Shown here piece after piece: positions 1-64,000 of a stretch of 64,000 nt of DNA (positions are counted from its first letter, which is position 1; every line of letters starts with the position of its first letter). Source of the stretch: Desulfovibrionaceae bacterium (lineage in GTDB: Bacteria; Desulfobacterota; Desulfovibrionia; Desulfovibrionales; Desulfovibrionaceae); contig JAVHLG010000009.1 in assembly GCA_031082225.1 (NCBI GenBank), positions 1-64,000 on the forward strand. Direction: 5' to 3'. The notes below the pieces were generated by a model that had not been told where the DNA came from, did no database searches, and saw nothing but the letters and a program-made list of their open reading frames with translations. Position numbers and translations under genes: made by a program.

Positions 1-377
1 TGAACCGTAGTTCCATCGACGATTCGAACTCGAAAATTATTATCGCCCAGAACTGGATGATTCTGAGCAAACCACTGATTTTTAACCTCATTAGCCATCC
101 AGCGAAACCATTCGTTAGCAGCGGCAAGTCGTTTCATAATTGCTACATCGCTAACTTTTGCCAGTCCAGTCTGGTTTGCTAATACGGAGGTCATCCGCAG
201 CGAATTGCCTTCTGCAATATGCATTAAAAGTACACGCAATAAAACTTCAGGGCTTGAGAATCTACGCGCCCGCGAAAACGCCCCAAACTCTTTGGCTTTT
301 TCTTCCCACCCAGCAGGCAAAAAGGAAAGTAGTTCCTGCCAGCCATCCCTGTCCAACACTTGACTATATCTTTCCAT
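1..377 (-). CDS. IS4-family transposase, N-terminal part (runs off the window)
   Basis: The minus-strand frame opens at an ATG at 377 and stays open to base 1, giving about 125 residues with no stop. The product begins MERYSQVLDRDGWQELLSF, continues through a helical N-terminal domain, and ends near the edge with RIVDGTTV, which matches the first DDE aspartate motif (DGT) of IS4-type transposases. The gene is visibly AT-richer than the neighbouring high-GC genes, as expected for recent acquisition. The catalytic C-terminal part is outside the window, so intactness cannot be judged. The element sits just beyond the 3' end of the liv operon. Family assignment comes from the motif and N-terminal character only. 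Confidence 0.75.
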   Translation of the reverse strand, partial: MERYSQVLDRDGWQELLSFLPAGWEEKAKEFGAFSRARRFSSPEVLLRVLLMHIAEGNSLRMTSVLANQTGLAKVSDVAIMKRLAAANEWFRWMANEVKNQWFAQNHPVLGDNNFRVRIVDGTTV

Positions 378-440
378 GGCTCACCCCCTGTGGGGATGAG
401 TACCAAAATCCGCAAAAGATTGCAAGTTAAGTTAGCGCTT
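1..440 (-). mobile_element. Partial insertion sequence, IS4-like
   Basis: The AT-rich stretch holding the transposase fragment ends between the ATG at 377 and the GC-rich hairpins that start at 448. The exact terminus cannot be fixed because the opposite end lies outside the window and no inverted repeat can be compared. Confidence 0.5.
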
Positions 441-447
441 ATGGGGT

Positions 448-495
448 CCGGGGGAAATGATTTCCCCCGGGCGGGGTTCGGGGCGGCAGCCCCGA
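448..495 (-). terminator. Double hairpin downstream of livF
   Basis: Two adjacent stem-loops follow the livF stop: a perfect 10-bp stem (448-457 with 461-470, loop 458-460) and a 7-bp stem (478-484 with 489-495). There is no T-run, so termination is inferred from position at the end of the liv operon. Confidence 0.5.
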
Positions 496-502
496 CGACG
501 CG

Positions 503-1231
503 TTAGCCGCCCAGGTAGGCCTTTTTGACCATGGGGTCGTGTCGCAGTTCCTCGGAGGCGCCCTGGGCCACGATCTCGCCGGTATCCAGGACGTAGCCCC
601 GATGGGCGAAGTCCAGGGCCACCTTGGCGTTTTGTTCGACGAGCAGGATGGTCATGCCCTCTTCATTGAGCTTTTTGAGGGTCCGGAACATTTCGTACAT
701 GAGCAGCGGCGCCAGTCCCATGGACGGCTCGTCAAGCAGGATGAAGTCGCATCCGGTCATGAGCGCCCGGCCCACGGCCAGCATCTGCTGTTCGCCGCCG
801 GACAGGGATTCGCTGCGCTGCTTGCATCGTTCGGACAGGCGCGGAAACAGGGTGAACACCCGCTCCAGATCCCTGGCCTTGTCCTCGGGGCTATCCTTGC
901 GGGCATAGGTGGCCAGGTTCAGGTTTTCCATGACCGTGAGGTTGCCGAAGATACGGCGGCCTTCCGGGGCCAAGTCCATGTGCAGTTTGCGCACCACGTC
1001 ATGGGTCTCGACGGAAAGCAGGCTTTGCCCGTCGTAGCGGATGTCGCCCTGGGTGACCTTGGGGGCCTCGGGGGGCGGCAGGCGCATGATGGTCAAAAGC
1101 GTGGTGGTCTTGCCCGCGCCGTTGGCCCCGATGAGGGTGACGATCTCCCCCCGGTCCACATGAAAGGTGATGCCGTGCAGGGCCTCGATGTTGCCGTATT
1201 TGACGTGCAGATTTTCGACGGAAAGAAGCAT
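503..1231 (-). CDS. livF: Branched-chain amino-acid ABC transporter, ATPase LivF
   Basis: This is the second cytoplasmic ATPase of the high-affinity leucine/isoleucine/valine importer. The 242 residues show Walker A GANGAGKT at 35-42, the ABC signature LSGGEQ at 143-148 and Walker B ILLDEPS at 164-170, and the length is normal for LivF (about 235 to 245). It is the last gene of livK-H-M-G-F. The 187-bp gap to livG is longer than elsewhere in the operon and contains a short dyad (TGAGGC/GCCTCA) but no recognised gene. Substrate range cannot be read from the ATPase. Confidence 0.95.
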   Translation of the reverse strand: MLLSVENLHVKYGNIEALHGITFHVDRGEIVTLIGANGAGKTTTLLTIMRLPPPEAPKVTQGDIRYDGQSLLSVETHDVVRKLHMDLAPEGRRIFGNLTVMENLNLATYARKDSPEDKARDLERVFTLFPRLSERCKQRSESLSGGEQQMLAVGRALMTGCDFILLDEPSMGLAPLLMYEMFRTLKKLNEEGMTILLVEQNAKVALDFAHRGYVLDTGEIVAQGASEELRHDPMVKKAYLGG

Positions 1232-1418
1232 GCTGTGGTCCCGTGGCGCGCCGTCTGGCTGTGCGGCGCGTTTTCCAGCTTGAGTGATGGAGGTTGTGTC
1301 CCCGGCCCGGCAAAGGCCTGTTCCGGGACCGGCAATCCAGCCGGGTCGGGGTCCGCCCCTGACTCGTGAGGCCCAGCGTCAGCCAGCCTCATACGAACGA
1401 GGCACGTTCCCTGCGACG

Positions 1419-2186
1419 CTAGATGGCGTCGTCTCCCAGATAGGCCTTGATGACCACGGGGTTCTCCCGAATCTCCTTGGGCGTGCCCTCGGCGATGGTG
1501 GCCCCGAAGTCGATGACCTTGATCCAGGTGCACAGGCTCATGACCACGTCCATCTGGTGTTCGATCATCCAGATGGACAGCTTGAATTCCTTGTGAATCC
1601 AGGCGATGAGCTTGATTAAGCCCTCCACGTCGGCGGAGTTGAGGCCGGCGGCGGGCTCGTCGAGCATGAGCAGATCGGGTTTGGTGGACAGGGCCCGGGC
1701 GATCTCCACCCGGCGCTGGATGCCGTAGGGCAGGTTGCCCGGCAGTTCGTCGGCGAATTGGGCCAGATCCAGGGCCTCGAGGATCTCCATGCCCCAGGCG
1801 CGCATCTCGGCCTCGCGGCGCAGGTAGCGATTGGAGCGCACAAAGCAGTCCCAGAGGCTGTACCCCAGATGATAATACTGGGACACCAGGATGTTGTCCA
1901 AAACGGACATGTCGAACCACAGCCGGATGTTCTGGAAGGTGCGGGCGATGCCCAGGCCCGTGACCTTGTGGGGCTTAAGTCCCCGAGTGTTTTTGCCCTT
2001 GAAGACAATGTCGCCGCAGGAAGGCTGGTAGAATCCGCTGATCAGGTTGAAGACCGTGGTCTTTCCCGCGCCGTTTGGGCCGATAAGCCCCATGAGTTCG
2101 CCGCCCGTAAAGGTGACGCTGAAATCGGTGACCGCGCACAGGCCGCCGAAGTACTGGGTCATGTCCTTGACTTCCAAAAGCGCCAC
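1419..2186 (-). CDS. livG: Branched-chain amino-acid ABC transporter, ATPase LivG
   Basis: The 255-residue ATPase has Walker A GPNGAGKT at 36-43 and the LivG-type signature region LPYGIQRRVEIARAL in place of LSGGQ, followed by LLMLDEPAAGL. The frame is open further upstream, but the start is placed at the GTG at 2186: the product then begins MALLEVKDM like other LivG proteins, it has the usual length, and AAGGGG lies about 7 nt upstream inside the end of livM. The livM stop and this GTG are only 5 bp apart, so the genes are probably translationally coupled. Confidence 0.93.
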   Translation of the reverse strand: MALLEVKDMTQYFGGLCAVTDFSVTFTGGELMGLIGPNGAGKTTVFNLISGFYQPSCGDIVFKGKNTRGLKPHKVTGLGIARTFQNIRLWFDMSVLDNILVSQYYHLGYSLWDCFVRSNRYLRREAEMRAWGMEILEALDLAQFADELPGNLPYGIQRRVEIARALSTKPDLLMLDEPAAGLNSADVEGLIKLIAWIHKEFKLSIWMIEHQMDVVMSLCTWIKVIDFGATIAEGTPKEIRENPVVIKAYLGDDAI

Positions 2187-2191
2187 GAGCC

Positions 2192-3208
2192 CTACCCCTT
2201 CAGTCTGTAGAATTTTTTCAAGCCGGGGAAGATGTCGGACAACTCGCGGTTGCCCATGATTCCCTCGGGACGAAACTGCATGAGCAGCACCAAAAGAAGC
2301 GGTATGACGATCCACTTGATGATCTGCAAGGGCCGAAGCGCCTCCATGAGCAGGGTGATCAGGATGGCCGAGAGCACCGAGCCCGACAGCGACCCCATGC
2401 CCCCCAGATAGACCATGACCATGACCTCGGTGGATTTGAGGATGGTGAACGATCCGGGGTTCACGTAGCCCAGGACGTGGGCGAAAAGCGCCCCGGCGAT
2501 GCCCGCCAGCCCGCAGGAGACCATAAACGCCGTCATCTTCACCTGGTTGGTGTTCACGCTCATGATCTCGGCCGCGATCTCGTCCTGGCACACGGCGTTG
2601 ACCCCGTTGCCCAGGGTGGAGAAGATGAAGCGGCGGATGAGCCAGACGGAGAACACCGTGCCCAGAAAGACCCAGATGATCATCCAGGGCAGATCGGCCG
2701 TGGTGTTCATGGCGGCGGTGACCTTGCTCATGCCCATGAATCCCCTGGCCCCGCCGATGGCGTTGATGTTCTCGATGGTGCTTTTGACGATGTAGGCGGC
2801 GGCGATGGTGATGATGGCCAGATAGTCGCCCCGGGTGCGAAACGACGGCACGGCCACCAGAAGGCCCACCAACGAGGCGGCCACCCCGCCCGCGACCAGG
2901 ATGAAGGGGAACAGGAACACGGCCAGGTGCGGGGGCAGAAGGGCCTCGCCGAACACGGAGCCCTCGGCGAAGAGCAGAACGGACAACACCGAGGACACGT
3001 AGGCCCCCACGGCCATGAATCCGGCGTGGCCGCAGGAGAACTCGCCCATGTTGCCGTTGATGATGTTTAGGCTCGACGACAGGATGATGTTGATGCCCAT
3101 GAACATGAGGACCGACTGCCAGTAGACGTTCATGGCCCCGGTCATGGACACGAACACGAGAACCGCCAAAAGCAGGGCGAGGAGCGCGGGAATGGTATAC
3201 TGTTTCAT
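2192..3208 (-). CDS. livM: Branched-chain amino-acid ABC transporter, permease LivM
   Basis: This 338-residue multi-spanning inner-membrane permease pairs with LivH to form the translocation channel. The N-terminus is a hydrophobic helix, and the stretch FSCGHAGFMAVGAYVSS near residue 60 is the conserved family loop (consensus SxGHAgF). About eight to nine hydrophobic segments are visible. It lies between livH and livG with short gaps (18 bp and 5 bp). Confidence 0.94.
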   Translation of the reverse strand: MKQYTIPALLALLLAVLVFVSMTGAMNVYWQSVLMFMGINIILSSSLNIINGNMGEFSCGHAGFMAVGAYVSSVLSVLLFAEGSVFGEALLPPHLAVFLFPFILVAGGVAASLVGLLVAVPSFRTRGDYLAIITIAAAYIVKSTIENINAIGGARGFMGMSKVTAAMNTTADLPWMIIWVFLGTVFSVWLIRRFIFSTLGNGVNAVCQDEIAAEIMSVNTNQVKMTAFMVSCGLAGIAGALFAHVLGYVNPGSFTILKSTEVMVMVYLGGMGSLSGSVLSAILITLLMEALRPLQIIKWIVIPLLLVLLMQFRPEGIMGNRELSDIFPGLKKFYRLKG

Positions 3209-3226
3209 CGTTACCCGGCCAAAAGG

Positions 3227-4150
3227 CTAAATCTTGGTCCGTCGCGCCACACCGAAGAGTCCGGTGGGCTTGACCGACAAAATGAGGAGCAGGATGGTGA
3301 ACGCGATGAGGTCACGCAAGGTGGAGGGGAAAAAGGCCACCACCATGATCTCCACGAACCCCAGAAGAAAGCCTCCGGCAAAGGCCCCCCGAATGGAGCC
3401 GATGCCGCCCACCACCGCCGCAATGAACGCCTTCCAGCCGATGAGCGCCCCCATGTAGGGGTCGAGCACCGGATAGGTCACGGCGAAGAGCAGTCCGGCC
3501 AGACCCGCGAATCCGGAGCCCAGGACGAAGGTGAAGACGATGACGCTGTCGGCGGGGATGCCCATGAGCGGCACGGCGAACCGGTCGTAGGAGATGGCCC
3601 GCATGGCCATGCCGATCTTGGTCTTGACCACCACGAAGCGCAGGAAGAAAAAGGCCAGGATGGCCACCAGGATGACGCCCATCTTGACGTTGGTGATATT
3701 GACCCCGGCGATGTTGTAGACCGTCGTGGGAATCAGCGTGGGGAAGCTGCGGCGGCTGGCGCCTAGAAGGGCCAGGTTGGCGTGCTCCAGGATAAGCCCG
3801 CACATGAGCGCGGTGATGACCACGTAGAGGCGGTTGACGCCCTTGCGGCGAAGCGGCCGGTAGGCCACCCGCTCAAGGGTCACGCCCACCACGGCCGTGA
3901 GCATCATGGTCAGGGGCACGGCCAGGGCCAGGACCAGCCAGCCGGGCATGCCGGGAATGATCCCGAACTTGCCCAGAAAAAGCATGCACACGTAAAAGGC
4001 GATGTACGCCCCGACCATGAAGATGTCGCCGTGGGCGAAGTTGATCAGGAGCAGTACGCCGTAGACGAGACAGTACCCCAGGGCGATGAGGGAATAAAAG
4101 CTCCCCCACTGCAGGGCATTGAAGATATTTTGGATAAACGATTGCAGCAA
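3227..4150 (-). CDS. livH: Branched-chain amino-acid ABC transporter, permease LivH
   Basis: This 307-residue inner-membrane permease carries the family motif INFAHGDIFMVGAY in the first third and a series of hydrophobic helices, as in other LivH proteins (about 290 to 308 residues). It is followed after 18 bp by livM and preceded by the substrate-binding protein gene, the canonical K-H-M-G-F order. Confidence 0.95.
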   Translation of the reverse strand: MLQSFIQNIFNALQWGSFYSLIALGYCLVYGVLLLINFAHGDIFMVGAYIAFYVCMLFLGKFGIIPGMPGWLVLALAVPLTMMLTAVVGVTLERVAYRPLRRKGVNRLYVVITALMCGLILEHANLALLGASRRSFPTLIPTTVYNIAGVNITNVKMGVILVAILAFFFLRFVVVKTKIGMAMRAISYDRFAVPLMGIPADSVIVFTFVLGSGFAGLAGLLFAVTYPVLDPYMGALIGWKAFIAAVVGGIGSIRGAFAGGFLLGFVEIMVVAFFPSTLRDLIAFTILLLILSVKPTGLFGVARRTKI

Positions 4151-4232
4151 CGGCCTGCCCCCCCGGCGATGGGATGACGGTCACGACCCGGCCCGGGAAG
4201 CGGATTCCCGGGCCGGAAGGTGACCTGGTGAG

Positions 4233-5402
4233 TTAGTTCGGGCACACCGACTTGTAGAAGCCGAACTTGCCCTCGTCGTCGATCTTGACCACCACGGCGC
4301 ACTTGACCGGGTCATGATCGCCCTCGGGATTGAAGGACATCTGACCGGTGATGCCGTCGAAGTCCTTGGTGGCGGTCATGGCCGCGCGCAGGGCGTCGCG
4401 ATCCTTCTCCATGTCGCCGGTGATGGGGCCCATGCGCTTGACGCCGTCGAGCATCAGGTTGATGGAGTCCCAGGTCAGGGCGGCCACGTCGTCAGGGGTC
4501 TTGTTGTAGAGCTTGGTGTACTCGTCGATGAATTCCTTGGTCTTGCCCTTGGCGCCGGCGGCGGCGTAGTGGGTGACGAAGAACAGGCCCTTGCAGTCGT
4601 CGCCGCACAGGCCCATCAGGTCGCCGCTGCCCCAGGAGTCGCTGCCCAGAACCGGCTTGTTGAAGCCCATGGACTTGGCCTGCTTCACGATCAGCGGCAC
4701 TTCATTATAATACTGCGGGGTGAACAGCACGTCCGCGCCGGACTTGGCGATGTTGGTCAACTGGGCGGAGAAATCTACGTCCTTGGTGGTGAAGGTCTCA
4801 AAGGCCACCACGGAGCCGGGTCCGTTGATCTTTTCAAAGGCGGCCTTGAAGTCCTCGGACAGGCCCTTGGGATAGTCGCTGGCGATGTCGTAGAGCACGG
4901 CGGCCTTTTTGGCGCCGAATTCCTCGGTGCCGAACTTGGCGGCCACGGGGCCCTGGAAGGTGTCCAAGAAGCAGCCCCGGAAGACGAAGGGACGGCCCTT
5001 GGTGGTGTTGGGGTTGGTGGACCAGGGGGAGATCATGGGGGCCTTCAGCTCGTTGGCCGCTTCGCCAGCGGGCACGGCCTGCTTGCTGGACTGGGGTCCG
5101 ATGATGCCCAGCACCTTGTCCTGGGTGATGAGCTTGCGGGCGGCGGACAGGGCGGACTCGGCCTTGGACTCGTTGTCCTCGTACACGAAATCCAGGGTGT
5201 ACTTCTTGCCGCCGATGTCGATGCCACCGGCGTCATTGATCTTTTTCTTGAGCATCTCGGCCGAATTTTTGGAGGACTCGCCCACGTCCGGGATGTCGCC
5301 GGTCATGGGGATGTTGAACCCGAGTTTGATGCTGTCGGCGGCAAACGCGGGCAATGCCGTTAGAAGGACCAGCGCCAGGGCGCCAAGCAGGGACTTTTTC
5401 AT
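4233..5402 (-). CDS. livK: Branched-chain amino-acid ABC transporter, periplasmic binding protein
   Basis: This is the secreted ligand-binding component of the Liv importer (type I periplasmic binding fold). The start is the ATG at 5402, with AGGAGG just upstream; in-frame sequence before it would give eight extra residues (MKREQEVC) with no support. The product starts MKKSLLGALALVLLTALP and has a Sec signal peptide cleaved after AFA, leaving ADSIKLGFNIPMTGD. The length of 389 residues fits the family. A CGDDCKG pair suggests a disulfide in the periplasm. The exact ligand (Leu only, or Leu/Ile/Val, or another amide) is not determined by sequence. Confidence 0.93.
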   Translation of the reverse strand: MKKSLLGALALVLLTALPAFAADSIKLGFNIPMTGDIPDVGESSKNSAEMLKKKINDAGGIDIGGKKYTLDFVYEDNESKAESALSAARKLITQDKVLGIIGPQSSKQAVPAGEAANELKAPMISPWSTNPNTTKGRPFVFRGCFLDTFQGPVAAKFGTEEFGAKKAAVLYDIASDYPKGLSEDFKAAFEKINGPGSVVAFETFTTKDVDFSAQLTNIAKSGADVLFTPQYYNEVPLIVKQAKSMGFNKPVLGSDSWGSGDLMGLCGDDCKGLFFVTHYAAAGAKGKTKEFIDEYTKLYNKTPDDVAALTWDSINLMLDGVKRMGPITGDMEKDRDALRAAMTATKDFDGITGQMSFNPEGDHDPVKCAVVVKIDDEGKFGFYKSVCPN

Positions 5403-5556
5403 GCAAACCTCCTGTTCTCGCTTCATTTCAAAGAGTTAACGACTCCGCACCGAGACCAGCCTTTACCCTAACTTCCCTTGGAAGGAAATCCCTCATCCAA
5501 CATAAAAGACAATTTTGTGAAATTTGAGCCGCTTTCATGACGCAGCCCGACAGCGC

Positions 5557-5592
5557 CCGGGCGCGGCAGGGTGAAGAAACCGCCGCGCCCGG
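5557..5592 (-). terminator. Hairpin terminator candidate for ald
   Basis: A perfect 11-bp GC-rich stem (5557-5567 with 5582-5592) lies 16 bp past the ald stop codon. There is no clear T-run. It separates ald from the liv operon, which runs in the same direction. Confidence 0.5.
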
Positions 5593-5608
5593 ACGAGACG
5601 TCATCCGA

Positions 5609-6721
5609 TCAGATCGCCGCCAGAATCTTTTCCACTGTGGTGGAAGGCATGTCAAAGGCCTCGCCCACGGCCCCATAGGTCAATTCACCCAGGTAGGTGT
5701 TCAGGCCCAGGGCCAGGGAGCGGTCCTGGCGCAGGGCCTCCATGCCGTTTTGGGCCAGCTTCATGGCATAGGGCAGGGTCTGGTTGCACAGGGCATAGGT
5801 GGAGGTGCGCGGCACCGCGCCCGGCATGTTGGCCACGCCGTAATGCACCACACCGTCCACCAGATAGGTGGGTTCGGCGTGGGTGGTGGCCTTGATGGTC
5901 TCCACGCAGCCGCCCTGGTCCACGGCCACGTCCACGATGACCGAGCCTTCCTTCATGGTCCCGATCATGTCCCGGGTCACCAGGCGGGGGGCCTTGGCCC
6001 CGGTGATGAGCACCGCGCCGATGAGCAGGTCGGCGTAGGTCACGGCCTTGCGGATGTTGGGCTCGTTGGAGGACACGGTGACGATGCGGCCCTGATAGAT
6101 GTCGTCGAGGTATTGCAGGCGGGAATGGTTCACGTCCAGCACGGTGACCTGCGCGCCCATGCCCATGGCGATCTTGGCCGCGTTGGTGCCGACGATGCCC
6201 GCGCCCAGGATGACCACCGAGGCCTGGGGCACGCCGGGCACGCCGCCCAAGAGAAGCCCCCGGCCGCCCTGGGATTTTTCCAGATGATGCGCGCCCACCT
6301 GGGGGGCCATGCGTCCGGCCACCTCGCTCATGGGCAAAAGCAGCGGCAGTCCCCCGCCGGGCAGTTGCACGGTCTCGTAGGCGATGCCGATGGTTCCCGA
6401 CGACAGCAGCACCTCGGTCAGGGGCTTGTCGGCGGCCAGATGCAGATAGGTGAAAAGCAAAAGTCCCTTGCGCAGGTATTGGTACTCCGCAGCGATGGGC
6501 TCTTTGACCTTGATGACCATGTCGGCGGCCCAGGCCTCGGCGGCGTCAGCCAGCCTGGCCCCGGCGGCCGCATATTGCTCGTCGGACAGGCCGCTGCCCC
6601 TTCCCGCCCCGGACTCCACGACAACCGTATGTCCGCGCCGTACCAGGGTCTCCACAGCCCCGGGGGTCATGGACACCCGGTTTTCCAACGTTTTGATTTC
6701 CTTCGGTATGCCAATAATCAT
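5609..6721 (-). CDS. ald: Alanine dehydrogenase
   Basis: The enzyme interconverts L-alanine and pyruvate plus ammonia with NAD+/NADH in the cytoplasm. The start is the ATG at 6721, preceded by GGAG, giving the family N-terminus [20 protein letters not shown] and 370 residues, the usual length. Visible motifs are IKVKEPI (substrate-binding lysine region), the TYLHLA histidine near residue 96, and the NAD-binding [16 protein letters not shown] near 170. Its place upstream of a branched-chain amino-acid importer suggests a role in amino-acid catabolism or ammonia assimilation. Confidence 0.95.
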
Positions 6722-7231
6722 CAGATTCTCCACAAGGCGTATTGATTGAAGAGGGTTCGCCGGAGCACGCCGCCGCGACGTCTCCGCAAAGCCACCAGTG
6801 TCCCTCACGAGGTGTCGGACTTTTATGACAACCCCTAGGGAAAGACAACCCAAAAGGGGGCCCGCCTGCCCGTGAAATCCCGGCCAGCGAACAATTTCTA
6901 CGGCATCCTCCCGAATCGATACGGGAATTTTCCGTGCCTTACGGCGCTGCCTGCTGCAACGCGCCCTGCCGACACGGGCGGGCGCGGCTTTTCACCGCTT
7001 CGCCCCGAACCCGCCCGGCGTTTCACTTTTTTATTCAGCAGGATTGTTTTTCCAGCCTCCATCCCCAGCCTGACCCGGCCTTCTCCCGGCATGATTTCGC
7101 AATATACTGAAAAGAAACACTTTCTGAAACGCTCGCGATACGCACGCGGATGGTATTTATTTTGCATATTCGTATCGGCCAATACGATGAGAACCGGCAC
7201 ATATCAAATCCTTATGCGAAGGGGGGGGAAC
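6722..7231. other. Intergenic region between divergent ald and the beta-barrel gene
   Basis: These 510 bp separate two divergent genes. The half nearest 7232 is AT-richer and is where the promoter of the beta-barrel protein should lie. Open frames here have no resemblance to known proteins and are not called. Confidence 0.6.
6820..6848 (-). promoter_or_regulatory. Candidate sigma-70 type promoter for ald
   Basis: On the minus strand TTGTCT (6843-6848) and TAAAAG (6820-6825) are separated by 17 bp and lie about 100 bp upstream of the ald start. The -10 match is weak, so this is only a candidate. Confidence 0.3.
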
Positions 7232-7813
7232 ATGGAACGGCGTCTGCGGAGAACATTGCGCATCCTGGCTGGCGTGTGCTGCCTGCTGTGCCTGTCGGTC
7301 GTCTACGCGGCGGCGCAGGAATTCAAGGCCGGCACGGCCTACCTCGAACCCCGGGGGGGCGTCTACGGCACCTTTGACGACCATGTGCAGGTGATCGCCA
7401 CCTACGGCGGCGCGCTGGGCTATTTCGTGGTGGACAACCTGTCCATTGAGGCCGAGGGTCTGGGATATTACATCGACCAGCAGAAAATCGACGCCACCGC
7501 CATGGGCATGGCCGCGAAAAAAGACGCCGCCACGGCGCTCGGCGGCAGCCTCATGGCCCGCTGGCACATGGCCGCCACGGACCAGGCCTCCTTTTTCGTG
7601 GCCGCCGGGGCGGGCGGACTGTGGGCCGACCGCAAGGTTCCCTACCGGGGGATGCAGTACAGCGTCACCGAGCAGGCCGAACTGGGGGCCACGGTCAAGA
7701 TCACCGACGGCTTCAACATCAAGCTGGCCGGACGCTACCAGCACATCGGAACCTTCGACAAAAACGGCTTGAGCGCCCTTGGCGGCAATCTGGGCCTCAA
7801 CTTCACGTTCTGA
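7232..7813 (+). CDS. Outer-membrane beta-barrel protein (OmpW/OmpX-like porin-fold)
   Basis: The 193-residue precursor starts at the ATG at 7232, which follows a strong AAGGGGGGGG ribosome-binding site. It has a basic N-terminus and hydrophobic core (about residues 10-27) with cleavage expected near YAAAQ. The mature part alternates polar and aromatic residues typical of small eight-stranded barrels (VIATYGGALGYFVVDNLSIE, IKLAGRYQHIG) and ends LGLNFTF, the terminal aromatic signature recognised by the BAM machinery. Function (adhesin, channel, stress) cannot be assigned. The gene stands alone and is followed by a strong terminator. Confidence 0.75.
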   Translation: MERRLRRTLRILAGVCCLLCLSVVYAAAQEFKAGTAYLEPRGGVYGTFDDHVQVIATYGGALGYFVVDNLSIEAEGLGYYIDQQKIDATAMGMAAKKDAATALGGSLMARWHMAATDQASFFVAAGAGGLWADRKVPYRGMQYSVTEQAELGATVKITDGFNIKLAGRYQHIGTFDKNGLSALGGNLGLNFTF

Positions 7814-7835
7814 TCCGGCCCCGGCCGATCCCATG

Positions 7836-7874
7836 AAAAGTCCGGTCGCGGCCACGCGGGTGGACTTTTTTTTT
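7836..7874 (+). terminator. Rho-independent terminator after the beta-barrel gene
   Basis: AAAAGTCC (7836-7843) pairs with GGACTTTT (7862-7869), and the run of nine T ends at 7874. Confidence 0.85.
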
Positions 7875-7981
7875 CGTCGCAGGTAGCGTCACGCAAGGGC
7901 GACACACCATTGCCCGGGACTGGAGACGCGGGTGGCGGATGACCGAAAAGGACGGACCATGACAGCCCAGGATGCCGGATC

Positions 7982-8962
7982 ATGAGCAAGATACTGGACC
8001 AGGACGAGGTCGATGCGCTCTTGCGCGGCCTGTCCGGCGGCGAAATCGAGGCCGAGTCGGACATCCTGGAGGACGACTCCGGGGTGGTGGTCTTCGATCT
8101 GTCCAACCAGGACCGCATCATCCGGGGCCGGATGCCGGTCCTTGAGATCATCAACGACCGCTTCGCCCGCCTGGCCTCCAACGCCCTGGCCAACGCCATG
8201 CGCAAGCGCGCCGACGTCAATCCCATCTCCATCGACATGTCCAAATTCGGGGACTTCATGCGTTCCCTGCCCGTCCCCACCTCCATCAACATCTTCAAGC
8301 TCGACCCCCTGCGTGGCAACGCCATCCTGGTGGTGGACTCCAGGCTGGTGTTCGCCATGGTGGAGAGCTTTTTCGGGGGGGCGGGCAGCCAGCCCAAAAT
8401 CGAGGGCCGGGACTTCACCCCCATCGAGCAGGCCATCATCAGCAAGGTGGTGCGCATCGCCCTGGAGAACATGGAGGAGTCCTGGGCCCCGGTGCACGAG
8501 GTGCATATCGAACTGGTGCGCTCCGAGGTCAACCCCCAGTTCGCGGCCATTGTGCCGCCAAGCGACGTGGTGGTGGTGGTGACCTTCGAGGTGGAGCTCG
8601 AAAACGCCATCGGCTCGCTGGTCGTCTGCCTGCCCTACGCCACCATCGAGCCCATCCGCTCCAAGCTGTACGCGTCGTTTCAGACCGAACGCCTGGAGGT
8701 GGACCACGCCTGGATCTCGCGCTTCAAGGAGCGGCTCATGGAGACCCCGGTGGAGATGATCGTGCGCTTCGGCACGGCCCAGATCACCGGCCGCCAGCTT
8801 CTGAGCCTGACGCCCGGCGACATCCTGATGCTCAACAACGACGAGGACGACCTTTTGGCGGCCGAGGTCCAGGGCGTGCGCAAGTTCCAGGGCATCCCGG
8901 GGCAGGTCAAGTCCAACAAGGCCTTCCAGATCATCAAGGAAGAAGAGATCCGCTACGAATAG
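7982..8962 (+). CDS. fliM: Flagellar motor switch protein FliM
   Basis: FliM is the middle layer of the C-ring; it binds CheY-P and FliG and sets the rotation sense. The 326 residues start MSKILDQDEVDALL, the conserved CheY-binding N-terminal peptide (consensus LSQDEIDALL). The CheC-like middle domain and the C-terminal SpoA domain (near FGTAQITGRQLLSLTPGDILML) follow. The gene is solitary here: fliN is not adjacent, and the main flagellar block is 21 kb away. A terminator directly follows it. Confidence 0.95.
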   Translation: MSKILDQDEVDALLRGLSGGEIEAESDILEDDSGVVVFDLSNQDRIIRGRMPVLEIINDRFARLASNALANAMRKRADVNPISIDMSKFGDFMRSLPVPTSINIFKLDPLRGNAILVVDSRLVFAMVESFFGGAGSQPKIEGRDFTPIEQAIISKVVRIALENMEESWAPVHEVHIELVRSEVNPQFAAIVPPSDVVVVVTFEVELENAIGSLVVCLPYATIEPIRSKLYASFQTERLEVDHAWISRFKERLMETPVEMIVRFGTAQITGRQLLSLTPGDILMLNNDEDDLLAAEVQGVRKFQGIPGQVKSNKAFQIIKEEEIRYE

Positions 8963-8983
8963 CTGCAAGGCGGCGTCCGACAA

Positions 8984-9021
8984 AAAAACGGCCGGAATCG
9001 CTCCCAGCCGTTTCGTTTTTT
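8984..9021 (+). terminator. Rho-independent terminator after fliM
   Basis: AAACGGC (8986-8992) pairs with GCCGTTT (9007-9013), followed by CG and six T. A-tracts on the other side may make it bidirectional for the convergent gene at 9138. Confidence 0.85.
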
Positions 9022-9137
9022 GCGCAGCCGGAACCGTCTTGCCGCACCGCCATCCCCAACATCCGGCCTTCCCCGGCAAAGGGCGGCGTTCCCGCCGAAC
9101 CTCGCCCCCAGGGGCCCTCACCCGGCCACCTTCCGGT

Positions 9138-9467
9138 TCAAACCTCGATCATAAGCCGGACGATCTCCTCGCCCCGCAAGGTGAAAATAAACCGCAAGAC
9201 CACGGGGCTCCCCGGAAACGTCCCGGACACCCTGCCCGTCAGCACGGCGGTTTCGCCACTTTGCGTAAATCCGGAAATCTCAAGCGTTGGCCTATACAGG
9301 CGGCCGGCTTCCGCAACCCAGATGCGTATGGCCGTACGGCCCGAATGCTCCCTGTTTTCATCGAACACCACCGCGTCCTCGGCAAAGCATGCCGCCACGG
9401 CATCCGGGGCATGGGCGTTGGATGCGGCGACGTAATCCGCGATCGGCTTTGGAAGCGCTTCGATCAT
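9138..9467 (-). CDS. NTF2-like / SnoaL-like domain protein
   Basis: The 109-residue cytoplasmic protein has the nuclear-transport-factor-2 fold pattern: helix IADYVAASNAHAPDAVAACFAEDAVVFDENREH, then beta strands ending FTLRGEEIVRLMIEV. This resembles SnoaL-like / steroid isomerase-like polypeptides, many of which bind small molecules without a known reaction. The start at 9467 has GGGAGA upstream. It is divergent from the MDR oxidoreductase gene across 201 bp, so the two may share a regulatory region and act on the same compound. Specific function unknown. Confidence 0.75.
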   Translation of the reverse strand: MIEALPKPIADYVAASNAHAPDAVAACFAEDAVVFDENREHSGRTAIRIWVAEAGRLYRPTLEISGFTQSGETAVLTGRVSGTFPGSPVVLRFIFTLRGEEIVRLMIEV

Positions 9468-9668
9468 GTGTCTCTCCCGCGTGTTTTTCGGATGGCACGG
9501 ACAAGAAATTTGGCCGCGTCCGAAACCTACCCCCGGGGACTGACACGCTCCTGTCAGCAGCCTGCGCCGCGATCCGGGAAACATGCCCCGCAGGGCTGCT
9601 GACATGGGGCTGACAGCGGCCTCGTTTAGCATCCGGCCATTCATAACCCCACAAAGGAGGCCTGCGAC

Positions 9669-10640
9669 ATGTTTTCCGTTTACGTCGAAAAACCGAACCC
9701 CGATGCCCCCCTGGCCGCGTTGCGCCTCGGCCAGCGCCCGGAACCCGACATCCTCCCGGGTTGGGTGCGGGTGAAAATCAGCCACGCCAGCCTCAACCGT
9801 CACGACATTTTCACCCTGCGCGGCATCACCGGTCATGACACCCCCATTCCATTTCCCATGATTCTCGGCAATGACGGCGTCGGCAGGCTCGACGACGGCA
9901 CCGAGGTCGTCCTCTATCCGCTCATCAGCGACCCCGACCAGAGCGGCGACGAGACCGTGGCCCCCGGCTGGCATGTCTTGAGCGAAAAGGTCCAGGGGAC
10001 TTTCGCGGAGTATGCGGCCGTCCCCCGCCGTAACATCATCCCGCTGCCGACGGGGCTTTCGGCGACGGACGCATCGGTCCTCGGCACGGCATGGCTTACG
10101 GCCTACCGGATGCTGTTCACCAAGGCCCGGCTGCGGCCGGGCCAGACCATGCTGGTGCAGGGGGCGACCGGCGGCATGTCCACGGCCCTGATCCAACTCG
10201 GCCGGGCCGCAGGTCTTACCGTGTGGGCCACCAGCCGCAGCCGCGAGGGCATGGCGCTGGCCGAACGCCTGGGGGCGCACGCCGTGCTGGCTGATAGCGA
10301 CCAGCCCCCCGGCAAGGCCGACGCCGTCTTCGACAACGTCGGAGCGGCCACCTGGGGGCACAGCCTACGATCCGTGGCCAGGGGCGGCATCATCGTCACC
10401 ACAGGCGTGACCACGGGACAAAACGTCCCCCTTGACCTGCTCCCGGTCATCGTCAACCAGATAACCATCACCGGTTCCATCATGGGTACTTTGGACGAGA
10501 TGCGCCATCTTCTGGAATTCGTGCGGCAAAACGGCATTCGGCCGGAGATCGAGACCGTGGTTCCCATGGAGTCGGCCCGCGAGCCCATCGGCCGGATGAT
10601 CCGGGGGGAGGTCCGGGGCAAGATCGTCTTCACCTGCTGA
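9669..10640 (+). CDS. NADPH:quinone reductase-like MDR oxidoreductase
   Basis: The 323-residue protein of the medium-chain dehydrogenase/reductase superfamily has an N-terminal GroES-like part, the Rossmann motif VQGATGGMSTALIQLGRAAG near residue 161 and a C-terminal FTC. The cysteine sets that bind catalytic and structural zinc in alcohol dehydrogenases are absent, which favours the quinone-oxidoreductase / enoyl-reductase branch. AAAGGAGG lies just upstream of the ATG. Its last 276 nt are overlapped on the opposite strand by the WYL-regulator frame. Substrate unknown. Confidence 0.8.
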   Translation: MFSVYVEKPNPDAPLAALRLGQRPEPDILPGWVRVKISHASLNRHDIFTLRGITGHDTPIPFPMILGNDGVGRLDDGTEVVLYPLISDPDQSGDETVAPGWHVLSEKVQGTFAEYAAVPRRNIIPLPTGLSATDASVLGTAWLTAYRMLFTKARLRPGQTMLVQGATGGMSTALIQLGRAAGLTVWATSRSREGMALAERLGAHAVLADSDQPPGKADAVFDNVGAATWGHSLRSVARGGIIVTTGVTTGQNVPLDLLPVIVNQITITGSIMGTLDEMRHLLEFVRQNGIRPEIETVVPMESAREPIGRMIRGEVRGKIVFTC

Positions 10641-11597
10641 CGGGAGGCCTCTCGCCGCCCTGTTTCCGGCGTGGTGACCGGCCGCGTCCCTGGCCAAATC
10701 CACCAGGAACGGGACGAGGGAAGGCGGCGTGACGACCGTGGCCCCTCTGCCGAACGACAGCAGCCAGGAGGCCAGATGCTCCCAATCCAGGGCGCGCAGG
10801 GTCAAAACCGCGCCGCCGTCCGCCGATGCCTCGGACTCGATGCCGGGCCACCAGTCACGTCTGGCCCGGTCCACGCAGTCGGCTTTAAAAAAGACCTCGG
10901 CCCGCAGTCCGGGGGCGGGCATGCCCGCCGCCAGGAACGCGGACAGCGAGAACTCCGGACGCGGCCTAAACGATTCGTCCAGCACCATCAGATCGCGCAT
11001 TCTGTCGGCGCGGAAATCCCGGTAATCGCCCCGCAGGCGGCACCAGGCGATCAGATGCCACCGATTCAGGTAATGGACCAAGCCCAGAGGCTCCACGGCG
11101 CGGACCTCGGGGGTGTCCTTGCCGTAGCCTTGGTAGGAAAAGCGCACCACCCGGCAGCGGGTCAGGGCCTTTTGCAGGCTGGTGAGATCGATGGCCGGGG
11201 ACGGCCCTGGGATGGCCGCCGCCGTGAGGTTTCGTTCGAGGCGCAGACTGCGGTCGCGGTTGACCGGGTGCAACACGGCCCGGACCTTGGACAGGGCCGA
11301 ATCGATATGCCGACTTACGGCTTCATCGCTGCAATACCTGGCGAAGATGCCGCTGGTCGCCAGGGCATAGGCCTCTTCCTCGGTGAAATTGACCGGCGGC
11401 ATGTGGTAGCCGCGCAGCAGGGAATAGCCCACCCCGGCCTCGGCCAGAAGCGGCACGCCAAGTTCGCCCAGGGCGCTTAAATCCCGGTAGATGGTGCGGA
11501 TGCTTCGGCCGAAATGGGCGGCCATCTCCGAGGCGGTGGCCACCCGCCGGGACTGCAGGAATAAAAGGAGCCCCACGAGGCGATCCATGCGGTTCAT
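10365..11597 (-). CDS. YafY-type transcriptional regulator with HTH and WYL domains, antisense C-terminal extension
   Basis: Residues 1-60 form a DeoR/HTH_11-type winged helix (MDRLVGLLLFLQSRR, SIRTIYRDLSALGELGVPL). Residues about 140-230 form the WYL ligand-sensing domain (VVRFSYQGYG, VEPLGLVHYLNRWHLIAWC, YRDFRADRM). A typical family member would end near residue 315, after VPFLVDLARDAAGHH. Here the frame continues about 90 residues of low-complexity, histidine- and aspartate-rich sequence antisense to the MDR gene, ending at a TAG at 10365. The true C-terminus may therefore reflect loss of an ancestral stop. It starts 95 bp after eutC in the same direction and may control eutBC, the MDR/NTF2 pair or itself; none is shown by sequence. 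Confidence 0.85.
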   Translation of the reverse strand: MNRMDRLVGLLLFLQSRRVATASEMAAHFGRSIRTIYRDLSALGELGVPLLAEAGVGYSLLRGYHMPPVNFTEEEAYALATSGIFARYCSDEAVSRHIDSALSKVRAVLHPVNRDRSLRLERNLTAAAIPGPSPAIDLTSLQKALTRCRVVRFSYQGYGKDTPEVRAVEPLGLVHYLNRWHLIAWCRLRGDYRDFRADRMRDLMVLDESFRPRPEFSLSAFLAAGMPAPGLRAEVFFKADCVDRARRDWWPGIESEASADGGAVLTLRALDWEHLASWLLSFGRGATVVTPPSLVPFLVDLARDAAGHHAGNRAARGLPSAGEDDLAPDLPPDHPADGLAGRLHGNHGLDLRPNAVLPHEFQKMAHLVQSTHDGTGDGYLVDDDREQVKGDVLSRGHACGDDDAAPGHGS

Positions 11598-11692
11598 GGC
11601 CTACTCCTCGTCTTTTCCAACTGGTTCGCGCACGGTTGCGGCGCCCCGTACGAAGACCGTAAGCCCCCCCGGGATCCCCGCCCCGCACCGGG

Positions 11693-12619
11693 TTACGACA
11701 CCCCTTCCCCCCGGCGCTCCCCCCTGCCTGCGGCCACGCCCGGCACGCTCGCGGCGGCGTTCCCCACGGCCAGGGGACGGTCGTCCTTGAGCATGACCCC
11801 GGTCAACCCCCGGGCCAGGGCCAGATGCAGCAGATGGTCCAGGGTGGCGGCGGCCTCGGCGAATGGCAGCCCTTCCGGCCGGATGTTGGAGATGCAGTTG
11901 CGCCGCTCGTCGGTATTGCCCACCTTGGGGCCAAACGTCAGGTAGACGCCCAGGCTGTCCGGGGAGGTCAGCCCCGGCCGCTCGCCAATGAGTATGGCCG
12001 TGGCCCGGGCCCGGCACAACTCGCCGATCTCGTCGGCCACGGCCACCCGGCCCAGGCTCACGTAGCTCCCCACGGCCAGTCGCACCCCCCGGCTGCGGCA
12101 GCGCGGCACAAATTCCCGCAGAAACGGCGCGGCCTGGCGCATCACCGCCGGGGCGGACAGCCCGTCGGCCACCACCAGGGCCAGATCGGGCCGCTCCCCC
12201 CTGCCAAGCCCCGCCTCATGGGCCGCCCGCACCACCATGGCCGCCGACTCCTGATCCAGCCTGCGCCCCAGGTCCGGGCGCAGCAGATATTCCCGGCGGT
12301 CCCGGACCCGGCTGCGAAGGGGCAGGCAGGGCAGCCCCGCCCCGGCAAGTTCCTGTAAAAGCCCGGGCACGTCCACGGGCAGATGCACCGCATCCCGGGC
12401 CATGGCATGGTCGGCCAGAAAGGCCAGGTGCGCCGCCGTGGGCAGGCTCACCCCGGTCAGCCCCACGGCCACCCGGGCGGCGGTGAACCGGGTCAGGTCC
12501 AGACGCCCGCCGGACGTCCCAGCCGACGCGCCCTGATCGGCGGTTTCGGGCGGGGCGCCGGACGCATCCTGTGGTCCGCCAGCAGGCGGGATGCCGTCGG
12601 CAGCCTCAGCGCAGGTCAC
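11693..12619 (-). CDS. eutC: Ethanolamine ammonia-lyase small subunit EutC
   Basis: EutC is the small subunit of the adenosylcobalamin-dependent lyase that splits ethanolamine to acetaldehyde and ammonia. The start is taken as the GTG at 12619, inside the end of eutB with GGAG about 7 nt upstream, giving 308 residues; the 14-nt overlap implies coupling to eutB. A variable Pro/Gly-rich lead is followed by the family core LTRFTAARVAVGLTGVSLPT, the HAMARDAVHLPVD segment and LIGERPGL. There is no eutA reactivase, no alcohol/aldehyde dehydrogenase and no microcompartment shell gene nearby. Confidence 0.92.
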   Translation of the reverse strand: MTCAEAADGIPPAGGPQDASGAPPETADQGASAGTSGGRLDLTRFTAARVAVGLTGVSLPTAAHLAFLADHAMARDAVHLPVDVPGLLQELAGAGLPCLPLRSRVRDRREYLLRPDLGRRLDQESAAMVVRAAHEAGLGRGERPDLALVVADGLSAPAVMRQAAPFLREFVPRCRSRGVRLAVGSYVSLGRVAVADEIGELCRARATAILIGERPGLTSPDSLGVYLTFGPKVGNTDERRNCISNIRPEGLPFAEAAATLDHLLHLALARGLTGVMLKDDRPLAVGNAAASVPGVAAGRGERRGEGVS

Positions 12620-13988
12620 GGGGCAGCTCCAGCAAAGGATGCCCGGGGTCCACGGCGCGCGGCCGCCCCCGGTCGTCGAAAAGGCCCATGGCCGCAAGCC
12701 AGGCCTCGAATTCCGGCGCGGGCCTAACACCCAGAACCCGGCGCGCATACAGCACATCGTGAAACGAGGTGCTCTGATAGTTGAGCATGATGTCGTCCGC
12801 CCCGGGCACGCCGATGACGTAGGCGCATCCAGCCACGCCAAGCAGGGTTAAAAGCACGTCCATGTCGTCCTGGTCGGCCTCGGCGTGGTTGGTGTAGCAC
12901 ACGTCCGCCCCCATGGGCAGGCCCAGAAGCTTGCCGCAAAAGACGTCCTCAAGCCCGGCCCGGATGATCTGCCTGCCGTCGGAGAGGTATTCCGGCCCGA
13001 TGAACCCCACCACGGTGTTCACCAAAAGAGGGTCGAAGGCCCTGGCCACGCCGTAGGCCCGGGCCTCCAGGGTCTGCTGGTCCACGCCGTGGTGGGCGTT
13101 CGCGGACAGGGCCGATCCCTGGCCGGTCTCGAAATACATGACGCTCTGGCCCACGGTTCCCCGATGAAGCGACAGGGCCGCCTCCCGGGCCTCGGCCAGA
13201 AGGGCCAGGTTCACCCCGAAGCTGCTGTTGACGGCCTCGGTGCCGCCGATGGACTGAAAGACCAGATCCACGGGCGCACCCCGGCGCACCAGATCAAGGG
13301 TCGTGGTCACATGGGTCAGCACGCAGCTCTGGGTGGGGATGGCGTAGCGTTGGCGCAGTTCGTCGAGCATGGTCAGCAGACGGACCACGTTGGCCGGGCT
13401 GTCCGTGGCCGGGTTGATGCCGATGCAGGCGTCGCCGCTGCCCAGGGCCAGGCCGTCGATGACTGCGGCCAGGATGCCCCTGGGGTCGTCCGTGGGATGG
13501 TTGGGCTGCAACCGGGAGCACAACCGGCCGGGCAGGCCGATGGTGGTGCGCAATGCGGCTGTATTGCTGATTTTTGCAGCCACCAGGATCAGATCCTGGT
13601 GGCGCATGATCTTGGACACGGCCGCGACCATCTCCGGGGCTAGTCCCGGGGCCAGGGCGGCCAGGGCCGCGCCGTCGGCGGCGTCCGACAACAGCCAGTC
13701 CCGAAACTGCCCCACGCTCATGCCCGATACGGGCGCAAAAGCGGCCTTGTCGTGGGTCTCAAGGATCAGCCGGGTGACCTCGTCGATCTCGGGGGGGATC
13801 AGCGGTTCGTCCAGGAAGGCGGTCAGGGGGGCGTCGGCTAAAACGAACCGGGCCGCCACGCGCTCGGCCTCGCTGTCGGCGGCAAGCCCGGCCAGGGCGT
13901 CTCCCGAACGATGCGGCGTGGCCTTGGCCAGAAGCCCGGCCAGTTCCGGAAAACGGTAGCTCGTTCCGCCAATGGTGCATGAGCGCAT
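12606..13988 (-). CDS. eutB: Ethanolamine ammonia-lyase large subunit EutB
   Basis: EutB is the catalytic TIM-barrel subunit that binds substrate and adenosylcobalamin with EutC. The 460 residues are close to the usual 453 to 465. Recognisable parts are the N-terminal YRFPELAGLLAKA, the core NPATDSPANVVRLLTMLDEL, SCVLTHVTTTLDLVRRGAPVDLVFQS, and the C-terminal TNHAEADQDDMDVLL and GADDIMLNYQSTSFHD. It starts 18 bp after the cdaR stop codon, so it is probably transcribed from the ftsH-folP-cdaA side unless an internal promoter exists. Confidence 0.94.
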   Translation of the reverse strand: MRSCTIGGTSYRFPELAGLLAKATPHRSGDALAGLAADSEAERVAARFVLADAPLTAFLDEPLIPPEIDEVTRLILETHDKAAFAPVSGMSVGQFRDWLLSDAADGAALAALAPGLAPEMVAAVSKIMRHQDLILVAAKISNTAALRTTIGLPGRLCSRLQPNHPTDDPRGILAAVIDGLALGSGDACIGINPATDSPANVVRLLTMLDELRQRYAIPTQSCVLTHVTTTLDLVRRGAPVDLVFQSIGGTEAVNSSFGVNLALLAEAREAALSLHRGTVGQSVMYFETGQGSALSANAHHGVDQQTLEARAYGVARAFDPLLVNTVVGFIGPEYLSDGRQIIRAGLEDVFCGKLLGLPMGADVCYTNHAEADQDDMDVLLTLLGVAGCAYVIGVPGADDIMLNYQSTSFHDVLYARRVLGVRPAPEFEAWLAAMGLFDDRGRPRAVDPGHPLLELPRDLR

Positions 13989-14006
13989 GGGAAAAGGCCG
14001 CCCCGC

Positions 14007-14897
14007 TTATTTGATGGTTACGGCCACCTTGTCCGGACGGGCCTCAAGCAGTTCGCAGCCCTGGGGCATCTTGACCTGATAGGGCATGTCGTGCCGTCCC
14101 ACCTCGACGCCGGGCTTGAGGTCGATGCGGGCCTCGACCAGATCCTCGAAGCCCTTGTCATTTAAAAGCTGCACCGGCCCCTTGATGCGAAGGGTCACGG
14201 TTTTTTGGCCCACCTCCGCCCGCTCCGGGGGATAGACCTTGACCGGCACCCGCACCGTGGCCTCTCCCAGGCGGGGCGCAAAGTGCAGGGTGACCATGGC
14301 CGAAAGCGGCGAGGCCTCCAAGCCCTCGGGGATGTCCAGGCCGACCCGCTCCTCGACCATGGCCCCGGGGCTGGCCCCAAACGTCAGGGGATTGGTGCGG
14401 ATGTCCTCGATGGCGGCGACGGCCTTTTCCGCCCCGGTGATCCGGGCTGTCTCGGGCCGCACCCGGGTTCCGGCCAGGACATGCCCCTCGGGCACCGGCG
14501 AACCGAGCACGGGCTTGATGGGCACGTCCCGCGTCACGCGGCGCTCCACGTCGAGTTCGATGCGCGAGGGGCGAATCTCCACAACATCAAAGACCTTGGA
14601 GAGGGGGATGGTTCCCGGATCCAGCCCGACCAGGTTTTTTCCCGGGGTGATGCGGCTTAAATTGAGGGGATAGACCAACTGGCTCTCCTCGATCTTGCGC
14701 ACCATGCCGCGCGGGCCGCGCACCAGCACCTCCACGGAACCCACCATCCCGGCCTTGATGAACAGCCCGTCGGGCATGCCGGTCATCTCCACCTTCATGG
14801 GCACCCAACTGTCCACCTTTTCCCGGCCGGTGACCAGATACCAGCAGAAAACCGCCAGCACGAAGGCCAAAAGCATCTGCTGCCAATTGGATTTCAT
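14007..14897 (-). CDS. cdaR: YbbR-domain protein, CdaA regulator (CdaR-like)
   Basis: The 296-residue protein starts MKSNWQQMLLAFVLAVFCWYLV, an N-terminal membrane anchor. Several YbbR repeats then lie outside the membrane (segments beginning SWVPMKVEMTGMPDGL, RRVTRDVPIKPVLG and ATVRVPVKVYPP). YbbR proteins bind the membrane diadenylate cyclase CdaA and tune c-di-AMP synthesis in Firmicutes; the same role here is inferred from the coupled gene order. The ATG at 14897 overlaps the cdaA TGA in an ATGA junction, which fixes the start against longer in-frame alternatives. Confidence 0.85.
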   Translation of the reverse strand: MKSNWQQMLLAFVLAVFCWYLVTGREKVDSWVPMKVEMTGMPDGLFIKAGMVGSVEVLVRGPRGMVRKIEESQLVYPLNLSRITPGKNLVGLDPGTIPLSKVFDVVEIRPSRIELDVERRVTRDVPIKPVLGSPVPEGHVLAGTRVRPETARITGAEKAVAAIEDIRTNPLTFGASPGAMVEERVGLDIPEGLEASPLSAMVTLHFAPRLGEATVRVPVKVYPPERAEVGQKTVTLRIKGPVQLLNDKGFEDLVEARIDLKPGVEVGRHDMPYQVKMPQGCELLEARPDKVAVTIK

Positions 14898-15667
14898 ATC
14901 CGCCGCCCCCACACGTCCCACAACCTGTCCTTGAGGGCCGCCTCGTTAACGCAGGAGGTGATTTCGCCGTTCTCGGCCAAAGACACCACCCCGCGCTCCT
15001 CGGAGACCACCACGGCCAGGGCGTCGGACTCCTCGGTGATGCCCAGAGCCGCCCGGTGCCGGGTGCCGTAGTCCGAGTCAAGCCCCGCCACAGCCGCCAG
15101 GGGGAGGATGCACCCGGCGGCGGCGATGCGGTCCCGGCTGATGACCACGGCCCCGTCGTGCAGGGGGGTGCCGACGTAGAAAATGGAGAGCAGAAGCTCC
15201 TTGGTGACGGCGGCCGACAGCTCCACCCCGCGCTGGACCACATCCCCCAGCAGGATGTCCCGCTCGATGACGATAAGCGCCCCGGTCCTGGACTTGGCCA
15301 TGCGGAAGACCGCCAGCACCACCTCATGCACCAGGTGTTCGGCAGTCTCGGAACGTCTGGCCCGCTTCCAGAAAAGTCCCGTGCCCATGGTGGACAGGGC
15401 GCGCCGGATGTCGGTCTGGAACAGGATGATGACCACCAGGAAGATGGAGCCCAGGAAGTTGGTCAAAAGCCAGTGCAGGGTATTGAGGCCGAATTCGCCG
15501 GAGACGTAGTAAATGATGATGATGAGCAGGAAACCGTGCATGATGGACACGGCCCGGGTTCCCCTGACCAGCAGCAGGCCCCGGTAGAAGATAAATGTCA
15601 CGATGGCGATGTCGAGAAGCTCCCGCCACGTGAAATGCAGATTGCTCCACCACTGGACAAGGTTCAC
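14894..15667 (-). CDS. cdaA: Membrane diadenylate cyclase CdaA (DisA_N domain)
   Basis: CdaA makes the second messenger c-di-AMP from two ATP. The 257 residues have about three N-terminal membrane helices (IAIVTFIFYRGLLLV, FLLIIIIYYVSG, LGSIFLVVIILF) followed by the DAC domain, with both catalytic signatures visible: DGA in TPLHDGAVVI and RHR in YGTRHRAALG. The start is a GTG at 15667 whose last bases form a GTGA overlap with the folP stop. ATGA coupling to cdaR follows. Confidence 0.92.
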   Translation of the reverse strand: MNLVQWWSNLHFTWRELLDIAIVTFIFYRGLLLVRGTRAVSIMHGFLLIIIIYYVSGEFGLNTLHWLLTNFLGSIFLVVIILFQTDIRRALSTMGTGLFWKRARRSETAEHLVHEVVLAVFRMAKSRTGALIVIERDILLGDVVQRGVELSAAVTKELLLSIFYVGTPLHDGAVVISRDRIAAAGCILPLAAVAGLDSDYGTRHRAALGITEESDALAVVVSEERGVVSLAENGEITSCVNEAALKDRLWDVWGRRI

Positions 15668-16743
15668 GGCCTTCCCTCCCCGGCCCCGGCTCCGGCCCCC
15701 CCGATGCAGTCACGGTCGCGGGCGCGATGAAAAAAAAGCTCCCGGGCCAGGGCCAGGGCCTGCCGGGCCGCAGTCACGTCATGCACCCGGTGGACATGCG
15801 CCCCGAGCACCCCGCACAGGGCCGTGGCGGTCATGGTGGCCGGGCCGCGCGCCGCCACGTCCAGCCCGAAAAGCCCCTGAAAAAGTGACTTGTTGGAAAG
15901 CCCCAGGTAGACCGGCCGCCCCAGGGCGGCGAATCGCGGCAGGGCGCGCAGAAGCTCCAGGTTGTGGACGAGGAGCTTGCCGAACCCGATGCCCGGGTCC
16001 AGGGCCACATGTTCCTCGGGAAGCCCGGCAGCGACAAGACGCGCCAGGCCGCGTTCGAAAAAGGCCAGCACCGTATCGGCCACGTGGTCATAGGCCGGGG
16101 CCGCCTGCATGGTCTTGGGAGGGCCCTGGCTGTGCATGAGCACGTAGCCCGGCCGGTACTGGACCAGGACGTCCACCAGCCCGGGGTCGGCGGACAGCGC
16201 CGAGACGTCGTTTATGATCGCCGCACCGGCCTCAAGGCAGGCGGCGGCGCAGGCGGCCCGGGTGGTGTCCACGGACACCAGAGGCCGTGGGGCCGTGGGC
16301 GGAAAAAGGCCCTGGCCGCAGTCCGGGGCGACGGCGAAGGCCGGGTCGGCGAAGGCCCGCACCAGCCCGCGAACCACCGGAACCACCCGCCCCAGTTCCA
16401 CATCCCCGGGAACGGGGTCGCTCCCGGGCCGGGTGGATTCGCCGCCCACGTCCACCATGTCCGCGCCGCACCGGCCAAGGGCAAGGCCGTGGGCCAGGGC
16501 GGGCCCGCAGGTGTCGTGAGCGCCGCCGTCGTAAAAGGAATCCGGGGTGACGTTGAGGACGCCCGCCACCAGAAAGGGCTCCGGGACAAGGATGCTCCCG
16601 CCCTGCGGGCCGCCCACGCGCCACACGGGGCCCGGGCCAAAGCGTGAGGCGGCGGCCGAAACATCGGCCGCCGCCGTTTCAGGGCTGCGGAGGGCGAAAG
16701 CCTCCGGACGCCTCTTGGCCGGGACAAACGGGCCTTCGGTCAT
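15664..16743 (-). CDS. folP: Dihydropteroate synthase
   Basis: FolP condenses p-aminobenzoate with dihydropterin pyrophosphate in folate synthesis. The start is the ATG at 16743 (359 residues). The first 85 residues are a variable extension, longer than in E. coli FolP (282 residues in all). The TIM-barrel core then begins FLVAGVLNVTPDSFYDGG, with the second signature VDVGGESTRPGSDP, then IINDVSAL and the phosphate-binding ISLGLSNKSLF-like region. It lies 22 bp after ftsH, as in many bacteria, and overlaps cdaA by 4 nt. Confidence 0.93.
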   Translation of the reverse strand: MTEGPFVPAKRRPEAFALRSPETAAADVSAAASRFGPGPVWRVGGPQGGSILVPEPFLVAGVLNVTPDSFYDGGAHDTCGPALAHGLALGRCGADMVDVGGESTRPGSDPVPGDVELGRVVPVVRGLVRAFADPAFAVAPDCGQGLFPPTAPRPLVSVDTTRAACAAACLEAGAAIINDVSALSADPGLVDVLVQYRPGYVLMHSQGPPKTMQAAPAYDHVADTVLAFFERGLARLVAAGLPEEHVALDPGIGFGKLLVHNLELLRALPRFAALGRPVYLGLSNKSLFQGLFGLDVAARGPATMTATALCGVLGAHVHRVHDVTAARQALALARELFFHRARDRDCIGGAGAGAGEGRP

Positions 16744-16765
16744 CGCAACCTCGCCAGGGGCGGCC

Positions 16766-18775
16766 TCACGAAGGATCGCGCGGCTTGGCGGCATCGCTCC
16801 CGGAACTGGGCGGGGCGTCGTCCCCGGGCTCCAGCGAGAATTCCTCCGCCTCAGGACCGGCTGCGGGACCGCTCGCCGAACCGGCCTTGGCCTGGGATGC
16901 GGCGGCACCCGGGCCGGTCTGGCCCGGCTGACCGGCGGCCGAACCGGATGGGCCGTTTTTGGGGGTCGGGGCGTCCTGGGGGGGCAGGGGTTCGCCGCGC
17001 ATGATCAGGTCGATGTCCGCCCCGGAAATGGTCTCGCGTTCCAGAAGGGCCGCCGCGATGGCGTGCAGCATCTCCAGGTTCTCCGTCAGGATGGCCTGGG
17101 CCCGGGCGTAGGCGTCCTCCACGATCTTCCGGACCTCGGCGTCGATGCGCCGGGAGGTCTCGTCGCTGAAGTTCTTGTGGTGCACCAGATCCTTGCCCAA
17201 AAAGATCTCATCGTCGCGCTCGCCGTAGGACAGGGGGCCGAGTTCCTTGCTCATGCCCCACTTGCAGACCATCTTGCGGGCCATGTTGGTGGCCCGTTCG
17301 ATGTCGTTTCCGGCCCCGGTGGTGATCTGGTTGAGCACCAGTTCCTCGGCCACCCGGCCGCCCATGAGCACGCACAGGGTCTTGTCCAGGTGGTCCTTGG
17401 AATAGTTGTGGCGGTCATCCGTGGGCAGTTGCATGGTGACGCCCAGGGCCATGCCGCGCGGGATGATGGACACCTTGTGGATGGGGTCGGTGCCGGGCAG
17501 CACCCGGGCCACCAGGGCGTGGCCGGCCTCGTGATAGGCCGTGGTGCGCTTCTCCTCGTCGGAAAGGATGAGGCTTCTGCGTTCCTTGCCCATGAGCACC
17601 TTGTCCTTGGCGTGCTCGAAATCCTCCATGGCCACGTGGTCCTTGCCCACCTTGGCGGCCTGCAGCGCGGCCTCGTTGACCAGGTTCTCCAGATCCGCGC
17701 CGGAAAAACCGGGCGTCCCCCGGGCTAAAACCTCCAGATCCACGCCGGAATTGAGCGGGGTCTTGCGGGTATGGACCTCAAGGATGCGCTTCCTGCCGCG
17801 CACGTCCGGGGTGGGCACCACCACCTGGCGGTCGAAACGCCCGGGGCGCAAAAGGGCCGGGTCCAGGACATCCGGGCGGTTGGTGGCGGCGATGAGGATG
17901 ACCCCCTCGTTGGACTCGAAGCCGTCCATCTCCACCAAAAGCTGGTTCAGGGTCTGTTCGCGCTCGTCATGCCCGCCGCCCAGGCCCGCCCCGCGCTGGC
18001 GGCCCACGGCGTCGATCTCGTCGATAAAAATCAGACAGGGGGCGCTTTTTTTGCCCTGTAAAAACAGGTCGCGCACCCGGGCCGCGCCCACGCCCACAAA
18101 CATCTCCACGAAGTCGGAACCGGAAATGGAGAAAAAGGGCACCCCGGCCTCACCGGCCACGGCCCGGGCCAGAAGCGTCTTGCCCGTGCCCGGGGAGCCC
18201 ACCAGGAGCACGCCCTTGGGGATGCGCCCGCCCAGACGGGTGAACCGCTTGGGATCGGACAGAAACTGCACCACCTCGGACAGCTCCTCCTTGGCCTCGT
18301 CCACCCCGGCCACGTCCTCGAAGGTGATCTTGGTCGACTCCTGGGAGATCATCCGGGCCCGGGAACGTCCGAAGGACATGGCCCGGCCGCTGCCGTTTTG
18401 CATCTGGCGCATGAAAAAGATCCACACCCCGACCAGAAGGAGCATGGGGAACCAGGAGATCAGAAGCGTCATGTACCAGGGCGACTCCTCCTCGGGCTCG
18501 GCCATGACCTGGACCTTGTGCTGCATGAGCATGCCCACCATGCCCGGATCCTCGGGGGTGTAAGTCACGAACTTGCTGCCGTCGGAGGTCACGCCGCCGA
18601 TCTTGCGGCCCTGGATCTTGACCGAGACCACCTCCCCGGCCGTCACCTTCTGGACGAACTCGGAATAGGAGAACTTGGCGCTGGGCGACTGGGGCTGGTT
18701 GAAAAGATTGAACAGGACGACCATGACCAGGGAGATGGCCGCCCAAAGCATGATGTTTTTCGCGAAACTATTCAA
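16766..18775 (-). CDS. ftsH: ATP-dependent zinc metalloprotease FtsH
   Basis: This is the membrane-anchored AAA+ protease that degrades misassembled membrane proteins and regulators such as sigma-32. The 669 residues contain two membrane segments (about 8-24 and 102-122) flanking the periplasmic domain, Walker A GSPGTGKT at 193-200, Walker B LIFIDEID near 248-255, the second region of homology around 295-315 and the zinc motif HEAGH at 415-419. The last 60 residues are Pro/Gly/Ala-rich low complexity, longer than in E. coli. It heads the minus-strand operon ftsH-folP-cdaA-cdaR. Confidence 0.96.
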
Positions 18776-19038
18776 ACCGTGATCCTCCAGGGGATTTCAT
18801 GATCCGGGGTTGGGTGCGGAATCGGATGCCGCGTAGAGCATTTTTCAGCGTATCACGGGCGGGACGGGTCTGTCCACGCGCAAAAATCCCGCTTCCCGCC
18901 CCCCCTGTCCGCCGCCGTGACGACCGGGCATCATAGGGCTATTAATTCCCCCAAGCCGTTTCGGCAACCACCTCCCCCTGCATTTTCCGCCGCGCCCGGC
19001 GTCTTCCCCCGGCGTCCCGCCGAACCAGCCTACATTTT

Positions 19039-19080
19039 TGTCAGACGAGCCCCTACAGAATTGTCGCCGCCCCGAACACA
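19039..19080 (+). promoter_or_regulatory. Candidate activator sites upstream of nifH: two TGT-N13-ACA dyads
   Basis: TGT at 19039-19041 with ACA at 19055-19057, and TGT at 19062-19064 with ACA at 19078-19080, form two equally spaced half-site pairs 23 bp apart. They are centred about 111 and 134 bp upstream of the expected start site. Classical NifA sites are TGT-N10-ACA at similar distances, so these may be a variant enhancer. Inference only. Confidence 0.35.
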
Positions 19081-19155
19081 CTCCGCCCTGAAAACCCTCC
19101 TCGATATCGTTCCATCCGCATGATTTCAATACATTTTAACAAAATAATCAATCCT

Positions 19156-19170
19156 TGGCACGCCTCTTGC
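19156..19170 (+). promoter_or_regulatory. Sigma-54 promoter of nifH
   Basis: TTGGCACGCCTCTTGC has the invariant GG (19157-19158) and GC (19169-19170) separated by exactly 10 bp, and a near-consensus TGGCAC/TTGC. Transcription should start near 19182, about 30 bp before the nifH ATG. Confidence 0.88.
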
Positions 19171-19175
19171 CCTAA

Positions 19176-20035
<860 letters not shown>

Positions 20036-20036
<1 letters not shown>

Positions 20037-20136
20037 TGTGACGTTCACAAAAAATGTCTGTTTTATGTGAATAAAAATCATAAATCCAAGGTGTTGCTGC
20101 TTATTAAACTGTAACGGACATTACCGAACGCAACAC
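20036..20136. repeat. Palindromic MITE-like element, copy 1
   Basis: This roughly 101-bp unit is repeated with small changes at 62526-62628. It has imperfect terminal inverted repeats (GTGTGACGTTC at the left, GAACGCAACAC at the right), an inner hairpin (TTCACA 20044-20049 with TGTGAA 20066-20071) and a long-range stem (GGTGTTGC 20090-20097 with GCAACACC 20130-20137). Its first base is the G of the nifH TAG stop, in a CTAG. Confidence 0.75.
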
Positions 20137-20444
20137 CAGGGACGCCTGAGTCCAGACAGCGGCGTTATTTGAAAACACGGATTGACCTCCCTCGTGATCG
20201 CGGCGGGGGGCGCGGCCAAAGCCCCGCTCCCCGCGACAGTCCACCAGGGCGAAGCCCCTTTGTTGCCGACTTAGGCACAGGGACGAAAAGCGCGGCGGGA
20301 ATTTCGACCATATTTACGATGGAAACGAAGACGGCCGGAGCCTTTTTCCGGCCCCGCGCGACCAGGCTTGCGGCAAAATTCTCAACATGCCGCGCGGGAC
20401 ACGGCCCGAAAAGGCCGCAACGGAAACCGACAAGGAGACATGAC
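20137..20444. other. Long spacer inside the nif operon
   Basis: After the repeat element about 308 bp remain before nifI1. They contain a GGCCGGA/TCCGGCC hairpin but no open frame with recognisable character and no clear sigma-54 box. Confidence 0.55.
20333..20353 (+). terminator. Hairpin between nifH and nifI1 (attenuator candidate)
   Basis: GGCCGGA (20333-20339) pairs with TCCGGCC (20347-20353) across a 7-nt loop. No T-run follows, so partial termination or mRNA stabilisation are both possible. Confidence 0.35.
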
Positions 20445-20774
20445 ATGCTGACCATGGTGAGAGCCATCGTGCGCCCCGAAAAAATCGACGACGTCCTTTC
20501 CGCCCTCATGGACGCCGGATTTCCGGCCGTGACCAAGTTCAACGTGGCCGGGCGCGGCAAGCAGCGCGGCATAAAGATCGGCGAGATCCACTACGACGAG
20601 ATCCCCAAAGTCATGCTCATCTGCGTGGTGAAGGACGATGACAAGGACTACGTGATCAAGACCATCATGGAGAGCGCCCGCACCGGCAAGCAGGGCTCCT
20701 TCGGCGACGGCAAGATCTTCGTCAGCCCCGTGGAGGAGATGTACACCATATCTTCCGGCACGAAGGAATCCTAA
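20445..20774 (+). CDS. nifI1: Nitrogenase-associated PII-like protein NifI1
   Basis: This 109-residue GlnB-family protein is found between nifH and nifD in group II/III nif operons. With NifI2 it blocks NifDK when ammonia is available and is relieved by 2-oxoglutarate (studied in methanogens). The product starts MLTMVRAIVRPEKIDDVL, and the T-loop region AGRGKQRGIKIGEIHYDEIPK lacks the uridylylated tyrosine setting of GlnB. AAGGAG sits 7 nt before the ATG at 20445; longer in-frame starts are unsupported. It lies 10 bp from nifI2. Confidence 0.93.
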   Translation: MLTMVRAIVRPEKIDDVLSALMDAGFPAVTKFNVAGRGKQRGIKIGEIHYDEIPKVMLICVVKDDDKDYVIKTIMESARTGKQGSFGDGKIFVSPVEEMYTISSGTKES

Positions 20775-20784
20775 GGAGACGGTC

Positions 20785-21159
20785 ATGAAGGAAGTCATGG
20801 CGATCATCCGCATGAACAAGATGAACCAGACCAAAAAGGCCCTGGCCGACGCGGGCCTTCCGGCCTTCGTGGCCCTGGAATGCCTGGGCCGGGGACGCGG
20901 CCTGATCAATCAGGAAGTCCTTGCGGGCGCGGCCGCAGGCAACGAGGAGGCCATCGCGCTTCTCGGCACCAAGGGCCGCCTGTACCCCAAACGCATGGTC
21001 ACCGTGGTGGTTCCCGACGCCGACGTGCAAAAGGTCGTGGACACCATCATGGCCGTGAACACGTCCGGCCGGGCCGGCGACGGCAAGATCATGGTCATGC
21101 CCATCGGCGATTCGGTCCGGGTGCGCACGGGCGAGGTCGGCGAGGCCGCCGTCTCCTGA
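20785..21159 (+). CDS. nifI2: Nitrogenase-associated PII-like protein NifI2
   Basis: The 124-residue second nif-type PII protein starts MKEVMAIIRMNKMNQTKKAL. It has the extended T-loop characteristic of NifI2 (CLGRGRGLINQEVL and RLYPKRMVTVVVPD) and the ending GDGKIMVMPIGDSVRVRTGE. With NifI1 it is expected to bind the dinitrogenase and switch it off post-translationally, which would make a separate ADP-ribosylation system unnecessary. GGAG precedes the start, and nifD follows after a 66-bp gap. Confidence 0.93.
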   Translation: MKEVMAIIRMNKMNQTKKALADAGLPAFVALECLGRGRGLINQEVLAGAAAGNEEAIALLGTKGRLYPKRMVTVVVPDADVQKVVDTIMAVNTSGRAGDGKIMVMPIGDSVRVRTGEVGEAAVS

Positions 21160-21225
21160 CGCGCTGCGCCGCCATCGCCCACGGCCGGACCGGACAAGGA
21201 CACAAAGACCAACGAGGTTATGAAG

Positions 21226-22848
21226 ATGAGCACGACTCCCAAAAACCTGGATGAGCTCAAAAAAGAGCTCCTGGACAAGATGCCCACCAAGGTCGCGCGC
21301 AAGCGCGACAAGGCCATCGTCCCGGGGGCCGGAGACGGCGGGGACATTCCCGTCATCCAGGCCAACGTCCGCACCATCCCCGGCATCCTCACCCAGCGCG
21401 GCTGCACCTATGCAGGCTGCAAGGGCGTGGTTCTCGGGCCCACCCGGGACATCGTCAACCTGACCCACGGCCCCATCGGCTGCGGATACTATTCCTGGCT
21501 CACCCGCCGCAACCAGACCGACGCAGGCGAGGATGGCGACAACTACATCCCCTACTGCCTGTCCACGGACATGACCGAAAACGACATCGTGTTCGGCGGG
21601 GAAAAAAAGCTGCGCGCGGCTATCCAGGAGGCCTACGACAACTTCAAGCCCACAAGCATCTCGGTTTTCGCCACCTGTCCCGTGGGGCTCATCGGCGACG
21701 ACATCCACGCCGTGACCCGCCAGATGCAGGAGGAACTGGGCATCACCGTGTTCGCCAACTCCTGCGAGGGCTACAAGGGCGTCTCCCAGTCCGCCGGGCA
21801 CCACATCGCCAACAACCAGATCTTTCGGCACGTCATCGGCACGGACGACACCCCGGTCGAGGGCAAGTACAAGATCAACCTGCTTGGCGAATACAACATC
21901 GGCGGCGACGCCTTCGAGATCGAGCGTATCTTCGAGAAGTGCGGCATCACGCTTTTAGCCACCTTCTCGGGCAACTCCACCATCACCCAGTTCCGCCAGG
22001 CCCACCACGCCGACTTAAACACCGTCATGTGCCACCGCTCGCTCAACTACGTGGCCGAGATGATGGAGACCAAGTTCGGCATCCCCTGGATGAAGGTCAA
22101 CTTCATCGGGGCCGAGGCCACGGCCAAGTCCCTTCGGCGCATCGCGGCCTACTTCGAAGACCCCGAGCTCATGGCCCGGGTGGAGCAGGTCATCGCCGAG
22201 GAGATGCCCGCGGTGAAAGCCGCCGCAGCCGAGGTCCGGCCCCGCACCACGGGCAAGACGGCCATGCTGTTCGTGGGCGGCTCCCGGGCCCACCACTACC
22301 AGGAGCTCTTCCGCGAGATCGGCATGGAGACCCTGGCCGCCGGATACGAGTTTGCCCACCGTGACGACTACGAAGGCCGCCACGTGCTGCCCACCATCAA
22401 GGTGGACGCCGACTCGCGCAACATCGAGGAGCTTGAGATCGAGCCCGATCCCGTGCGCTTCAATCCCCGCAAGACCCCGGAACAGATGAAGGCCCTGGAG
22501 GACCAGGGCGTGCGCTTCAAGGTCTACGAGGGCCTGATCGGCGAGATGAAAAAAGAGGCCATGATCATCGACGACATCAACCAGTACGAGACGCACAGGA
22601 TCATCGAGCTCATGAAGCCGGACATCTTCTGCGCGGGCATCAAGGAAAAGTACATCATCCAGAAGATGGGCGTGCCGCTCAAGCAGTTGCACAACTACGA
22701 CATGGGCGGCCCCTATGCCGGATTCGTCGGCGCGATCAACTGGTACCACGAGATCGACCGCCTGGTGAACACCAAGGTCTGGAGCCTGATCACGGCCCCC
22801 TGGAACGACAACGGCCCCGAACTCGAAGCCGCCTACGTGGCCGGTTAA
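21226..22848 (+). CDS. nifD: Nitrogenase molybdenum-iron protein alpha chain NifD
   Basis: NifD carries the FeMo-cofactor and half of the P-cluster. The ATG at 21226 is preferred over 21220 because GAGG lies 8 nt upstream of it and only 2 nt from the other. The product has 540 residues. P-cluster cysteines are C60 (QRGCTYAG), C86 (HGPIGCGY) and C151 (ATCPVGL). The cofactor ligands are C269 (VMCHRSLN) and H489 (QLHNYDMGGPY), with GHHIAN at 191-196. An insertion of about 50 residues around 385-440 marks the clostridial/archaeal-type (group II) NifD. Absence of a G subunit argues against Anf or Vnf. Confidence 0.96.
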   Translation: MSTTPKNLDELKKELLDKMPTKVARKRDKAIVPGAGDGGDIPVIQANVRTIPGILTQRGCTYAGCKGVVLGPTRDIVNLTHGPIGCGYYSWLTRRNQTDAGEDGDNYIPYCLSTDMTENDIVFGGEKKLRAAIQEAYDNFKPTSISVFATCPVGLIGDDIHAVTRQMQEELGITVFANSCEGYKGVSQSAGHHIANNQIFRHVIGTDDTPVEGKYKINLLGEYNIGGDAFEIERIFEKCGITLLATFSGNSTITQFRQAHHADLNTVMCHRSLNYVAEMMETKFGIPWMKVNFIGAEATAKSLRRIAAYFEDPELMARVEQVIAEEMPAVKAAAAEVRPRTTGKTAMLFVGGSRAHHYQELFREIGMETLAAGYEFAHRDDYEGRHVLPTIKVDADSRNIEELEIEPDPVRFNPRKTPEQMKALEDQGVRFKVYEGLIGEMKKEAMIIDDINQYETHRIIELMKPDIFCAGIKEKYIIQKMGVPLKQLHNYDMGGPYAGFVGAINWYHEIDRLVNTKVWSLITAPWNDNGPELEAAYVAG

Positions 22849-22881
22849 TACCCAAAACCCTGATCGTACGAGGGAGACATT

Positions 22882-24267
22882 ATGGCCCTTCTCAGACACA
22901 CCACCCCGGAGATCAAGGAGCGTTCGGCGCTCACCATCAATCCGGCCAAGACCTGCCAGCCCATCGGGGCCATGTACGCCGCCCTGGGCGTGCGCGGCTG
23001 CATGCCGCACAGCCACGGGTCGCAGGGGTGCTGCGCCTACCACCGCTCCACCCTGACCCGGCACTACAAGGAACCCATCGTGGCCGGCACAAGCTCGTTC
23101 ACCGAAGGCTCCTCGGTCTTCGGCGGACAGTCCAACCTGCTCCAGGCCATCGAGAACATCTTCACCCTGTACGAGCCCAACGTCATCGCCGTGCACACCA
23201 CCTGCCTGTCCGAGACCATCGGCGACGATCTGCGCCAGATCTCACGCAAGGCCATGGATGACGGCAAGGTGCCCGACGGCAAGCACATCATCTACGCCAA
23301 CACCCCGAGCTACGTCGGCACCCACGTCACGGGCTACGCCAACATGGTCAAGGGCATCCTCAAGGGCTTCGCCAAAAAGACCGGCGCGCCAAACGGCAAG
23401 GTGAACATCATCCCGGGCTTCTGCGAACCCTCGGACATGGCCGAGATACGCCGCCTGTGCGGCCTGCTGGGCGTCGAGATCGTCATGGTCCCGGACACCG
23501 ACGGGGTGGTCAACGGCCCCCTGACCGGAACCTACGAGATGTTCCCCAACTACGGAACCACCCCCGAAGAGGTGGCCGCCATGGGCGACGCCACGGGCTC
23601 CATCGGCCTGGGACGCTGGGCCACGGCCGAGGCCGTGAACTACCTGGACGCCGAATTCAAGGTGCCGGGCAAGATCCTGGACCTGCCCATCGGCCTCCAG
23701 GCCACGGACCGCTTCGTGGACGCCCTGCGCAAGATGGTCGGGGTCGCGGTCCCCACGGCCGTGGATTTCGAGCGCGGCCAGGTGGTGGACGCCATCTCCG
23801 ACTACATCCAATACCTGCACGGCAAGAAGGTGGCCCTGGCCGGAGACCCCGACCAGATCCTGCCCATGGTGGAGATGCTCCTGACCCTGGGCATGATCCC
23901 GGCCTATGTGGTGACGGGAACCGGCGGCAAGCTCTTCGAGGAGCGCATGAACGCCCTTCTCAAGGACGTGCCCTATCCCTGCAAGTTCAAAAACGGCGAG
24001 CAGGCGGACATGTACCTCCTGCACCAGTGGATCAAAACGGAGTCCGTGGACCTTTTGATCGGCAACACCTACCTGAAATACATCGCCCGGGACGAGGACA
24101 TCCCGCTGATCCGCCACGGCTTCCCGATCCTGGACCGCATGGGGCACCAGTACTTCCCCACCGTGGGCTACAGGGGTGCGCTGCGGATGATCGAAAAGAT
24201 CACCGGGGCTATCATGGATCGCATGGACCGCGACTGCCCCGAGACGAAGTTCGAGCTGCAAATGTAA
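22882..24267 (+). CDS. nifK: Nitrogenase molybdenum-iron protein beta chain NifK
   Basis: NifK pairs with NifD and supplies the rest of the P-cluster. The 461 residues lack the roughly 50-residue N-terminal extension of the Azotobacter protein, again like group II enzymes. P-cluster cysteines are C25 (NPAKTCQP), C50 (HGSQGCC) and C108 (HTTCLSETIGDD); the THVTGY segment is also conserved. Upstream GGGAGA gives a good ribosome-binding site 34 bp after nifD. A strong hairpin follows before the ferredoxin gene. Confidence 0.96.
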   Translation: MALLRHTTPEIKERSALTINPAKTCQPIGAMYAALGVRGCMPHSHGSQGCCAYHRSTLTRHYKEPIVAGTSSFTEGSSVFGGQSNLLQAIENIFTLYEPNVIAVHTTCLSETIGDDLRQISRKAMDDGKVPDGKHIIYANTPSYVGTHVTGYANMVKGILKGFAKKTGAPNGKVNIIPGFCEPSDMAEIRRLCGLLGVEIVMVPDTDGVVNGPLTGTYEMFPNYGTTPEEVAAMGDATGSIGLGRWATAEAVNYLDAEFKVPGKILDLPIGLQATDRFVDALRKMVGVAVPTAVDFERGQVVDAISDYIQYLHGKKVALAGDPDQILPMVEMLLTLGMIPAYVVTGTGGKLFEERMNALLKDVPYPCKFKNGEQADMYLLHQWIKTESVDLLIGNTYLKYIARDEDIPLIRHGFPILDRMGHQYFPTVGYRGALRMIEKITGAIMDRMDRDCPETKFELQM

Positions 24268-24276
24268 CGACCAACC

Positions 24277-24304
24277 GGGGAGGGGGGAGGCCCCCTCCCC
24301 TTTT
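24277..24304 (+). terminator. Hairpin after nifK
   Basis: A perfect 10-bp stem (24277-24286 with 24291-24300, loop GAGG) is followed by four T. Because the ferredoxin gene begins 32 bp later, it may be a leaky terminator that lowers ferredoxin expression. Confidence 0.65.
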
Positions 24305-24335
24305 CGCGCCTGTCGCGAGATGGAGAACGCCACGC

Positions 24336-24641
24336 ATGGAGAAGCCGAAACATCTCATTTTGTGCTGCGCCAGCTTCCGGATGAAGGGCGAACCCAAGGG
24401 CATCTGCCACAAGAAGGGTTCGCATTCGCTTCTGGGATATATGGAAGAAGGGGTGCTGGACCGGGACATCGACGCCCGGGTGATCAGCACCGGCTGCATG
24501 AAGCAGTGTGAGGACGGCCCGGTGGTCATCGTGATGCCCGAAAACTATTGGTACAAGGGCATCGACAGCGAGGACGCCGTGGATGAGATCCTGGACGCGC
24601 TGCAGGGCGGCGAGGCCGCCGAAGAGCGTCTGTTTACCTAA
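24336..24641 (+). CDS. Thioredoxin-like 2Fe-2S ferredoxin, nif-associated
   Basis: The 101-residue protein has cysteine pattern C10/C11, C24, C54 and C58 (ILCCASF, GICHKK, STGCMKQC) and strands typical of thioredoxin-fold 2Fe-2S ferredoxins, which are common beside nif genes and hydrogenases. It ends the nif transcript, so electron supply to nitrogenase or Fe-S cluster work is plausible but not shown. The start at 24336 has GGAG about 10 nt upstream; the ATG at 24320 is in another frame. Confidence 0.82.
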   Translation: MEKPKHLILCCASFRMKGEPKGICHKKGSHSLLGYMEEGVLDRDIDARVISTGCMKQCEDGPVVIVMPENYWYKGIDSEDAVDEILDALQGGEAAEERLFT

Positions 24642-24676
24642 CGACACCCCTCCGCAATTGGGCCATTGCCCAACCC

Positions 24677-24716
24677 CGCCCCGTTGGAACGCCGCGCCGA
24701 CGGGGCGGCTTTTTTT
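24677..24716 (+). terminator. Rho-independent terminator of the nif operon
   Basis: CGCCCCGT (24677-24684) pairs with ACGGGGCG (24700-24707), followed by GC and seven T. Confidence 0.85.
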
Positions 24717-24788
24717 GGGCAGGCGGGCGTTGACGACAGGACATTTACAATCCATCAGTTGTCCGATACGCACAGAAACCATGTACAC

Positions 24789-26055
24789 TGAGGTGGACCC
24801 GGATGGTTGGACAGTTTTGCGGCGAAGTTAAGCTATGGTCCGGTTGCTGATTATGCCGCCTTCGAGGCCGATTGTCCTTCCCGGTATACATCCATGGGCC
24901 GACGACCGTCGAAAGCCGTATGCGGTCGCTGCTCATTGTAAAAACGGACCCAGTTCCCAATCGCCTGCCGGGCCTGGCTGCCTGTTTCCAACTCTCGCAG
25001 GTAGATGCACTCCCATTTCACGTAAGCGCCACAGGCGTTCGATGAAGACCTTGTCCATCCACCGGCCCTTGCCATCCATGAAAATGGATACGTCGGCGTC
25101 CTTGAGGGCCTGGGTGAATTCCTGGCTGGTTCATTGCGACCCCTGGTCCGTGTTGAAGATTTCCGGAACACCATATCTCTCCATGGCCTCTTCCAAGGCG
25201 GCCACGCAAAAATCCGTATCCATGGTGTTGGACAACCGCCGGGACAGCACCGCCCGGCTGTGCCAGTCCATGATCGCCACCAGATACAGGAAGCCTCGAT
25301 TCATTGGCACATACGTGATATCGGCGCACCACACATGATCCGGTCGATCTATCTGTAAACCACGCAGCAGGTACGGGTAAACCTTGTGCTTAGGATGCGG
25401 GATGCTTATCCTTGGTTTCTGATAAATGGCCACCAGCCCCATCTTGCGCATCAAGCGCCTGACGCGAGCACGCCCCACCGCGATGCCCTGATTGTTTAAG
25501 TGCCGTTGCATCTGCCGTGAGCCGTAAAACGGCGTCTCCAAAAATTGCTCGTCAATACGCCGCATCAGATCGAGATTTTCGACCTTTTCGCCCGTGGGGC
25601 GATGATACCATGTCGACCTGGCCAGCCCGAGCATCCGGCACTGCCGGGAAATACTGAGTCGTGGATGATCACGATCAACCATCCCACGCCTTCGCTGGCG
25701 ACTCACCGTTTTGCGAAGGCTCGCTCTAAAAAATCCTTTTCCACCGTGAGTTGGCCGATCTTGGCGTGCAATTCCTTGATCTCGGCAGCGGCATCTTTTT
25801 TCACGGCCTCCGTTTTCCCGGAAAAGGACGCCACCATGCCTTCCTTGGCCTGACGCTTCCAGCCCGCGATCACCGTTTGGTGTACGTCGTACTTGCTGGC
25901 CAACTCGCCTTTCGGTCAACTCGCCGGACAGGGCTTCAAGCGCAACCTTGGCCTTAAACTCAGCCGAAAACTTCCGTCGCTTGGACATCGGAAACCACCC
26001 TCCTCGTTTGAGGACCATAGCTTAACCGACTGTCCAATTTTCCGCGACCTCCTCA
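24789..26055 (-). mobile_element. IS3-family insertion sequence, inactive
   Basis: The 1267-bp element has matching ends: 24789-24841 and the complement of 26012-26055 both read TGAGG, then a GC-rich stretch, TTGGACAGT and finally TTAAGCTATGGTCC. The left copy carries about 9 extra bases between the last two blocks. Size and gene order (orfA, orfB) are those of IS3 elements. No exact target-site duplication is seen next to the ends. The element separates the nif operon from the following genes. Confidence 0.85.
24851..25988 (-). pseudogene. IS3-family transposase orfA/orfB, broken by two frameshifts and a stop
   Basis: OrfA starts at 25988 with MSKRRKFSAEFKAKVALEAL and should continue into LASKYDVHQTVIAGWKRQAK, but an apparent 7-nt insertion near 25910 shifts the frame; orfA ends at 25703. 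OrfB carries the rve integrase core (GSRQMQRHL, HVWCADITYVP, VAIMDWHSRAV) up to TDQGSQ. The next codon is then TGA at 25131, where relatives have a Phe (TDQGSQF). Near 25025 one extra base shifts the frame again, and the tail VRFYNEQRPHTAFDGRRP appears in another frame. The T-run at 25727-25733 is a plausible orfA/orfB frameshift site. No active transposase can be made. Confidence 0.85.
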
Positions 26056-26493
26056 GAAATCTGTTTCAGCAATGTGATATACTTGACCTCATCGACCCTC
26101 GACGACAACGCTCAAAATCTAATAATCCTAGGCGACTATCGCTTCGGACTTAACCGGACAGAAATGACCGCATCCAGTATTTTCGACCGCATGAGGCATT
26201 CTCTCCAGGGTCTCTTCTGCTCATGCTCCTGGAATGATACGCTGTCACATTGATGTCCAGAGCCTTTGTAGAGTAGCTTCCACGCGTGCAGGAGAAAATG
26301 CATGAGCGGAAAGGATGACGGTTGGAATTGGAAGCGGAAGTTGGCGAAGTTTTTTGCCCTCATCTTGTCCTGTATGTTGGGCAGGTCAAAGGGTGAAACC
26401 TCTCACAAAGCCATCGCCTGACTCCGAAAAGGCATTTTTCAGGACCGACGAAGCAGGGTATGGATGGGGGGCGTTACGCCTTTTGCCTCGGCG
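26056..26493. other. AT-rich spacer after the IS3 element
   Basis: The 438 bp are clearly AT-richer than the genes around them. One minus-strand frame of 75 residues (26136-26363) has no recognisable similarity and is not called as a gene. The region looks like debris of earlier insertions. Confidence 0.5.
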
Positions 26494-27612
26494 CTACGGG
26501 GTGGGAGCCGCCGGGAAAACGCGGACCGGCCCGCCGCCGCGATAATAATAGACCTTTTCGGGACGGCCGGAGCCGTCCAGTTCCACCCGCACGGAGAAGC
26601 TCGGACGATTGGGGTTGCGCCAGGCCTCGGGCAGGGCCGGGCTCGTGCCCAGAAACCGCATGTCGGAAAAGATCAAGGTGCGGGGAGATGCGGATGCCGA
26701 AGGGGACGGGTCGCCGGGAGACGCGGCCTGCCCGGCCTGGGCCGCAGAAATGAGGCCACCGTCTGCGCCGGGAGCAGGCGGAATGGTCGCAGCGGGCGGG
26801 CCTGCGGCGACGCTGACGGCCAGAAACTCCGCGAACCAGTCGTAGGTGGCCAGAATCGACGCGTCCCGGCCCAGCCGCCGCAGTTTTTCGCGGTCAGCTT
26901 TTGCGCGCACGGCGATGTCCGGGCCGCCTGCGGGATCCCAGAGGCTGGCCCCACGCACCCGGTAGCTCTCACCGTCGTCCACCACCACCTTCCAGAAAAA
27001 GGGGCTTAGGCCGTCCGTGGTCACATGGGCCACGGCATGGGGCGGCCCCTCGGCCGCCAGACGCTTCTCCTGCCCCGCCACGACGATCTCCCGCAGGCCC
27101 AGGCTGGCCGCCGGATACAGGAACAGCCAGGCCAGGGCCAGGGCGGCCACGGCTTTGGCCCGGGTCTTCATGGCAAAGCCCAGGACCACGGCCACGAGCA
27201 TTACCCCGGTATAGAGGGGATCCACGATGAATACCGCCGGGAATCCGATGCGCGCGTCGGAGAAAGGCAGAAAGATCTGCGTGCCGTAGGTGGTGATGAC
27301 GTCCAGGAAGTCGTGCATGAGGATGCAGCCAAAGGCCAGGACGAAGACCCTGGCGAAGGACGTCTCCTTGAGCAGGGGCCGGAAGACGGCGGCCAGCAGG
27401 GCGGCCATGGCCGCGCCCCCCAGGATGGAATGGGTCAGGCCCCGGTGATGGCGCATGTAGGCCTCGGGGCCCAGATAGGTCACGAGGTTGTCGATGTCCG
27501 GGATCCAGGCGCAAAGCGCCGCGAACACGATGAGCCACCGGCTGCGCGGGAAGCGGCCGCGTACGGCCTGGCCGATCAGAATGCCGCTGGCCACGTGGGT
27601 GACGGGATCCAT
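26494..27612 (-). CDS. Inner-membrane metal-dependent hydrolase, YdjM/DUF457 type, with long C-terminal domain
   Basis: The start is the ATG at 27612 with AGGAGC upstream; 372 residues. The first 190 residues show the YdjM family pattern: MDPVTHVASGILIGQAV, WIPDIDNL, HHRGLTHSILG and LMHDFLDVITTYGTQ, with His/Asp residues that could bind metal, interleaved with about five membrane helices. The last 180 residues have an extracytoplasmic-looking domain with a Pro/Ala/Ser linker and a strand-rich end (VRVELDGSGRPEKVYYYRGGG). Relatives include proteins tied to the SOS response, but the reaction is unknown. It stands alone between the IS3 debris and a small coiled-coil gene. Confidence 0.8.
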   Translation of the reverse strand: MDPVTHVASGILIGQAVRGRFPRSRWLIVFAALCAWIPDIDNLVTYLGPEAYMRHHRGLTHSILGGAAMAALLAAVFRPLLKETSFARVFVLAFGCILMHDFLDVITTYGTQIFLPFSDARIGFPAVFIVDPLYTGVMLVAVVLGFAMKTRAKAVAALALAWLFLYPAASLGLREIVVAGQEKRLAAEGPPHAVAHVTTDGLSPFFWKVVVDDGESYRVRGASLWDPAGGPDIAVRAKADREKLRRLGRDASILATYDWFAEFLAVSVAAGPPAATIPPAPGADGGLISAAQAGQAASPGDPSPSASASPRTLIFSDMRFLGTSPALPEAWRNPNRPSFSVRVELDGSGRPEKVYYYRGGGPVRVFPAAPTP

Positions 27613-27825
27613 GGGGTGCTCCTGTTTCGTGGCTCCCCGCACCTCCCGATGGAGGCCGCCAGGAAAGATTCGGATGTCCGGGACGCGATTCGCCGTCCCC
27701 CGGTTGCAGGCCTCAGGCCCGGAGCCGGGCGGATCAACCTAACATTGGACACGCTGATCAAACGTCAAGGAAAAAACATGGCCCCGGGAAATCCCGGGGC
27801 CGGAAGAGACGGATCAGCGGATGGG

Positions 27826-28080
27826 CTATCCAAAAAATTTCAGCGCGGCAATGACCGCCACGGTAGCGGCCAGCAAGGCCCCCATGCGGACGGTGAGGTC
27901 GTTTTTCATCCGCAGCATTTCGGCCGTCAAGCGCAACTCGGCCTCGCGCAAATCCTGTTTGGTGGCGATATCGCGCCGGGAATCCTCCTCCTGCTTTTCC
28001 AGGATGCCGATAAGGACGCCGGCCGCTTCCTCGCCCAGCGCCTTTTCCAGCTTCTTGGTGTCGTCGAAAAGGAGTGTCAT
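27826..28080 (-). CDS. Small coiled-coil membrane protein, DUF1640-like
   Basis: The 84-residue protein has a charged coiled-coil stretch (KKLEKALGEEAAGVLIGILEKQ, ATKQDLREAELRLTAEMLRMKNDL) and a C-terminal hydrophobic helix (MGALLAATVAVIAALKFFG). The ATKxDLRE...L pattern is typical of DUF1640-like CCDC90-type bacterial proteins of unknown role. The ATG at 28080 lacks a strong ribosome-binding site. It is divergent from ettA. Confidence 0.65.
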   Translation of the reverse strand: MTLLFDDTKKLEKALGEEAAGVLIGILEKQEEDSRRDIATKQDLREAELRLTAEMLRMKNDLTVRMGALLAATVAVIAALKFFG

Positions 28081-28367
28081 AGGGCCATCTATGCGCAGGG
28101 GCGCGGGGAAGTCAAGGGGGCGGCATACCACGTCATCACCCTGCGAACCTGTACGTTGTATCCGAAAAATGGCTCCCCCTTGCGGTTCTGAAAGGCCGCA
28201 GTCATTCCTTACTCGATATCCGAAACCCGGGGGGCCACGCAAGCCGCCCTGCTCCACCCCCCTCCCCCGCCGGCACGGACTCGCCATTTGACAAGCCAGC
28301 CCCCGCCGGTACAATGTGCCCGCTCCCGCCCGACCGGCGGAAAATCCCCCGAAAAAGAGGTTCCCGC

Positions 28368-30056
28368 ATGGCCGTCACCGAGCCCAACAAGATCATTTAT
28401 TCCATGCTTCGGGTCAGCAAGTTCCACGACAAAAAACCCATTTTAAAAGACATCTCCCTGTCCTATTTCTACGGCGCGAAAATCGGCGTCCTGGGCTTAA
28501 ACGGCTCGGGCAAAAGCTCGCTTTTGAAAATCCTGGCCGGGGTGGACAAGGACTTCCAGGGTGAGACCCACGTCTCCCCCGGGTTCACCATCGGCTTCCT
28601 GGAGCAGGAACCCCTGGTCGATTCCTCCAAGACCGTGCGCCAGGTGGTGGAGGAAGGCGCGGCCGAGACCGTGGCCCTTTTGAAGGAATTCGAGGAGATC
28701 AACGCCGCCTTCGCCGAGCCCATGGACGACGAGGCCATGGACAAGCTCATCACCCGCCAGGGCGAGGTGCAGGAAAAGCTCGATGCCCTGGACGCCTGGG
28801 ACTTGGACAGCAAGCTGGACATGGCCATGGACGCCCTGCGCTGCCCGCCGCCGGACACCCCCGTGGCCCAGATATCGGGCGGCGAACGCCGCCGGGTGGC
28901 CCTGTGCCGCCTGCTTCTGCAGCAGCCGGACATCCTGCTTCTGGACGAACCCACCAACCACCTGGACGCCGAGTCCGTGGCCTGGATGGAGCACCATCTC
29001 CAGAGCTATCCCGGCACGGTCATCGCCGTGACCCACGACCGCTATTTCCTGGACAACGTGGCCGGCTGGATCCTGGAGCTGGACCGGGGCCGGGGCATCC
29101 CCTGGAAGGGCAACTATTCCTCGTGGCTGGAGCAGAAGGAAGCCCGCCTCAAGCACGAGGAAAAGGCCGAAAGCGAACGCCAGAAGACCCTGGCCCGGGA
29201 ACTGGAGTGGATCCGCATGTCCCCCAAGGGCCGCCATGCCAAGGGCAAGGCCCGCATCAACGCCTACGAGTCCCTTTTGGGCCAGGAAGGCGAAAAACGC
29301 TCCAAGGATCTGGAGATCTACATCCCGCCCGGACCGCGCCTGGGCAAGAACGTCATCGAGGCCACGGGCGTGGCCAAGGCCTACGAGGACGTGCTTCTGG
29401 TGGAGGACATGACCTTTACCGTGCCGCGCGGGGCCATCGTGGGCATCATCGGCCCCAACGGCGCAGGCAAGACCACCCTTTTTAAGATGATCACCGGCGA
29501 GGTCGCCCCGGACGCCGGGGAGTTTGCGGTGGGCGAGAGCGTGAAGCTGGCCCACGTGGACCAGAACCGGGCGGCGCTTGATCCGGCCAAGACCGTGTTC
29601 GAGGCGGTCAGCGAGGGCTACGACACCATCCGGCTGGGCAACCGGGACGTGAATTCCCGGGCCTATCTGGCCCGGTTCAACTTCACCGGCCAGGACCAGC
29701 AGAAAAAGGTCGAACTGCTCTCGGGCGGCGAAAAAAACCGGCTCAACCTAGCCCTTCTGCTCAAGTCCGGGGCCAACGTGCTGCTCCTTGACGAGCCCAC
29801 CAACGACCTGGACGTGAACACCCTGCGGGCCCTGGAAGACGCCCTGGAGAGCTTCGCCGGATCGGCCATGGTCATCAGCCACGACCGCTGGTTTCTGGAC
29901 CGCATCGCCACCCACATCCTGGCCTTTGAGGGCGACAGCAAGGTGGTGTTTTTCGAGGGCGACTATTCGGAATATGCCGCGGATCGCAAGGCCCGGCTGG
30001 GCTCCGACGCCGACGTGCCCCACCGCATCAAGTACCGCAAATTCGCCCGGGCCTAG
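28368..30056 (+). CDS. ettA: Energy-dependent translational throttle protein EttA (ABC-F ATPase)
   Basis: This soluble ABC-F protein binds the ribosomal E site and couples translation to the ATP/ADP ratio. The 562 residues (E. coli EttA 555) contain two ATPase domains: Walker A GLNGSGKSS with signature ISGGERRRVAL, and GPNGAGKTT with LSGGEKNRLNL, both followed by LLLDEPTN. The EttA-type arm and linker (EEINAAFAEPMDDEAMDKLI; LEWIRMSPKGRHAKGKARI) lie between. The start at 28368 has AAAGAGG upstream. Confidence 0.94.
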   Translation: MAVTEPNKIIYSMLRVSKFHDKKPILKDISLSYFYGAKIGVLGLNGSGKSSLLKILAGVDKDFQGETHVSPGFTIGFLEQEPLVDSSKTVRQVVEEGAAETVALLKEFEEINAAFAEPMDDEAMDKLITRQGEVQEKLDALDAWDLDSKLDMAMDALRCPPPDTPVAQISGGERRRVALCRLLLQQPDILLLDEPTNHLDAESVAWMEHHLQSYPGTVIAVTHDRYFLDNVAGWILELDRGRGIPWKGNYSSWLEQKEARLKHEEKAESERQKTLARELEWIRMSPKGRHAKGKARINAYESLLGQEGEKRSKDLEIYIPPGPRLGKNVIEATGVAKAYEDVLLVEDMTFTVPRGAIVGIIGPNGAGKTTLFKMITGEVAPDAGEFAVGESVKLAHVDQNRAALDPAKTVFEAVSEGYDTIRLGNRDVNSRAYLARFNFTGQDQQKKVELLSGGEKNRLNLALLLKSGANVLLLDEPTNDLDVNTLRALEDALESFAGSAMVISHDRWFLDRIATHILAFEGDSKVVFFEGDYSEYAADRKARLGSDADVPHRIKYRKFARA

Positions 30057-30082
30057 GCGGTCCGCCCGGCCCCACGCTCCGT

Positions 30083-30126
30083 AAAGGCCGTGGAAGACCC
30101 GCCGTCCGGGGTTTTCCACGGCCTTT
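30083..30126 (+). terminator. Hairpin terminator after ettA
   Basis: A perfect 13-bp stem, AAAGGCCGTGGAA (30083-30095) with TTCCACGGCCTTT (30114-30126). Confidence 0.7.
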
Positions 30127-30424
30127 GCCGTGCGCCGGAAGGCGCTGGCCTGTCCATGCCGACGACGAGAACCGGGATATTGACTTTCTCACATCATGAA
30201 ATCATCCGGCAAACGGACGGTCCCCGGCCCGAGGGCCGCCGCCGGACGCCGCTGCGCAACGCGGCCCTGAAAAAAGTCGGCGCATCCGGACAATCCGCGG
30301 CAAACCCGGCGGCAGGCCGCCAGGGGAAGCGCCGCCATCGGGGTCGGCCCCATCCCGACGGAAAGGATGACCGCCCCGGCAGCCGTTCGACGTCCCATGG
30401 TCCGCTTTTTGCTGAATCGGCGGC
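30127..30424. other. Leader of the flagellar block
   Basis: 298 bp upstream of fliR with no convincing gene. TTGACT occurs near 30179 but no matching -10 box is clear, and no sigma-54 or sigma-28 box is seen. Confidence 0.5.
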
Positions 30425-31204
30425 ATGGAGCTTTTCAATTTCGACCCCGCCACCATCTTCAGCTTTTTCCTGACGCTTGTCCGCATCAGCCTCATCCTCT
30501 TTCTTTTGCCCGTGTTCGGCGGCTCCATCCTCCCCAGGGCCATCAAAGGGGCCCTGTGCATCCTCCTGAGCCTGGCCATCTGGCCCAAGCTGTCCTTTCC
30601 AGGGGCCCTGTTGCCCGCCAACCCCTGGATGATCGCCCTCATGCTCGTCGGGGAGGTCATCATGGGGCTTTTGCTGGACGTGGTGGTGCGCTTTCTCTTC
30701 GCAGCGGTCCAGACCGCAGGGCATTACATCGGTTTCTCCATGGGTTTCGCCATGATGAACGTCATCGACCCCATGACCGGAACCCAGGAACCCATCACCG
30801 GGCACGTGCTCTACCAGACCACCATGCTCATCTTCCTGACGCTCAACGGCCACCTGTTCCTGCTCCAGGCCCTGGGCGACAGTTTCCGCCTCATCCCTCC
30901 GGGAGGCCTTCTCATCAACCCGGCACTGGGGGAACACCTGCTGGTTTTCGCCTCACACATCTTCACCCTGGCGCTGAAAATCGCCGCACCGGTCATCGGT
31001 TCGCTCTTTCTGGTGGATCTGGCCCTGGCGCTGGTCTCCAGGGCCGCCCCCCAGATGAACGTCCTGTTCATCGGATTTCCTTTGAAGATCGGGGTCGGAT
31101 TCCTGTTCATGATCCTGATCTTCACCACCCTGGCCAGGTATGTCGGAGACTACATCCTGGAGATGGGCGTCATGTACGAGGCCATCCTCAAGAGTTCCGG
31201 ATAA
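30425..31204 (+). CDS. fliR: Flagellar export apparatus membrane protein FliR
   Basis: FliR forms the export gate with FliP, FliQ and FlhA/B in the inner membrane. The 259 residues begin MELFNFDPATIFSFFLTLVR with about six hydrophobic helices, and LFLLPVFGGSILP and GFSMGFAMMNVIDP are typical FliR segments. FliP and FliQ are not next to it here. It is followed after 35 bp by flhB. Confidence 0.94.
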   Translation: MELFNFDPATIFSFFLTLVRISLILFLLPVFGGSILPRAIKGALCILLSLAIWPKLSFPGALLPANPWMIALMLVGEVIMGLLLDVVVRFLFAAVQTAGHYIGFSMGFAMMNVIDPMTGTQEPITGHVLYQTTMLIFLTLNGHLFLLQALGDSFRLIPPGGLLINPALGEHLLVFASHIFTLALKIAAPVIGSLFLVDLALALVSRAAPQMNVLFIGFPLKIGVGFLFMILIFTTLARYVGDYILEMGVMYEAILKSSG

Positions 31205-31239
31205 GCTACGAATAACAGAGATTTTCACAGAGCGACGCC

Positions 31240-32313
31240 ATGGGCAAGCAACAAGATCCAAGTAAAACAGAAAACGCGACTCGAAAACGCGTCGGGAAGG
31301 CCCGTGAAAAAGGTTCTGTCGCCAAGAGCCAGGAACTTCCAAAGGTTATCATCCTCATTGTTGGGCTCCTCATTTTGAACATCACCATCGGAAATCTGGA
31401 AAAGGAGATGCGAGAGGTCTACATATGGGCCTTTAAAACCGGATTCACCACGACCATCACCCAAAGCGGCGTCTACGAGATCATGATCATGCTTTCCAAA
31501 AAGCTGGCCATCATGCTTCTGCCCATCATGTTCTGCCTCGCCACGGCCGCCTACGTCACCCAACGCATCCAGGTCGGCAAGGTATGGTATTCCCGCCTGT
31601 TCAACCCGGACTTCGGGCCTCTTTTCAACCCCATGGGCGGATTGAAACGGCTTTTTATCAGCTCGGAAACCCTCTTCCGGCTGGGCAAGCAGGCCGCCCA
31701 GGCCGCAGCCATCGCCGTGGCCCCGTATATGGTGCTCAAGCACGAGTTCGCCAACTTCCTGCCCCTGTTCTATCAGACCCCCATCGGGTTCATGTCCTAC
31801 ATCCTGAGCACCGGCATGACCATGGTGCTCTATGCCCTGGTGCCCATGATCCTCGTCTCCATCGCCGACATCTGGTTTTCACGTTGGAGTTACGCCGAGA
31901 ATCTCAAGATGACCAAGGACGAGGTCAAGGACGAACGCAAGCAGGCCGAAGGCGATCCCCGCATCAAGGCCAAGCAGCGCCAGAAAATGATGGAGGTGAT
32001 GAAACAGCGCATGCTGGCCGAGGTGCCCAAGGCCGACGTGGTGATCACCAACCCCACCCACATCGCCTGCGCCCTGCGCTACGACCCCATGGTCTCCCCG
32101 GCCCCGCTCCTGGTGGCCAAGGGACTCGACCACCTCGCCGAAAAAATCAAGGAAATCGCACGGGAACATCACATTCCCATCCGGGAGAACAAGCCCCTGG
32201 CACGGGCCTTGTATAAATCCGTGGAAGTCGGGCAGACCATCCCCCTGGAACTCTACCAGGCCGTGGCCACCATCCTGGCCCAGCTCGACAAGTTCCGGCG
32301 CAACCGCCGCTAA
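31240..32313 (+). CDS. flhB: Flagellar export switch protein FlhB
   Basis: FlhB controls the switch from rod/hook to filament export by self-cleavage. The 357 residues have four membrane helices in the first 210, a charged linker (KMTKDEVKDERKQAEGDP) and the autocleavage motif NPTH in VVITNPTHIACALRYD. The N-terminal tail (SKTENATRKRVGKAREKG) is the usual basic segment. Confidence 0.95.
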   Translation: MGKQQDPSKTENATRKRVGKAREKGSVAKSQELPKVIILIVGLLILNITIGNLEKEMREVYIWAFKTGFTTTITQSGVYEIMIMLSKKLAIMLLPIMFCLATAAYVTQRIQVGKVWYSRLFNPDFGPLFNPMGGLKRLFISSETLFRLGKQAAQAAAIAVAPYMVLKHEFANFLPLFYQTPIGFMSYILSTGMTMVLYALVPMILVSIADIWFSRWSYAENLKMTKDEVKDERKQAEGDPRIKAKQRQKMMEVMKQRMLAEVPKADVVITNPTHIACALRYDPMVSPAPLLVAKGLDHLAEKIKEIAREHHIPIRENKPLARALYKSVEVGQTIPLELYQAVATILAQLDKFRRNRR

Positions 32314-32349
32314 CCGAAGAACAGGCAAACCGCCGCAGGTGTCAAAAAC

Positions 32350-34455
32350 ATGGCCAAGGCGCTGACATCGGTCAAATTCGACTACGAAAAGTTCACCAAG
32401 CAGGGCGACCTCCTCCTGGCCGGCGGCGTGGTGATCATTTTGTTCGTCATGCTGGTTCCCGTCCCGCCGCTGTTCATCGACCTCATGCTCACCCTGTCCA
32501 TCTCCGTGAGCCTGGTGGTCCTGGTCACCACCATGTTTATGACCTCGCCCCTGGAATTCTCCATCTATCCGTCCCTGCTCCTGGTGACCACCCTGCTTCG
32601 GCTGTCCATGAACGTGGCCTCCACCCGCCTGATCCTTCTGCACGGCGACGAGGGCACCAGCGCCGCGGGCAAGGTCATCGAGGCCTTCGGACAGTTCGTG
32701 GTCGGTGGCAACTATTTCGTCGGCATCGTCATCTTCCTGATCCTGTTCGCCCTAAACAAAAAGGTCATCGTCCAGGGCACCACCCGCATCGCCGAGGTGG
32801 CCGCCAGGTTCACCCTGGACGCCATGCCGGGCAAGCAGATGGCCATCGAGGCGGACCTCAACTCCGGGCTTATCGACGAGGCCGAGGCCACCAGCCGCCG
32901 CGACGCCATCCGCAAGGAGGCGGACTTCTACGGGGCCATGGACGGCGCAGGCAAGTTCGTCCAGGGAGACGTCTCGGCCACCATCATCATCACCGCCATC
33001 AACATCCTCGGCGGGTTCTGCATCGGCGTCTTCCAAAAGGGCATGGACTGGAGCGACGCGGCCCAGACCTACACCATCCTGACCATCGGCGACGGTCTGG
33101 TCTCCATCATTCCGTCCATCATCATCTCCACCTCCGCCGGCCTCATCGTCAGCCGGGCCGCCTCCGAGGCCAAGATGGGCGAGGAATTCATCGCCCAGCT
33201 GACCTACCATCCCCGGGCCCTGCGCCTCGTCTGCGGCATCCTGTTGATCTTCGCCATCGTTCCGGGCATGCCCACCCTGCCCTTTCTGGCCCTGTCGGGC
33301 CTGATCTACGGCGTCTCCGTGGCCAGCGCCAAGCAGCGCGAACTCCTCGGCGGCGACTCCGCCAAGGGCAAGGACAAGTCCAGAAAGTCGGAACTGGAGA
33401 CCCCCGAGGAGGTCCAGGCCCTGCTGCCCCTCGACCTTCTGGAACTCGAGGTCGGCTATGGCCTGATCCCCCTGGTGGACGAGGAGCAAAGCGGCAACCT
33501 GTTGGCCCGCATCCGCTCCATCCGCCGCCAGTTCGCCCTGGACATGGGCCTGGTCATTCCCTCCCTGCACCTGCGCGACAACCTCCAGCTCAAGCCCGGA
33601 CAGTACACCGTGCTTATCAAGGGCAACGAGGTGGCCACGGCCGAGATCCTCATCGACCACTACCTGGCCATGGATCCGGGCGACGCCAAGCATCGCATCG
33701 GCGGCGTGGAGACCCGCGAACCGGCCTTCAACCTCCCGGCCCTGTGGATTCCCGAGGCCCAGAAGGAAGAGGCCATGCTGGCGGGCTATACCGTGGTCGA
33801 TCCGGCCACGGTCATCGCCACCCACTTAACCGAGGTCTTCCGCCGCCACCTGCACGAATTCCTGGGACGCCAGGAGACCCAGAACCTCCTGGACAACCTG
33901 GGCAAGCGCGCCCCCAAGGCCGTGGAGGATCTGGTGCCAGGGGTGCTCGGGCTCGGATCGGTGCAGAAGGTGCTGCAAAACCTGGTCAAGGAAAACGTCT
34001 CCGTCCGGGATCTTCTGACCATCGTGGAGACCCTCTCGGATTACGGCCAGGCCATCAAGGATCCCGACCAGCTCACGGAATACGTGCGGTCCCGCATGGG
34101 GCGCACCATCGTCAAGCCCTACCTGTCCCCCGGAGGCGCCCTGCCCATCTTCAACCTCTCTCCCAAGGTGGAGGGAAGCATTCAGGAAAGCCTGCGCAAG
34201 ACCGACCACGGCACCTACCTGGCCATGGAGCCGATGACGGCGCAAAAGATCATCCAGGCCATCAAAAACGCCATGGACAAGGCCCTGTCCGTGGAAGGGC
34301 AGCCGGTGCTTTTGACCTCGCCCGTCTCCAGGCCGCACCTGGCCCAGCTTCTCATGCGGTTCGTGCCCACCCTCCCGGTGATCTCCCAGGCCGAGATTCC
34401 CGGCGAGATCAAGCTCCAATCCCTTGCCACCATAGGAATCAACAATGCGGGTTAG
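32350..34455 (+). CDS. flhA: Flagellar export protein FlhA
   Basis: FlhA is the large export-gate subunit that docks substrates and chaperones. The 701 residues contain about eight N-terminal membrane segments, the conserved cytoplasmic FHIPEP-family loop (LDAMPGKQMAIEADLNSGLI, ARRDAIRKEADFYGAMDGA-like sequence here SRRDAIRKEADFYGA) and the C-terminal cytoplasmic domain. The stop overlaps the flhF start by 11 nt. Confidence 0.96.
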   Translation: MAKALTSVKFDYEKFTKQGDLLLAGGVVIILFVMLVPVPPLFIDLMLTLSISVSLVVLVTTMFMTSPLEFSIYPSLLLVTTLLRLSMNVASTRLILLHGDEGTSAAGKVIEAFGQFVVGGNYFVGIVIFLILFALNKKVIVQGTTRIAEVAARFTLDAMPGKQMAIEADLNSGLIDEAEATSRRDAIRKEADFYGAMDGAGKFVQGDVSATIIITAINILGGFCIGVFQKGMDWSDAAQTYTILTIGDGLVSIIPSIIISTSAGLIVSRAASEAKMGEEFIAQLTYHPRALRLVCGILLIFAIVPGMPTLPFLALSGLIYGVSVASAKQRELLGGDSAKGKDKSRKSELETPEEVQALLPLDLLELEVGYGLIPLVDEEQSGNLLARIRSIRRQFALDMGLVIPSLHLRDNLQLKPGQYTVLIKGNEVATAEILIDHYLAMDPGDAKHRIGGVETREPAFNLPALWIPEAQKEEAMLAGYTVVDPATVIATHLTEVFRRHLHEFLGRQETQNLLDNLGKRAPKAVEDLVPGVLGLGSVQKVLQNLVKENVSVRDLLTIVETLSDYGQAIKDPDQLTEYVRSRMGRTIVKPYLSPGGALPIFNLSPKVEGSIQESLRKTDHGTYLAMEPMTAQKIIQAIKNAMDKALSVEGQPVLLTSPVSRPHLAQLLMRFVPTLPVISQAEIPGEIKLQSLATIGINNAG

Positions 34456-35653
34456 AACCTTTCGCGACAAGAACATGGCGCGGATCCTGGCCAGGATCAA
34501 AAGCGAAATGGGCCCCGACGCGGTCATCCTGAGCACTCAGACCGTACGGGAGAACGGACAGTGCCTGTGCGAGATCATGGCCGCCGTGGACGCGGACGAG
34601 GAATTCCCGAACGCAGCGGCCCGGGACAAGGTGGTGGCCATCCCGGCATCGTCCGCCGCAAGGCGTCGCCAGGAGAGCCGTCCCGGCCCCGTGCCCCCCC
34701 TCACGGAGCAGCCCCTCGACGACCCCCTTCCCGCCGCCTCCGGCGAAGACTGGCGCAGGGAATGGGACGAGATCCGCGACCACATGCTGGCCCTGCTCAA
34801 GCCAGGTCTGAACTTTGACAGGCTTGCGCCCAGACAGCGTCTGGCCCTGCAATACCTGGAACGTGAGGGAGTCGAGGACGCCGTTTTATTGACGCTGTTC
34901 CGATCCCTGGTTGACCGGGGGGAACGCACCGTGCTGCCCGCGCTGTCGCGCCTGGTCGGGTTCAAGCCCCTGCCCTCGGCCCAGTGGGCGCAACGCGTCC
35001 ATGTCCTGGCCGGTCCCTCGGGCGCGGGCAAGACCACGGCCGTGCTGCGCCTGGCCCTGGCCAAAAAACGCCAGAACCCGAACGACCCGGTGACCGTGGC
35101 CGCCCTGTGGGACGGTTCGGCGGGCATGTCCAGGCTCAAGCGCTATGCCGAACTCTCGGGCCTCGCCTTCCGCAGCGTGGCAAGCCCGGAAGACTTCCGC
35201 AGCCTCTGGGAGAGCCTCGGGAAAAAGGGCTGGGCCTTTGCGGAGATGCCCTGCCTGCGCGGCGAGGAAACCATGGAACACCGGCTGCGGACCCTGGGCA
35301 TGGCCGGACGCCCCGAAGTCGCCGTGCATCTGGTGGCGAGCCCCACCTGCTCCACCGCCCAGCTTCGGGCCTTCGCGGCCCGCTACAAGGCCGGGGCGCC
35401 GGGCAGTATTGTCTGGACGAAGCTTGATGAAGCCTGTAATTTCGGGACTCTGATCAATGTGGCGCATGCCGTGGGCCTGCCGATCTCGGCCCTTTCCCAC
35501 GGCCCCGAACTGACCCGGAACATGCGCCCGGCCGACGCCACCGATGTGTGGAAGCTCATCTTCAAGCACCAGCTTCCCGGCGTGACCCTTGAAGAACCCA
35601 AACCCGGACGGGACACGGAACAGGCCGCCACGACGGCGAAAAGCGCGGCCTGA
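34445..35653 (+). CDS. flhF: SRP-like GTPase FlhF
   Basis: FlhF places the flagellum at the cell pole together with FlhG. The 402 residues start MRVRTFRDKNMARILARIKSEMGPDAVILST, typical of FlhF. A variable basic middle is followed by the NG GTPase domain with P-loop GPSGAGKTT near residue 193 and the segment IVWTKLDEACNFG. The gene overlaps flhA by 11 nt and is followed by flhG, the usual order in polar flagellates. Confidence 0.93.
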   Translation: MRVRTFRDKNMARILARIKSEMGPDAVILSTQTVRENGQCLCEIMAAVDADEEFPNAAARDKVVAIPASSAARRRQESRPGPVPPLTEQPLDDPLPAASGEDWRREWDEIRDHMLALLKPGLNFDRLAPRQRLALQYLEREGVEDAVLLTLFRSLVDRGERTVLPALSRLVGFKPLPSAQWAQRVHVLAGPSGAGKTTAVLRLALAKKRQNPNDPVTVAALWDGSAGMSRLKRYAELSGLAFRSVASPEDFRSLWESLGKKGWAFAEMPCLRGEETMEHRLRTLGMAGRPEVAVHLVASPTCSTAQLRAFAARYKAGAPGSIVWTKLDEACNFGTLINVAHAVGLPISALSHGPELTRNMRPADATDVWKLIFKHQLPGVTLEEPKPGRDTEQAATTAKSAA

Positions 35654-35747
35654 CACGCGCGCTGTCCGGACAGCCCGGACAAAACGCCCTTACGGAACAC
35701 AGAATCGTCGTATCTTTCAGATCGCGGCGCGGCGTGGAGCATATGCA

Positions 35748-36581
35748 GTGACGGCGCACTCGGAACTTCCCCTGGTCTTCTCGGTCACCTCCGGCAAGGG
35801 CGGCGTGGGCAAGACCAACATCTCGGTCAACCTGGCCTGCTGCTTAAGCCGCATGGGCAAGCGCACGGTCATTTTAGACGCGGATCTGGGACTGGCCAAC
35901 GTGGACGTGCTGCTTGGCCTGACCCCCAAGCTCAACCTGTTCCATCTCTTCCACGAAGGGGTGACCCTCAAGCGCGTGCTGTGCCAGACCCCCTACGGAT
36001 TCGCCATCCTGCCCGCCTCCTCGGGCGTGGGCGAGATGCTGACCCTGTCCACGGGCCAGAAGCTGGAGCTTTTGGAGGCCATGGACTATCTCGAGAACCG
36101 CATCGACTATCTTATCGTGGACACAGGGGCGGGGATCAGCGACAATGTCATTTATTTCAACCTGGCGGCCCGGGAACGGCTTTTGGTTCTGACCACGGAA
36201 CCCACGTCCCTGACCGACGCCTACGCCCTGATCAAGGTCATGCACATCAACCACGCCGTCAACCGGTTCCGGGTTCTGGTGAACATGGCCCCAAGCGCCA
36301 AGGCGGCCATGCTGGTGTATGAAAAGCTGTACCAGGCCTGCGACCGGTTTTTAAGCGGCATATCCCTGGATTTCACCGGATTCGTCTCCCTCGATCCGGC
36401 GGTCAAGGCGGCCGTCATCAGGCAGAAGCCCTTTTGCGTCGATGCCCCGGATGCCCCGGCCAGCAGGCAGATGGAGGACATCGCGCGGACCATAACCACC
36501 TGGGATATCCCGGCAACCCTCGATGGAAACATCAAATTCTTCTGGAAAAAGCTCCTCTTCCAGGAACAGCCCCTGGCTTAG
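35748..36581 (+). CDS. flhG: MinD-like ATPase FlhG (FleN), flagellar number regulator
   Basis: FlhG limits the number of polar flagella. The start is placed at GTG 35748, with GGAG 8 nt upstream, giving 277 residues that open VTAHSELPLVFSVTSGKGGVGKT; longer in-frame sequence would run back into flhF. The deviant Walker A SGKGGVGKT, LDADLGLANVDVLLGL, and VDTGAGISDNVIYF are diagnostic. Its 3' end overlaps fliA by 59 nt. Confidence 0.92.
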   Translation: MTAHSELPLVFSVTSGKGGVGKTNISVNLACCLSRMGKRTVILDADLGLANVDVLLGLTPKLNLFHLFHEGVTLKRVLCQTPYGFAILPASSGVGEMLTLSTGQKLELLEAMDYLENRIDYLIVDTGAGISDNVIYFNLAARERLLVLTTEPTSLTDAYALIKVMHINHAVNRFRVLVNMAPSAKAAMLVYEKLYQACDRFLSGISLDFTGFVSLDPAVKAAVIRQKPFCVDAPDAPASRQMEDIARTITTWDIPATLDGNIKFFWKKLLFQEQPLA

Positions 36582-37311
36582 GCTGGACTCCGGGGAAACC
36601 GCCTGGGAAGACTTCGATCTCCGCGCCCGGGAGGAGATCGTCAGGCATTTTGCGCCCAAAATCAAAATCCTGGCCCTGCGCCTCAAGGCCAAGCTGCCCC
36701 AGAGCGTGGAGCTTGGGGAGCTCATCAGCGCCGGCGCCCTGGGGCTCATGGAGGCCCTGGGACGGTTTCGGCCCGAACTGAACATCAAGTTCGACACCTA
36801 CGCCGAAAACCGCATCAAAGGGGCCATGCTCGACGAACTGCGGCGCATGGACCGTTTTTCGCGCGGCCAGCGCCACCGCATCCGGGCCATGGAGGAGCTC
36901 ATCCGCCGCCTGGAGCACGAGCAGGGACAGTCCCCATCGGTGGAGGCCCTGGCCGACGCCTCTGGGCTGACCATCCGCGAGGTCTCCCAGAGCATGGAGG
37001 CCCTGCAGAACCAGCTCTGCATCAGCCTTGACGCCATCACCGAGAACCTGTCCTCCTTCAAGATCAACCAAAACGAGAACGAACCCTACAAATCCACGGA
37101 GTTCAAGGAGTTGGTGGACAAGCTGGCCGGGCTCATCGACGACCTGACCCCCCGGGAGAAGCTGGTGCTCTCCCTGTACTACGGCGAGGAGCTCAACATG
37201 CGCGAGACCTCGGAGGTCATGGGCATCACCGAGGGCCGGGTGTCGCAACTGCATTCCCAGGCCCTGGCCAGGCTGCGCCAGAGGTTCAAGACCGATTTCG
37301 GCATCGACTGA
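36523..37311 (+). CDS. fliA: Flagellar sigma-28 factor FliA
   Basis: FliA directs late flagellar transcription (flagellin, chemotaxis). The 262 residues contain region 2 (HFAPKIKILALRLKAKLP, GALGLMEALGRFRPELNIKFDTYAENRIKGAMLDELR), region 3 (EELIRRLEHEQGQSPSVEAL) and region 4 with HTH (LTPREKLVLSLYYGEELNMRE, GRVSQLHSQALARLR). A 59-nt overlap with flhG implies coupling. A TAAA-N15-CCGATGA promoter upstream of the flagellin-like gene at 58995 is a likely target. Confidence 0.94.
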   Translation: METSNSSGKSSSSRNSPWLRLDSGETAWEDFDLRAREEIVRHFAPKIKILALRLKAKLPQSVELGELISAGALGLMEALGRFRPELNIKFDTYAENRIKGAMLDELRRMDRFSRGQRHRIRAMEELIRRLEHEQGQSPSVEALADASGLTIREVSQSMEALQNQLCISLDAITENLSSFKINQNENEPYKSTEFKELVDKLAGLIDDLTPREKLVLSLYYGEELNMRETSEVMGITEGRVSQLHSQALARLRQRFKTDFGID

Positions 37312-37405
37312 TGGGACGCATCGCCCGTGACAGTCGCCACGTTAAGCCAGTCGCCCCGGCGTCTCCCGTGAAGGGATCCCGCTGGCGGGACGCCCTCTGC
37401 ACACC

Positions 37406-38140
37406 ATGAGCAAGGACAAAGGCGCCTCTTCCCCATCGGGAGTTCCACCGGGCATGGACGATCCGGCTGACATCGGTTTGACCAAGGCCAAGCTCGACGA
37501 CACGGAACTCAGCGACGAACTGCCCAAGGCCCTGCAAAAGGTCGAGCTGGACCTGGACGACGCGCCGTTTCTGGAGGACGAGAAGGAGGAGGCGCCGCCG
37601 CCCCCCCCGGGGGAGGAGCCCGTCCAGCAGGAGGAGGCGGAGGCGCCGCCGCCATGGTGGAAAAAAAAGGCCGTCGTGTTCGGCGGGGCCGCTCTGGTGC
37701 TCGTCATCCTGGCCGCCCTGGCCTACTTCCTCTTTTTCTCCGGAAAAAAAGAGGAGACGCCTCCGCCGCCAGCCGAGGAAACCGCCGAGGAGGCGTCCCA
37801 GGAGACGACCGCGCCGCCTCCCCTTCCCGAGGCGAAAGAGGTTGTGGTGGTCATGGATCCGTTCCTCGTGGAACAGACCAACGAAAAAGGCGAGGCCTTC
37901 CTGGTCAGCCTTCAGTTCTCCACGACAACCACCAGCCCGGACCTCGAGAAGGAACTTTCCCGAAACGCGGTTGTGCTCCGGGACGCCGTGTATTATTTCC
38001 TTAAGAATAAACAACTGGTCTATTTGGACGACGAGAAGGTCGCCGAGTCCCTCAAACAGGACATCATGTCGGTGATGAACCAGTTTCTGGGCGACGAGCA
38101 GATAAAAAACCTGTTCATCGAGAAATACGTGGTGAAGTGA
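37406..38140 (+). CDS. fliL: Flagellar basal-body protein FliL
   Basis: FliL surrounds the stator and supports torque under load. The 244 residues have a long acidic Pro/Glu-rich cytoplasmic part, one membrane helix near residues 90-112 (AVVFGGAALVLVILAALAYF), a second Pro/Glu-rich linker and a periplasmic FliL/SPFH-like domain (VVVVMDPFLVEQTNEKGEAFLVSL, RNAVVLRDAVYYFLKNK). It is longer than typical FliL (about 150 to 180) because of the low-complexity arms. The next gene starts 1 bp after its stop. Confidence 0.85.
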   Translation: MSKDKGASSPSGVPPGMDDPADIGLTKAKLDDTELSDELPKALQKVELDLDDAPFLEDEKEEAPPPPPGEEPVQQEEAEAPPPWWKKKAVVFGGAALVLVILAALAYFLFFSGKKEETPPPPAEETAEEASQETTAPPPLPEAKEVVVVMDPFLVEQTNEKGEAFLVSLQFSTTTTSPDLEKELSRNAVVLRDAVYYFLKNKQLVYLDDEKVAESLKQDIMSVMNQFLGDEQIKNLFIEKYVVK

Positions 38141-38141
38141 C

Positions 38142-38459
38142 ATGTCCATCGACATCTCCACCCTCTTCCAGGTCATGCCCTACGCCCAGAACGTGGCCCA
38201 CGCCGAGGTGGCCCAACCCGTGGCCCAGCAGACCATTGCCGCAGAACTGGCCCTGCAGCGCATGCAGGAGGAGGAAAAACAGGTTCCCAAGCTCGAGGAG
38301 CAGGACGCCGCCGACACCGTCAAGGACCAGGACGAGGAGCGCCGCCGCGAGGGACGCCAGCCCCGCAAGCGCCAGGCCCGGGAGCACGCCGCGCCGGAGG
38401 ACACGAGCCCGACCCACATCACCCCCTGGACGGGAAACATCATCGACGCCAAGATATGA
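38142..38459 (+). CDS. Uncharacterised small charged protein in the flagellar operon
   Basis: The 105-residue protein begins MSIDISTLFQVMPYAQNVAHAEVAQPVAQQ and is followed by a Glu/Lys/Arg-rich central stretch, probably coiled coil or disordered, with a short C-terminal tail TPWTGNIIDAKI. It has no signal peptide or membrane segment. The fliL TGA and this ATG are 1 bp apart, so co-translation with fliL is likely. The family is not recognised. Confidence 0.7.
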   Translation: MSIDISTLFQVMPYAQNVAHAEVAQPVAQQTIAAELALQRMQEEEKQVPKLEEQDAADTVKDQDEERRREGRQPRKRQAREHAAPEDTSPTHITPWTGNIIDAKI

Positions 38460-38508
38460 ACGCCACACCCCTGGCCGTTCGCGCGGCCCAAAGCATCAAG
38501 GTTGCTCC

Positions 38509-38928
38509 ATGAGCGCAGAGTCGTATCTGATCCTTTTTCTCACCCTGAGCGAACTGGCCCTGATCGTCCTGGTGGTGCTTTTTTTCTCCCGCCTGCGCCG
38601 TTCCGAAGGCCTTTTGCACAGGCTGCAAAACAACCAGGAACAGTTGCTGGAGAAGCTGCGGCTCAATGCCCAGCTCGAACAGGAACTGGTGTCGAGCTTC
38701 AAGCGCCGCCAGGCGGAACTCATGGCCCTCGACGAACAACTCGAGCAGCGCCGCATGGATCTCGACCGGCTTCTCAAACAGGCCCGCGAGGTGTCCCGCT
38801 CTCCCCAGTTCCTGCGCCAGGTCATCGTGAACGGCCACAAAAAGGGCCAATCCATCGGTGCCCTGGCCACGTCCACGGGCCTGGCCCCGGACGAGGTGCG
38901 GCTGATTCTTGAGCAGGCCTCCTCATGA
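38509..38928 (+). CDS. Membrane-anchored coiled-coil protein with C-terminal HTH-like segment (DUF2802-like)
   Basis: The 139 residues have an N-terminal membrane helix (LILFLTLSELALIVLVVLFF), then a long coiled coil (about residues 32-95) and a C-terminal segment GQSIGALATSTGLAPDEVRLIL resembling the HTH-like tail of DUF2802 proteins found in flagellar operons. The start at ATG 38509 follows GGTTGC, a weak ribosome-binding site. Function unknown; position suggests a link to flagellar assembly or placement. Confidence 0.7.
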   Translation: MSAESYLILFLTLSELALIVLVVLFFSRLRRSEGLLHRLQNNQEQLLEKLRLNAQLEQELVSSFKRRQAELMALDEQLEQRRMDLDRLLKQAREVSRSPQFLRQVIVNGHKKGQSIGALATSTGLAPDEVRLILEQASS

Positions 38929-39041
38929 TCCCGGCCAAGCGCGTCCCGCATGGCCGTGCTGCGGTCTGGCCGCCCCAGCCCGTCAGGGGAAAACCCGTGT
39001 CCTGTCTTTTTTCTCCGCGCCGGTCAGGATAAGGGCCTGCC

Positions 39042-39881
39042 ATGGCTGGCCGTGACCTCGAAGATTTCCGCCGCGCGTTCCGAACCGGGGAACGGGTCAC
39101 GGGCCGGGTGCTTTCCCGCCCCGACGCCCGGCACGCCCTGGTGGACATCTCGGGCTTCGAACTGCTGGCCGCAACCGACACCGATCCCCCGCCCGGGGCC
39201 AGGCTGACCTTTTTCATCGCCCGGATGCATCCGGTGGTGGTGCTGCGCGAGATCGCCAGAGACCAGGCCCCTGCGAACGCCCCCGACCCCCGCCGCATGG
39301 CAGGGCTTTTATCCTCCCTGGCCAGCGCCCGGACCGCTCTGGAGACGCGCCTGACGTCCCTTGGCCTGCCCCCGGCCCCCGGCCCGACCGTTGATCTGGC
39401 GGATCTCAAACGCCGGTTTTTGGCCATGCTGCGGGCCGACGAAAAGGCCCTCGCCGCGTACGAACGATCGGCCAGTCTGGCCCGGGAGCTGGCCGCCCTG
39501 CCCGACGTCCGCCGCCGGGGACGCTATCTGTACGCCCCCTGGTATCCCCCGGGGGCCTTTGCCCACGAACTTCTCCTGGAACGCACGGGGGCTGACGGGA
39601 CGCAGGACATCCATCTGGCCTTCAGGCTTGCGGGGCCCGGCGAGATCCGCATCAAGGCCCGCCTCCAGGGCGATCTGGCCCGATGCATGGTGTTCGCCGC
39701 CATGCCCGGCCGTATGGACGGCCACGCGTTTCTGCCCGAAACCGTCCGCCTGGGGCGACGGGTGGTGCGCCTGGAGCTTTCGGCCGCGCCGCGTCCCCTG
39801 GCGGCCTCCCCGCCGTCGCTGGCGGCCTCGCTCCTCCCGGACGGGACCAGGAGCTTTACGGGGGTAAACCTTCGAGTGTAA
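39042..39881 (+). CDS. Uncharacterised protein in the flagellar block
   Basis: The 279-residue protein has no signal peptide or membrane helix. It begins with a strand-rich domain (RTGERVTGRVLSRPDARHALVDISGFELLAAT) reminiscent of an OB-like or FliK-type N-terminus, then a helical region around residues 85-160 and a strand-rich C-terminal half (GPGEIRIKARLQGDLARCMVFAAMPG, LGRRVVRLELSAAPRP) that resembles the hook-length-control C-terminal fold only loosely. Codon use is very GC-rich. I do not recognise the family with confidence. Confidence 0.6.
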   Translation: MAGRDLEDFRRAFRTGERVTGRVLSRPDARHALVDISGFELLAATDTDPPPGARLTFFIARMHPVVVLREIARDQAPANAPDPRRMAGLLSSLASARTALETRLTSLGLPPAPGPTVDLADLKRRFLAMLRADEKALAAYERSASLARELAALPDVRRRGRYLYAPWYPPGAFAHELLLERTGADGTQDIHLAFRLAGPGEIRIKARLQGDLARCMVFAAMPGRMDGHAFLPETVRLGRRVVRLELSAAPRPLAASPPSLAASLLPDGTRSFTGVNLRV

Positions 39882-39924
39882 GAACGCTCCATTGCGCCCA
39901 CCCCATAGGCAAAGGAACCGCATC

Positions 39925-40422
39925 ATGCCGCACTGCGTCGAAGATCTGCTCTCCTCTCCGGACATTGGCCGCAGGATCTGCGAAATGCTCGACGACTCGG
40001 CCTGGGCCAAGGATCTCTCCTGGCCGGACATCCAGGCCCTTTCCGGGTACATGACGATTCTGGATTTCCCCAAGGAAATGACCATCTTCACAGAGGGGGA
40101 AAGCAGCGACTACATGGCCATCGTGCTGCATGGGGTGGTGGAGATCGTCAAACATGAGGTGGGCGACGAGTTTTCCACCAAGTTTCTGGTGCGCCTGGGC
40201 CCCGGCCGGGCCTTCGGGGAGATGGCCCTGGTGGAGGGACAGCCGCGCTCGGCCTCGGCCCTGGCCGCCGAAGAGACGCGCCTCATGGTCCTGACCCGAG
40301 GCGAGTTCGACCGGATGTGCAAGGATAACAAGTCCCTGGCCCTCAAAATGGCCATCAACATGGCCCGGCTCATCAGTTTCCGGCTGCGCAACACCAGTTC
40401 CAAGCTCCTGCGGTTCCTCTAG
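39925..40422 (+). CDS. Cyclic-nucleotide-binding domain protein without HTH
   Basis: The 165-residue protein starts at the ATG at 39925 (AAAGGAA upstream; the longer in-frame start at 39892 is less supported). It contains a Crp-type CNBD: ILDFPKEMTIFTEGESSDYMAIVLHGVVEIV and the phosphate-binding cassette AFGEMALVEGQPRSASALA. After the CNBD only a helix follows and no DNA-binding domain is present, so it may signal through protein contacts. The ligand (cAMP, cGMP or none) is not known. Confidence 0.82.
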   Translation: MPHCVEDLLSSPDIGRRICEMLDDSAWAKDLSWPDIQALSGYMTILDFPKEMTIFTEGESSDYMAIVLHGVVEIVKHEVGDEFSTKFLVRLGPGRAFGEMALVEGQPRSASALAAEETRLMVLTRGEFDRMCKDNKSLALKMAINMARLISFRLRNTSSKLLRFL

Positions 40423-40566
40423 GACGGCATCCCGGGCCGCACCGCTTTTCCGGCGGTCCGGTCCCCGGGACAATCGCAACGGAAACTGCGGGATGGTCGC
40501 GCCCATCGATCAGCCCGGCTCACTGGTCCGTTTCCAACCCACAACACCACTTCGAGGCATACCGGC

Positions 40567-42012
40567 ATGGCATACAAGGATTTGCAGGATTTCGTGAAGG
40601 CCCTGGAGGGCGCGGGCGAACTCAAGCGCATCAGCGCACAGCTCGATCCCTATCTGGAGGTGGCCGAGGTCACGGACCGGGTAAGCAAGAAACACGGCCC
40701 GGCCCTTTTCTTCGAAAACGTGGGCCAGTCCCGATTCCCGGTCCTGACCAACGCCTTTGGCTCATATACCCGCATGCACATGGCCCTTCAGGTCGCAAGT
40801 CTGGAGGCCCTGGCCTCGGAGATCACGGAATTTTTGGAGATCGAAAAGCCCTCGGGCATCATCAAAAAGCTCAAGCTTCTGCCCAAACTGGCCCGCATGG
40901 CCAACATTTTTCCCAAGGAGGTCGGTTCGGGGCCCTGCCAGGACGTGGTTCTCACGGGCGACGACGTGGATCTGTCCATCATGCCCGTTCTGACCACCTG
41001 GCCGGGCGACGCCGGGCCGTTTATCACCCTGCCCGGGGTCATCACCAAAAACCCCGAGACCGGCAAGCGCAACCTGGGGATGTACCGGATGCAGGTCTTC
41101 GACAAAAAGACCACGGGCATGCACTGGCACCGCCACAAGGGCGGGGCCTACCACTACCACCTGGCCGAAAAGCTCGGCAAGCGCCTGGAAATGGCCGTAT
41201 GCATCGGCCCGGACCCGGCCGTGACCTATGCCGCCACGGCCCCCCTGCCCGACGAACTCGACGAGATGCTGTTCGCGGGATTTTTACGCCACTCGCCCGT
41301 GGAACTGGTCAAATGCAAGACCGTGGACATCGAGGTTCCGGCCAACGCCCAGTTCGTGCTGGAGGGCTATGTGGAGCCCGGCGAACGGCGGCGGGAAGGC
41401 CCCTTCGGCGACCACACGGGCTATTATTCCCTGGCCGACGACTATCCGGTCTTCCACGTCACGGCGCTGACCCACCGCAGGGACGCCATCTATCCGGCCA
41501 CCCTGGTGGGGCCGCCGCCCATGGAGGACTGCTTCATGGGCAAGGCCACGGAGCGCCTGTTCCTGCCCCTGATCAAAAAGCAACTGCCCGAGATCATGGA
41601 CATGAGCCTGCCCCTGGAAGGGGTCTTCCACAACCTGTGCTTCGTCTCCATCGACAAGCGCTACCCCGGCCAGGCCAAGAAGGTCATGTACGCCCTGTGG
41701 GGCCTGGGACAGATGATGTTCACCAAGATCATCGTGGTGGTGGATAAAAACGTCAACGTGCAGAACACCTCCGAGGTGCTGTGGCGTCTTGGCAACAATG
41801 TGGACCCCCGGCGCGACGTGGTCATGGTGGACGGCCCCCTGGACGCCCTGGACCATGCCTCGCCCCTGGCCTTCTACGGCGGCAAGATGGGCATCGACGC
41901 CACGAAAAAAGGCCCCCAGGACGGGCATCACCGCCCCTGGCCCGCGTCCCTGCGCATGGCCCCCGAGGTCAAGAACCGCATCGACGCCCTGTGGGGCGAA
42001 CTGGGGTTGTAA
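40567..42012 (+). CDS. UbiD-family decarboxylase, probably menaquinone biosynthesis
   Basis: The 481-residue prenyl-FMN-dependent decarboxylase starts MAYKDLQDFVKALEGAGELKRI. Characteristic segments are GPALFFENV, LPGVITKNPETGKRNLGMYRMQVFDKKTTGMHWHRHKGG, ARRREGPFGDHTGYYS-like sequence (here ERRREGPFGDHTGYYS) and the C-terminal NNVDPRRDVVMVDGPLDALDHAS. In anaerobes lacking ubiquinone this enzyme usually acts in the menaquinone (futalosine) route, but aromatic-acid decarboxylation cannot be excluded. No ubiX flavin prenyltransferase gene is adjacent. Confidence 0.88.
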   Translation: MAYKDLQDFVKALEGAGELKRISAQLDPYLEVAEVTDRVSKKHGPALFFENVGQSRFPVLTNAFGSYTRMHMALQVASLEALASEITEFLEIEKPSGIIKKLKLLPKLARMANIFPKEVGSGPCQDVVLTGDDVDLSIMPVLTTWPGDAGPFITLPGVITKNPETGKRNLGMYRMQVFDKKTTGMHWHRHKGGAYHYHLAEKLGKRLEMAVCIGPDPAVTYAATAPLPDELDEMLFAGFLRHSPVELVKCKTVDIEVPANAQFVLEGYVEPGERRREGPFGDHTGYYSLADDYPVFHVTALTHRRDAIYPATLVGPPPMEDCFMGKATERLFLPLIKKQLPEIMDMSLPLEGVFHNLCFVSIDKRYPGQAKKVMYALWGLGQMMFTKIIVVVDKNVNVQNTSEVLWRLGNNVDPRRDVVMVDGPLDALDHASPLAFYGGKMGIDATKKGPQDGHHRPWPASLRMAPEVKNRIDALWGELGL

Positions 42013-42041
42013 CCGGGACGCCCTCCAGGAGAACGCCGCCC

Positions 42042-42830
42042 ATGGACATCACCTACATCCACCACGACTGCTTCGTCGTGCGCCACGCCGGGCGCGTGCT
42101 GCTCTTCGACTATCCCCGCCCCAGCCACCTGCCTGGGGCGGCCGCCCAGATGGCCGCGCCGCTTTTTTACGGGGCCGACCTCATGGTCTTTTTCTCCCAC
42201 GGCCACCCCGACCACTTCGATCCGAACATCCTGGCGGTCACCGAGGGGGCGGCCAGGCGTCGCTTCGTGGTCTCGGACGACGTGGCCGACATGTTCTCGG
42301 ACAGCCTGCCCCCGGACGCCGTGATCATGGAACCGGACCAGACCCGGCAGGTGGAGGGATTTTCCGTCAGCACCCTGGAAAGCAACGACCTGGGCGTGGC
42401 CTACCTCATCGAAACCCCGGACAAGCGCGTCTATTTCGGCGGCGACCTGGCCCAGTGGGACTGGCCCACCCTGCCCGAGCGCGCCCGGGCCGAAACCTGC
42501 CGGTTCTTCACTGCCGCCCTGGCCCGCGTCGCGGCCTTCGCCCCGGACGTGGCCTTCACCAACTGCGACTTCCGCCTCGACTCCCTGGGCGGCGTGGTGG
42601 CCCTGGCCCAGGCCGTCCGTCCCGGCCTCCTGATCCCCATGCATCTGTTCGGCGACGCCTCGCGGCTGTGGACCCTGCCCTCGCGCATCGCCGAGGCCAG
42701 CCCCCCGGACGCGCCCGACATCCCGGTCTTCTGCTACGCCGCCCCCGGCGACAGAGCCCATATCGGTCCGGACGGGATCAGCTTCGAGGTGAAGGAAACG
42801 CCTGCGGCGACGGGGGGGGAAACCTGCTGA
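42042..42830 (+). CDS. MBL-fold metallohydrolase (UlaG/YcbL-like)
   Basis: The 262-residue protein has the metallo-beta-lactamase pattern: N-terminal ITYIHHDCFVVRHAGRVLLFDY, the metal motif FSHGHPDHFDP, KRVYFGGDLAQWDW and PMHLFGD. This resembles short, soluble MBL hydrolases of the lactonase/UlaG group, whose substrate varies. It begins 29 bp after ubiD with a GGAG site, and ends 14 bp from the convergent radA stop. Confidence 0.82.
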   Translation: MDITYIHHDCFVVRHAGRVLLFDYPRPSHLPGAAAQMAAPLFYGADLMVFFSHGHPDHFDPNILAVTEGAARRRFVVSDDVADMFSDSLPPDAVIMEPDQTRQVEGFSVSTLESNDLGVAYLIETPDKRVYFGGDLAQWDWPTLPERARAETCRFFTAALARVAAFAPDVAFTNCDFRLDSLGGVVALAQAVRPGLLIPMHLFGDASRLWTLPSRIAEASPPDAPDIPVFCYAAPGDRAHIGPDGISFEVKETPAATGGETC

Positions 42831-42844
42831 GTGAGACGGGCGAG

Positions 42845-44182
42845 TCAAGAAAAAAGGGCGGCGGAAAGTGCGGTTAAATCGCTGACGCCTTGGCCGCCTT
42901 TGCCCGGGCGCGGGAAAAACAGCGGCCCGTAGCCCAGGCGCTTGGCCTGCTTGAGGCGCATATCATGTCCGGACACGGGCCGGATGCGTCCCCCCAGGTC
43001 CACCTCGCCCCAAAAAACCGCCCCGATCGGCAGCGGCCGGTCGTGAAAAGAGGAGAGGATGGCGGCGGCCAGCCCCAGGTCGAGGCCAGGGTCGCGCATG
43101 GACAGCCCGCCGCCGAGCTTGGCGTAGATGTCGGACTGGCCCAGGTGCACGCCGAGGCGTTTTTCCAGGACGGCCAGCAGCAGATGCAACCGTCCCTGGT
43201 CCACGCCAAGGGCCGTGCGCCGGGGGATGCCCAGATAGGAATGGGCGGCCAGGGCCTGGACCTCCACGGCCAGGGGGCGTTGGCCCTCCACGGCCATGAC
43301 CACCGCCGAGCCGGACAGGGCGGCGTCGCGTTCGCCAAGGAAGAAGGTGGACGGATCGGCCACCACGGCAAGGCCTTTGTCGCGCATCTCGAAGACTAAA
43401 AGCTCGTCCGTCGGTCCGAAGCGGTTTTTGAGCACCCGCAGGATGCGGAAGACGTGACGGCGCTCGCCTTCGAGGTACAGCACCGTGTCCACCATGTGCT
43501 CCATGAGCTTGGGACCGGCGATCTGGCCGTCCTTGGTGACGTGCCCCACCAGGATCAGCGGCGTGCCCGAGCGTTTGGCGGCCTCCACGAGTTCCGAGGA
43601 CACGGCCCGCACCTGTCCCACGCTGCCGCTGGCCCCTTCGGCGGCCGGGGAATGCAGGGTCTGCACGGAATCGGCGATGAGCAGGCTGGGGGGACTGTGG
43701 CCGGACAAAAGGGCCACGGCCTGGGAGGCGTCGGTGGAGGACACGGCCAAAAGGCCGGGATGCAGGCATTTGAGGCGCGCCGCCCGGGATTTGAGCTGGG
43801 AAAGGGATTCCTCGCCGGAAAAATAGACCGGGGAACGTCCCGTGGCCGCCAATCGCCCGGCAAGTTGCAGAAGGAGCGTGGATTTGCCGATGCCCGGTTC
43901 GCCGCCGAGCAGGATGGCCCCGCCCGGGGCCAGCCCTCCGCCCAAGACCCGGTCCAGGTCGGCCAGTCCCGTGGGCGCGGCAATGCCGCCCTCGTCAGGG
44001 TGATCGGCCAGGGAGGCGGGGGGGACGGCCGAGGCCGACGCCGCGTGCCCGGCCTTGGCGGCGGATGCGGCCACGGTCTGGGCGGCCAGGGTGTTCCATT
44101 TGCCGCAACGCGGGCACTGGCCGCGCCAGGACGGGGAGATGCCGCCGCATTCGGCGCACACGTAGCGTTGCCGGGTCTTCAT
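42845..44182 (-). CDS. radA: DNA repair protein RadA (Sms)
   Basis: RadA is the branch-migration ATPase in recombination. The 445 residues have the N-terminal four-cysteine zinc finger (CAECGGISPSWRGQCPRCGKWNT), Walker A GGEPGIGKST near residue 91, the RadA-specific KNRFG motif (LKNRFGPTDELL) and the C-terminal Lon-like domain ending in the SDLTALSAALFS region. Lengths around 450 are usual. The start at 44182 lies 15 bp after the preceding minus-strand gene. Confidence 0.95.
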   Translation of the reverse strand: MKTRQRYVCAECGGISPSWRGQCPRCGKWNTLAAQTVAASAAKAGHAASASAVPPASLADHPDEGGIAAPTGLADLDRVLGGGLAPGGAILLGGEPGIGKSTLLLQLAGRLAATGRSPVYFSGEESLSQLKSRAARLKCLHPGLLAVSSTDASQAVALLSGHSPPSLLIADSVQTLHSPAAEGASGSVGQVRAVSSELVEAAKRSGTPLILVGHVTKDGQIAGPKLMEHMVDTVLYLEGERRHVFRILRVLKNRFGPTDELLVFEMRDKGLAVVADPSTFFLGERDAALSGSAVVMAVEGQRPLAVEVQALAAHSYLGIPRRTALGVDQGRLHLLLAVLEKRLGVHLGQSDIYAKLGGGLSMRDPGLDLGLAAAILSSFHDRPLPIGAVFWGEVDLGGRIRPVSGHDMRLKQAKRLGYGPLFFPRPGKGGQGVSDLTALSAALFS

Positions 44183-44197
44183 GGATGGTCGCCGGGG

Positions 44198-45193
44198 TTA
44201 TTTCCCGGGCGGATCCTTGGCGTCCACGACCTTGACCCCGAATTCCTTGACCGCCTCGGGCGGATCGAAAAACACGATCATAAACGGCGTTTCCGCGCCC
44301 GGGGCCAGGTTGGTGTTGTTGGTCAAGACGCCCACCTGGGAGCCCAGGGCCGATTCCAATTCCTGCCTGGTCATGACCTGGAGTTGGAACAGGGACACGG
44401 TGTTGCCGCCGAGCATGTCCTTGGAGAGGAGGACATTGCCCTTTTCGTCGAACAGGGCGGCCTCCAGCTTGATCATTTCTTTTTGCGACTTGAAGTTGTT
44501 GACCGCCTTGCCCTCGATGACGAAGAGTTGTCCGGCCTTTTCGTTGGTGACATAATATTGACGGACGTTCTGGAGCACGATGTCCTTGACCTTGGCGGAC
44601 TCGTCGGGCTTTTCCGCGGCGGGCTTTTCACCCTCTTTGCCAGGCTCTGCGGGCTTCGCCTGTTCGGCGGTCGGCGGCGCGGGGGGTTGCCCATCCTTGG
44701 CCCCCGGCCACAGATCGAAGAAAAAGACGGCGGCCAGGGTGATGACGACCAGGGCGAAAAGGCTCAGGGCGACGATCAGCGAGCGGCGCTTGACGTCCTT
44801 GGACGAGGCCCCTTTTCCCTTCTTGCCGGTGATGTCGATTTCGGAGATGTCGTCCAGGTTGAAGTCGGTTCGCGGCGTTCCGGCGTCCTCTTGGTCCGCA
44901 GAGGTTTCCGAGGCGAAGAGACTGTCGGCTTCGCGATCCGGGGCCCGGCCGGGCTCGGGCCGCGCCTCACGCGCCGATCCCGCCGGGGCGGGGGCCGCAG
45001 CTTCCCCGACATTCGCCCCGAAGGCCGTCCCGTCATCCTCCGGATAGTCGAAATCCCGCACGTCCGCTGGACTCGGCGGCTCCAGACGAAAGACATGTTT
45101 GCATTTGCCGCACCGCAGTTTGACGCCGTCCGGCCCGATCCTGTCATCGGGCAGCCGGAATCGGGAGGAGCAATTGGGGCATGTTACGATCAT
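44198..45193 (-). CDS. Zinc-ribbon single-pass membrane protein (MJ0042/DUF3426-type)
   Basis: The start at 45193 gives 331 residues that begin MIVTCPNCSSRFRLPDDRIG and continue LRCGKCKHVF, a CxxC...CxxC zinc ribbon of the MJ0042 group. An acidic disordered stretch, a single membrane helix (SLIVALSLFALVVITLAAVFFF) and a DUF3426-like extracytoplasmic domain (VRQYYVTNEKAGQLFVIEGKAVNNF) follow. Function unknown; such proteins are frequent in deltaproteobacteria. Confidence 0.8.
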   Translation of the reverse strand: MIVTCPNCSSRFRLPDDRIGPDGVKLRCGKCKHVFRLEPPSPADVRDFDYPEDDGTAFGANVGEAAAPAPAGSAREARPEPGRAPDREADSLFASETSADQEDAGTPRTDFNLDDISEIDITGKKGKGASSKDVKRRSLIVALSLFALVVITLAAVFFFDLWPGAKDGQPPAPPTAEQAKPAEPGKEGEKPAAEKPDESAKVKDIVLQNVRQYYVTNEKAGQLFVIEGKAVNNFKSQKEMIKLEAALFDEKGNVLLSKDMLGGNTVSLFQLQVMTRQELESALGSQVGVLTNNTNLAPGAETPFMIVFFDPPEAVKEFGVKVVDAKDPPGK

Positions 45194-45262
45194 AGGCCTT
45201 CTTCCGCGAAATGCTTCGGTTTTTCGGAACGACAAACAGCTTAAGCAAGTTCCGGGCCAAGA

Positions 45263-45796
45263 TCACACGATCTGCATCTCCCACACCCCGGGCAACTGTC
45301 GATAGCGCTCGGCATAGTCCATGCCGTAGCCGATCAGGTAGCCGTCCCGGGAGGTGAATCCCACAAAATCCACCGGCACGTCCACCTCCCGCCGCAGGGG
45401 TTTGTCGATCAGGGCGCACAAGCGCAGGGTTTTCGGATTCCGGGCGGCAAAAATCTCCAGCAACCGGGCCGAGGTCCGCCCCGTATCCACGATATCCTCC
45501 ACCACCAGGACATGCCGTCCTTCCAGGGGACAGTCCACGTCCACCAAAAACCGCAGGTCCTGGCCCGGAGAGGTTCCCGCGCCGTAGCTGGCGATGCGTA
45601 CGAACTCAATTTGCGGGGAAAATGGAAAATGCCGCGTCAAATCCGTAAAAAAATACACCGCCCCCTTGAGCACGCAGATGACGATGGGGGGATCGCCGTC
45701 GTCGTAGCAGCGGGAGATTTCCCCGGCCAGTTCGGCCACCCGCCCGGCTACGGCCTCTTCGCCGATGACTTCACGCAACACTTCACCCATAAGCAT
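45263..45796 (-). CDS. hpt: Hypoxanthine phosphoribosyltransferase
   Basis: Purine salvage: hypoxanthine or guanine plus PRPP to IMP or GMP. The 177 residues include the PRPP motif VLVVEDIVDTGRTSA, the flexible loop region VRIASYGAGTSPGQDL and LCALIDKP...VDFVGF. The ATG at 45796 (MLMGEVLREV) is preferred; an alternative ATG two codons later has a similar weak ribosome-binding site, and the longer frame from 45826 has none. Confidence 0.92.
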   Translation of the reverse strand: MLMGEVLREVIGEEAVAGRVAELAGEISRCYDDGDPPIVICVLKGAVYFFTDLTRHFPFSPQIEFVRIASYGAGTSPGQDLRFLVDVDCPLEGRHVLVVEDIVDTGRTSARLLEIFAARNPKTLRLCALIDKPLRREVDVPVDFVGFTSRDGYLIGYGMDYAERYRQLPGVWEMQIV

Positions 45797-45850
45797 GATC
45801 CATACCGGAAACTGGTTGGAAGGCAAGGCCCGGCAGCCGCAGCGGCCGGG

Positions 45851-46327
45851 CTACATCTCCATGAGCATGGCGATTTCGTCGCATTCGGGAAACTTCGGAC
45901 AGTTGATGCAGTCGGCCCAGACCTTTTGGGGCAGCTTCTCCTTTTCCACCTCGACGAAACCCAGGTGTTCGAAAAATCCCTTCTGATAGGTCAGGGTGAA
46001 CACCCGGTACAGCCCCAGGGTCACGGCCTCGCTGAGGCAGGCCTCCACCAGCCTGCCCCCCCAGCCCTTCATGCGCATCTCCTCGTCCACGGCCAGGGAG
46101 CGGATCTCGGCCAGATCCTCCCAGGCGATGGTCAGGGCGCAGCAGCCGCGCACCCCCCGGCCGGAGCGCTCGGCCAGGACGTAGAAATCGCGCAGATGGC
46201 TGTATAGCTGGCTGAACGAGCGGGGCAGCAGCAGTTCCTTTTTGGCGCAGGTCATGAGCAGGGCGTGGATCTGCCGCACATCCTGGATCTGGGCCTTGCG
46301 CAGATAATATTCATCCCTGTCGGTCAC
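45851..46327 (-). CDS. GNAT-family N-acetyltransferase (short ArgA-like)
   Basis: The 158 residues start with GTG in a GTGA overlap with the upstream thioredoxin-like gene. The sequence LRKAQIQDVRQIHALLMTCAKKELLLPRSF followed by the acetyl-CoA segment AEIRSLAVDEEMRMKGWGGRLVEACL is typical of GNATs; FTLTYQKGFFEHLGFVEVEKEKLPQKVWADCINC is characteristic of the short single-domain glutamate N-acetyltransferases that replace ArgA. Arginine biosynthesis is therefore possible. Two CxxC-like cysteine groups lie near the end (DCINCPKFPEC). Confidence 0.82.
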   Translation of the reverse strand: MTDRDEYYLRKAQIQDVRQIHALLMTCAKKELLLPRSFSQLYSHLRDFYVLAERSGRGVRGCCALTIAWEDLAEIRSLAVDEEMRMKGWGGRLVEACLSEAVTLGLYRVFTLTYQKGFFEHLGFVEVEKEKLPQKVWADCINCPKFPECDEIAMLMEM

Positions 46328-46800
46328 GCGCCCTCCCCGGCCCCGGACAAAAGCTCCCGCAGTTCGTCGCCGGACATGTAGCCCTCGCTGGCATGTATCA
46401 TCTCCCCGTCACGGTTGAACACCACCATCTTGGGGATGGAGCCCACGGCGAACAGTCCGGCCACGTCCTCGCCGCCCTGATAGACCGGATAGTTGAAGGG
46501 CATCTGTTTGACGAACCGGAAGAAATCCCCGGAATTCTGATCCATGGAGATGCCCAAAAGGACCAGATCGCTTTCCGGGATGTCCCGGCGCAGGGTGATG
46601 AGCTCCGGAATCTCCTGCTGGCAGGGTCGGCACCAGGAGGCCCAGAAATTGATGACCACGAATTTTCCCCGGGACTGGCTGATGCGGTCCACCAGTTGTC
46701 CGGCGGTGATGGTCATGTCGTCCCGGGCCAGGGCCGGACCCGGCCAAAGGCAGGCCAGAAAAAGGGAACACGCCGCTAAGGCGCACAGGATGGCGCGCAT
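46324..46800 (-). CDS. TlpA-type exported thioredoxin
   Basis: The 158-residue precursor has an N-terminal signal (MRAILCALAACSLFLACLWPGPALA) and the thioredoxin motif WCRPC in VINFWASWCRPCQQEIPEL; the mature protein should act as a periplasmic thiol reductant or peroxiredoxin-like partner. It ends in a 4-nt overlap with the acetyltransferase. TlpA members often support cytochrome c maturation, but no heme-lyase gene is nearby. Confidence 0.85.
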   Translation of the reverse strand: MRAILCALAACSLFLACLWPGPALARDDMTITAGQLVDRISQSRGKFVVINFWASWCRPCQQEIPELITLRRDIPESDLVLLGISMDQNSGDFFRFVKQMPFNYPVYQGGEDVAGLFAVGSIPKMVVFNRDGEMIHASEGYMSGDELRELLSGAGEGA

Positions 46801-46848
46801 CGGGATACCTCCGGGAAGCGGCGCAACGTGACGCGCCGGGGAAAAAGC

Positions 46849-49302
46849 CTAGCAGTTTTCCAAAGATTGGCAACCGCGCACCGTGCCCACCAGCCGGGCG
46901 GCCTCGCGTACGGCCCCCACGGCGTCCAGGGAATAGCCGTCCGCGCCGATGGACGCGGCAAAGGCCTCGGTGACCACTGCGCCGCCGATCATGATCCGGG
47001 CCCGGCAGCCCTTTTCGTCACGCAGCCGGACGGTGTCGGACATGCGCACCATGGTGGTGGTCATCAGCGCCGACAGGCCGATGACGTCGGCGTCCCGGGA
47101 AAGGGCCTCGTCCACGATGCGCTCGGCCGGGACGTCCTTGCCCAGGTCCACCACGTCGAACCCGTTGTTGGCCAGCATCAGGCACACGATGTTCTTGCCG
47201 ATGTCGTGGATGTCGCCCTCCACCGTGGCCATGACGATCCGCCCGGCGGACATTCCCTCGTCGGTATCGGATAGAAGGGGTTTCAGGCGTTCAAAGCCGA
47301 TCCGCATGGTCTCGGCCGAAAGCAAAAGCTGGGGCAGGAAATATTCCTTGCGTTCGTATTTCTCCCCCACCTCCAGAATTCCCGGAATGAGGTCGCCGTT
47401 TAGTATCTCCGAGGCCGTGCGCCCGGATTCCAGGGCCGCCTCGATCATGCCCGGCAGGGCCGCCTTGTCGCCTTTGACCACGGCCTGGTGCAGGGTCGCG
47501 GCCGGGCCGCCGGAGGTTGCGCCAGACGGGGCGGACCCTGTCGTGGGCGCGGCGGCCGCCGCACCCCCGGAAGGCTTCCACCCGGCGTAAGAGGCAATGA
47601 ACCGACCGGCCTGGGGGTCGCGGGCCAGCAGCACCTCGGCGGCGAAGGCCGCCTCCCGCAGCCGTGCGGAATTGGGGTTGGCGATGACCGCCGCCAGGCC
47701 GTTTGCCATGCACATGGCCAAAAAGGTGGAATTGACCAGCTCCCGGGCCGGCAGGCCAAAGGAGATGTTGGACAGCCCCAGGCAGGTGGGCAGGCCCCAG
47801 GCCTCACGGCAGTGGCGGATGGTCTCGAAGCAGGCCAGGGCCGCCTCGGACTTGGAGGACACGGTCAGGGCCAGGGCGTCCACCATGATCAGATGTTTGG
47901 GAATGCCCAGGGCCAGGGCCTTGTCCACCAGCCGCTCCACGATGGCCAGCCGCTCGGCGGCCGTGACCGGGAGCTTGCGGCCCTCAAGGGGTAACAGAAT
48001 AAACGGCGCCCCCAGGTGTCGGCATACCGGGCCCAGGGCCTCCATGCGGCCGGGTTCGCCGCTGATGGAGTTGACCAGGGGCGAGCCCGGATAGGTCCAC
48101 AGCCCGGAGGTCAGGGCCGCAATGTCGTTGGAGTCCAGGCACAGGGGGGTGTTCGTGCGGCCGACGAGGTCCAGGACCAGCCGGGGCAGGATCTCGGCCT
48201 CGACCACCATGGGCGCGCCCACGTTGACGTCCAGGATGGCCGCGCCGCATTCGGTCTGTTCGGCGGCCAGGCGCGCGGCCTCGGCCAGCTCCCCGTTTTG
48301 CAGCTCGGCCGTGAGCACGGGCTTGCCCGTGGGATTGATGCGTTCGCCGATGACCGCCAGGGGATGGCTGCCGCCCACGGCCACGGTGCGCGACCGGGAG
48401 GTGACGGCCATGGACGCCGCATCGGCCTCGGGGCGCTGCCAGGGGCGACCGGCCACGGCCCGCGCCAGGGCCGCGATGTGGGCCGGGGTGGTGCCGCAGC
48501 AGCCGCACAAAACCTTGGCCCCGAGTTCCACGAATTTCGCGGTCTCGGCGGCGAACTCCTCCGGGCCCATGGGAAACACGGTGCGGCCGTCCTCCAGGCG
48601 GGGCAGCCCGGCGTTGGGCTTGACCAAAAAGGGCATGGCGGCCCGGGGCAGCCACTGACGCACCACCTCCATCATGCCCGCCGGTCCCAGGCCGCAATTG
48701 ACGCCGATCATATCGACGCCCAGGTTGCGCATGGTATCGGCGAACACCAGGGGCGGCGTCCCGGTCAGGGAGGCCGTGCCCTCGAAGGTCATGCACACGG
48801 CCACGGGCAGGTCGCAGACCTCGTGGCAGGCCAGGACCATGGCCTTGGCCTCGGCCAGATCGAAATGGGTCTCGGCGATGAGCAGATCCGCCCCGCCCTG
48901 GACCAGGCCGCGCACCTGCTCGGCAAAGGCGTCCACCAGGTCGCGCAGGGTCAAGGTTCCCATGGGCTTTACGAACTTCCCCGTGGGGCCGATGCTTCCG
49001 GCCACCAGAACCGTGTCGCCGGCGGCCTCCCGGGCGATTTCGGCCATGCGGCGGTTGACGGCCGTCACGTCCGTTCCCGGCGGCAGCTTGAAGCGGGAGC
49101 CTCCGAACGTATTGCTGGTGACGGCGTGGGCCCCGGCGTGGATGTAGTCGAGGTGCGATCTCTTGACGGCCTCGGGGTTGTCCAGGCCGAAAAGTTCGGG
49201 GGACTGGCCGGGGGGCAGCCCCCGTTGTTGCAGGAGGGTTCCCGTGGCCCCGTCGAAGATGAGGATCTCTTTGGACGCAAGCGCGAGTGCTGCTCTGTTC
49301 AT
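46849..49302 (-). CDS. metH: B12-dependent methionine synthase, three-domain form without activation domain
   Basis: The enzyme moves a methyl group from methyltetrahydrofolate to homocysteine via cobalamin. Residues about 1-290 form the zinc-binding Hcy domain (GVNCGLGPAGM, VLCGCCGTTPAH). About 310-570 is the pterin domain (GERINPTGK, AAILDVNVGAP). After an Ala/Thr/Gly linker, about 610-810 is the B12 domain with DIHDIGKN. The roughly 330-residue SAM-binding reactivation domain of E. coli MetH (1227 residues) is absent, so reactivation must come from another protein. The leader contains a perfect hairpin. Confidence 0.93.
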   Translation of the reverse strand: MNRAALALASKEILIFDGATGTLLQQRGLPPGQSPELFGLDNPEAVKRSHLDYIHAGAHAVTSNTFGGSRFKLPPGTDVTAVNRRMAEIAREAAGDTVLVAGSIGPTGKFVKPMGTLTLRDLVDAFAEQVRGLVQGGADLLIAETHFDLAEAKAMVLACHEVCDLPVAVCMTFEGTASLTGTPPLVFADTMRNLGVDMIGVNCGLGPAGMMEVVRQWLPRAAMPFLVKPNAGLPRLEDGRTVFPMGPEEFAAETAKFVELGAKVLCGCCGTTPAHIAALARAVAGRPWQRPEADAASMAVTSRSRTVAVGGSHPLAVIGERINPTGKPVLTAELQNGELAEAARLAAEQTECGAAILDVNVGAPMVVEAEILPRLVLDLVGRTNTPLCLDSNDIAALTSGLWTYPGSPLVNSISGEPGRMEALGPVCRHLGAPFILLPLEGRKLPVTAAERLAIVERLVDKALALGIPKHLIMVDALALTVSSKSEAALACFETIRHCREAWGLPTCLGLSNISFGLPARELVNSTFLAMCMANGLAAVIANPNSARLREAAFAAEVLLARDPQAGRFIASYAGWKPSGGAAAAAPTTGSAPSGATSGGPAATLHQAVVKGDKAALPGMIEAALESGRTASEILNGDLIPGILEVGEKYERKEYFLPQLLLSAETMRIGFERLKPLLSDTDEGMSAGRIVMATVEGDIHDIGKNIVCLMLANNGFDVVDLGKDVPAERIVDEALSRDADVIGLSALMTTTMVRMSDTVRLRDEKGCRARIMIGGAVVTEAFAASIGADGYSLDAVGAVREAARLVGTVRGCQSLENC

Positions 49303-49321
49303 GGGCTGTCCTTGGTCTTAT

Positions 49322-49342
49322 GGCCGACGGACGCCGTCGGCC
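49322..49342 (-). promoter_or_regulatory. Perfect hairpin in the metH leader
   Basis: GGCCGACGG (49322-49330) pairs with CCGTCGGCC (49334-49342) across a 3-nt loop, 20 bp upstream of the metH start. A partly overlapping alternative pairing is possible with the GC-rich stretch near 49357-49368. It does not match a known riboswitch that I can name. Confidence 0.4.
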
Positions 49343-49532
49343 GCGAGATGGCGCAACCGGCCGACGCCGGAGGCGAAACGCGCTTTCGTCTACTGAAAAA
49401 CATTGAAAAGGACAAACAAAAACTCTATGCTCGACCAGTGGCCAAGCCGCCTCTACCCAATGCCCCTGTCCTCCCGGCATTTCCACGGACCAACGGTCTG
49501 CTCGTTTCCGGCGAGCCGTCCTTTTTTTGCCA

Positions 49533-50579
49533 ATGATGAAGACAACACACGAAGATATCGCCGTCGCCCCGTCCGACCCGTCCGTCCTGGCCGATGCAGA
49601 GGCCGAGGAGGAGTTGTCGCTTGAGCCCGACCTTCCGGCCGCTGACGACGATTCCGCCGACGACCTGGAGACCGCCGCCCATCTTCCCGCGCCGCTTGAT
49701 TTCAAGCGCACGGGCATGGCCACCCGCGACCCCCTGCAGCTCTACCTGCGCGAGATCAGCAAGTTCCCCATGCTCGGCCCGGACGAGGAATTCGACCTGG
49801 CCCGCAAGGTCCGGGACCAGGGCGACCAGGACGCTGCTTTCCGGCTGGTGTCCTCGCACCTGCGCCTCGTGGTCAAGATCGCCATGGATTTCCAGCGCCG
49901 CTGGATGCAAAACGTCCTGGACCTGATCCAGGAAGGCAACGTGGGGCTCATGCGCGCGGTCACCAAGTACGACCCGGAAAAGGGCATCAAGTTCTCCTAT
50001 TACGCCGCCTACTGGATCAAGGCCTACATCCTCAAATACATCATGGACAACTGGCGGCTGGTCAAGATCGGGACCACCCAGGCCCAACGCAAGCTCTTCT
50101 ACAATCTGAACAAGGAACGCCAGCGCCTCCAGACCCAGGGCTTCGATCCCAGCACCTCGAAACTCTCGGAGAGCCTCAACGTCAGCGAGTCGGACATCCT
50201 GGAGATGGAGCAGCGTTTAAGCGGCAACGACCTGTCCCTGGACGTGTCGCTTGGCGAGGACTCCTCGGCCACGCGCATCGACTTCCTGCCCGCCCTGTCC
50301 CCGGGCATCGAGGAGATGCTGGCCGACGACGAGATCTCGCGCCATCTGGAAAAACATATCGCCACCATCCGGCCCAGCCTCTCGGACAAGGAACGCGACC
50401 TGCTGGAAAACCGCATCCTCTCGGATTCGCCCTTGACGCTGCGGGAAATCGGGGCCAAATACGGCATCACCCGGGAACGGGTGCGCCAGATCGAGTCCAG
50501 GCTTCTGGAAAAGCTCAGGGAGCATCTCACCAGGAAGATCGAAGACTTTTCTGCGGACTGGATCAAAAGCAGCGGATAA
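49533..50579 (+). CDS. rpoH: RpoH-type (sigma-32) alternative sigma factor
   Basis: The 348-residue sigma-70-family factor starts at the ATG at 49533 (a second ATG follows directly; the upstream in-frame TTG is less likely). A disordered acidic N-terminus of about 60 residues precedes region 2 (LRLVVKIAMDFQRRWMQNVLDLIQEGNVGLMRAVTKYDPEKGIKFSYYAAYWIKAYI). The RpoH-box-like AQRKLFYNLNKERQ is next, and region 4 HTH (TLREIGAKYGITRERVRQIESR) ends it. There is no region 1.1. Heat-shock control is inferred from the RpoH box; it is divergent from metH. Confidence 0.85.
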   Translation: MMKTTHEDIAVAPSDPSVLADAEAEEELSLEPDLPAADDDSADDLETAAHLPAPLDFKRTGMATRDPLQLYLREISKFPMLGPDEEFDLARKVRDQGDQDAAFRLVSSHLRLVVKIAMDFQRRWMQNVLDLIQEGNVGLMRAVTKYDPEKGIKFSYYAAYWIKAYILKYIMDNWRLVKIGTTQAQRKLFYNLNKERQRLQTQGFDPSTSKLSESLNVSESDILEMEQRLSGNDLSLDVSLGEDSSATRIDFLPALSPGIEEMLADDEISRHLEKHIATIRPSLSDKERDLLENRILSDSPLTLREIGAKYGITRERVRQIESRLLEKLREHLTRKIEDFSADWIKSSG

Positions 50580-50669
50580 TTTTTTCTTGTCGCATCACGA
50601 TCATAGCACCGCGCAAGCGGTCTGGGGAGGCTGACCGCAGGCCTCCGGCACCACCAACCCGACACGGCC

Positions 50670-52376
50670 ATGCCGGACGACCCCCGGACCTTCTCCATGC
50701 GCTATCGCTTCCACTTCCTGCTTGTTCTGGCGCTTTTGCCATGCCTGATCAGCAACTCCTGCTCGCCCAAGACGCCCGGCCTGCCCGGCGTCTCGGCCAA
50801 GGAGCTGTCCCAGCGCGCCGCTGCGGACTACTATTACCTCATCTATCAGGATCTGTTGCGCTCCGGCGAACGGGACCAGGCGGCCACCGTCCTGGCCACC
50901 CTGGCCAAACTGACGCCCACGCCCCAGGTGCTGCTCGAGCTGGCCAACCTGTACTGGGGCATCAACCAGCGCGACGCCGCCATCGCGGTCCTGGAAGACG
51001 CGGCGCGCCGCCACCCCGAGGAAAAGCAGATCGCCTTCTATCTGGCCAGCGCCTACCAGATGCAGCGGCGGCGGGACGAGGCCGTGGCCGTGGTTGCCGG
51101 TTACCTGGCCGCGCATCCGGACGATCTGGACGCCCACCAGGAGATGTCCACCCTGCTCATTGATGCCGGAAAATTCCGCGAGGCCCTCGAATCCCTCAAA
51201 AAAATCGAGGCCTCGGCCCCGTCCCCCACTGTCTCGTTCTACATGGCCAAGGCCCATGTCGGCCTTGGCGACCGCCCGGCGGCCATCGCCGCCCTGCGCC
51301 GGGTTCTCGAGGCCGACCGGACCATGGTGGCCGCCTGGGCCGAACTGGGATTCCTCCAGGAGCAGGAGAAGGACTATCGCGGCGCCGTGGAAAGCTACGC
51401 CGCCATCCTGGAACTCGGCGAGGAAGGCCCCGAGGTCTGGTCGCGACTGGTCAGGCTGCACCTCAGGCTCAAAAGCCCGGCCAAGGCCATGGCCCTCATG
51501 GACAAGGCCCCCAAAGACAGCGGATTCGTGCTCGAAACGCTTTCCGCGTTCATTGCCGAAGGCTACGCCGCCGAGGCCGGGAAACTCCTGGACCGCCTGG
51601 AGAAGGGCGCCTCGCCGTCGCCCGACATCCTGTTCTACCGGGCCGTGGTGGCCTACGAGGGCGAGAAAAAGCCGGCCAAGGCCATCGGCTACCTGAAACG
51701 CGTTCCCGAGTCCCATCCGCATTACGACAAAAGCCTGGGTTTCCGGATCCAACTGCTGCTGGAGATGGACCGACCCGCCGAGGCCCTGGAACTGGCCAGG
51801 GAGTCGGCAGGGCGTTTTCCGGACAAAAAAGAATTCCGGCTTCTTCACGCCGTCGCCCTGGAGCGCACGGGCGATCCCGACGGCGCAGCGGCGGTCCTGA
51901 CCGAGGCTGGCGAGAAATGGGCCGAGGACACGGAGATCCTCTACCGCCTGGGGGTCGTCCTGGAACGACAGGACCGGACGGCCGAGAGCGTCCGGGTCAT
52001 GGAGCAGGTCATCGCCCTGGACGGGGAGCACGCCGACGCCCTCAACTTTGTGGGCTACACCCTGGCCGATGACAACCGCGACCTGCCCCGGGCCCTGGAA
52101 CTGATCGAAAAGGCCGTGGGCATCGAACCGGACAATCCCTATTTCCTGGATTCCCTGGCCTGGGTCCACTACCGCATGGGCGACCTGGACAAGGCCTGGG
52201 AGATCATCCGCCAGGCCGTGAGCCAGCCCGTGGGCGATCCGGTGATCTGGGAGCACTACGGCGACATCGCCGCCGCCATGGGGAAAAAGGCCGAGGCTGC
52301 GGAGGCCTACGGCAAGGCCATCGCCGACAATCCCGCCAAGGCGGCGGACATCCGCCGCAAAAAGGACGCCCTATGA
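50670..52376 (+). CDS. TPR-repeat lipoprotein
   Basis: The 568-residue exported protein has a long N-terminal signal and a possible lipobox ending LISNSC. About ten tetratricopeptide repeats follow (for example DQAATVLATLAKLTPTPQVLLELANLYWG, RRDEAVAVVAGYLAAHPDDLDAHQEM, PRALELIEKAVGIEPDNPYFLDSLAWVHYRMG). TPR proteins scaffold protein complexes; here it is coupled by an ATGA overlap to the LolB-like lipoprotein, suggesting envelope lipoprotein handling. The lipobox serine at -1 is not ideal. Confidence 0.82.
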   Translation: MPDDPRTFSMRYRFHFLLVLALLPCLISNSCSPKTPGLPGVSAKELSQRAAADYYYLIYQDLLRSGERDQAATVLATLAKLTPTPQVLLELANLYWGINQRDAAIAVLEDAARRHPEEKQIAFYLASAYQMQRRRDEAVAVVAGYLAAHPDDLDAHQEMSTLLIDAGKFREALESLKKIEASAPSPTVSFYMAKAHVGLGDRPAAIAALRRVLEADRTMVAAWAELGFLQEQEKDYRGAVESYAAILELGEEGPEVWSRLVRLHLRLKSPAKAMALMDKAPKDSGFVLETLSAFIAEGYAAEAGKLLDRLEKGASPSPDILFYRAVVAYEGEKKPAKAIGYLKRVPESHPHYDKSLGFRIQLLLEMDRPAEALELARESAGRFPDKKEFRLLHAVALERTGDPDGAAAVLTEAGEKWAEDTEILYRLGVVLERQDRTAESVRVMEQVIALDGEHADALNFVGYTLADDNRDLPRALELIEKAVGIEPDNPYFLDSLAWVHYRMGDLDKAWEIIRQAVSQPVGDPVIWEHYGDIAAAMGKKAEAAEAYGKAIADNPAKAADIRRKKDAL

Positions 52377-53200
52377 CCCGTGCCCGCCACGCCCTGGCGA
52401 TGTTCGCCGCCCTGCTGCTTCTTGCCGGTTGCGCCGCAAAGACCGCCGTGCCGCCAGGGGACGACCTGTCCCGGACGACCTGGGAGGCCTTCCGCCAGCG
52501 GGAAACGGCCCGGCATGCCGACTGGAAGGGCTTTCGCCTGGACGCGGGCCTGAGCTTCGCCTCCCAGCGCCGCAGCGGACGTCTGAATGTGGCCTTTTAC
52601 GGCAACATCGATCTTCCCCTGCGCCTGGACCTGTCCCTGACCATGGGCGGCCCGTATGCCTTCTGGGTCGAAGACGGTTCCGGATTCACGGCCTATTTTC
52701 CCGGCAATCAGAAGGCCTATGCCCACCGCAGCACCCGCGAGGGCCTCTCCCGCCTGGGGCTGCCCCTGCCCTTCGACCTGCGGGAGCTGGCCGCCGTGGC
52801 CACGGGCCGCTTCGAGGTCCTTATGCCCGAAAAATACGTCTCAGCCAAAAAACGTCCCGAAGGCTACGAATACGCCTTTGCCGCCGGTTCCCGGCTGGGA
52901 TCCCTGACCCTTGACTTCGAGGGCAAACCGATACATCTCACCGGGCGGGGAATCGAACCCTGGAAGGTGGCCTTCGAAGACTTCCAGGCCGACGACGCCG
53001 GGGCCGACGACACCGGGGCCGCACAGCCCAGACGCGTGGTCCTGACCACCCCCGGCGGGTCCCAGGTGACGCTTCGCATCAAAAAGCTGGAGGGCCGCGA
53101 CACCCCCTGGCCGGACAGCGCCCTGGCCCTGCCCATACCGCCCGGAACCTCGGTGCGTTCCCTGGAGGCCCAGGGGGAGATCAGCGTCCCGGACCTCTGA
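52373..53200 (+). CDS. LolB-like / DUF4292-type outer-membrane lipoprotein
   Basis: The 275-residue lipoprotein has the lipobox LLAGC at residues 17-21. The mature part resembles LolB-type hydrophobic-cavity lipoprotein receptors or DUF4292 proteins (RQRETARHADWKGFRLDAGLSFASQRRSG, LRLDLSLTMGGPYAFWVEDGSGFTAYF, the C-terminal KLEGRDTPWPDSALALPIPPGTS). Its ATG sits in an ATGA overlap with the TPR lipoprotein stop. A LolB-like role in inserting lipoproteins is an inference. Confidence 0.72.
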   Translation: MTRARHALAMFAALLLLAGCAAKTAVPPGDDLSRTTWEAFRQRETARHADWKGFRLDAGLSFASQRRSGRLNVAFYGNIDLPLRLDLSLTMGGPYAFWVEDGSGFTAYFPGNQKAYAHRSTREGLSRLGLPLPFDLRELAAVATGRFEVLMPEKYVSAKKRPEGYEYAFAAGSRLGSLTLDFEGKPIHLTGRGIEPWKVAFEDFQADDAGADDTGAAQPRRVVLTTPGGSQVTLRIKKLEGRDTPWPDSALALPIPPGTSVRSLEAQGEISVPDL

Positions 53201-53285
53201 GGCCCGGATTGAACCAGACCTTCGGGCGAAGCGCCGCACGCGCCCGGCCACTCCGGGTAACGCCCGCCACACGTGGAGATTCGCC

Positions 53286-53741
53286 ATGCCGCAGACCGTG
53301 ATCATCGGATCCGACCATGCCGGAGTCCTGCTCAAGAAGCTTCTGGCCGACCACCTCGCCGCCGCCGGCCACCATGTCGTCGATGTCGGCCCGGCCGACG
53401 TGAAAAGCGTGGACTATCCGCTCTACGCGGCCTCGGTCTGCGACGCCGTGCTCACCCAAAACGCCCTGGGCATCCTCATCTGCGGCACGGGCCTGGGCAT
53501 GTCCATGACCGCCAACCGCCGCCCCGGCATCCGGGCCGCCCTGTGCGGCAACGAATTCATGGCCCGCATGGCCAGGCTGCACAACGACGCCAACGTCCTG
53601 TGCCTGGGCGAACGGGTCACGGGACAAGGACTGGCCCTGTCCATCGCCGACGCCTTCCTGGCCGCATCCTTCGAGGGCGGACGCCACCAGCGGCGCATCG
53701 ACCTCATGGAAACCTGCCACGGCGGAACCGTTTCCCGATGA
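53286..53741 (+). CDS. rpiB: Ribose-5-phosphate isomerase B
   Basis: RpiB interconverts ribose-5-phosphate and ribulose-5-phosphate. The 151 residues begin MPQTVIIGSDHAGVLLKKLLADHL, with HDVGP-like and NVLCLGERVTGQGLA segments of the family and the active-site cysteine in LICGTGLGMSMTANR. The gene lies in a pentose/fructose phosphate cluster rpiB-tkt-glpX, which suggests flux into the non-oxidative pentose phosphate pathway. Confidence 0.95.
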   Translation: MPQTVIIGSDHAGVLLKKLLADHLAAAGHHVVDVGPADVKSVDYPLYAASVCDAVLTQNALGILICGTGLGMSMTANRRPGIRAALCGNEFMARMARLHNDANVLCLGERVTGQGLALSIADAFLAASFEGGRHQRRIDLMETCHGGTVSR

Positions 53742-53858
53742 AGGTCAGCCGCCCCCCCCGCCACGCGCCATTCAAAACGGCTTTTCCCAAAAAGCCGTTT
53801 TTTGCGTCGCATACGCCGCGTTTTTTTCCCTCCAACCCGTAGCGCAAGGACCACCATC

Positions 53859-55856
53859 ATGCCTTCTCCCTCCGACCTCGACCATCAGGCGGTCAACGTC
53901 ATCAAGGGCCTGATCATGGACGCCGTTGGCAAGGCCAATTCCGGCCATCCCGGCGGGGCCATGTCCTCGGCAGATATCGCCTACATCCTTTTCTCGGAGT
54001 TTCTCGACGCCGACCCGGACGACACCGCCTGGTTCAACCGCGACCGCTTCGTGCTCTCGGCCGGACACGAGTCCATGCTGCTCTACGCCCTGCTGCTCTT
54101 CCAGGGCGTTTTGACCATGGAGGACATCACCCGCTTCCGCCAGTTCGGCAGCCGCACCCCGGGACATCCCGAGAATTTCCTGACCCCGGGCGTGGAGGCC
54201 ACCACCGGCCCCCTGGGCCAGGGCTTCGCCATGTCCGTGGGCATGGCCGTGGCCGAGGCCATGCTGCGGGCCAGACTCGGGACGGACATCACCGACCACT
54301 ACACGTTCGTCCTGGCCTCGGACGGCGACATCCAGACCCCGGTGTGCCTGGGCGCGGCCGCCCTGGCCGGACATTTCGAGCTCTCGCGGCTTATCGTGTG
54401 CTACGACAACAACAAGGTGCAACTGGCCGGTCCCACCAGCCGCTGCGACCGCACGGACCATAAAAAGGTTTTCGAGGGCCTGGGCTGGCGGGTGATCGAA
54501 ATCGACGGCCACGACCACGCCCAGATCCGCGCCGCCCTGACCCAGGCCAAGACCGACGCGGGCAAACCCACCCTGATCATCGGCCACACCACCATCGCCA
54601 AGGGCTCCTGCTCCATGGAGAACAACTGCGACTCCCACGGTTCGCCCTTCTCCCCGGAGGAAATCGCCAAGACCAAGGCCTGCCTGGGACTGCCCGCGGA
54701 CACGCCCTTTTATCTGCCAGCCGACGTCCTGGAACGCTTCCGGGCCCGGCACGGCAGCGTGCGCGCCAAGCGACTGGCCTGGCAGGCGGCCCTGCAAAAG
54801 CGCCTGGACACGGACGCCGCCTTCGAGGATCTGTGGCGGCAGGCCAAGCGCACCCCGGCCAACCGGACCTTTGCCTGGCCCGAATTCGAGCCCGGCGCAT
54901 CGGTCGCCACCCGCAAGGCCTGGGGATCGGCCCTTTCGGCGCTCATCGACCAATTGCCCCTCTTCGTGGGCGGCTCGGCCGACCTGGACCCCTCCAACCA
55001 GACGGCCAAGTTCCGCGACCTGGTGGGCATCTTCGGCCCGGACAACCGGGCCGGGCGCAACCTGTGCTTCGGGGTGCGCGAGTTCCCCATGGGCGCGATC
55101 CTAAACGGCATCGCCCTGCACGGCGGCCTTGTCCCCTTCGGGGCCACCTTCCTGGTCTTTTCCGACTACGAGCGAAACGCCCTGCGCATGTCCGCCCTGC
55201 AGCGCCTGCCGGTGCTGCACGTCTTCACCCACGACTCCTTCTACGTGGGCGAGGACGGCCCCACGCATCAGCCCATCGAGCATGCCAGCTCCCTGCGGCT
55301 GATCCCCAACATGCTGGTCATGCGCCCGGCCGACGCCCGGGAGACCTGCCTGTGCGTGGAGACGGCGCTGACGCAGGACAGCCGCCCCACCTGCCTGCTC
55401 CTCACCCGCCAGGGCCTGCCCGTGCTGGACGCGGCGCGCTTCCCGGGACTGGCCGAAGGCGTGGCCAGGGGCGGCTACGTGCTGGCCGACGCCCCGGATG
55501 GCGACCCAGGCGGCATCCTCCTGGCCGCAGGCTCCGAGGTCTCGCTGGCCCTGGCCGCGGCCGAGCTTCTGCCCGAATACAGGCTGCGCGTGGTGAGCAT
55601 GCCCTGCATGGAGCTTTTCGACGAGCAGCCCAAAGAGTACCGCGACGCCGTACTGCCGCCCGCCGTGACCCGGCGTTTCGCCGTGGAGGCCGGACGTCCG
55701 GATCTGTGGTGCAAATATGTGGGCAGCCTGGACCGGGTGCATGGCGTCAGCCGCTTCGGGGCCTCAGCCCCGGCCAAGCTTCTGGCCGCCGAATACGGCT
55801 TCACCCCGGAACACCTGGCCGGTCTGGTGCGCCAGGCCTTCACCGACAAGGAGTAG
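53859..55856 (+). CDS. tkt: Transketolase
   Basis: Transketolase shuttles two-carbon units between pentose and hexose phosphates with thiamine diphosphate. The 665 residues start at the ATG at 53859 (GCAAGGA upstream) with DLDHQAVNVIKGLIMDAVGKANSGHPGG. The TPP motif ASDGDIQ...NNK is visible at about 145-175 (CYDNNKVQLAGPTSR), and HDSFYVGEDGPTHQPIEH marks the pyrimidine domain. The C-terminal domain is complete. It overlaps nothing and is 4 bp from glpX. Confidence 0.95.
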   Translation: MPSPSDLDHQAVNVIKGLIMDAVGKANSGHPGGAMSSADIAYILFSEFLDADPDDTAWFNRDRFVLSAGHESMLLYALLLFQGVLTMEDITRFRQFGSRTPGHPENFLTPGVEATTGPLGQGFAMSVGMAVAEAMLRARLGTDITDHYTFVLASDGDIQTPVCLGAAALAGHFELSRLIVCYDNNKVQLAGPTSRCDRTDHKKVFEGLGWRVIEIDGHDHAQIRAALTQAKTDAGKPTLIIGHTTIAKGSCSMENNCDSHGSPFSPEEIAKTKACLGLPADTPFYLPADVLERFRARHGSVRAKRLAWQAALQKRLDTDAAFEDLWRQAKRTPANRTFAWPEFEPGASVATRKAWGSALSALIDQLPLFVGGSADLDPSNQTAKFRDLVGIFGPDNRAGRNLCFGVREFPMGAILNGIALHGGLVPFGATFLVFSDYERNALRMSALQRLPVLHVFTHDSFYVGEDGPTHQPIEHASSLRLIPNMLVMRPADARETCLCVETALTQDSRPTCLLLTRQGLPVLDAARFPGLAEGVARGGYVLADAPDGDPGGILLAAGSEVSLALAAAELLPEYRLRVVSMPCMELFDEQPKEYRDAVLPPAVTRRFAVEAGRPDLWCKYVGSLDRVHGVSRFGASAPAKLLAAEYGFTPEHLAGLVRQAFTDKE

Positions 55857-55860
55857 CCCC

Positions 55861-56844
55861 ATGGAAGCCCCTGACCGGAATATCGGCCTGGATCTGGTGC
55901 GGGTCACCGAGGCGGCGGCCTTAAGCTGCTCGCGGTGGCTGGGCAAGGGCGACAAGATCGCCGGGGATCAGGCCGCCGTGGACGCCATGCGCCTGTCCTT
56001 CAACACCGTGCCCCTGGACGGGATCATCGTCATCGGCGAGGGCGAAAAAGACGAGGCCCCCATGCTCTTTAACGGCGAAAAGGTGGGCATGGGCCTGGGT
56101 CAGGCCGTGGACGTGGCCGTGGACCCGGTGGAGGGCACCAACCTCCTGGCCTATGGCCGCCCCAACGCCATCTCCGTGATCGGCGTGGCCCCCCGGGGCA
56201 GCATGTTCGATCCGGGACCAAGCTATTACATGAAAAAACTGGTGGTCCCGGCCGAGGCCAAGGACGTGGCCGACCTGGACGCGCCCGTGGGCGACAATCT
56301 GCGGGCCATCGCCAGGGCGCTTGGCAAGGACGTGGACGATCTGGTGGTGTTTGTCCTGGACAAGCCGCGCCACAAGGAACTGATCACCGAGATACGCCGC
56401 ACCGGGGCGCGCATCCAGTTGCACACCGACGGCGACGTGGCCGGGTCGCTGATGGCCGTGGACCCGACCAACGTGGTGGACGTGATGATGGGCACCGGCG
56501 GCACTCCCGAGGGCGTGCTGTCAGCCTGCGCCATCCGGGCCGTGGGGGGGCGGATGCTGGCGAGGCTGGACCCGCAAAAGGACGACGAGAAAAAGGCCCT
56601 GGTCGAGGCCGGGACCGACACGAAGTCCATCCTGACCGAGGAGACGCTGGTTCGCAGCGACGACACCTATTTTGCGGCCACGGGCATCTCCGGCGGCACG
56701 TTTCTGCGCGGGGTGCGGTTCACGGGCCGGGGCGCGGTGACCCATTCCCTGGTGCTGCGCGGCAAGACCGGCACCATGCGGCGCATCGAATCGCACATCG
56801 CCCTGGAAAAGCTCATGCGCTTCAGCGCCGTGAAGTACGACTAA
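55861..56844 (+). CDS. glpX: Fructose-1,6-bisphosphatase class II (GlpX)
   Basis: GlpX makes fructose-6-phosphate in gluconeogenesis or the pentose cycle. The 327 residues begin MEAPDRNIGLDLVRVTEAAA, with the metal-binding DPVEGTNL, VIGEGEKDEAPM and the late segment ATGISGGTFLRGV. An AAGGAG ribosome-binding site lies at the very end of tkt and the genes are 4 bp apart. A terminator follows. Confidence 0.95.
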   Translation: MEAPDRNIGLDLVRVTEAAALSCSRWLGKGDKIAGDQAAVDAMRLSFNTVPLDGIIVIGEGEKDEAPMLFNGEKVGMGLGQAVDVAVDPVEGTNLLAYGRPNAISVIGVAPRGSMFDPGPSYYMKKLVVPAEAKDVADLDAPVGDNLRAIARALGKDVDDLVVFVLDKPRHKELITEIRRTGARIQLHTDGDVAGSLMAVDPTNVVDVMMGTGGTPEGVLSACAIRAVGGRMLARLDPQKDDEKKALVEAGTDTKSILTEETLVRSDDTYFAATGISGGTFLRGVRFTGRGAVTHSLVLRGKTGTMRRIESHIALEKLMRFSAVKYD

Positions 56845-56875
56845 CCCGGCTTTCTCTCTCTTCCCGAACGCACAG

Positions 56876-56905
56876 GCCCGGCCGAGACATCGACCGGGCT
56901 TTTTT
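56876..56905 (+). terminator. Rho-independent terminator after glpX
   Basis: GCCCGG (56876-56881) pairs with CCGGGC (56894-56899), extended inward by CGA/TCG with one mismatch, and six T follow. Confidence 0.85.
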
Positions 56906-57062
56906 GTTTGCCCCGTCCCGGGGATGATGCGAAAAGGGTTCCGTCACAAGGAAAATGATTCCCGTGATGCCGTAGCGCTGCGTCGGAGACCCAAGCCGCA
57001 CTCCCACGCCATAGAGGAGACCGCTTTACCGGACATACCCACCGGCCGCACAAGGAAACCCC

Positions 57063-57827
57063 ATGCTCGACCAGTCGCCGCGTTTCTGGGAGATATTTTT
57101 CGAGGTCTACGAGGCCCTGCCCCGGCAGGGTCCGGGCAACCGGGCCAGCGCCGCCAGGGCCCTGTCCCTGTGCGACGGCCTGCCCGCCGCGCCCGGTATC
57201 CTCGATATGGGCTGCGGCGCGGGGGGCCAGACCCTGCATCTGGCGGACCTCACGGATGGCCGCATCGTGGCCGTGGACAGCCACGCCCCGTTTATAGACC
57301 GCCTGAAGGCAATCGCGGCTGCACGCGGCCTGGGGGGCCGCATCCGCCCCCTGTGCGCCGACATGGCCCAGACAGGGCTTAAACAGGGCTCCTTCGATCT
57401 GATCTGGTCCGAGGGGGCGCTTTACAACCTCGGCCTGGACGCGGCTCTCCCCCTGTGCCGCGACCATCTGCGGCCCGGCGGGCATCTGGTCTTCACCGAC
57501 GCGGTCTGGCGCTCAAGCGATGTGCCCGATGCGGTGCGGCAAGGCTTCGAGCAGGACTATCCGGCCATGGGCTGGACGCATGACGTATGTGCGGCCGTGG
57601 CCCGGCACGGCCTCGACCTGCGTGGCCACTTCACTCTGCCGGATGAGGCGTGGTGGCAGGACTTCTATACGCCCATGCAGGCCCGGGTGCGCGAACTGCG
57701 GGAAAAATACGCCCATGACGTCGAGGCCGGGGGCATCCTGGACGCCATCCACCGCGAGACCGAGCTGCACGCGGCCCACGGCGACTGCTACGCCTATGAA
57801 TTTTTCGTGACCAGGCGCCCGGGGTGA
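57063..57827 (+). CDS. SAM-dependent methyltransferase, class I
   Basis: The 254-residue soluble methyltransferase has the SAM-binding motif ILDMGCGAGGQTLHLA near residue 45 and the acidic motif IVAVDSHAPFI. LRPGGHLVFTDAVW then follows, as in many arsenite or small-molecule methyltransferases. AAGGAA lies upstream. The gene is alone between terminator-bounded blocks. Substrate unknown. Confidence 0.85.
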   Translation: MLDQSPRFWEIFFEVYEALPRQGPGNRASAARALSLCDGLPAAPGILDMGCGAGGQTLHLADLTDGRIVAVDSHAPFIDRLKAIAAARGLGGRIRPLCADMAQTGLKQGSFDLIWSEGALYNLGLDAALPLCRDHLRPGGHLVFTDAVWRSSDVPDAVRQGFEQDYPAMGWTHDVCAAVARHGLDLRGHFTLPDEAWWQDFYTPMQARVRELREKYAHDVEAGGILDAIHRETELHAAHGDCYAYEFFVTRRPG

Positions 57828-58158
57828 CCACCTTCAGCGCTTGAGCGCACCTGTCGCAACTGTCAGCAACGGCGTTCCGTTTTTTCCGCTCATCCTGGCG
57901 GCCATGCCCGTGAACCGGTGGATATCCGGCGGGAAGTCGCGTATCCGTGAACCAGGGCTTTCCGTTTCGGACAACCCTGGCCGGACGGACGTCTCGATCC
58001 CGCCCCGGGACATGCGGCGCGTTCCGCTTTGACGGGACGAGCGCAGGTATTTTTAGGCCAGACGCCCATCCCTGACCGGGATTATTTCACGAGCCCTCAG
58101 GGCTGACGCCATAACGAACAGACTGCATCTGCGCCCGCAGAAACCCGAGGTGTGCATC
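57828..58158. other. Intergenic region, no gene seen
   Basis: These 331 bp contain no convincing gene, RNA or promoter box that I can identify; a short open frame in the plus direction (57841-58032) looks like chance. Confidence 0.5.
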
Positions 58159-58710
58159 ATGGGAAACGCGCTTGTGATCATCGACATGTTGCAGGATTTC
58201 ATCCTGCCCTCCGGAAAGCTGTATTTTGAAAAAGGACGGACAGCGGTCGATTCCATTGTCCAGATCAAATCCGCTTTTCGAGCCAGGAAATTGCCGGTAA
58301 TCTATGGCAATGACGCCCATCCAAAGGGCTCGGACGAATTTTCCGGCTGGACGCCCCACTGTCTGGTGGGTTCGCCTGGCTCGCTGATCATCCCGGAGCT
58401 GGCCCCGGAACCGGGAGATATTGTTTTGTACAAGGATTCCTTGAGCCTCTTCCATGACGGCGTTGCCGAACGCATCGTGCGCGGCCTCGACGTTTCTCAT
58501 CTCTTTCTGGTCGGCGTGGCCACGGAGTACAGCATCAAGGCCTGTTCCCTGGACGCCCTGGAACGCGGCCTGGGGGTCACCGTGGTGTCGGACGCCATCG
58601 CGGGCGTGGACCTTCGGCAGGGCGATGCGGACAAGGCCCTGGAGGCCATGCGCCTTGCCGAGGTGCAGTTTACGGACACGAAGTCCCTGCTTGCGGCCCT
58701 TGCGACCTGA
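58159..58710 (+). CDS. Isochorismatase/nicotinamidase-family protein with Ser in the nucleophile position
   Basis: The 183 residues start at the ATG at 58159 with GAGG 8 nt upstream. The fold is clear: VIIDMLQDF (Asp 9), the metal-site region NDAHPKGSDEF...TPHCLVGS and Lys 92 in LYKDSLSLF. The active-site loop reads GVATEYSIKACS, so where cysteine hydrolases have Cys (GVATDYCVKA) there is Ser 125, with another Cys four residues on. Isochorismatases also lack the Cys, so non-nicotinamidase chemistry is likely. Substrate unknown. Confidence 0.82.
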   Translation: MGNALVIIDMLQDFILPSGKLYFEKGRTAVDSIVQIKSAFRARKLPVIYGNDAHPKGSDEFSGWTPHCLVGSPGSLIIPELAPEPGDIVLYKDSLSLFHDGVAERIVRGLDVSHLFLVGVATEYSIKACSLDALERGLGVTVVSDAIAGVDLRQGDADKALEAMRLAEVQFTDTKSLLAALAT

Positions 58711-58994
58711 CCCGGCCGCTCCAAGGTCCGACTGACCTCTTCCGGCCCCAGCCCCCGATCCCTGCTGCTGTTTCGCAGGCGCGGATACTGCCCGATCTCA
58801 AAGGATATGACTCCTCCCGGCTGCCCTTCAGGGAGGTCAGGGCTGCCTGTCGCCGACGGGTCGACGTCTCCTGCGGCCGGACACGCCGCACCGGGGAGAC
58901 ACACCACGCGTCGGACCTGGGCTGCCGAGCCTAAAGAATCACGGCCATCGTCCGATGAGATGATAAACTCCCCTTGTAACCAGGGCTGGCCCAA
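58711..58994. other. Intergenic region with a sigma-28 type promoter at its end
   Basis: These 284 bp carry no gene. The flagellin-like promoter lies in the last 70 bp; the rest is featureless. Confidence 0.5.
58932..58958 (+). promoter_or_regulatory. Sigma-28 (FliA) promoter of the flagellin-like gene
   Basis: TAAA (58932-58935), a 15-bp spacer and TCCGATGA (58951-58958) match the FliA consensus TAAA-N15-GCCGATAA in 10 of 12 positions with the right spacing. Transcription should start near 58966, about 30 bp before the ATG at 58995. Confidence 0.65.
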
Positions 58995-59822
58995 ATGGCT
59001 CTTTCCGAACTCGAACGGTATCTTCTCTACCAATCGTCATCACAACTGCTCCAGCAGGACCTGATAACGAATGCCTTGTTTCAGGGCGGAGAGGTCGGCA
59101 AAAATTTGCGGAGTCTGCTCTTTTCTCAAAATACACTGCCCGCGCTGTCCAACCCGTATGATGAAGCGATAACCGGCACGTTGCGAGCCGACTCACGGGC
59201 AGTCCAACAAAATTCAAAAAACGTGTCCGAAGCCTCATCCATGATGGGCATAGCCAAGGAAGGGACCGCAGGGATTCAAACGGCTCTCGACGCCATGTCG
59301 CAAATGATTGACGATATCAACAGCGGAAAGTTAAGCGGATCGAGCGCAACAGTCCAGGACAATTACAAAAATCTGAAGAACGAAATCCTTGGATATATCT
59401 CCAATACGGAATTCAATGGAATATACATGCTTGACAGTTCCAAATGGGGGACTGAGCAGATTGACAACAATGGATCTGTCTACATACAGGCATTCAAAGA
59501 TGGAGGGTTCAATATAAATTTTACCGCTGTCGATGATTTGGACTTCAACGACCTTGATGCAACAAAGCTTGCCAATACCACCGACAGAAATGCGCAAAAA
59601 GCGTTGCTCGATAATCTCTCGGCAAGCATGGAGTCCATTCATTCCTCGTATGCAAGCAGGGAGACGGGATTGAACCAGCAAGCGGCCCAGTTGGAGTCCC
59701 AGTCTCTCATATTGGCGAAGGCTGCTGAAAACAGAAGACAATCACCGACAAAATCTCTTGAATCCATCATTCTTGACTTTGTAACAAACGTCAATGGCGC
59801 ACTTCTCAACGAATCGAGCTAG
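58995..59822 (+). CDS. Divergent flagellin-like protein
   Basis: The 275-residue protein matches flagellins in two parts: the N-terminal helical region (LRADSRAVQQNSKNVSEAS, GTAGIQTALDAMSQMIDDI) with YISNTEFNGIYMLD, the equivalent of the ATDFNGIYLL signature, and a C-terminal helix (LDNLSASMESIHSSYASRE, LESQSLILAKAAENRR). The classical N-terminus (MSLxIN) and C-terminal LLR ending are missing, so it may be a minor flagellin or a hook-filament junction-like protein. Codon use is AT-richer than the neighbours, suggesting recent transfer. Its ribosome-binding site is weak. Confidence 0.72.
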   Translation: MALSELERYLLYQSSSQLLQQDLITNALFQGGEVGKNLRSLLFSQNTLPALSNPYDEAITGTLRADSRAVQQNSKNVSEASSMMGIAKEGTAGIQTALDAMSQMIDDINSGKLSGSSATVQDNYKNLKNEILGYISNTEFNGIYMLDSSKWGTEQIDNNGSVYIQAFKDGGFNINFTAVDDLDFNDLDATKLANTTDRNAQKALLDNLSASMESIHSSYASRETGLNQQAAQLESQSLILAKAAENRRQSPTKSLESIILDFVTNVNGALLNESS

Positions 59823-60151
59823 AGGTCTTGCACCGTTTTCCGTTTCACCTTCATCCTGTTCCTCTCCAACAGCAGAGATCTCCGAGGCAGCGTCCACGAA
59901 CCTGGCATCTCGCCTGGCCTGTGAAACTGTTTCGAAGACCCGTTTCCACCATCCGCCTCGCGGCCGGGGGCGACCGTGGCTCTGAACCCCGGAGACCAAC
60001 GTCATTCATTCGGAAGGCGCACAGTTTGCCATCGCCCAGCCATTTGAAGGATTGGCTCGATCCACAGGGGAGTGTCCACGGAGGTGATGTTCGTTTGGGT
60101 TTTCCTCTCAGGGGACTAAGAGCCCTCCCCCGGCGCGGGAATGTGGAATTC

Positions 60152-60172
60152 CGACAGATTGACGATATGTCG
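60152..60172 (+). promoter_or_regulatory. Candidate activator dyad
   Basis: CGACA (60152-60156) and TGTCG (60168-60172) form an inverted repeat with an 11-bp spacer, about 97 bp upstream of the -24 element at 60269. Candidate enhancer site only. Confidence 0.25.
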
Positions 60173-60267
60173 TAGTTTTTCTATCGGGCAAGGGACAGGT
60201 GGCGGCGCATTTTTTGTGCAACCATGAATATCTCTGAAAATTCGGGATGATGCGTGCCTTAAAAATC

Positions 60268-60283
60268 TGGCATGATCGCTGCT
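60268..60283 (+). promoter_or_regulatory. Candidate sigma-54 promoter
   Basis: TGGCATGATCGCTGCT has GG (60269-60270) and GC (60281-60282) separated by 10 bp and resembles TGGCAC-N5-TTGCW with two mismatches. It lies 50 bp before the ATG at 60332. Confidence 0.5.
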
Positions 60284-60331
60284 CAGAGCCAGTCATCCCC
60301 AGATGCCGCACAACCCCAAGGAGATATGACC

Positions 60332-60613
60332 ATGAACGCCATCCGCACCGCCATCCTCACCCTGACTGTCTGCATCGGCGTCGCCCTTGCCAACCAGGCC
60401 CAGGCCTTCGACCTCTTCGGACTGCTGGATGCCCAGGAGGCGGACAGTCTGAACTCCCCCCTGGCCATCAGCAACGAACCGACCTACCTGGGCAACCCCC
60501 GGGCCATCAGCAACGAACCGACCTACACCGGCAATCCCCGGGCGATCAGCAACGAACCCGTTTACAAGGTCGCCCCCAGGGTTTCCGGCCTGACGAACGC
60601 CCTGCGCCGCTAA
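60332..60613 (+). CDS. Small secreted protein with tandem 13-residue repeats
   Basis: The 93-residue precursor starts at ATG 60332 because AAGGAG lies 8 nt upstream; the ATG at 60326 is only 2 nt from it. A Sec signal peptide (MNAIRTAILTLTVCIGVALA) is expected to be cleaved after AQA. The mature roughly 68 residues contain two complete NEPTYxGNPRAIS units and a third partial unit NEPVYKV, then VSGLTNALRR. I do not recognise the family. Few cysteines or aromatic residues occur, so a structural or adhesive role is possible. It has its own terminator and a sigma-54 type promoter. Confidence 0.72.
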   Translation: MNAIRTAILTLTVCIGVALANQAQAFDLFGLLDAQEADSLNSPLAISNEPTYLGNPRAISNEPTYTGNPRAISNEPVYKVAPRVSGLTNALRR

Positions 60614-60638
60614 CCGCTTGTGCGAGAGACCGCTGCAG

Positions 60639-60670
60639 AGTGGAACGTGTCAAAACCGTTCCACTTTCTT
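60639..60670 (+). terminator. Rho-independent terminator after the secreted repeat gene
   Basis: AGTGGAACG (60639-60647) pairs with CGTTCCACT (60657-60665), followed by TTCTT. Confidence 0.75.
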
Positions 60671-61043
60671 ATTCCCGGCTTCTGCCCCGGAATATATGGA
60701 CGCAACACGCCTCGCCGTGTCGGATCGAGGTGGGTCTCTGGATTTCGGACTTTGGGACGGACCGGGTCGCTCCGGTGGTCCCGGATGCCTGGACCGATTT
60801 CTGGCGAAGATCACCCCTGGCCCGTTTGGGCGGCCGTGGAGCGGCCCCTGATTTGCTGGAACTGCGGGGCGTCGGACATCCCTGGACATCGCCGTGAAAC
60901 GGATTGGTTCGCTTCCACCCCGGCCGCCGCATGGCGGTATGTCCCAGGCCCGGCGGATGGCGCGTGGAGACGGCCGGTTTGTCAGACGGCGTTTGTGCGC
61001 GCAGCGACCTGCGCCCCTTCGCCGAAAGGCGGCGCACCCAAAG
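60671..61043. other. Intergenic region before the tRNA pair
   Basis: No convincing gene. Longer open frames cross the tRNAs and are rejected. Confidence 0.5.
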
Positions 61044-61076
61044 AAAAAAGGGTTTGGGAGATGATCCCAAACCCTT
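61044..61076 (-). terminator. Terminator of the tRNA transcript
   Basis: AAGGGTTTGGGA (61048-61059) pairs with TCCCAAACCCTT (61065-61076) as a perfect 12-bp stem; the run of six A before it on the plus strand (61044-61049) provides the T-run on the minus strand. Confidence 0.85.
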
Positions 61077-61085
61077 GCTTTCTTG

Positions 61086-61162
61086 TGGCGGGGCCGACGA
61101 GACTCGAACTCGCGCCCTCCGACGTGACAGGCCGGCGTTATAACCAGCTTAACTACGGCCCC
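61086..61162 (-). tRNA. tRNA-Asp (anticodon GTC)
   Basis: On the minus strand the acceptor stem GGGGCCG (61162-61156) pairs with CGGCCCC, the anticodon loop reads CTGTCAC with GTC, the T-arm is GTTCGAGTC, and CCA is encoded at the 3' end (61088-61086). Cotranscribed with the upstream tRNA-Val. Confidence 0.95.
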
Positions 61163-61175
61163 GCATGCCGCATCC

Positions 61176-61251
61176 TGGTAGGCGGAACAGGACTCGAACC
61201 TGTGACCCTCGGCTTGTAAGGCCGATGCTCTCCCAGCTGAGCTACCCGCCC
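61176..61251 (-). tRNA. tRNA-Val (anticodon TAC)
   Basis: On the minus strand GGGCGGG starts at 61251 and pairs with TCCGCCT through G-U ends. The D-arm AGCTCAGCTGGGAGAGCA is standard, the anticodon is TAC in CTTACAAG, the T-arm is GGTTCGAGTCC and CCA is encoded (61178-61176). It is 13 bp upstream of tRNA-Asp. Confidence 0.95.
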
Positions 61252-61538
61252 GCCTTGCGAAGAAAAGCGTTTATCCTCCGGCCCGCTCCCTGTCAATACC
61301 TTTTCCCCGCCCGGGGCCATTTCGTCCCATTTTTCCCGAAACCGCCCTTCCCCGCCGCACAATCCCCGCCCAACAGCCACCCCCTCACGTGCCCACCCGG
61401 ACCGGCCAAAACGGGTCGCGGTCCATCCTGCCGCCTCCCGGGCAAGGTCAGCCGCCATCCCATACCCTTGCGAAAAAGACCCCTTTCCCGTTATGCTGCA
61501 CATCATCGCATCCCCAATGAACACGAGGAGTTCCGATC
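61252..61538. other. Promoter-side region of the tRNA operon
   Basis: 287 bp without a gene; it should contain the tRNA promoter (minus) and the promoter of the alpha/beta hydrolase (plus), neither of which I can assign to a specific box. Confidence 0.45.
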
Positions 61539-62375
61539 ATGCCCATCCTCGCCGCCATCCTGGTTTTCTCCGTTGCGGCCTGCGCCATCAGCTATTCCCT
61601 GTTCGTCTACGAGGCGGCAAACGCCCCGGACACCACCAGGCCCCTGCCCCCCGGATCGCTCATCCCGGCCTTTCTCTGGGGAGTGGGGGCCATGGGCCTG
61701 ACCATCCTGGCCTATCCCCTGGGTTTCGTGTCGTTTCTCTGGCGGCCCCGGGGAAAGCGCCCCACCTCCCGGCCCGAGGTGGTCTTCCTGCACGGCCTCT
61801 ACCACACCCCCGCAGCCTGGATCCTCTTCGCCCCGGCCCTGGCCATGGCCGGACTCGGCCGGGCCCACGCCCCGGGCTACAACTCCTTCGGGGCCAAGAC
61901 CTTCGAGGACATCGCCCGGGACATGACCTCCCAGGTCCACGCCATCCTGGACCGCTCCCCGCGCATCCTCCTGGTGGGGCACAGCATGGGGGGACTGCTG
62001 GTCCGCCGCCTCCTGGCCGACCCGCGCATCGCCCGGGCCACGGACGCCGCTGTGGTCCTCGGCGCCCCCCACCAGGGCAGCAAGGTGGCCGCCCTGGCCC
62101 CCTGCGGCCGGTCCGGACGCCAGCTTCTGCCAGGATCGCCGCTTTTTTCCGAGCTTGCCGCCCTGCCGGACCCTGACGACCTGCCCAAGCTCAACATCCT
62201 GTCCCCGGCCGACGACATGGTGCTGCCAAACGCCTCCTGCGCCATCCCGGGTCCGGGATGGACGCCATGGACCAGCCCGCCAGTCAGCCATGTGGGCCTC
62301 CTGTACCATCCAGGGGTCATCCGGCGCGTGGCCGATTTTTTCAAGACCTGCGCCGCCACGGGCCATCGCGCCTGA
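61539..62375 (+). CDS. Membrane-anchored alpha/beta hydrolase (lipase-like)
   Basis: The 278-residue protein has two N-terminal membrane helices (ILAAILVFSVAACAISYSLFVY; LIPAFLWGVGAMGLTILAYPLGFV) and a hydrolase domain with oxyanion segment VVFLHGLYHTPAAW, the nucleophile elbow GHSMGG near residue 148, and a late SHVGL with the likely catalytic His. GAGGAG lies upstream. Substrate unknown (ester or lipid). Confidence 0.85.
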   Translation: MPILAAILVFSVAACAISYSLFVYEAANAPDTTRPLPPGSLIPAFLWGVGAMGLTILAYPLGFVSFLWRPRGKRPTSRPEVVFLHGLYHTPAAWILFAPALAMAGLGRAHAPGYNSFGAKTFEDIARDMTSQVHAILDRSPRILLVGHSMGGLLVRRLLADPRIARATDAAVVLGAPHQGSKVAALAPCGRSGRQLLPGSPLFSELAALPDPDDLPKLNILSPADDMVLPNASCAIPGPGWTPWTSPPVSHVGLLYHPGVIRRVADFFKTCAATGHRA

Positions 62376-62405
62376 TCTCCGGCCGACCCTGCCCCATCTC
62401 CGGAA

Positions 62406-62468
62406 AAAACGCCGCGCCCCGCCCGGATCGCCGAGGCCAAGGCCCGGACGATCCGCGCGGGGCGTTTT
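62406..62468 (+). terminator. Long imperfect hairpin after the hydrolase gene
   Basis: AAAACGCC (62406-62413) pairs with GGCGTTTT (62461-62468), and an inner CGGATCG (62424-62430) pairs with CGATCCG (62449-62455). The T-run is four bases within the stem. Confidence 0.5.
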
Positions 62469-62525
62469 GCAGGATGGGGGCGGCAGGCCCCGGGATGCGG
62501 CAGGGAGTGCGGGACTTAGGGGCGA

Positions 62526-62628
62526 GTGCGGCGTTCACAAAAAACATTTCTGTTTTTTGTGAATAAAAATCATATATTCAAGGTGTTGCTGCTTGTTCAA
62601 GCATAACGGACATTCCCGAGCGCAACAC
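62526..62628. repeat. Palindromic MITE-like element, copy 2
   Basis: The unit is about 103 bp and resembles copy 1 at 20036-20136. It has imperfect ends (GTGCGGCGTTC and GAGCGCAACAC), a perfect 12-bp hairpin (62534-62545 with 62552-62563, 6-nt loop), and GGTGTTGC repeated near 62582. Its right-hand terminal base is the G of the TAG stop of the convergent CysRS-like gene, again in a CTAG. Confidence 0.75.
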
Positions 62629-64000
62629 TAGGCCCCTTTCTCCGCCAGGGGGTACAGGCGCGTCCCGGCCGGGGCGTCCTCCAGCCGGAATCCGGCGGCG
62701 GCGATGTCGCCGCGCAGGCTGTCGGCCAGGGCAAAATCCCTGTCCCGGCGGGCGGCCTCCCGCCCGGCCACCAAGGCGGCCAGGCCCTCGGGCCACGCCG
62801 CGCGGGGAACGGGCAGGTCGTTTTCGTCGAGCAGCCCAAGCACGGCGTCCACCTCGCCCAGGGCGGCCAGACAACGCGCCGCATCCGCCGCAGACAGGCG
62901 ATGGGCGGCGGCCTGGGCGTTCACGGTCCGGCAAAAGGCAAAAAGCTCGGGCCAGAACCGGTACAGCCCCAGATCCTCCTCCAGGGCCTTGGACAGGGCG
63001 GCGAAAAGCTCCCCGGCGGCCTGGACGGCCCGGTTTTCACCCGCTGCACCGGCCTCGTCCCGGTCTGGGGCGGCGGCATCGGCCATCTCGGTCAGCATGA
63101 CGGCCGTCTCCTGGACCCGGGCCCGGTTTTTGGCCCACATGGCCAGGGTGTCCGGGGCCTGGGACAGGCTCTTGCGGTAGGCCGTGGACAAAAGCCACAT
63201 CCGCACTTCACGCCAGGACAGGCCATCGGCCACGACCTCCCGAAGCCCGGGGCTCATCGCCTCCCCGTCACGGCGGACCGCCTCCGACCCCTTGACCTGA
63301 CCGGTCACCAGCCAGGCCGCGGGGCTGACGTTCGCCGCCCGGGACCAGATGGAACGCAGGTTTTCCAGATGCGGGAAGCACTGGTCCTCGCCGGCCAGGA
63401 CCACGCTGACGGTCGACAGTCCGGCCAGCGCGGCCACGGCCATCTGCAAAAACCAGCTCGGCCGGACATTGCCCCAGGGCGTGACCAGGAGGTCGCCGCG
63501 CTTCAAGTCCTTGAGGCTCACCCGTTTGAGCAGGGTGAAATCCTGGGGGTTCTCCTTGAGATAGGCGGCCAGGTCCACGGTCTTGCCCAGGGCCAGCTTG
63601 CTCTGGTCGGCGTGCAGAAGCTCCCCGTAGCCCTTGTCCCGGGCCACGTCGAAATAGACGCTGCGCAGCTTCTCGTAGGCCAACCCCCGGCGCATGAGCT
63701 TGTCGGCCAGATCCACGGCCCGGTCCTTGGCCGTCGAGGCGGTCACGAAGGACACCCCAACCCCGAGGTGCGACGCCGTCCGGGTCAACCCGTCCAGGGC
63801 CCCGGCCACGAAAACGGCCCGGGTGCTCCCGGCCGCCGCAGCGGCCTGGAGGGCCTTGTCCTCCAGGTCGGCCAGCCCGGCCACGGCCTCGACCCTGGCC
63901 CCGCACCGCGCCAGATAGCGGCGCAGCACGTCGAGAAACACGATGCGCCGCCAGGCGTCGGCCTCGTCGGGAACGGTCAGGGGCGGTCCCATGGCGAACA
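62628..64000 (-). CDS. Cysteinyl-tRNA synthetase-like protein with degenerate catalytic motifs (partial at window edge)
   Basis: About 456 residues are visible; the frame is open past base 64000 and an ATG at 63992 may be internal. The C-terminal part clearly matches CysRS, including its anticodon-binding end (AARRDRDFALADSLRGDIAAAGFRLEDAPAGTRLYP). However, the positions of the catalytic motifs have changed. CGPTVYDYSHIGHA aligns with MGPPLTVPDEADAW, so the zinc Cys and HIGH are gone. WHIECSAM becomes WFLQMAVA, removing the second zinc Cys. The DLIFPHHENE region becomes EDQCFPHLENL, and no KMSKS is found. Aminoacylation of tRNA-Cys is very unlikely; a non-canonical role is inferred. The stop codon abuts the palindromic element. 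Confidence 0.85.
   Translation of the reverse strand, partial: FAMGPPLTVPDEADAWRRIVFLDVLRRYLARCGARVEAVAGLADLEDKALQAAAAAGSTRAVFVAGALDGLTRTASHLGVGVSFVTASTAKDRAVDLADKLMRRGLAYEKLRSVYFDVARDKGYGELLHADQSKLALGKTVDLAAYLKENPQDFTLLKRVSLKDLKRGDLLVTPWGNVRPSWFLQMAVAALAGLSTVSVVLAGEDQCFPHLENLRSIWSRAANVSPAAWLVTGQVKGSEAVRRDGEAMSPGLREVVADGLSWREVRMWLLSTAYRKSLSQAPDTLAMWAKNRARVQETAVMLTEMADAAAPDRDEAGAAGENRAVQAAGELFAALSKALEEDLGLYRFWPELFAFCRTVNAQAAAHRLSAADAARCLAALGEVDAVLGLLDENDLPVPRAAWPEGLAALVAGREAARRDRDFALADSLRGDIAAAGFRLEDAPAGTRLYPLAEKGA

What the first reader, a model, noticed from the sequence alone, without database searches (positions are those of the whole stretch)
60268..60613. Orphan secreted repeat protein under a sigma-54 type promoter
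A 93-residue precursor with a clean Sec signal, a good ribosome-binding site and two complete 13-residue repeats (NEPTYxGNPRAIS) plus one partial unit (NEPVYKV) has its own GG-N10-GC promoter, a CGACA-N11-TGTCG dyad about 97 bp upstream and a terminator. This self-contained, activator-type control is unusual for so small a protein and suggests a specific signal (nitrogen, redox or surface contact).
Basis: partly seen in the sequence, partly recalled or inferred. Interest (0 to 1): 0.6.

Follow-up and report, generated by a model that had tools for sequence, protein, structure and literature searches.

The report
Sigma-54-controlled small exported repeat protein
This is a real, rare gene of sulfate-reducing bacteria for a small exported protein built from three copies of a 13-residue repeat, switched on by a conserved sigma-54 promoter; the control layout is a known kind, while the protein belongs to a small family matched by none of the libraries searched, with unknown job.

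Summary
A 93-aa ORF (60332-60613) has an export-type signal, three ISNEP[TV]Y units in tandem and a terminator hairpin. A -24/-12 element (60267-60283) lies 65 bp before the start codon. Orthologs occur in both other genomes held of its genus and in Solidesulfovibrio aerotolerans, but in no other of 288 Desulfovibrionaceae or 348 Desulfovibrionales genomes. All four carry a GG-N10-GC element at -65/-66 and a shared 10-mer, CGATATNYCG, 86-111 bp upstream of it; 0 of 3000 shuffles give as good a shared 10-mer. Neighbouring genes are not conserved. The element has the same fixed letters as the one upstream of pspA in this genome. In each of the four genomes the 10-mer plus promoter layout was found at this gene only, apart from one loose-pattern match. 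So the unit is real and probably controlled alone. Sigma-54 control of a small exported protein is not unusual (ZraP). The mature part has no confident predicted fold and matched no family in Pfam, NCBIfam or PHROGs. Role: most likely an envelope or surface protein made on a specific cue (low confidence). The activator was not identified.

The parts
60163..60172 (+). CGATATGTCG, proposed activator (EBP) site; instance of CGATATNYCG shared by all four orthologs
   Evidence: 8 of 10 letters identical in four genomes; 0 of 3000 dinucleotide shuffles reach 8, 16 reach 7; 86-111 bp from the -24 element
   Evidence: present; not conserved as a dyad in orthologs
60267..60283 (+). sigma-54 -24/-12 element CTGGCATGATCGCTGCT
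   Evidence: only extended match in the window; same fixed letters upstream of pspA in this genome; GG-N10-GC element at -65/-66 in all four orthologs
60318..60323 (+). ribosome-binding site AAGGAG
   Evidence: sequence; AGGAG conserved in the three congeners
60332..60613 (+). CDS, 93 aa exported repeat protein
   Evidence: orthologs 72%, 62% and 43% identical; pairwise dN below dS
60332..60406 (+). predicted Sec signal peptide, residues 1-25, AQA|F
   Evidence: by inspection; conserved in four orthologs; no signal predictor available
60461..60577 (+). three tandem 13-residue units LAISNEPTYLGNP / RAISNEPTYTGNP / RAISNEPVYKVAP
   Evidence: three units in all three congeners, two plus a decayed one in S. 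aerotolerans
60637..60667 (+). terminator hairpin with a T-rich 3' side (TTTCTTATT)
   Evidence: z -4.8

Best explanation
A single-gene transcription unit. Sigma-54 RNA polymerase waits closed at 60267-60283. An enhancer-binding protein bound about 95 bp upstream at the CGATATGTCG site (inferred) opens it, by DNA looping, when its signal is present. Transcription starts near 60294 (inferred from the promoter type) and ends at the hairpin, giving one short mRNA. The product is exported by Sec, loses 25 residues, and leaves an about 68-residue, largely unstructured Pro/Asn/Tyr-rich chain of three ISNEP[TV]Y repeats outside the inner membrane. Its most likely role is an accessory envelope or cell-surface polypeptide made only under a specific envelope- or surface-related cue, like ZraP in logic but not in sequence. 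Shown by comparison: gene, signal-like N-terminus, repeats, promoter and shared upstream 10-mer. Inferred: that the 10-mer is the EBP site, the signal, the location beyond the inner membrane, the role.
For: Orthologs in 4 genomes with changed neighbours but conserved ORF, promoter position (-65/-66) and upstream 10-mer. Shuffle test 0/3000; shuffling only the S. aerotolerans sequence, 1/732. The 10-mer plus promoter layout finds this gene and no other in G000, G001 and G002; in G303 the loose form also gives one other match, probably chance. CTGGYANGATCNCTGCT occurs without mismatch exactly twice in the genome: here and upstream of pspA, next to a PspF-like activator gene, a classic sigma-54 target. 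dN < dS for every pair. AlphaFold2 gives block-mean pLDDT 39-53 from residue 31 on.
Against: No expression data. Four sequences only, three of them from one genus; the pairwise dN/dS ratio is not low (about 0.3 to 0.6). The 10-mer was picked after seeing the four sequences (the shuffle test allows for this within the region), and it sits in either orientation. No activator could be linked. Low pLDDT with a four-row alignment is weak evidence for disorder. The envelope/surface role rests on analogy.
Confidence: 0.5

Rival explanations
1. Precursor of short peptides: the three near-identical units are cut out by proteases after export and act as a signal or other bioactive peptide.
For: Tandem near-identical units with a conserved core and changing linkers; a papain-family protease gene lies about 1.6 kb downstream in G002.
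Against: No protease, transporter or receptor gene travels with the gene; no cleavage site common to all four is evident from the alignment; the protease is near it in one genome only.
Confidence: 0.12
2. A periplasmic metal-binding chaperone or stress accessory of the ZraP type.
For: Same size class, export and sigma-54 control; in D. vulgaris two EBPs are assigned to the envelope stress response (PMC4641369).
Against: No His or Cys in the mature protein, no predicted helical core, no family match.
Confidence: 0.1
3. The RNA is the functional product (a sigma-54-dependent small RNA) and the ORF is secondary.
For: Sigma-54-dependent non-coding RNAs exist in D. vulgaris (PMC4641369); short transcript with hairpin end.
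Against: Protein conserved to 43% in another genus with dN < dS and in-frame indels only; ribosome-binding site conserved; no Rfam match.
Confidence: 0.04
4. Spurious ORF with chance promoter-like sequence.
For: Bare GG-N10-GC is very common (1423 in the window).
Against: Conservation of frame, promoter position and upstream site across changed neighbourhoods.
Confidence: 0.02

Closest known systems
ZraP with the ZraR-controlled sigma-54 promoter (Salmonella, E. coli)
   Same: Small exported protein with its own sigma-54 promoter and an enhancer-binding activator
   Different: ZraP is a zinc-binding chaperone with its sensor-regulator genes next door (PMC4987338); here no His/Cys metal ligands, no adjacent regulator, no family match
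pspA promoter with PspF in the same genome
   Same: Same fixed promoter letters CTGGYANGATCNCTGCT
   Different: No CGATATNYCG site upstream of pspA; PspA is a cytoplasmic membrane-associated protein with its activator gene adjacent
Small EBP regulons of Desulfovibrio vulgaris (Kazakov et al. 2015, PMC4641369)
   Same: Regulons of one to four operons with an EBP site upstream of a sigma-54 promoter, many for cell-exterior functions
   Different: No ortholog of this protein was found in any Desulfovibrionales genome searched outside the two genera; the motif could not be compared with the published ones (figures not held)

Membership tests
sigma-54-dependent promoter | -24 GG and -12 GC, 10 bp apart, within YTGGCAYG-N4-TTGCW | tested here: met
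   CTGGCATGATCGCTGCT; GG-N10-GC at the same distance from the start codon in all four orthologs
sigma-54-dependent promoter | upstream activator site about 80-150 bp away | tested here: inconclusive
   shared 10-mer at the right distance; binding not shown, activator unknown
sigma-54-dependent promoter | transcription lost without rpoN | not testable with these tools
   needs an experiment
Sec-exported protein | n-, h-, c-regions with AxA cleavage motif | tested here: met
   by inspection, conserved in four orthologs; no predictor available
ZraP family | sequence match and metal-binding His/Cys | tested here: not met
   no Pfam or NCBIfam match; no His or Cys in the mature sequence
known protein family (Pfam, NCBIfam, PHROGs, PDB) | significant profile match | tested here: not met
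   none; only short or weak PDB hits (best E 0.0014, 21 residues of a 1347-residue chain, mL100)

The most novel reading that the evidence does not exclude
The repeats are released as several copies of one short peptide that acts outside the cell, so that a single dedicated sigma-54 switch makes a multi-copy peptide messenger in sulfate reducers.
Probability: 0.08. Interest if true: 0.65.

Novelty: new member of a known kind. Interest (0 to 1): 0.3.

Why it matters
It adds a lineage-restricted exported repeat protein, matched by none of the libraries searched, to the sigma-54 output of Desulfovibrionaceae. It also gives a concrete four-genome motif (CGATATNYCG about 86-111 bp upstream of the -24 element) by which its activator, and so its signal, can be looked for. 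If the signal were known it would tell what this lineage-specific envelope protein is for.

Tried and rejected
Activator by co-distribution: 23 EBP genes of the own genome compared with 26 of S. aerotolerans (carrier) and 29 of G027 (non-carrier of the same genus). Every own EBP with a reciprocal best match in the carrier also has one in the non-carrier, so none is singled out; the lists are incomplete, as 27, 34 and 35 domain matches exist.

CGATATNYCG beside EBP genes: only isolated matches, none at a matching distance from a promoter-like site.

Linkage to the flagellin-like neighbour: near the gene in G000 and G002, but no match in G001 or G303, while present in 59 of 288 family genomes; rejected.

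Mobile element at tRNA genes: adjacency in three of four genomes, but no att-like duplicate of the tRNA 3' end; left open.

Weak hits set aside: G301 is a DegP-like protease, matched in its N-terminal region; L158 Anaerobiospirillum is a longer protein sharing only signal peptide + DLFGL; plasmid hit E 0.09 in a gene annotated as hemin-binding lipoprotein; PDB hits to Hfq, E >= 0.14. Viral contigs: none.

No fold search was run because the model is not confident (pTM 0.23). My first pattern for the repeat DNA found nothing because its codons were fixed too strictly.

Full report
What is there. The window's genome has Desulfovibrionaceae as relatives: the family member G303 carries its copy on a contig of 43,473 bases, the length of the Solidesulfovibrio aerotolerans contig found independently. 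At 60332-60613 an ORF encodes MNAIRTAILTLTVCIGVALANQAQA|FDLFGLLDAQEADSLNSPLAISNEPTYLGNPRAISNEPTYTGNPRAISNEPVYKVAPRVSGLTNALRR.

Is the gene real? A profile search finds it in the two other genomes held of the genus (72% and 62% identical) and in S. aerotolerans (43%), and in no other of 288 family genomes. Across 348 order genomes one extra hit is a DegP-like protease. Reading frame, signal-like N-terminus, AFDLF around the predicted cleavage site and the ISNEP[TV]Y repeats are conserved. dN is below dS for every pair, though not strongly (from 0.34/1.14 and 0.21/0.67 up to 0.61/0.98). The neighbours differ between genomes, so the small gene, with its promoter region, is the conserved unit.

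Is the promoter real? A bare GG-N10-GC matches 1423 times in the window and means nothing. The extended form matches once, here. In all four genomes the element lies at -65 or -66 from the start codon: CTGGCATGATCGCTGCT, CTGGCATGATCACTGCT, CTGGTACGATCCCTGCT, TTGGCACAACGCATGCT. In the own genome the pattern CTGGYANGATCNCTGCT occurs without mismatch twice: here and upstream of pspA beside a PspF-like activator gene. The sigma-54 reading is therefore strong, though not experimental.

The upstream site. The best shared 10-mer in the region, in either orientation, is CGATATGTCG / CGATATTCCG / CGATATTTCG / CGATATACCG, with 8 letters identical in all four. Of 3000 dinucleotide shuffles none reached 8 and 16 reached 7; with only the S. 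aerotolerans sequence shuffled, 1 of 732 reached 8. G001 also has a longer dyad, CGATATTTC-N11-GAAATATCG (sequence). Searching the four genomes for the 10-mer plus a promoter at a similar distance returns only this gene in G000 and G303. The looser reverse form returns this gene in G001 and G002 plus one other place in G303, probably chance. This favours a regulon of one gene, within the spacing tested. The activator is unknown: comparing the EBP genes of a carrier and a non-carrier singled out none.

The protein. No match in Pfam, NCBIfam or PHROGs and no credible PDB relative. AlphaFold2 with the four orthologs models the N-terminal part as a helix and the rest with pLDDT about 39-53, which fits disorder but is weak with so shallow an alignment. 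Three repeat units occur in all three congeners; S. aerotolerans has two and a decayed one. The mature protein has no His or Cys.

Function. The explanation I rate highest is an accessory envelope or surface polypeptide produced on a specific cue. This rests on export, sequence type and the known bias of sigma-54 regulons to cell-exterior functions in D. vulgaris (PMC4641369). I give about 0.9 to the gene and promoter being real and about 0.3 to the envelope/surface role in any specific sense; the stated 0.5 is for the explanation as a whole.

Known or new. The protein family itself is matched by none of the libraries searched.

Noticed in passing
L034:1500-1600 (own genome C77, about 6222-6320): A sigma-54 element TTGGCACGATCCCTGCT followed within about 100 nt by a strong G+C-rich hairpin and no match in Rfam: candidate sigma-54-dependent small RNA. 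Whether an ORF lies there was judged only by reading the sequence.
   Followed up: partly
window 60613-61162; L023:9850-10067; L048:8283-8617: In three of four genomes the small gene lies on the 3' side of a tRNA gene, a different one each time (Asp, Ser, Asn), within about 0.1-0.5 kb; tRNA 3' ends are common insertion sites, but no duplicated tRNA end was found.
   Followed up: partly
window 58995-59822: Lower-G+C gene for a short flagellin-like protein (Pfam Flagellin_N, 275 aa), found in 59 of 288 family genomes and within about 5.3 kb of the small gene in G002 too.
   Followed up: partly
L022:10730-17564 (G002): Three proteins with Lcl_C domains, a papain-family protease and the flagellin-like gene within about 7 kb downstream of the small gene: looks like a surface-protein cluster.
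   Followed up: no
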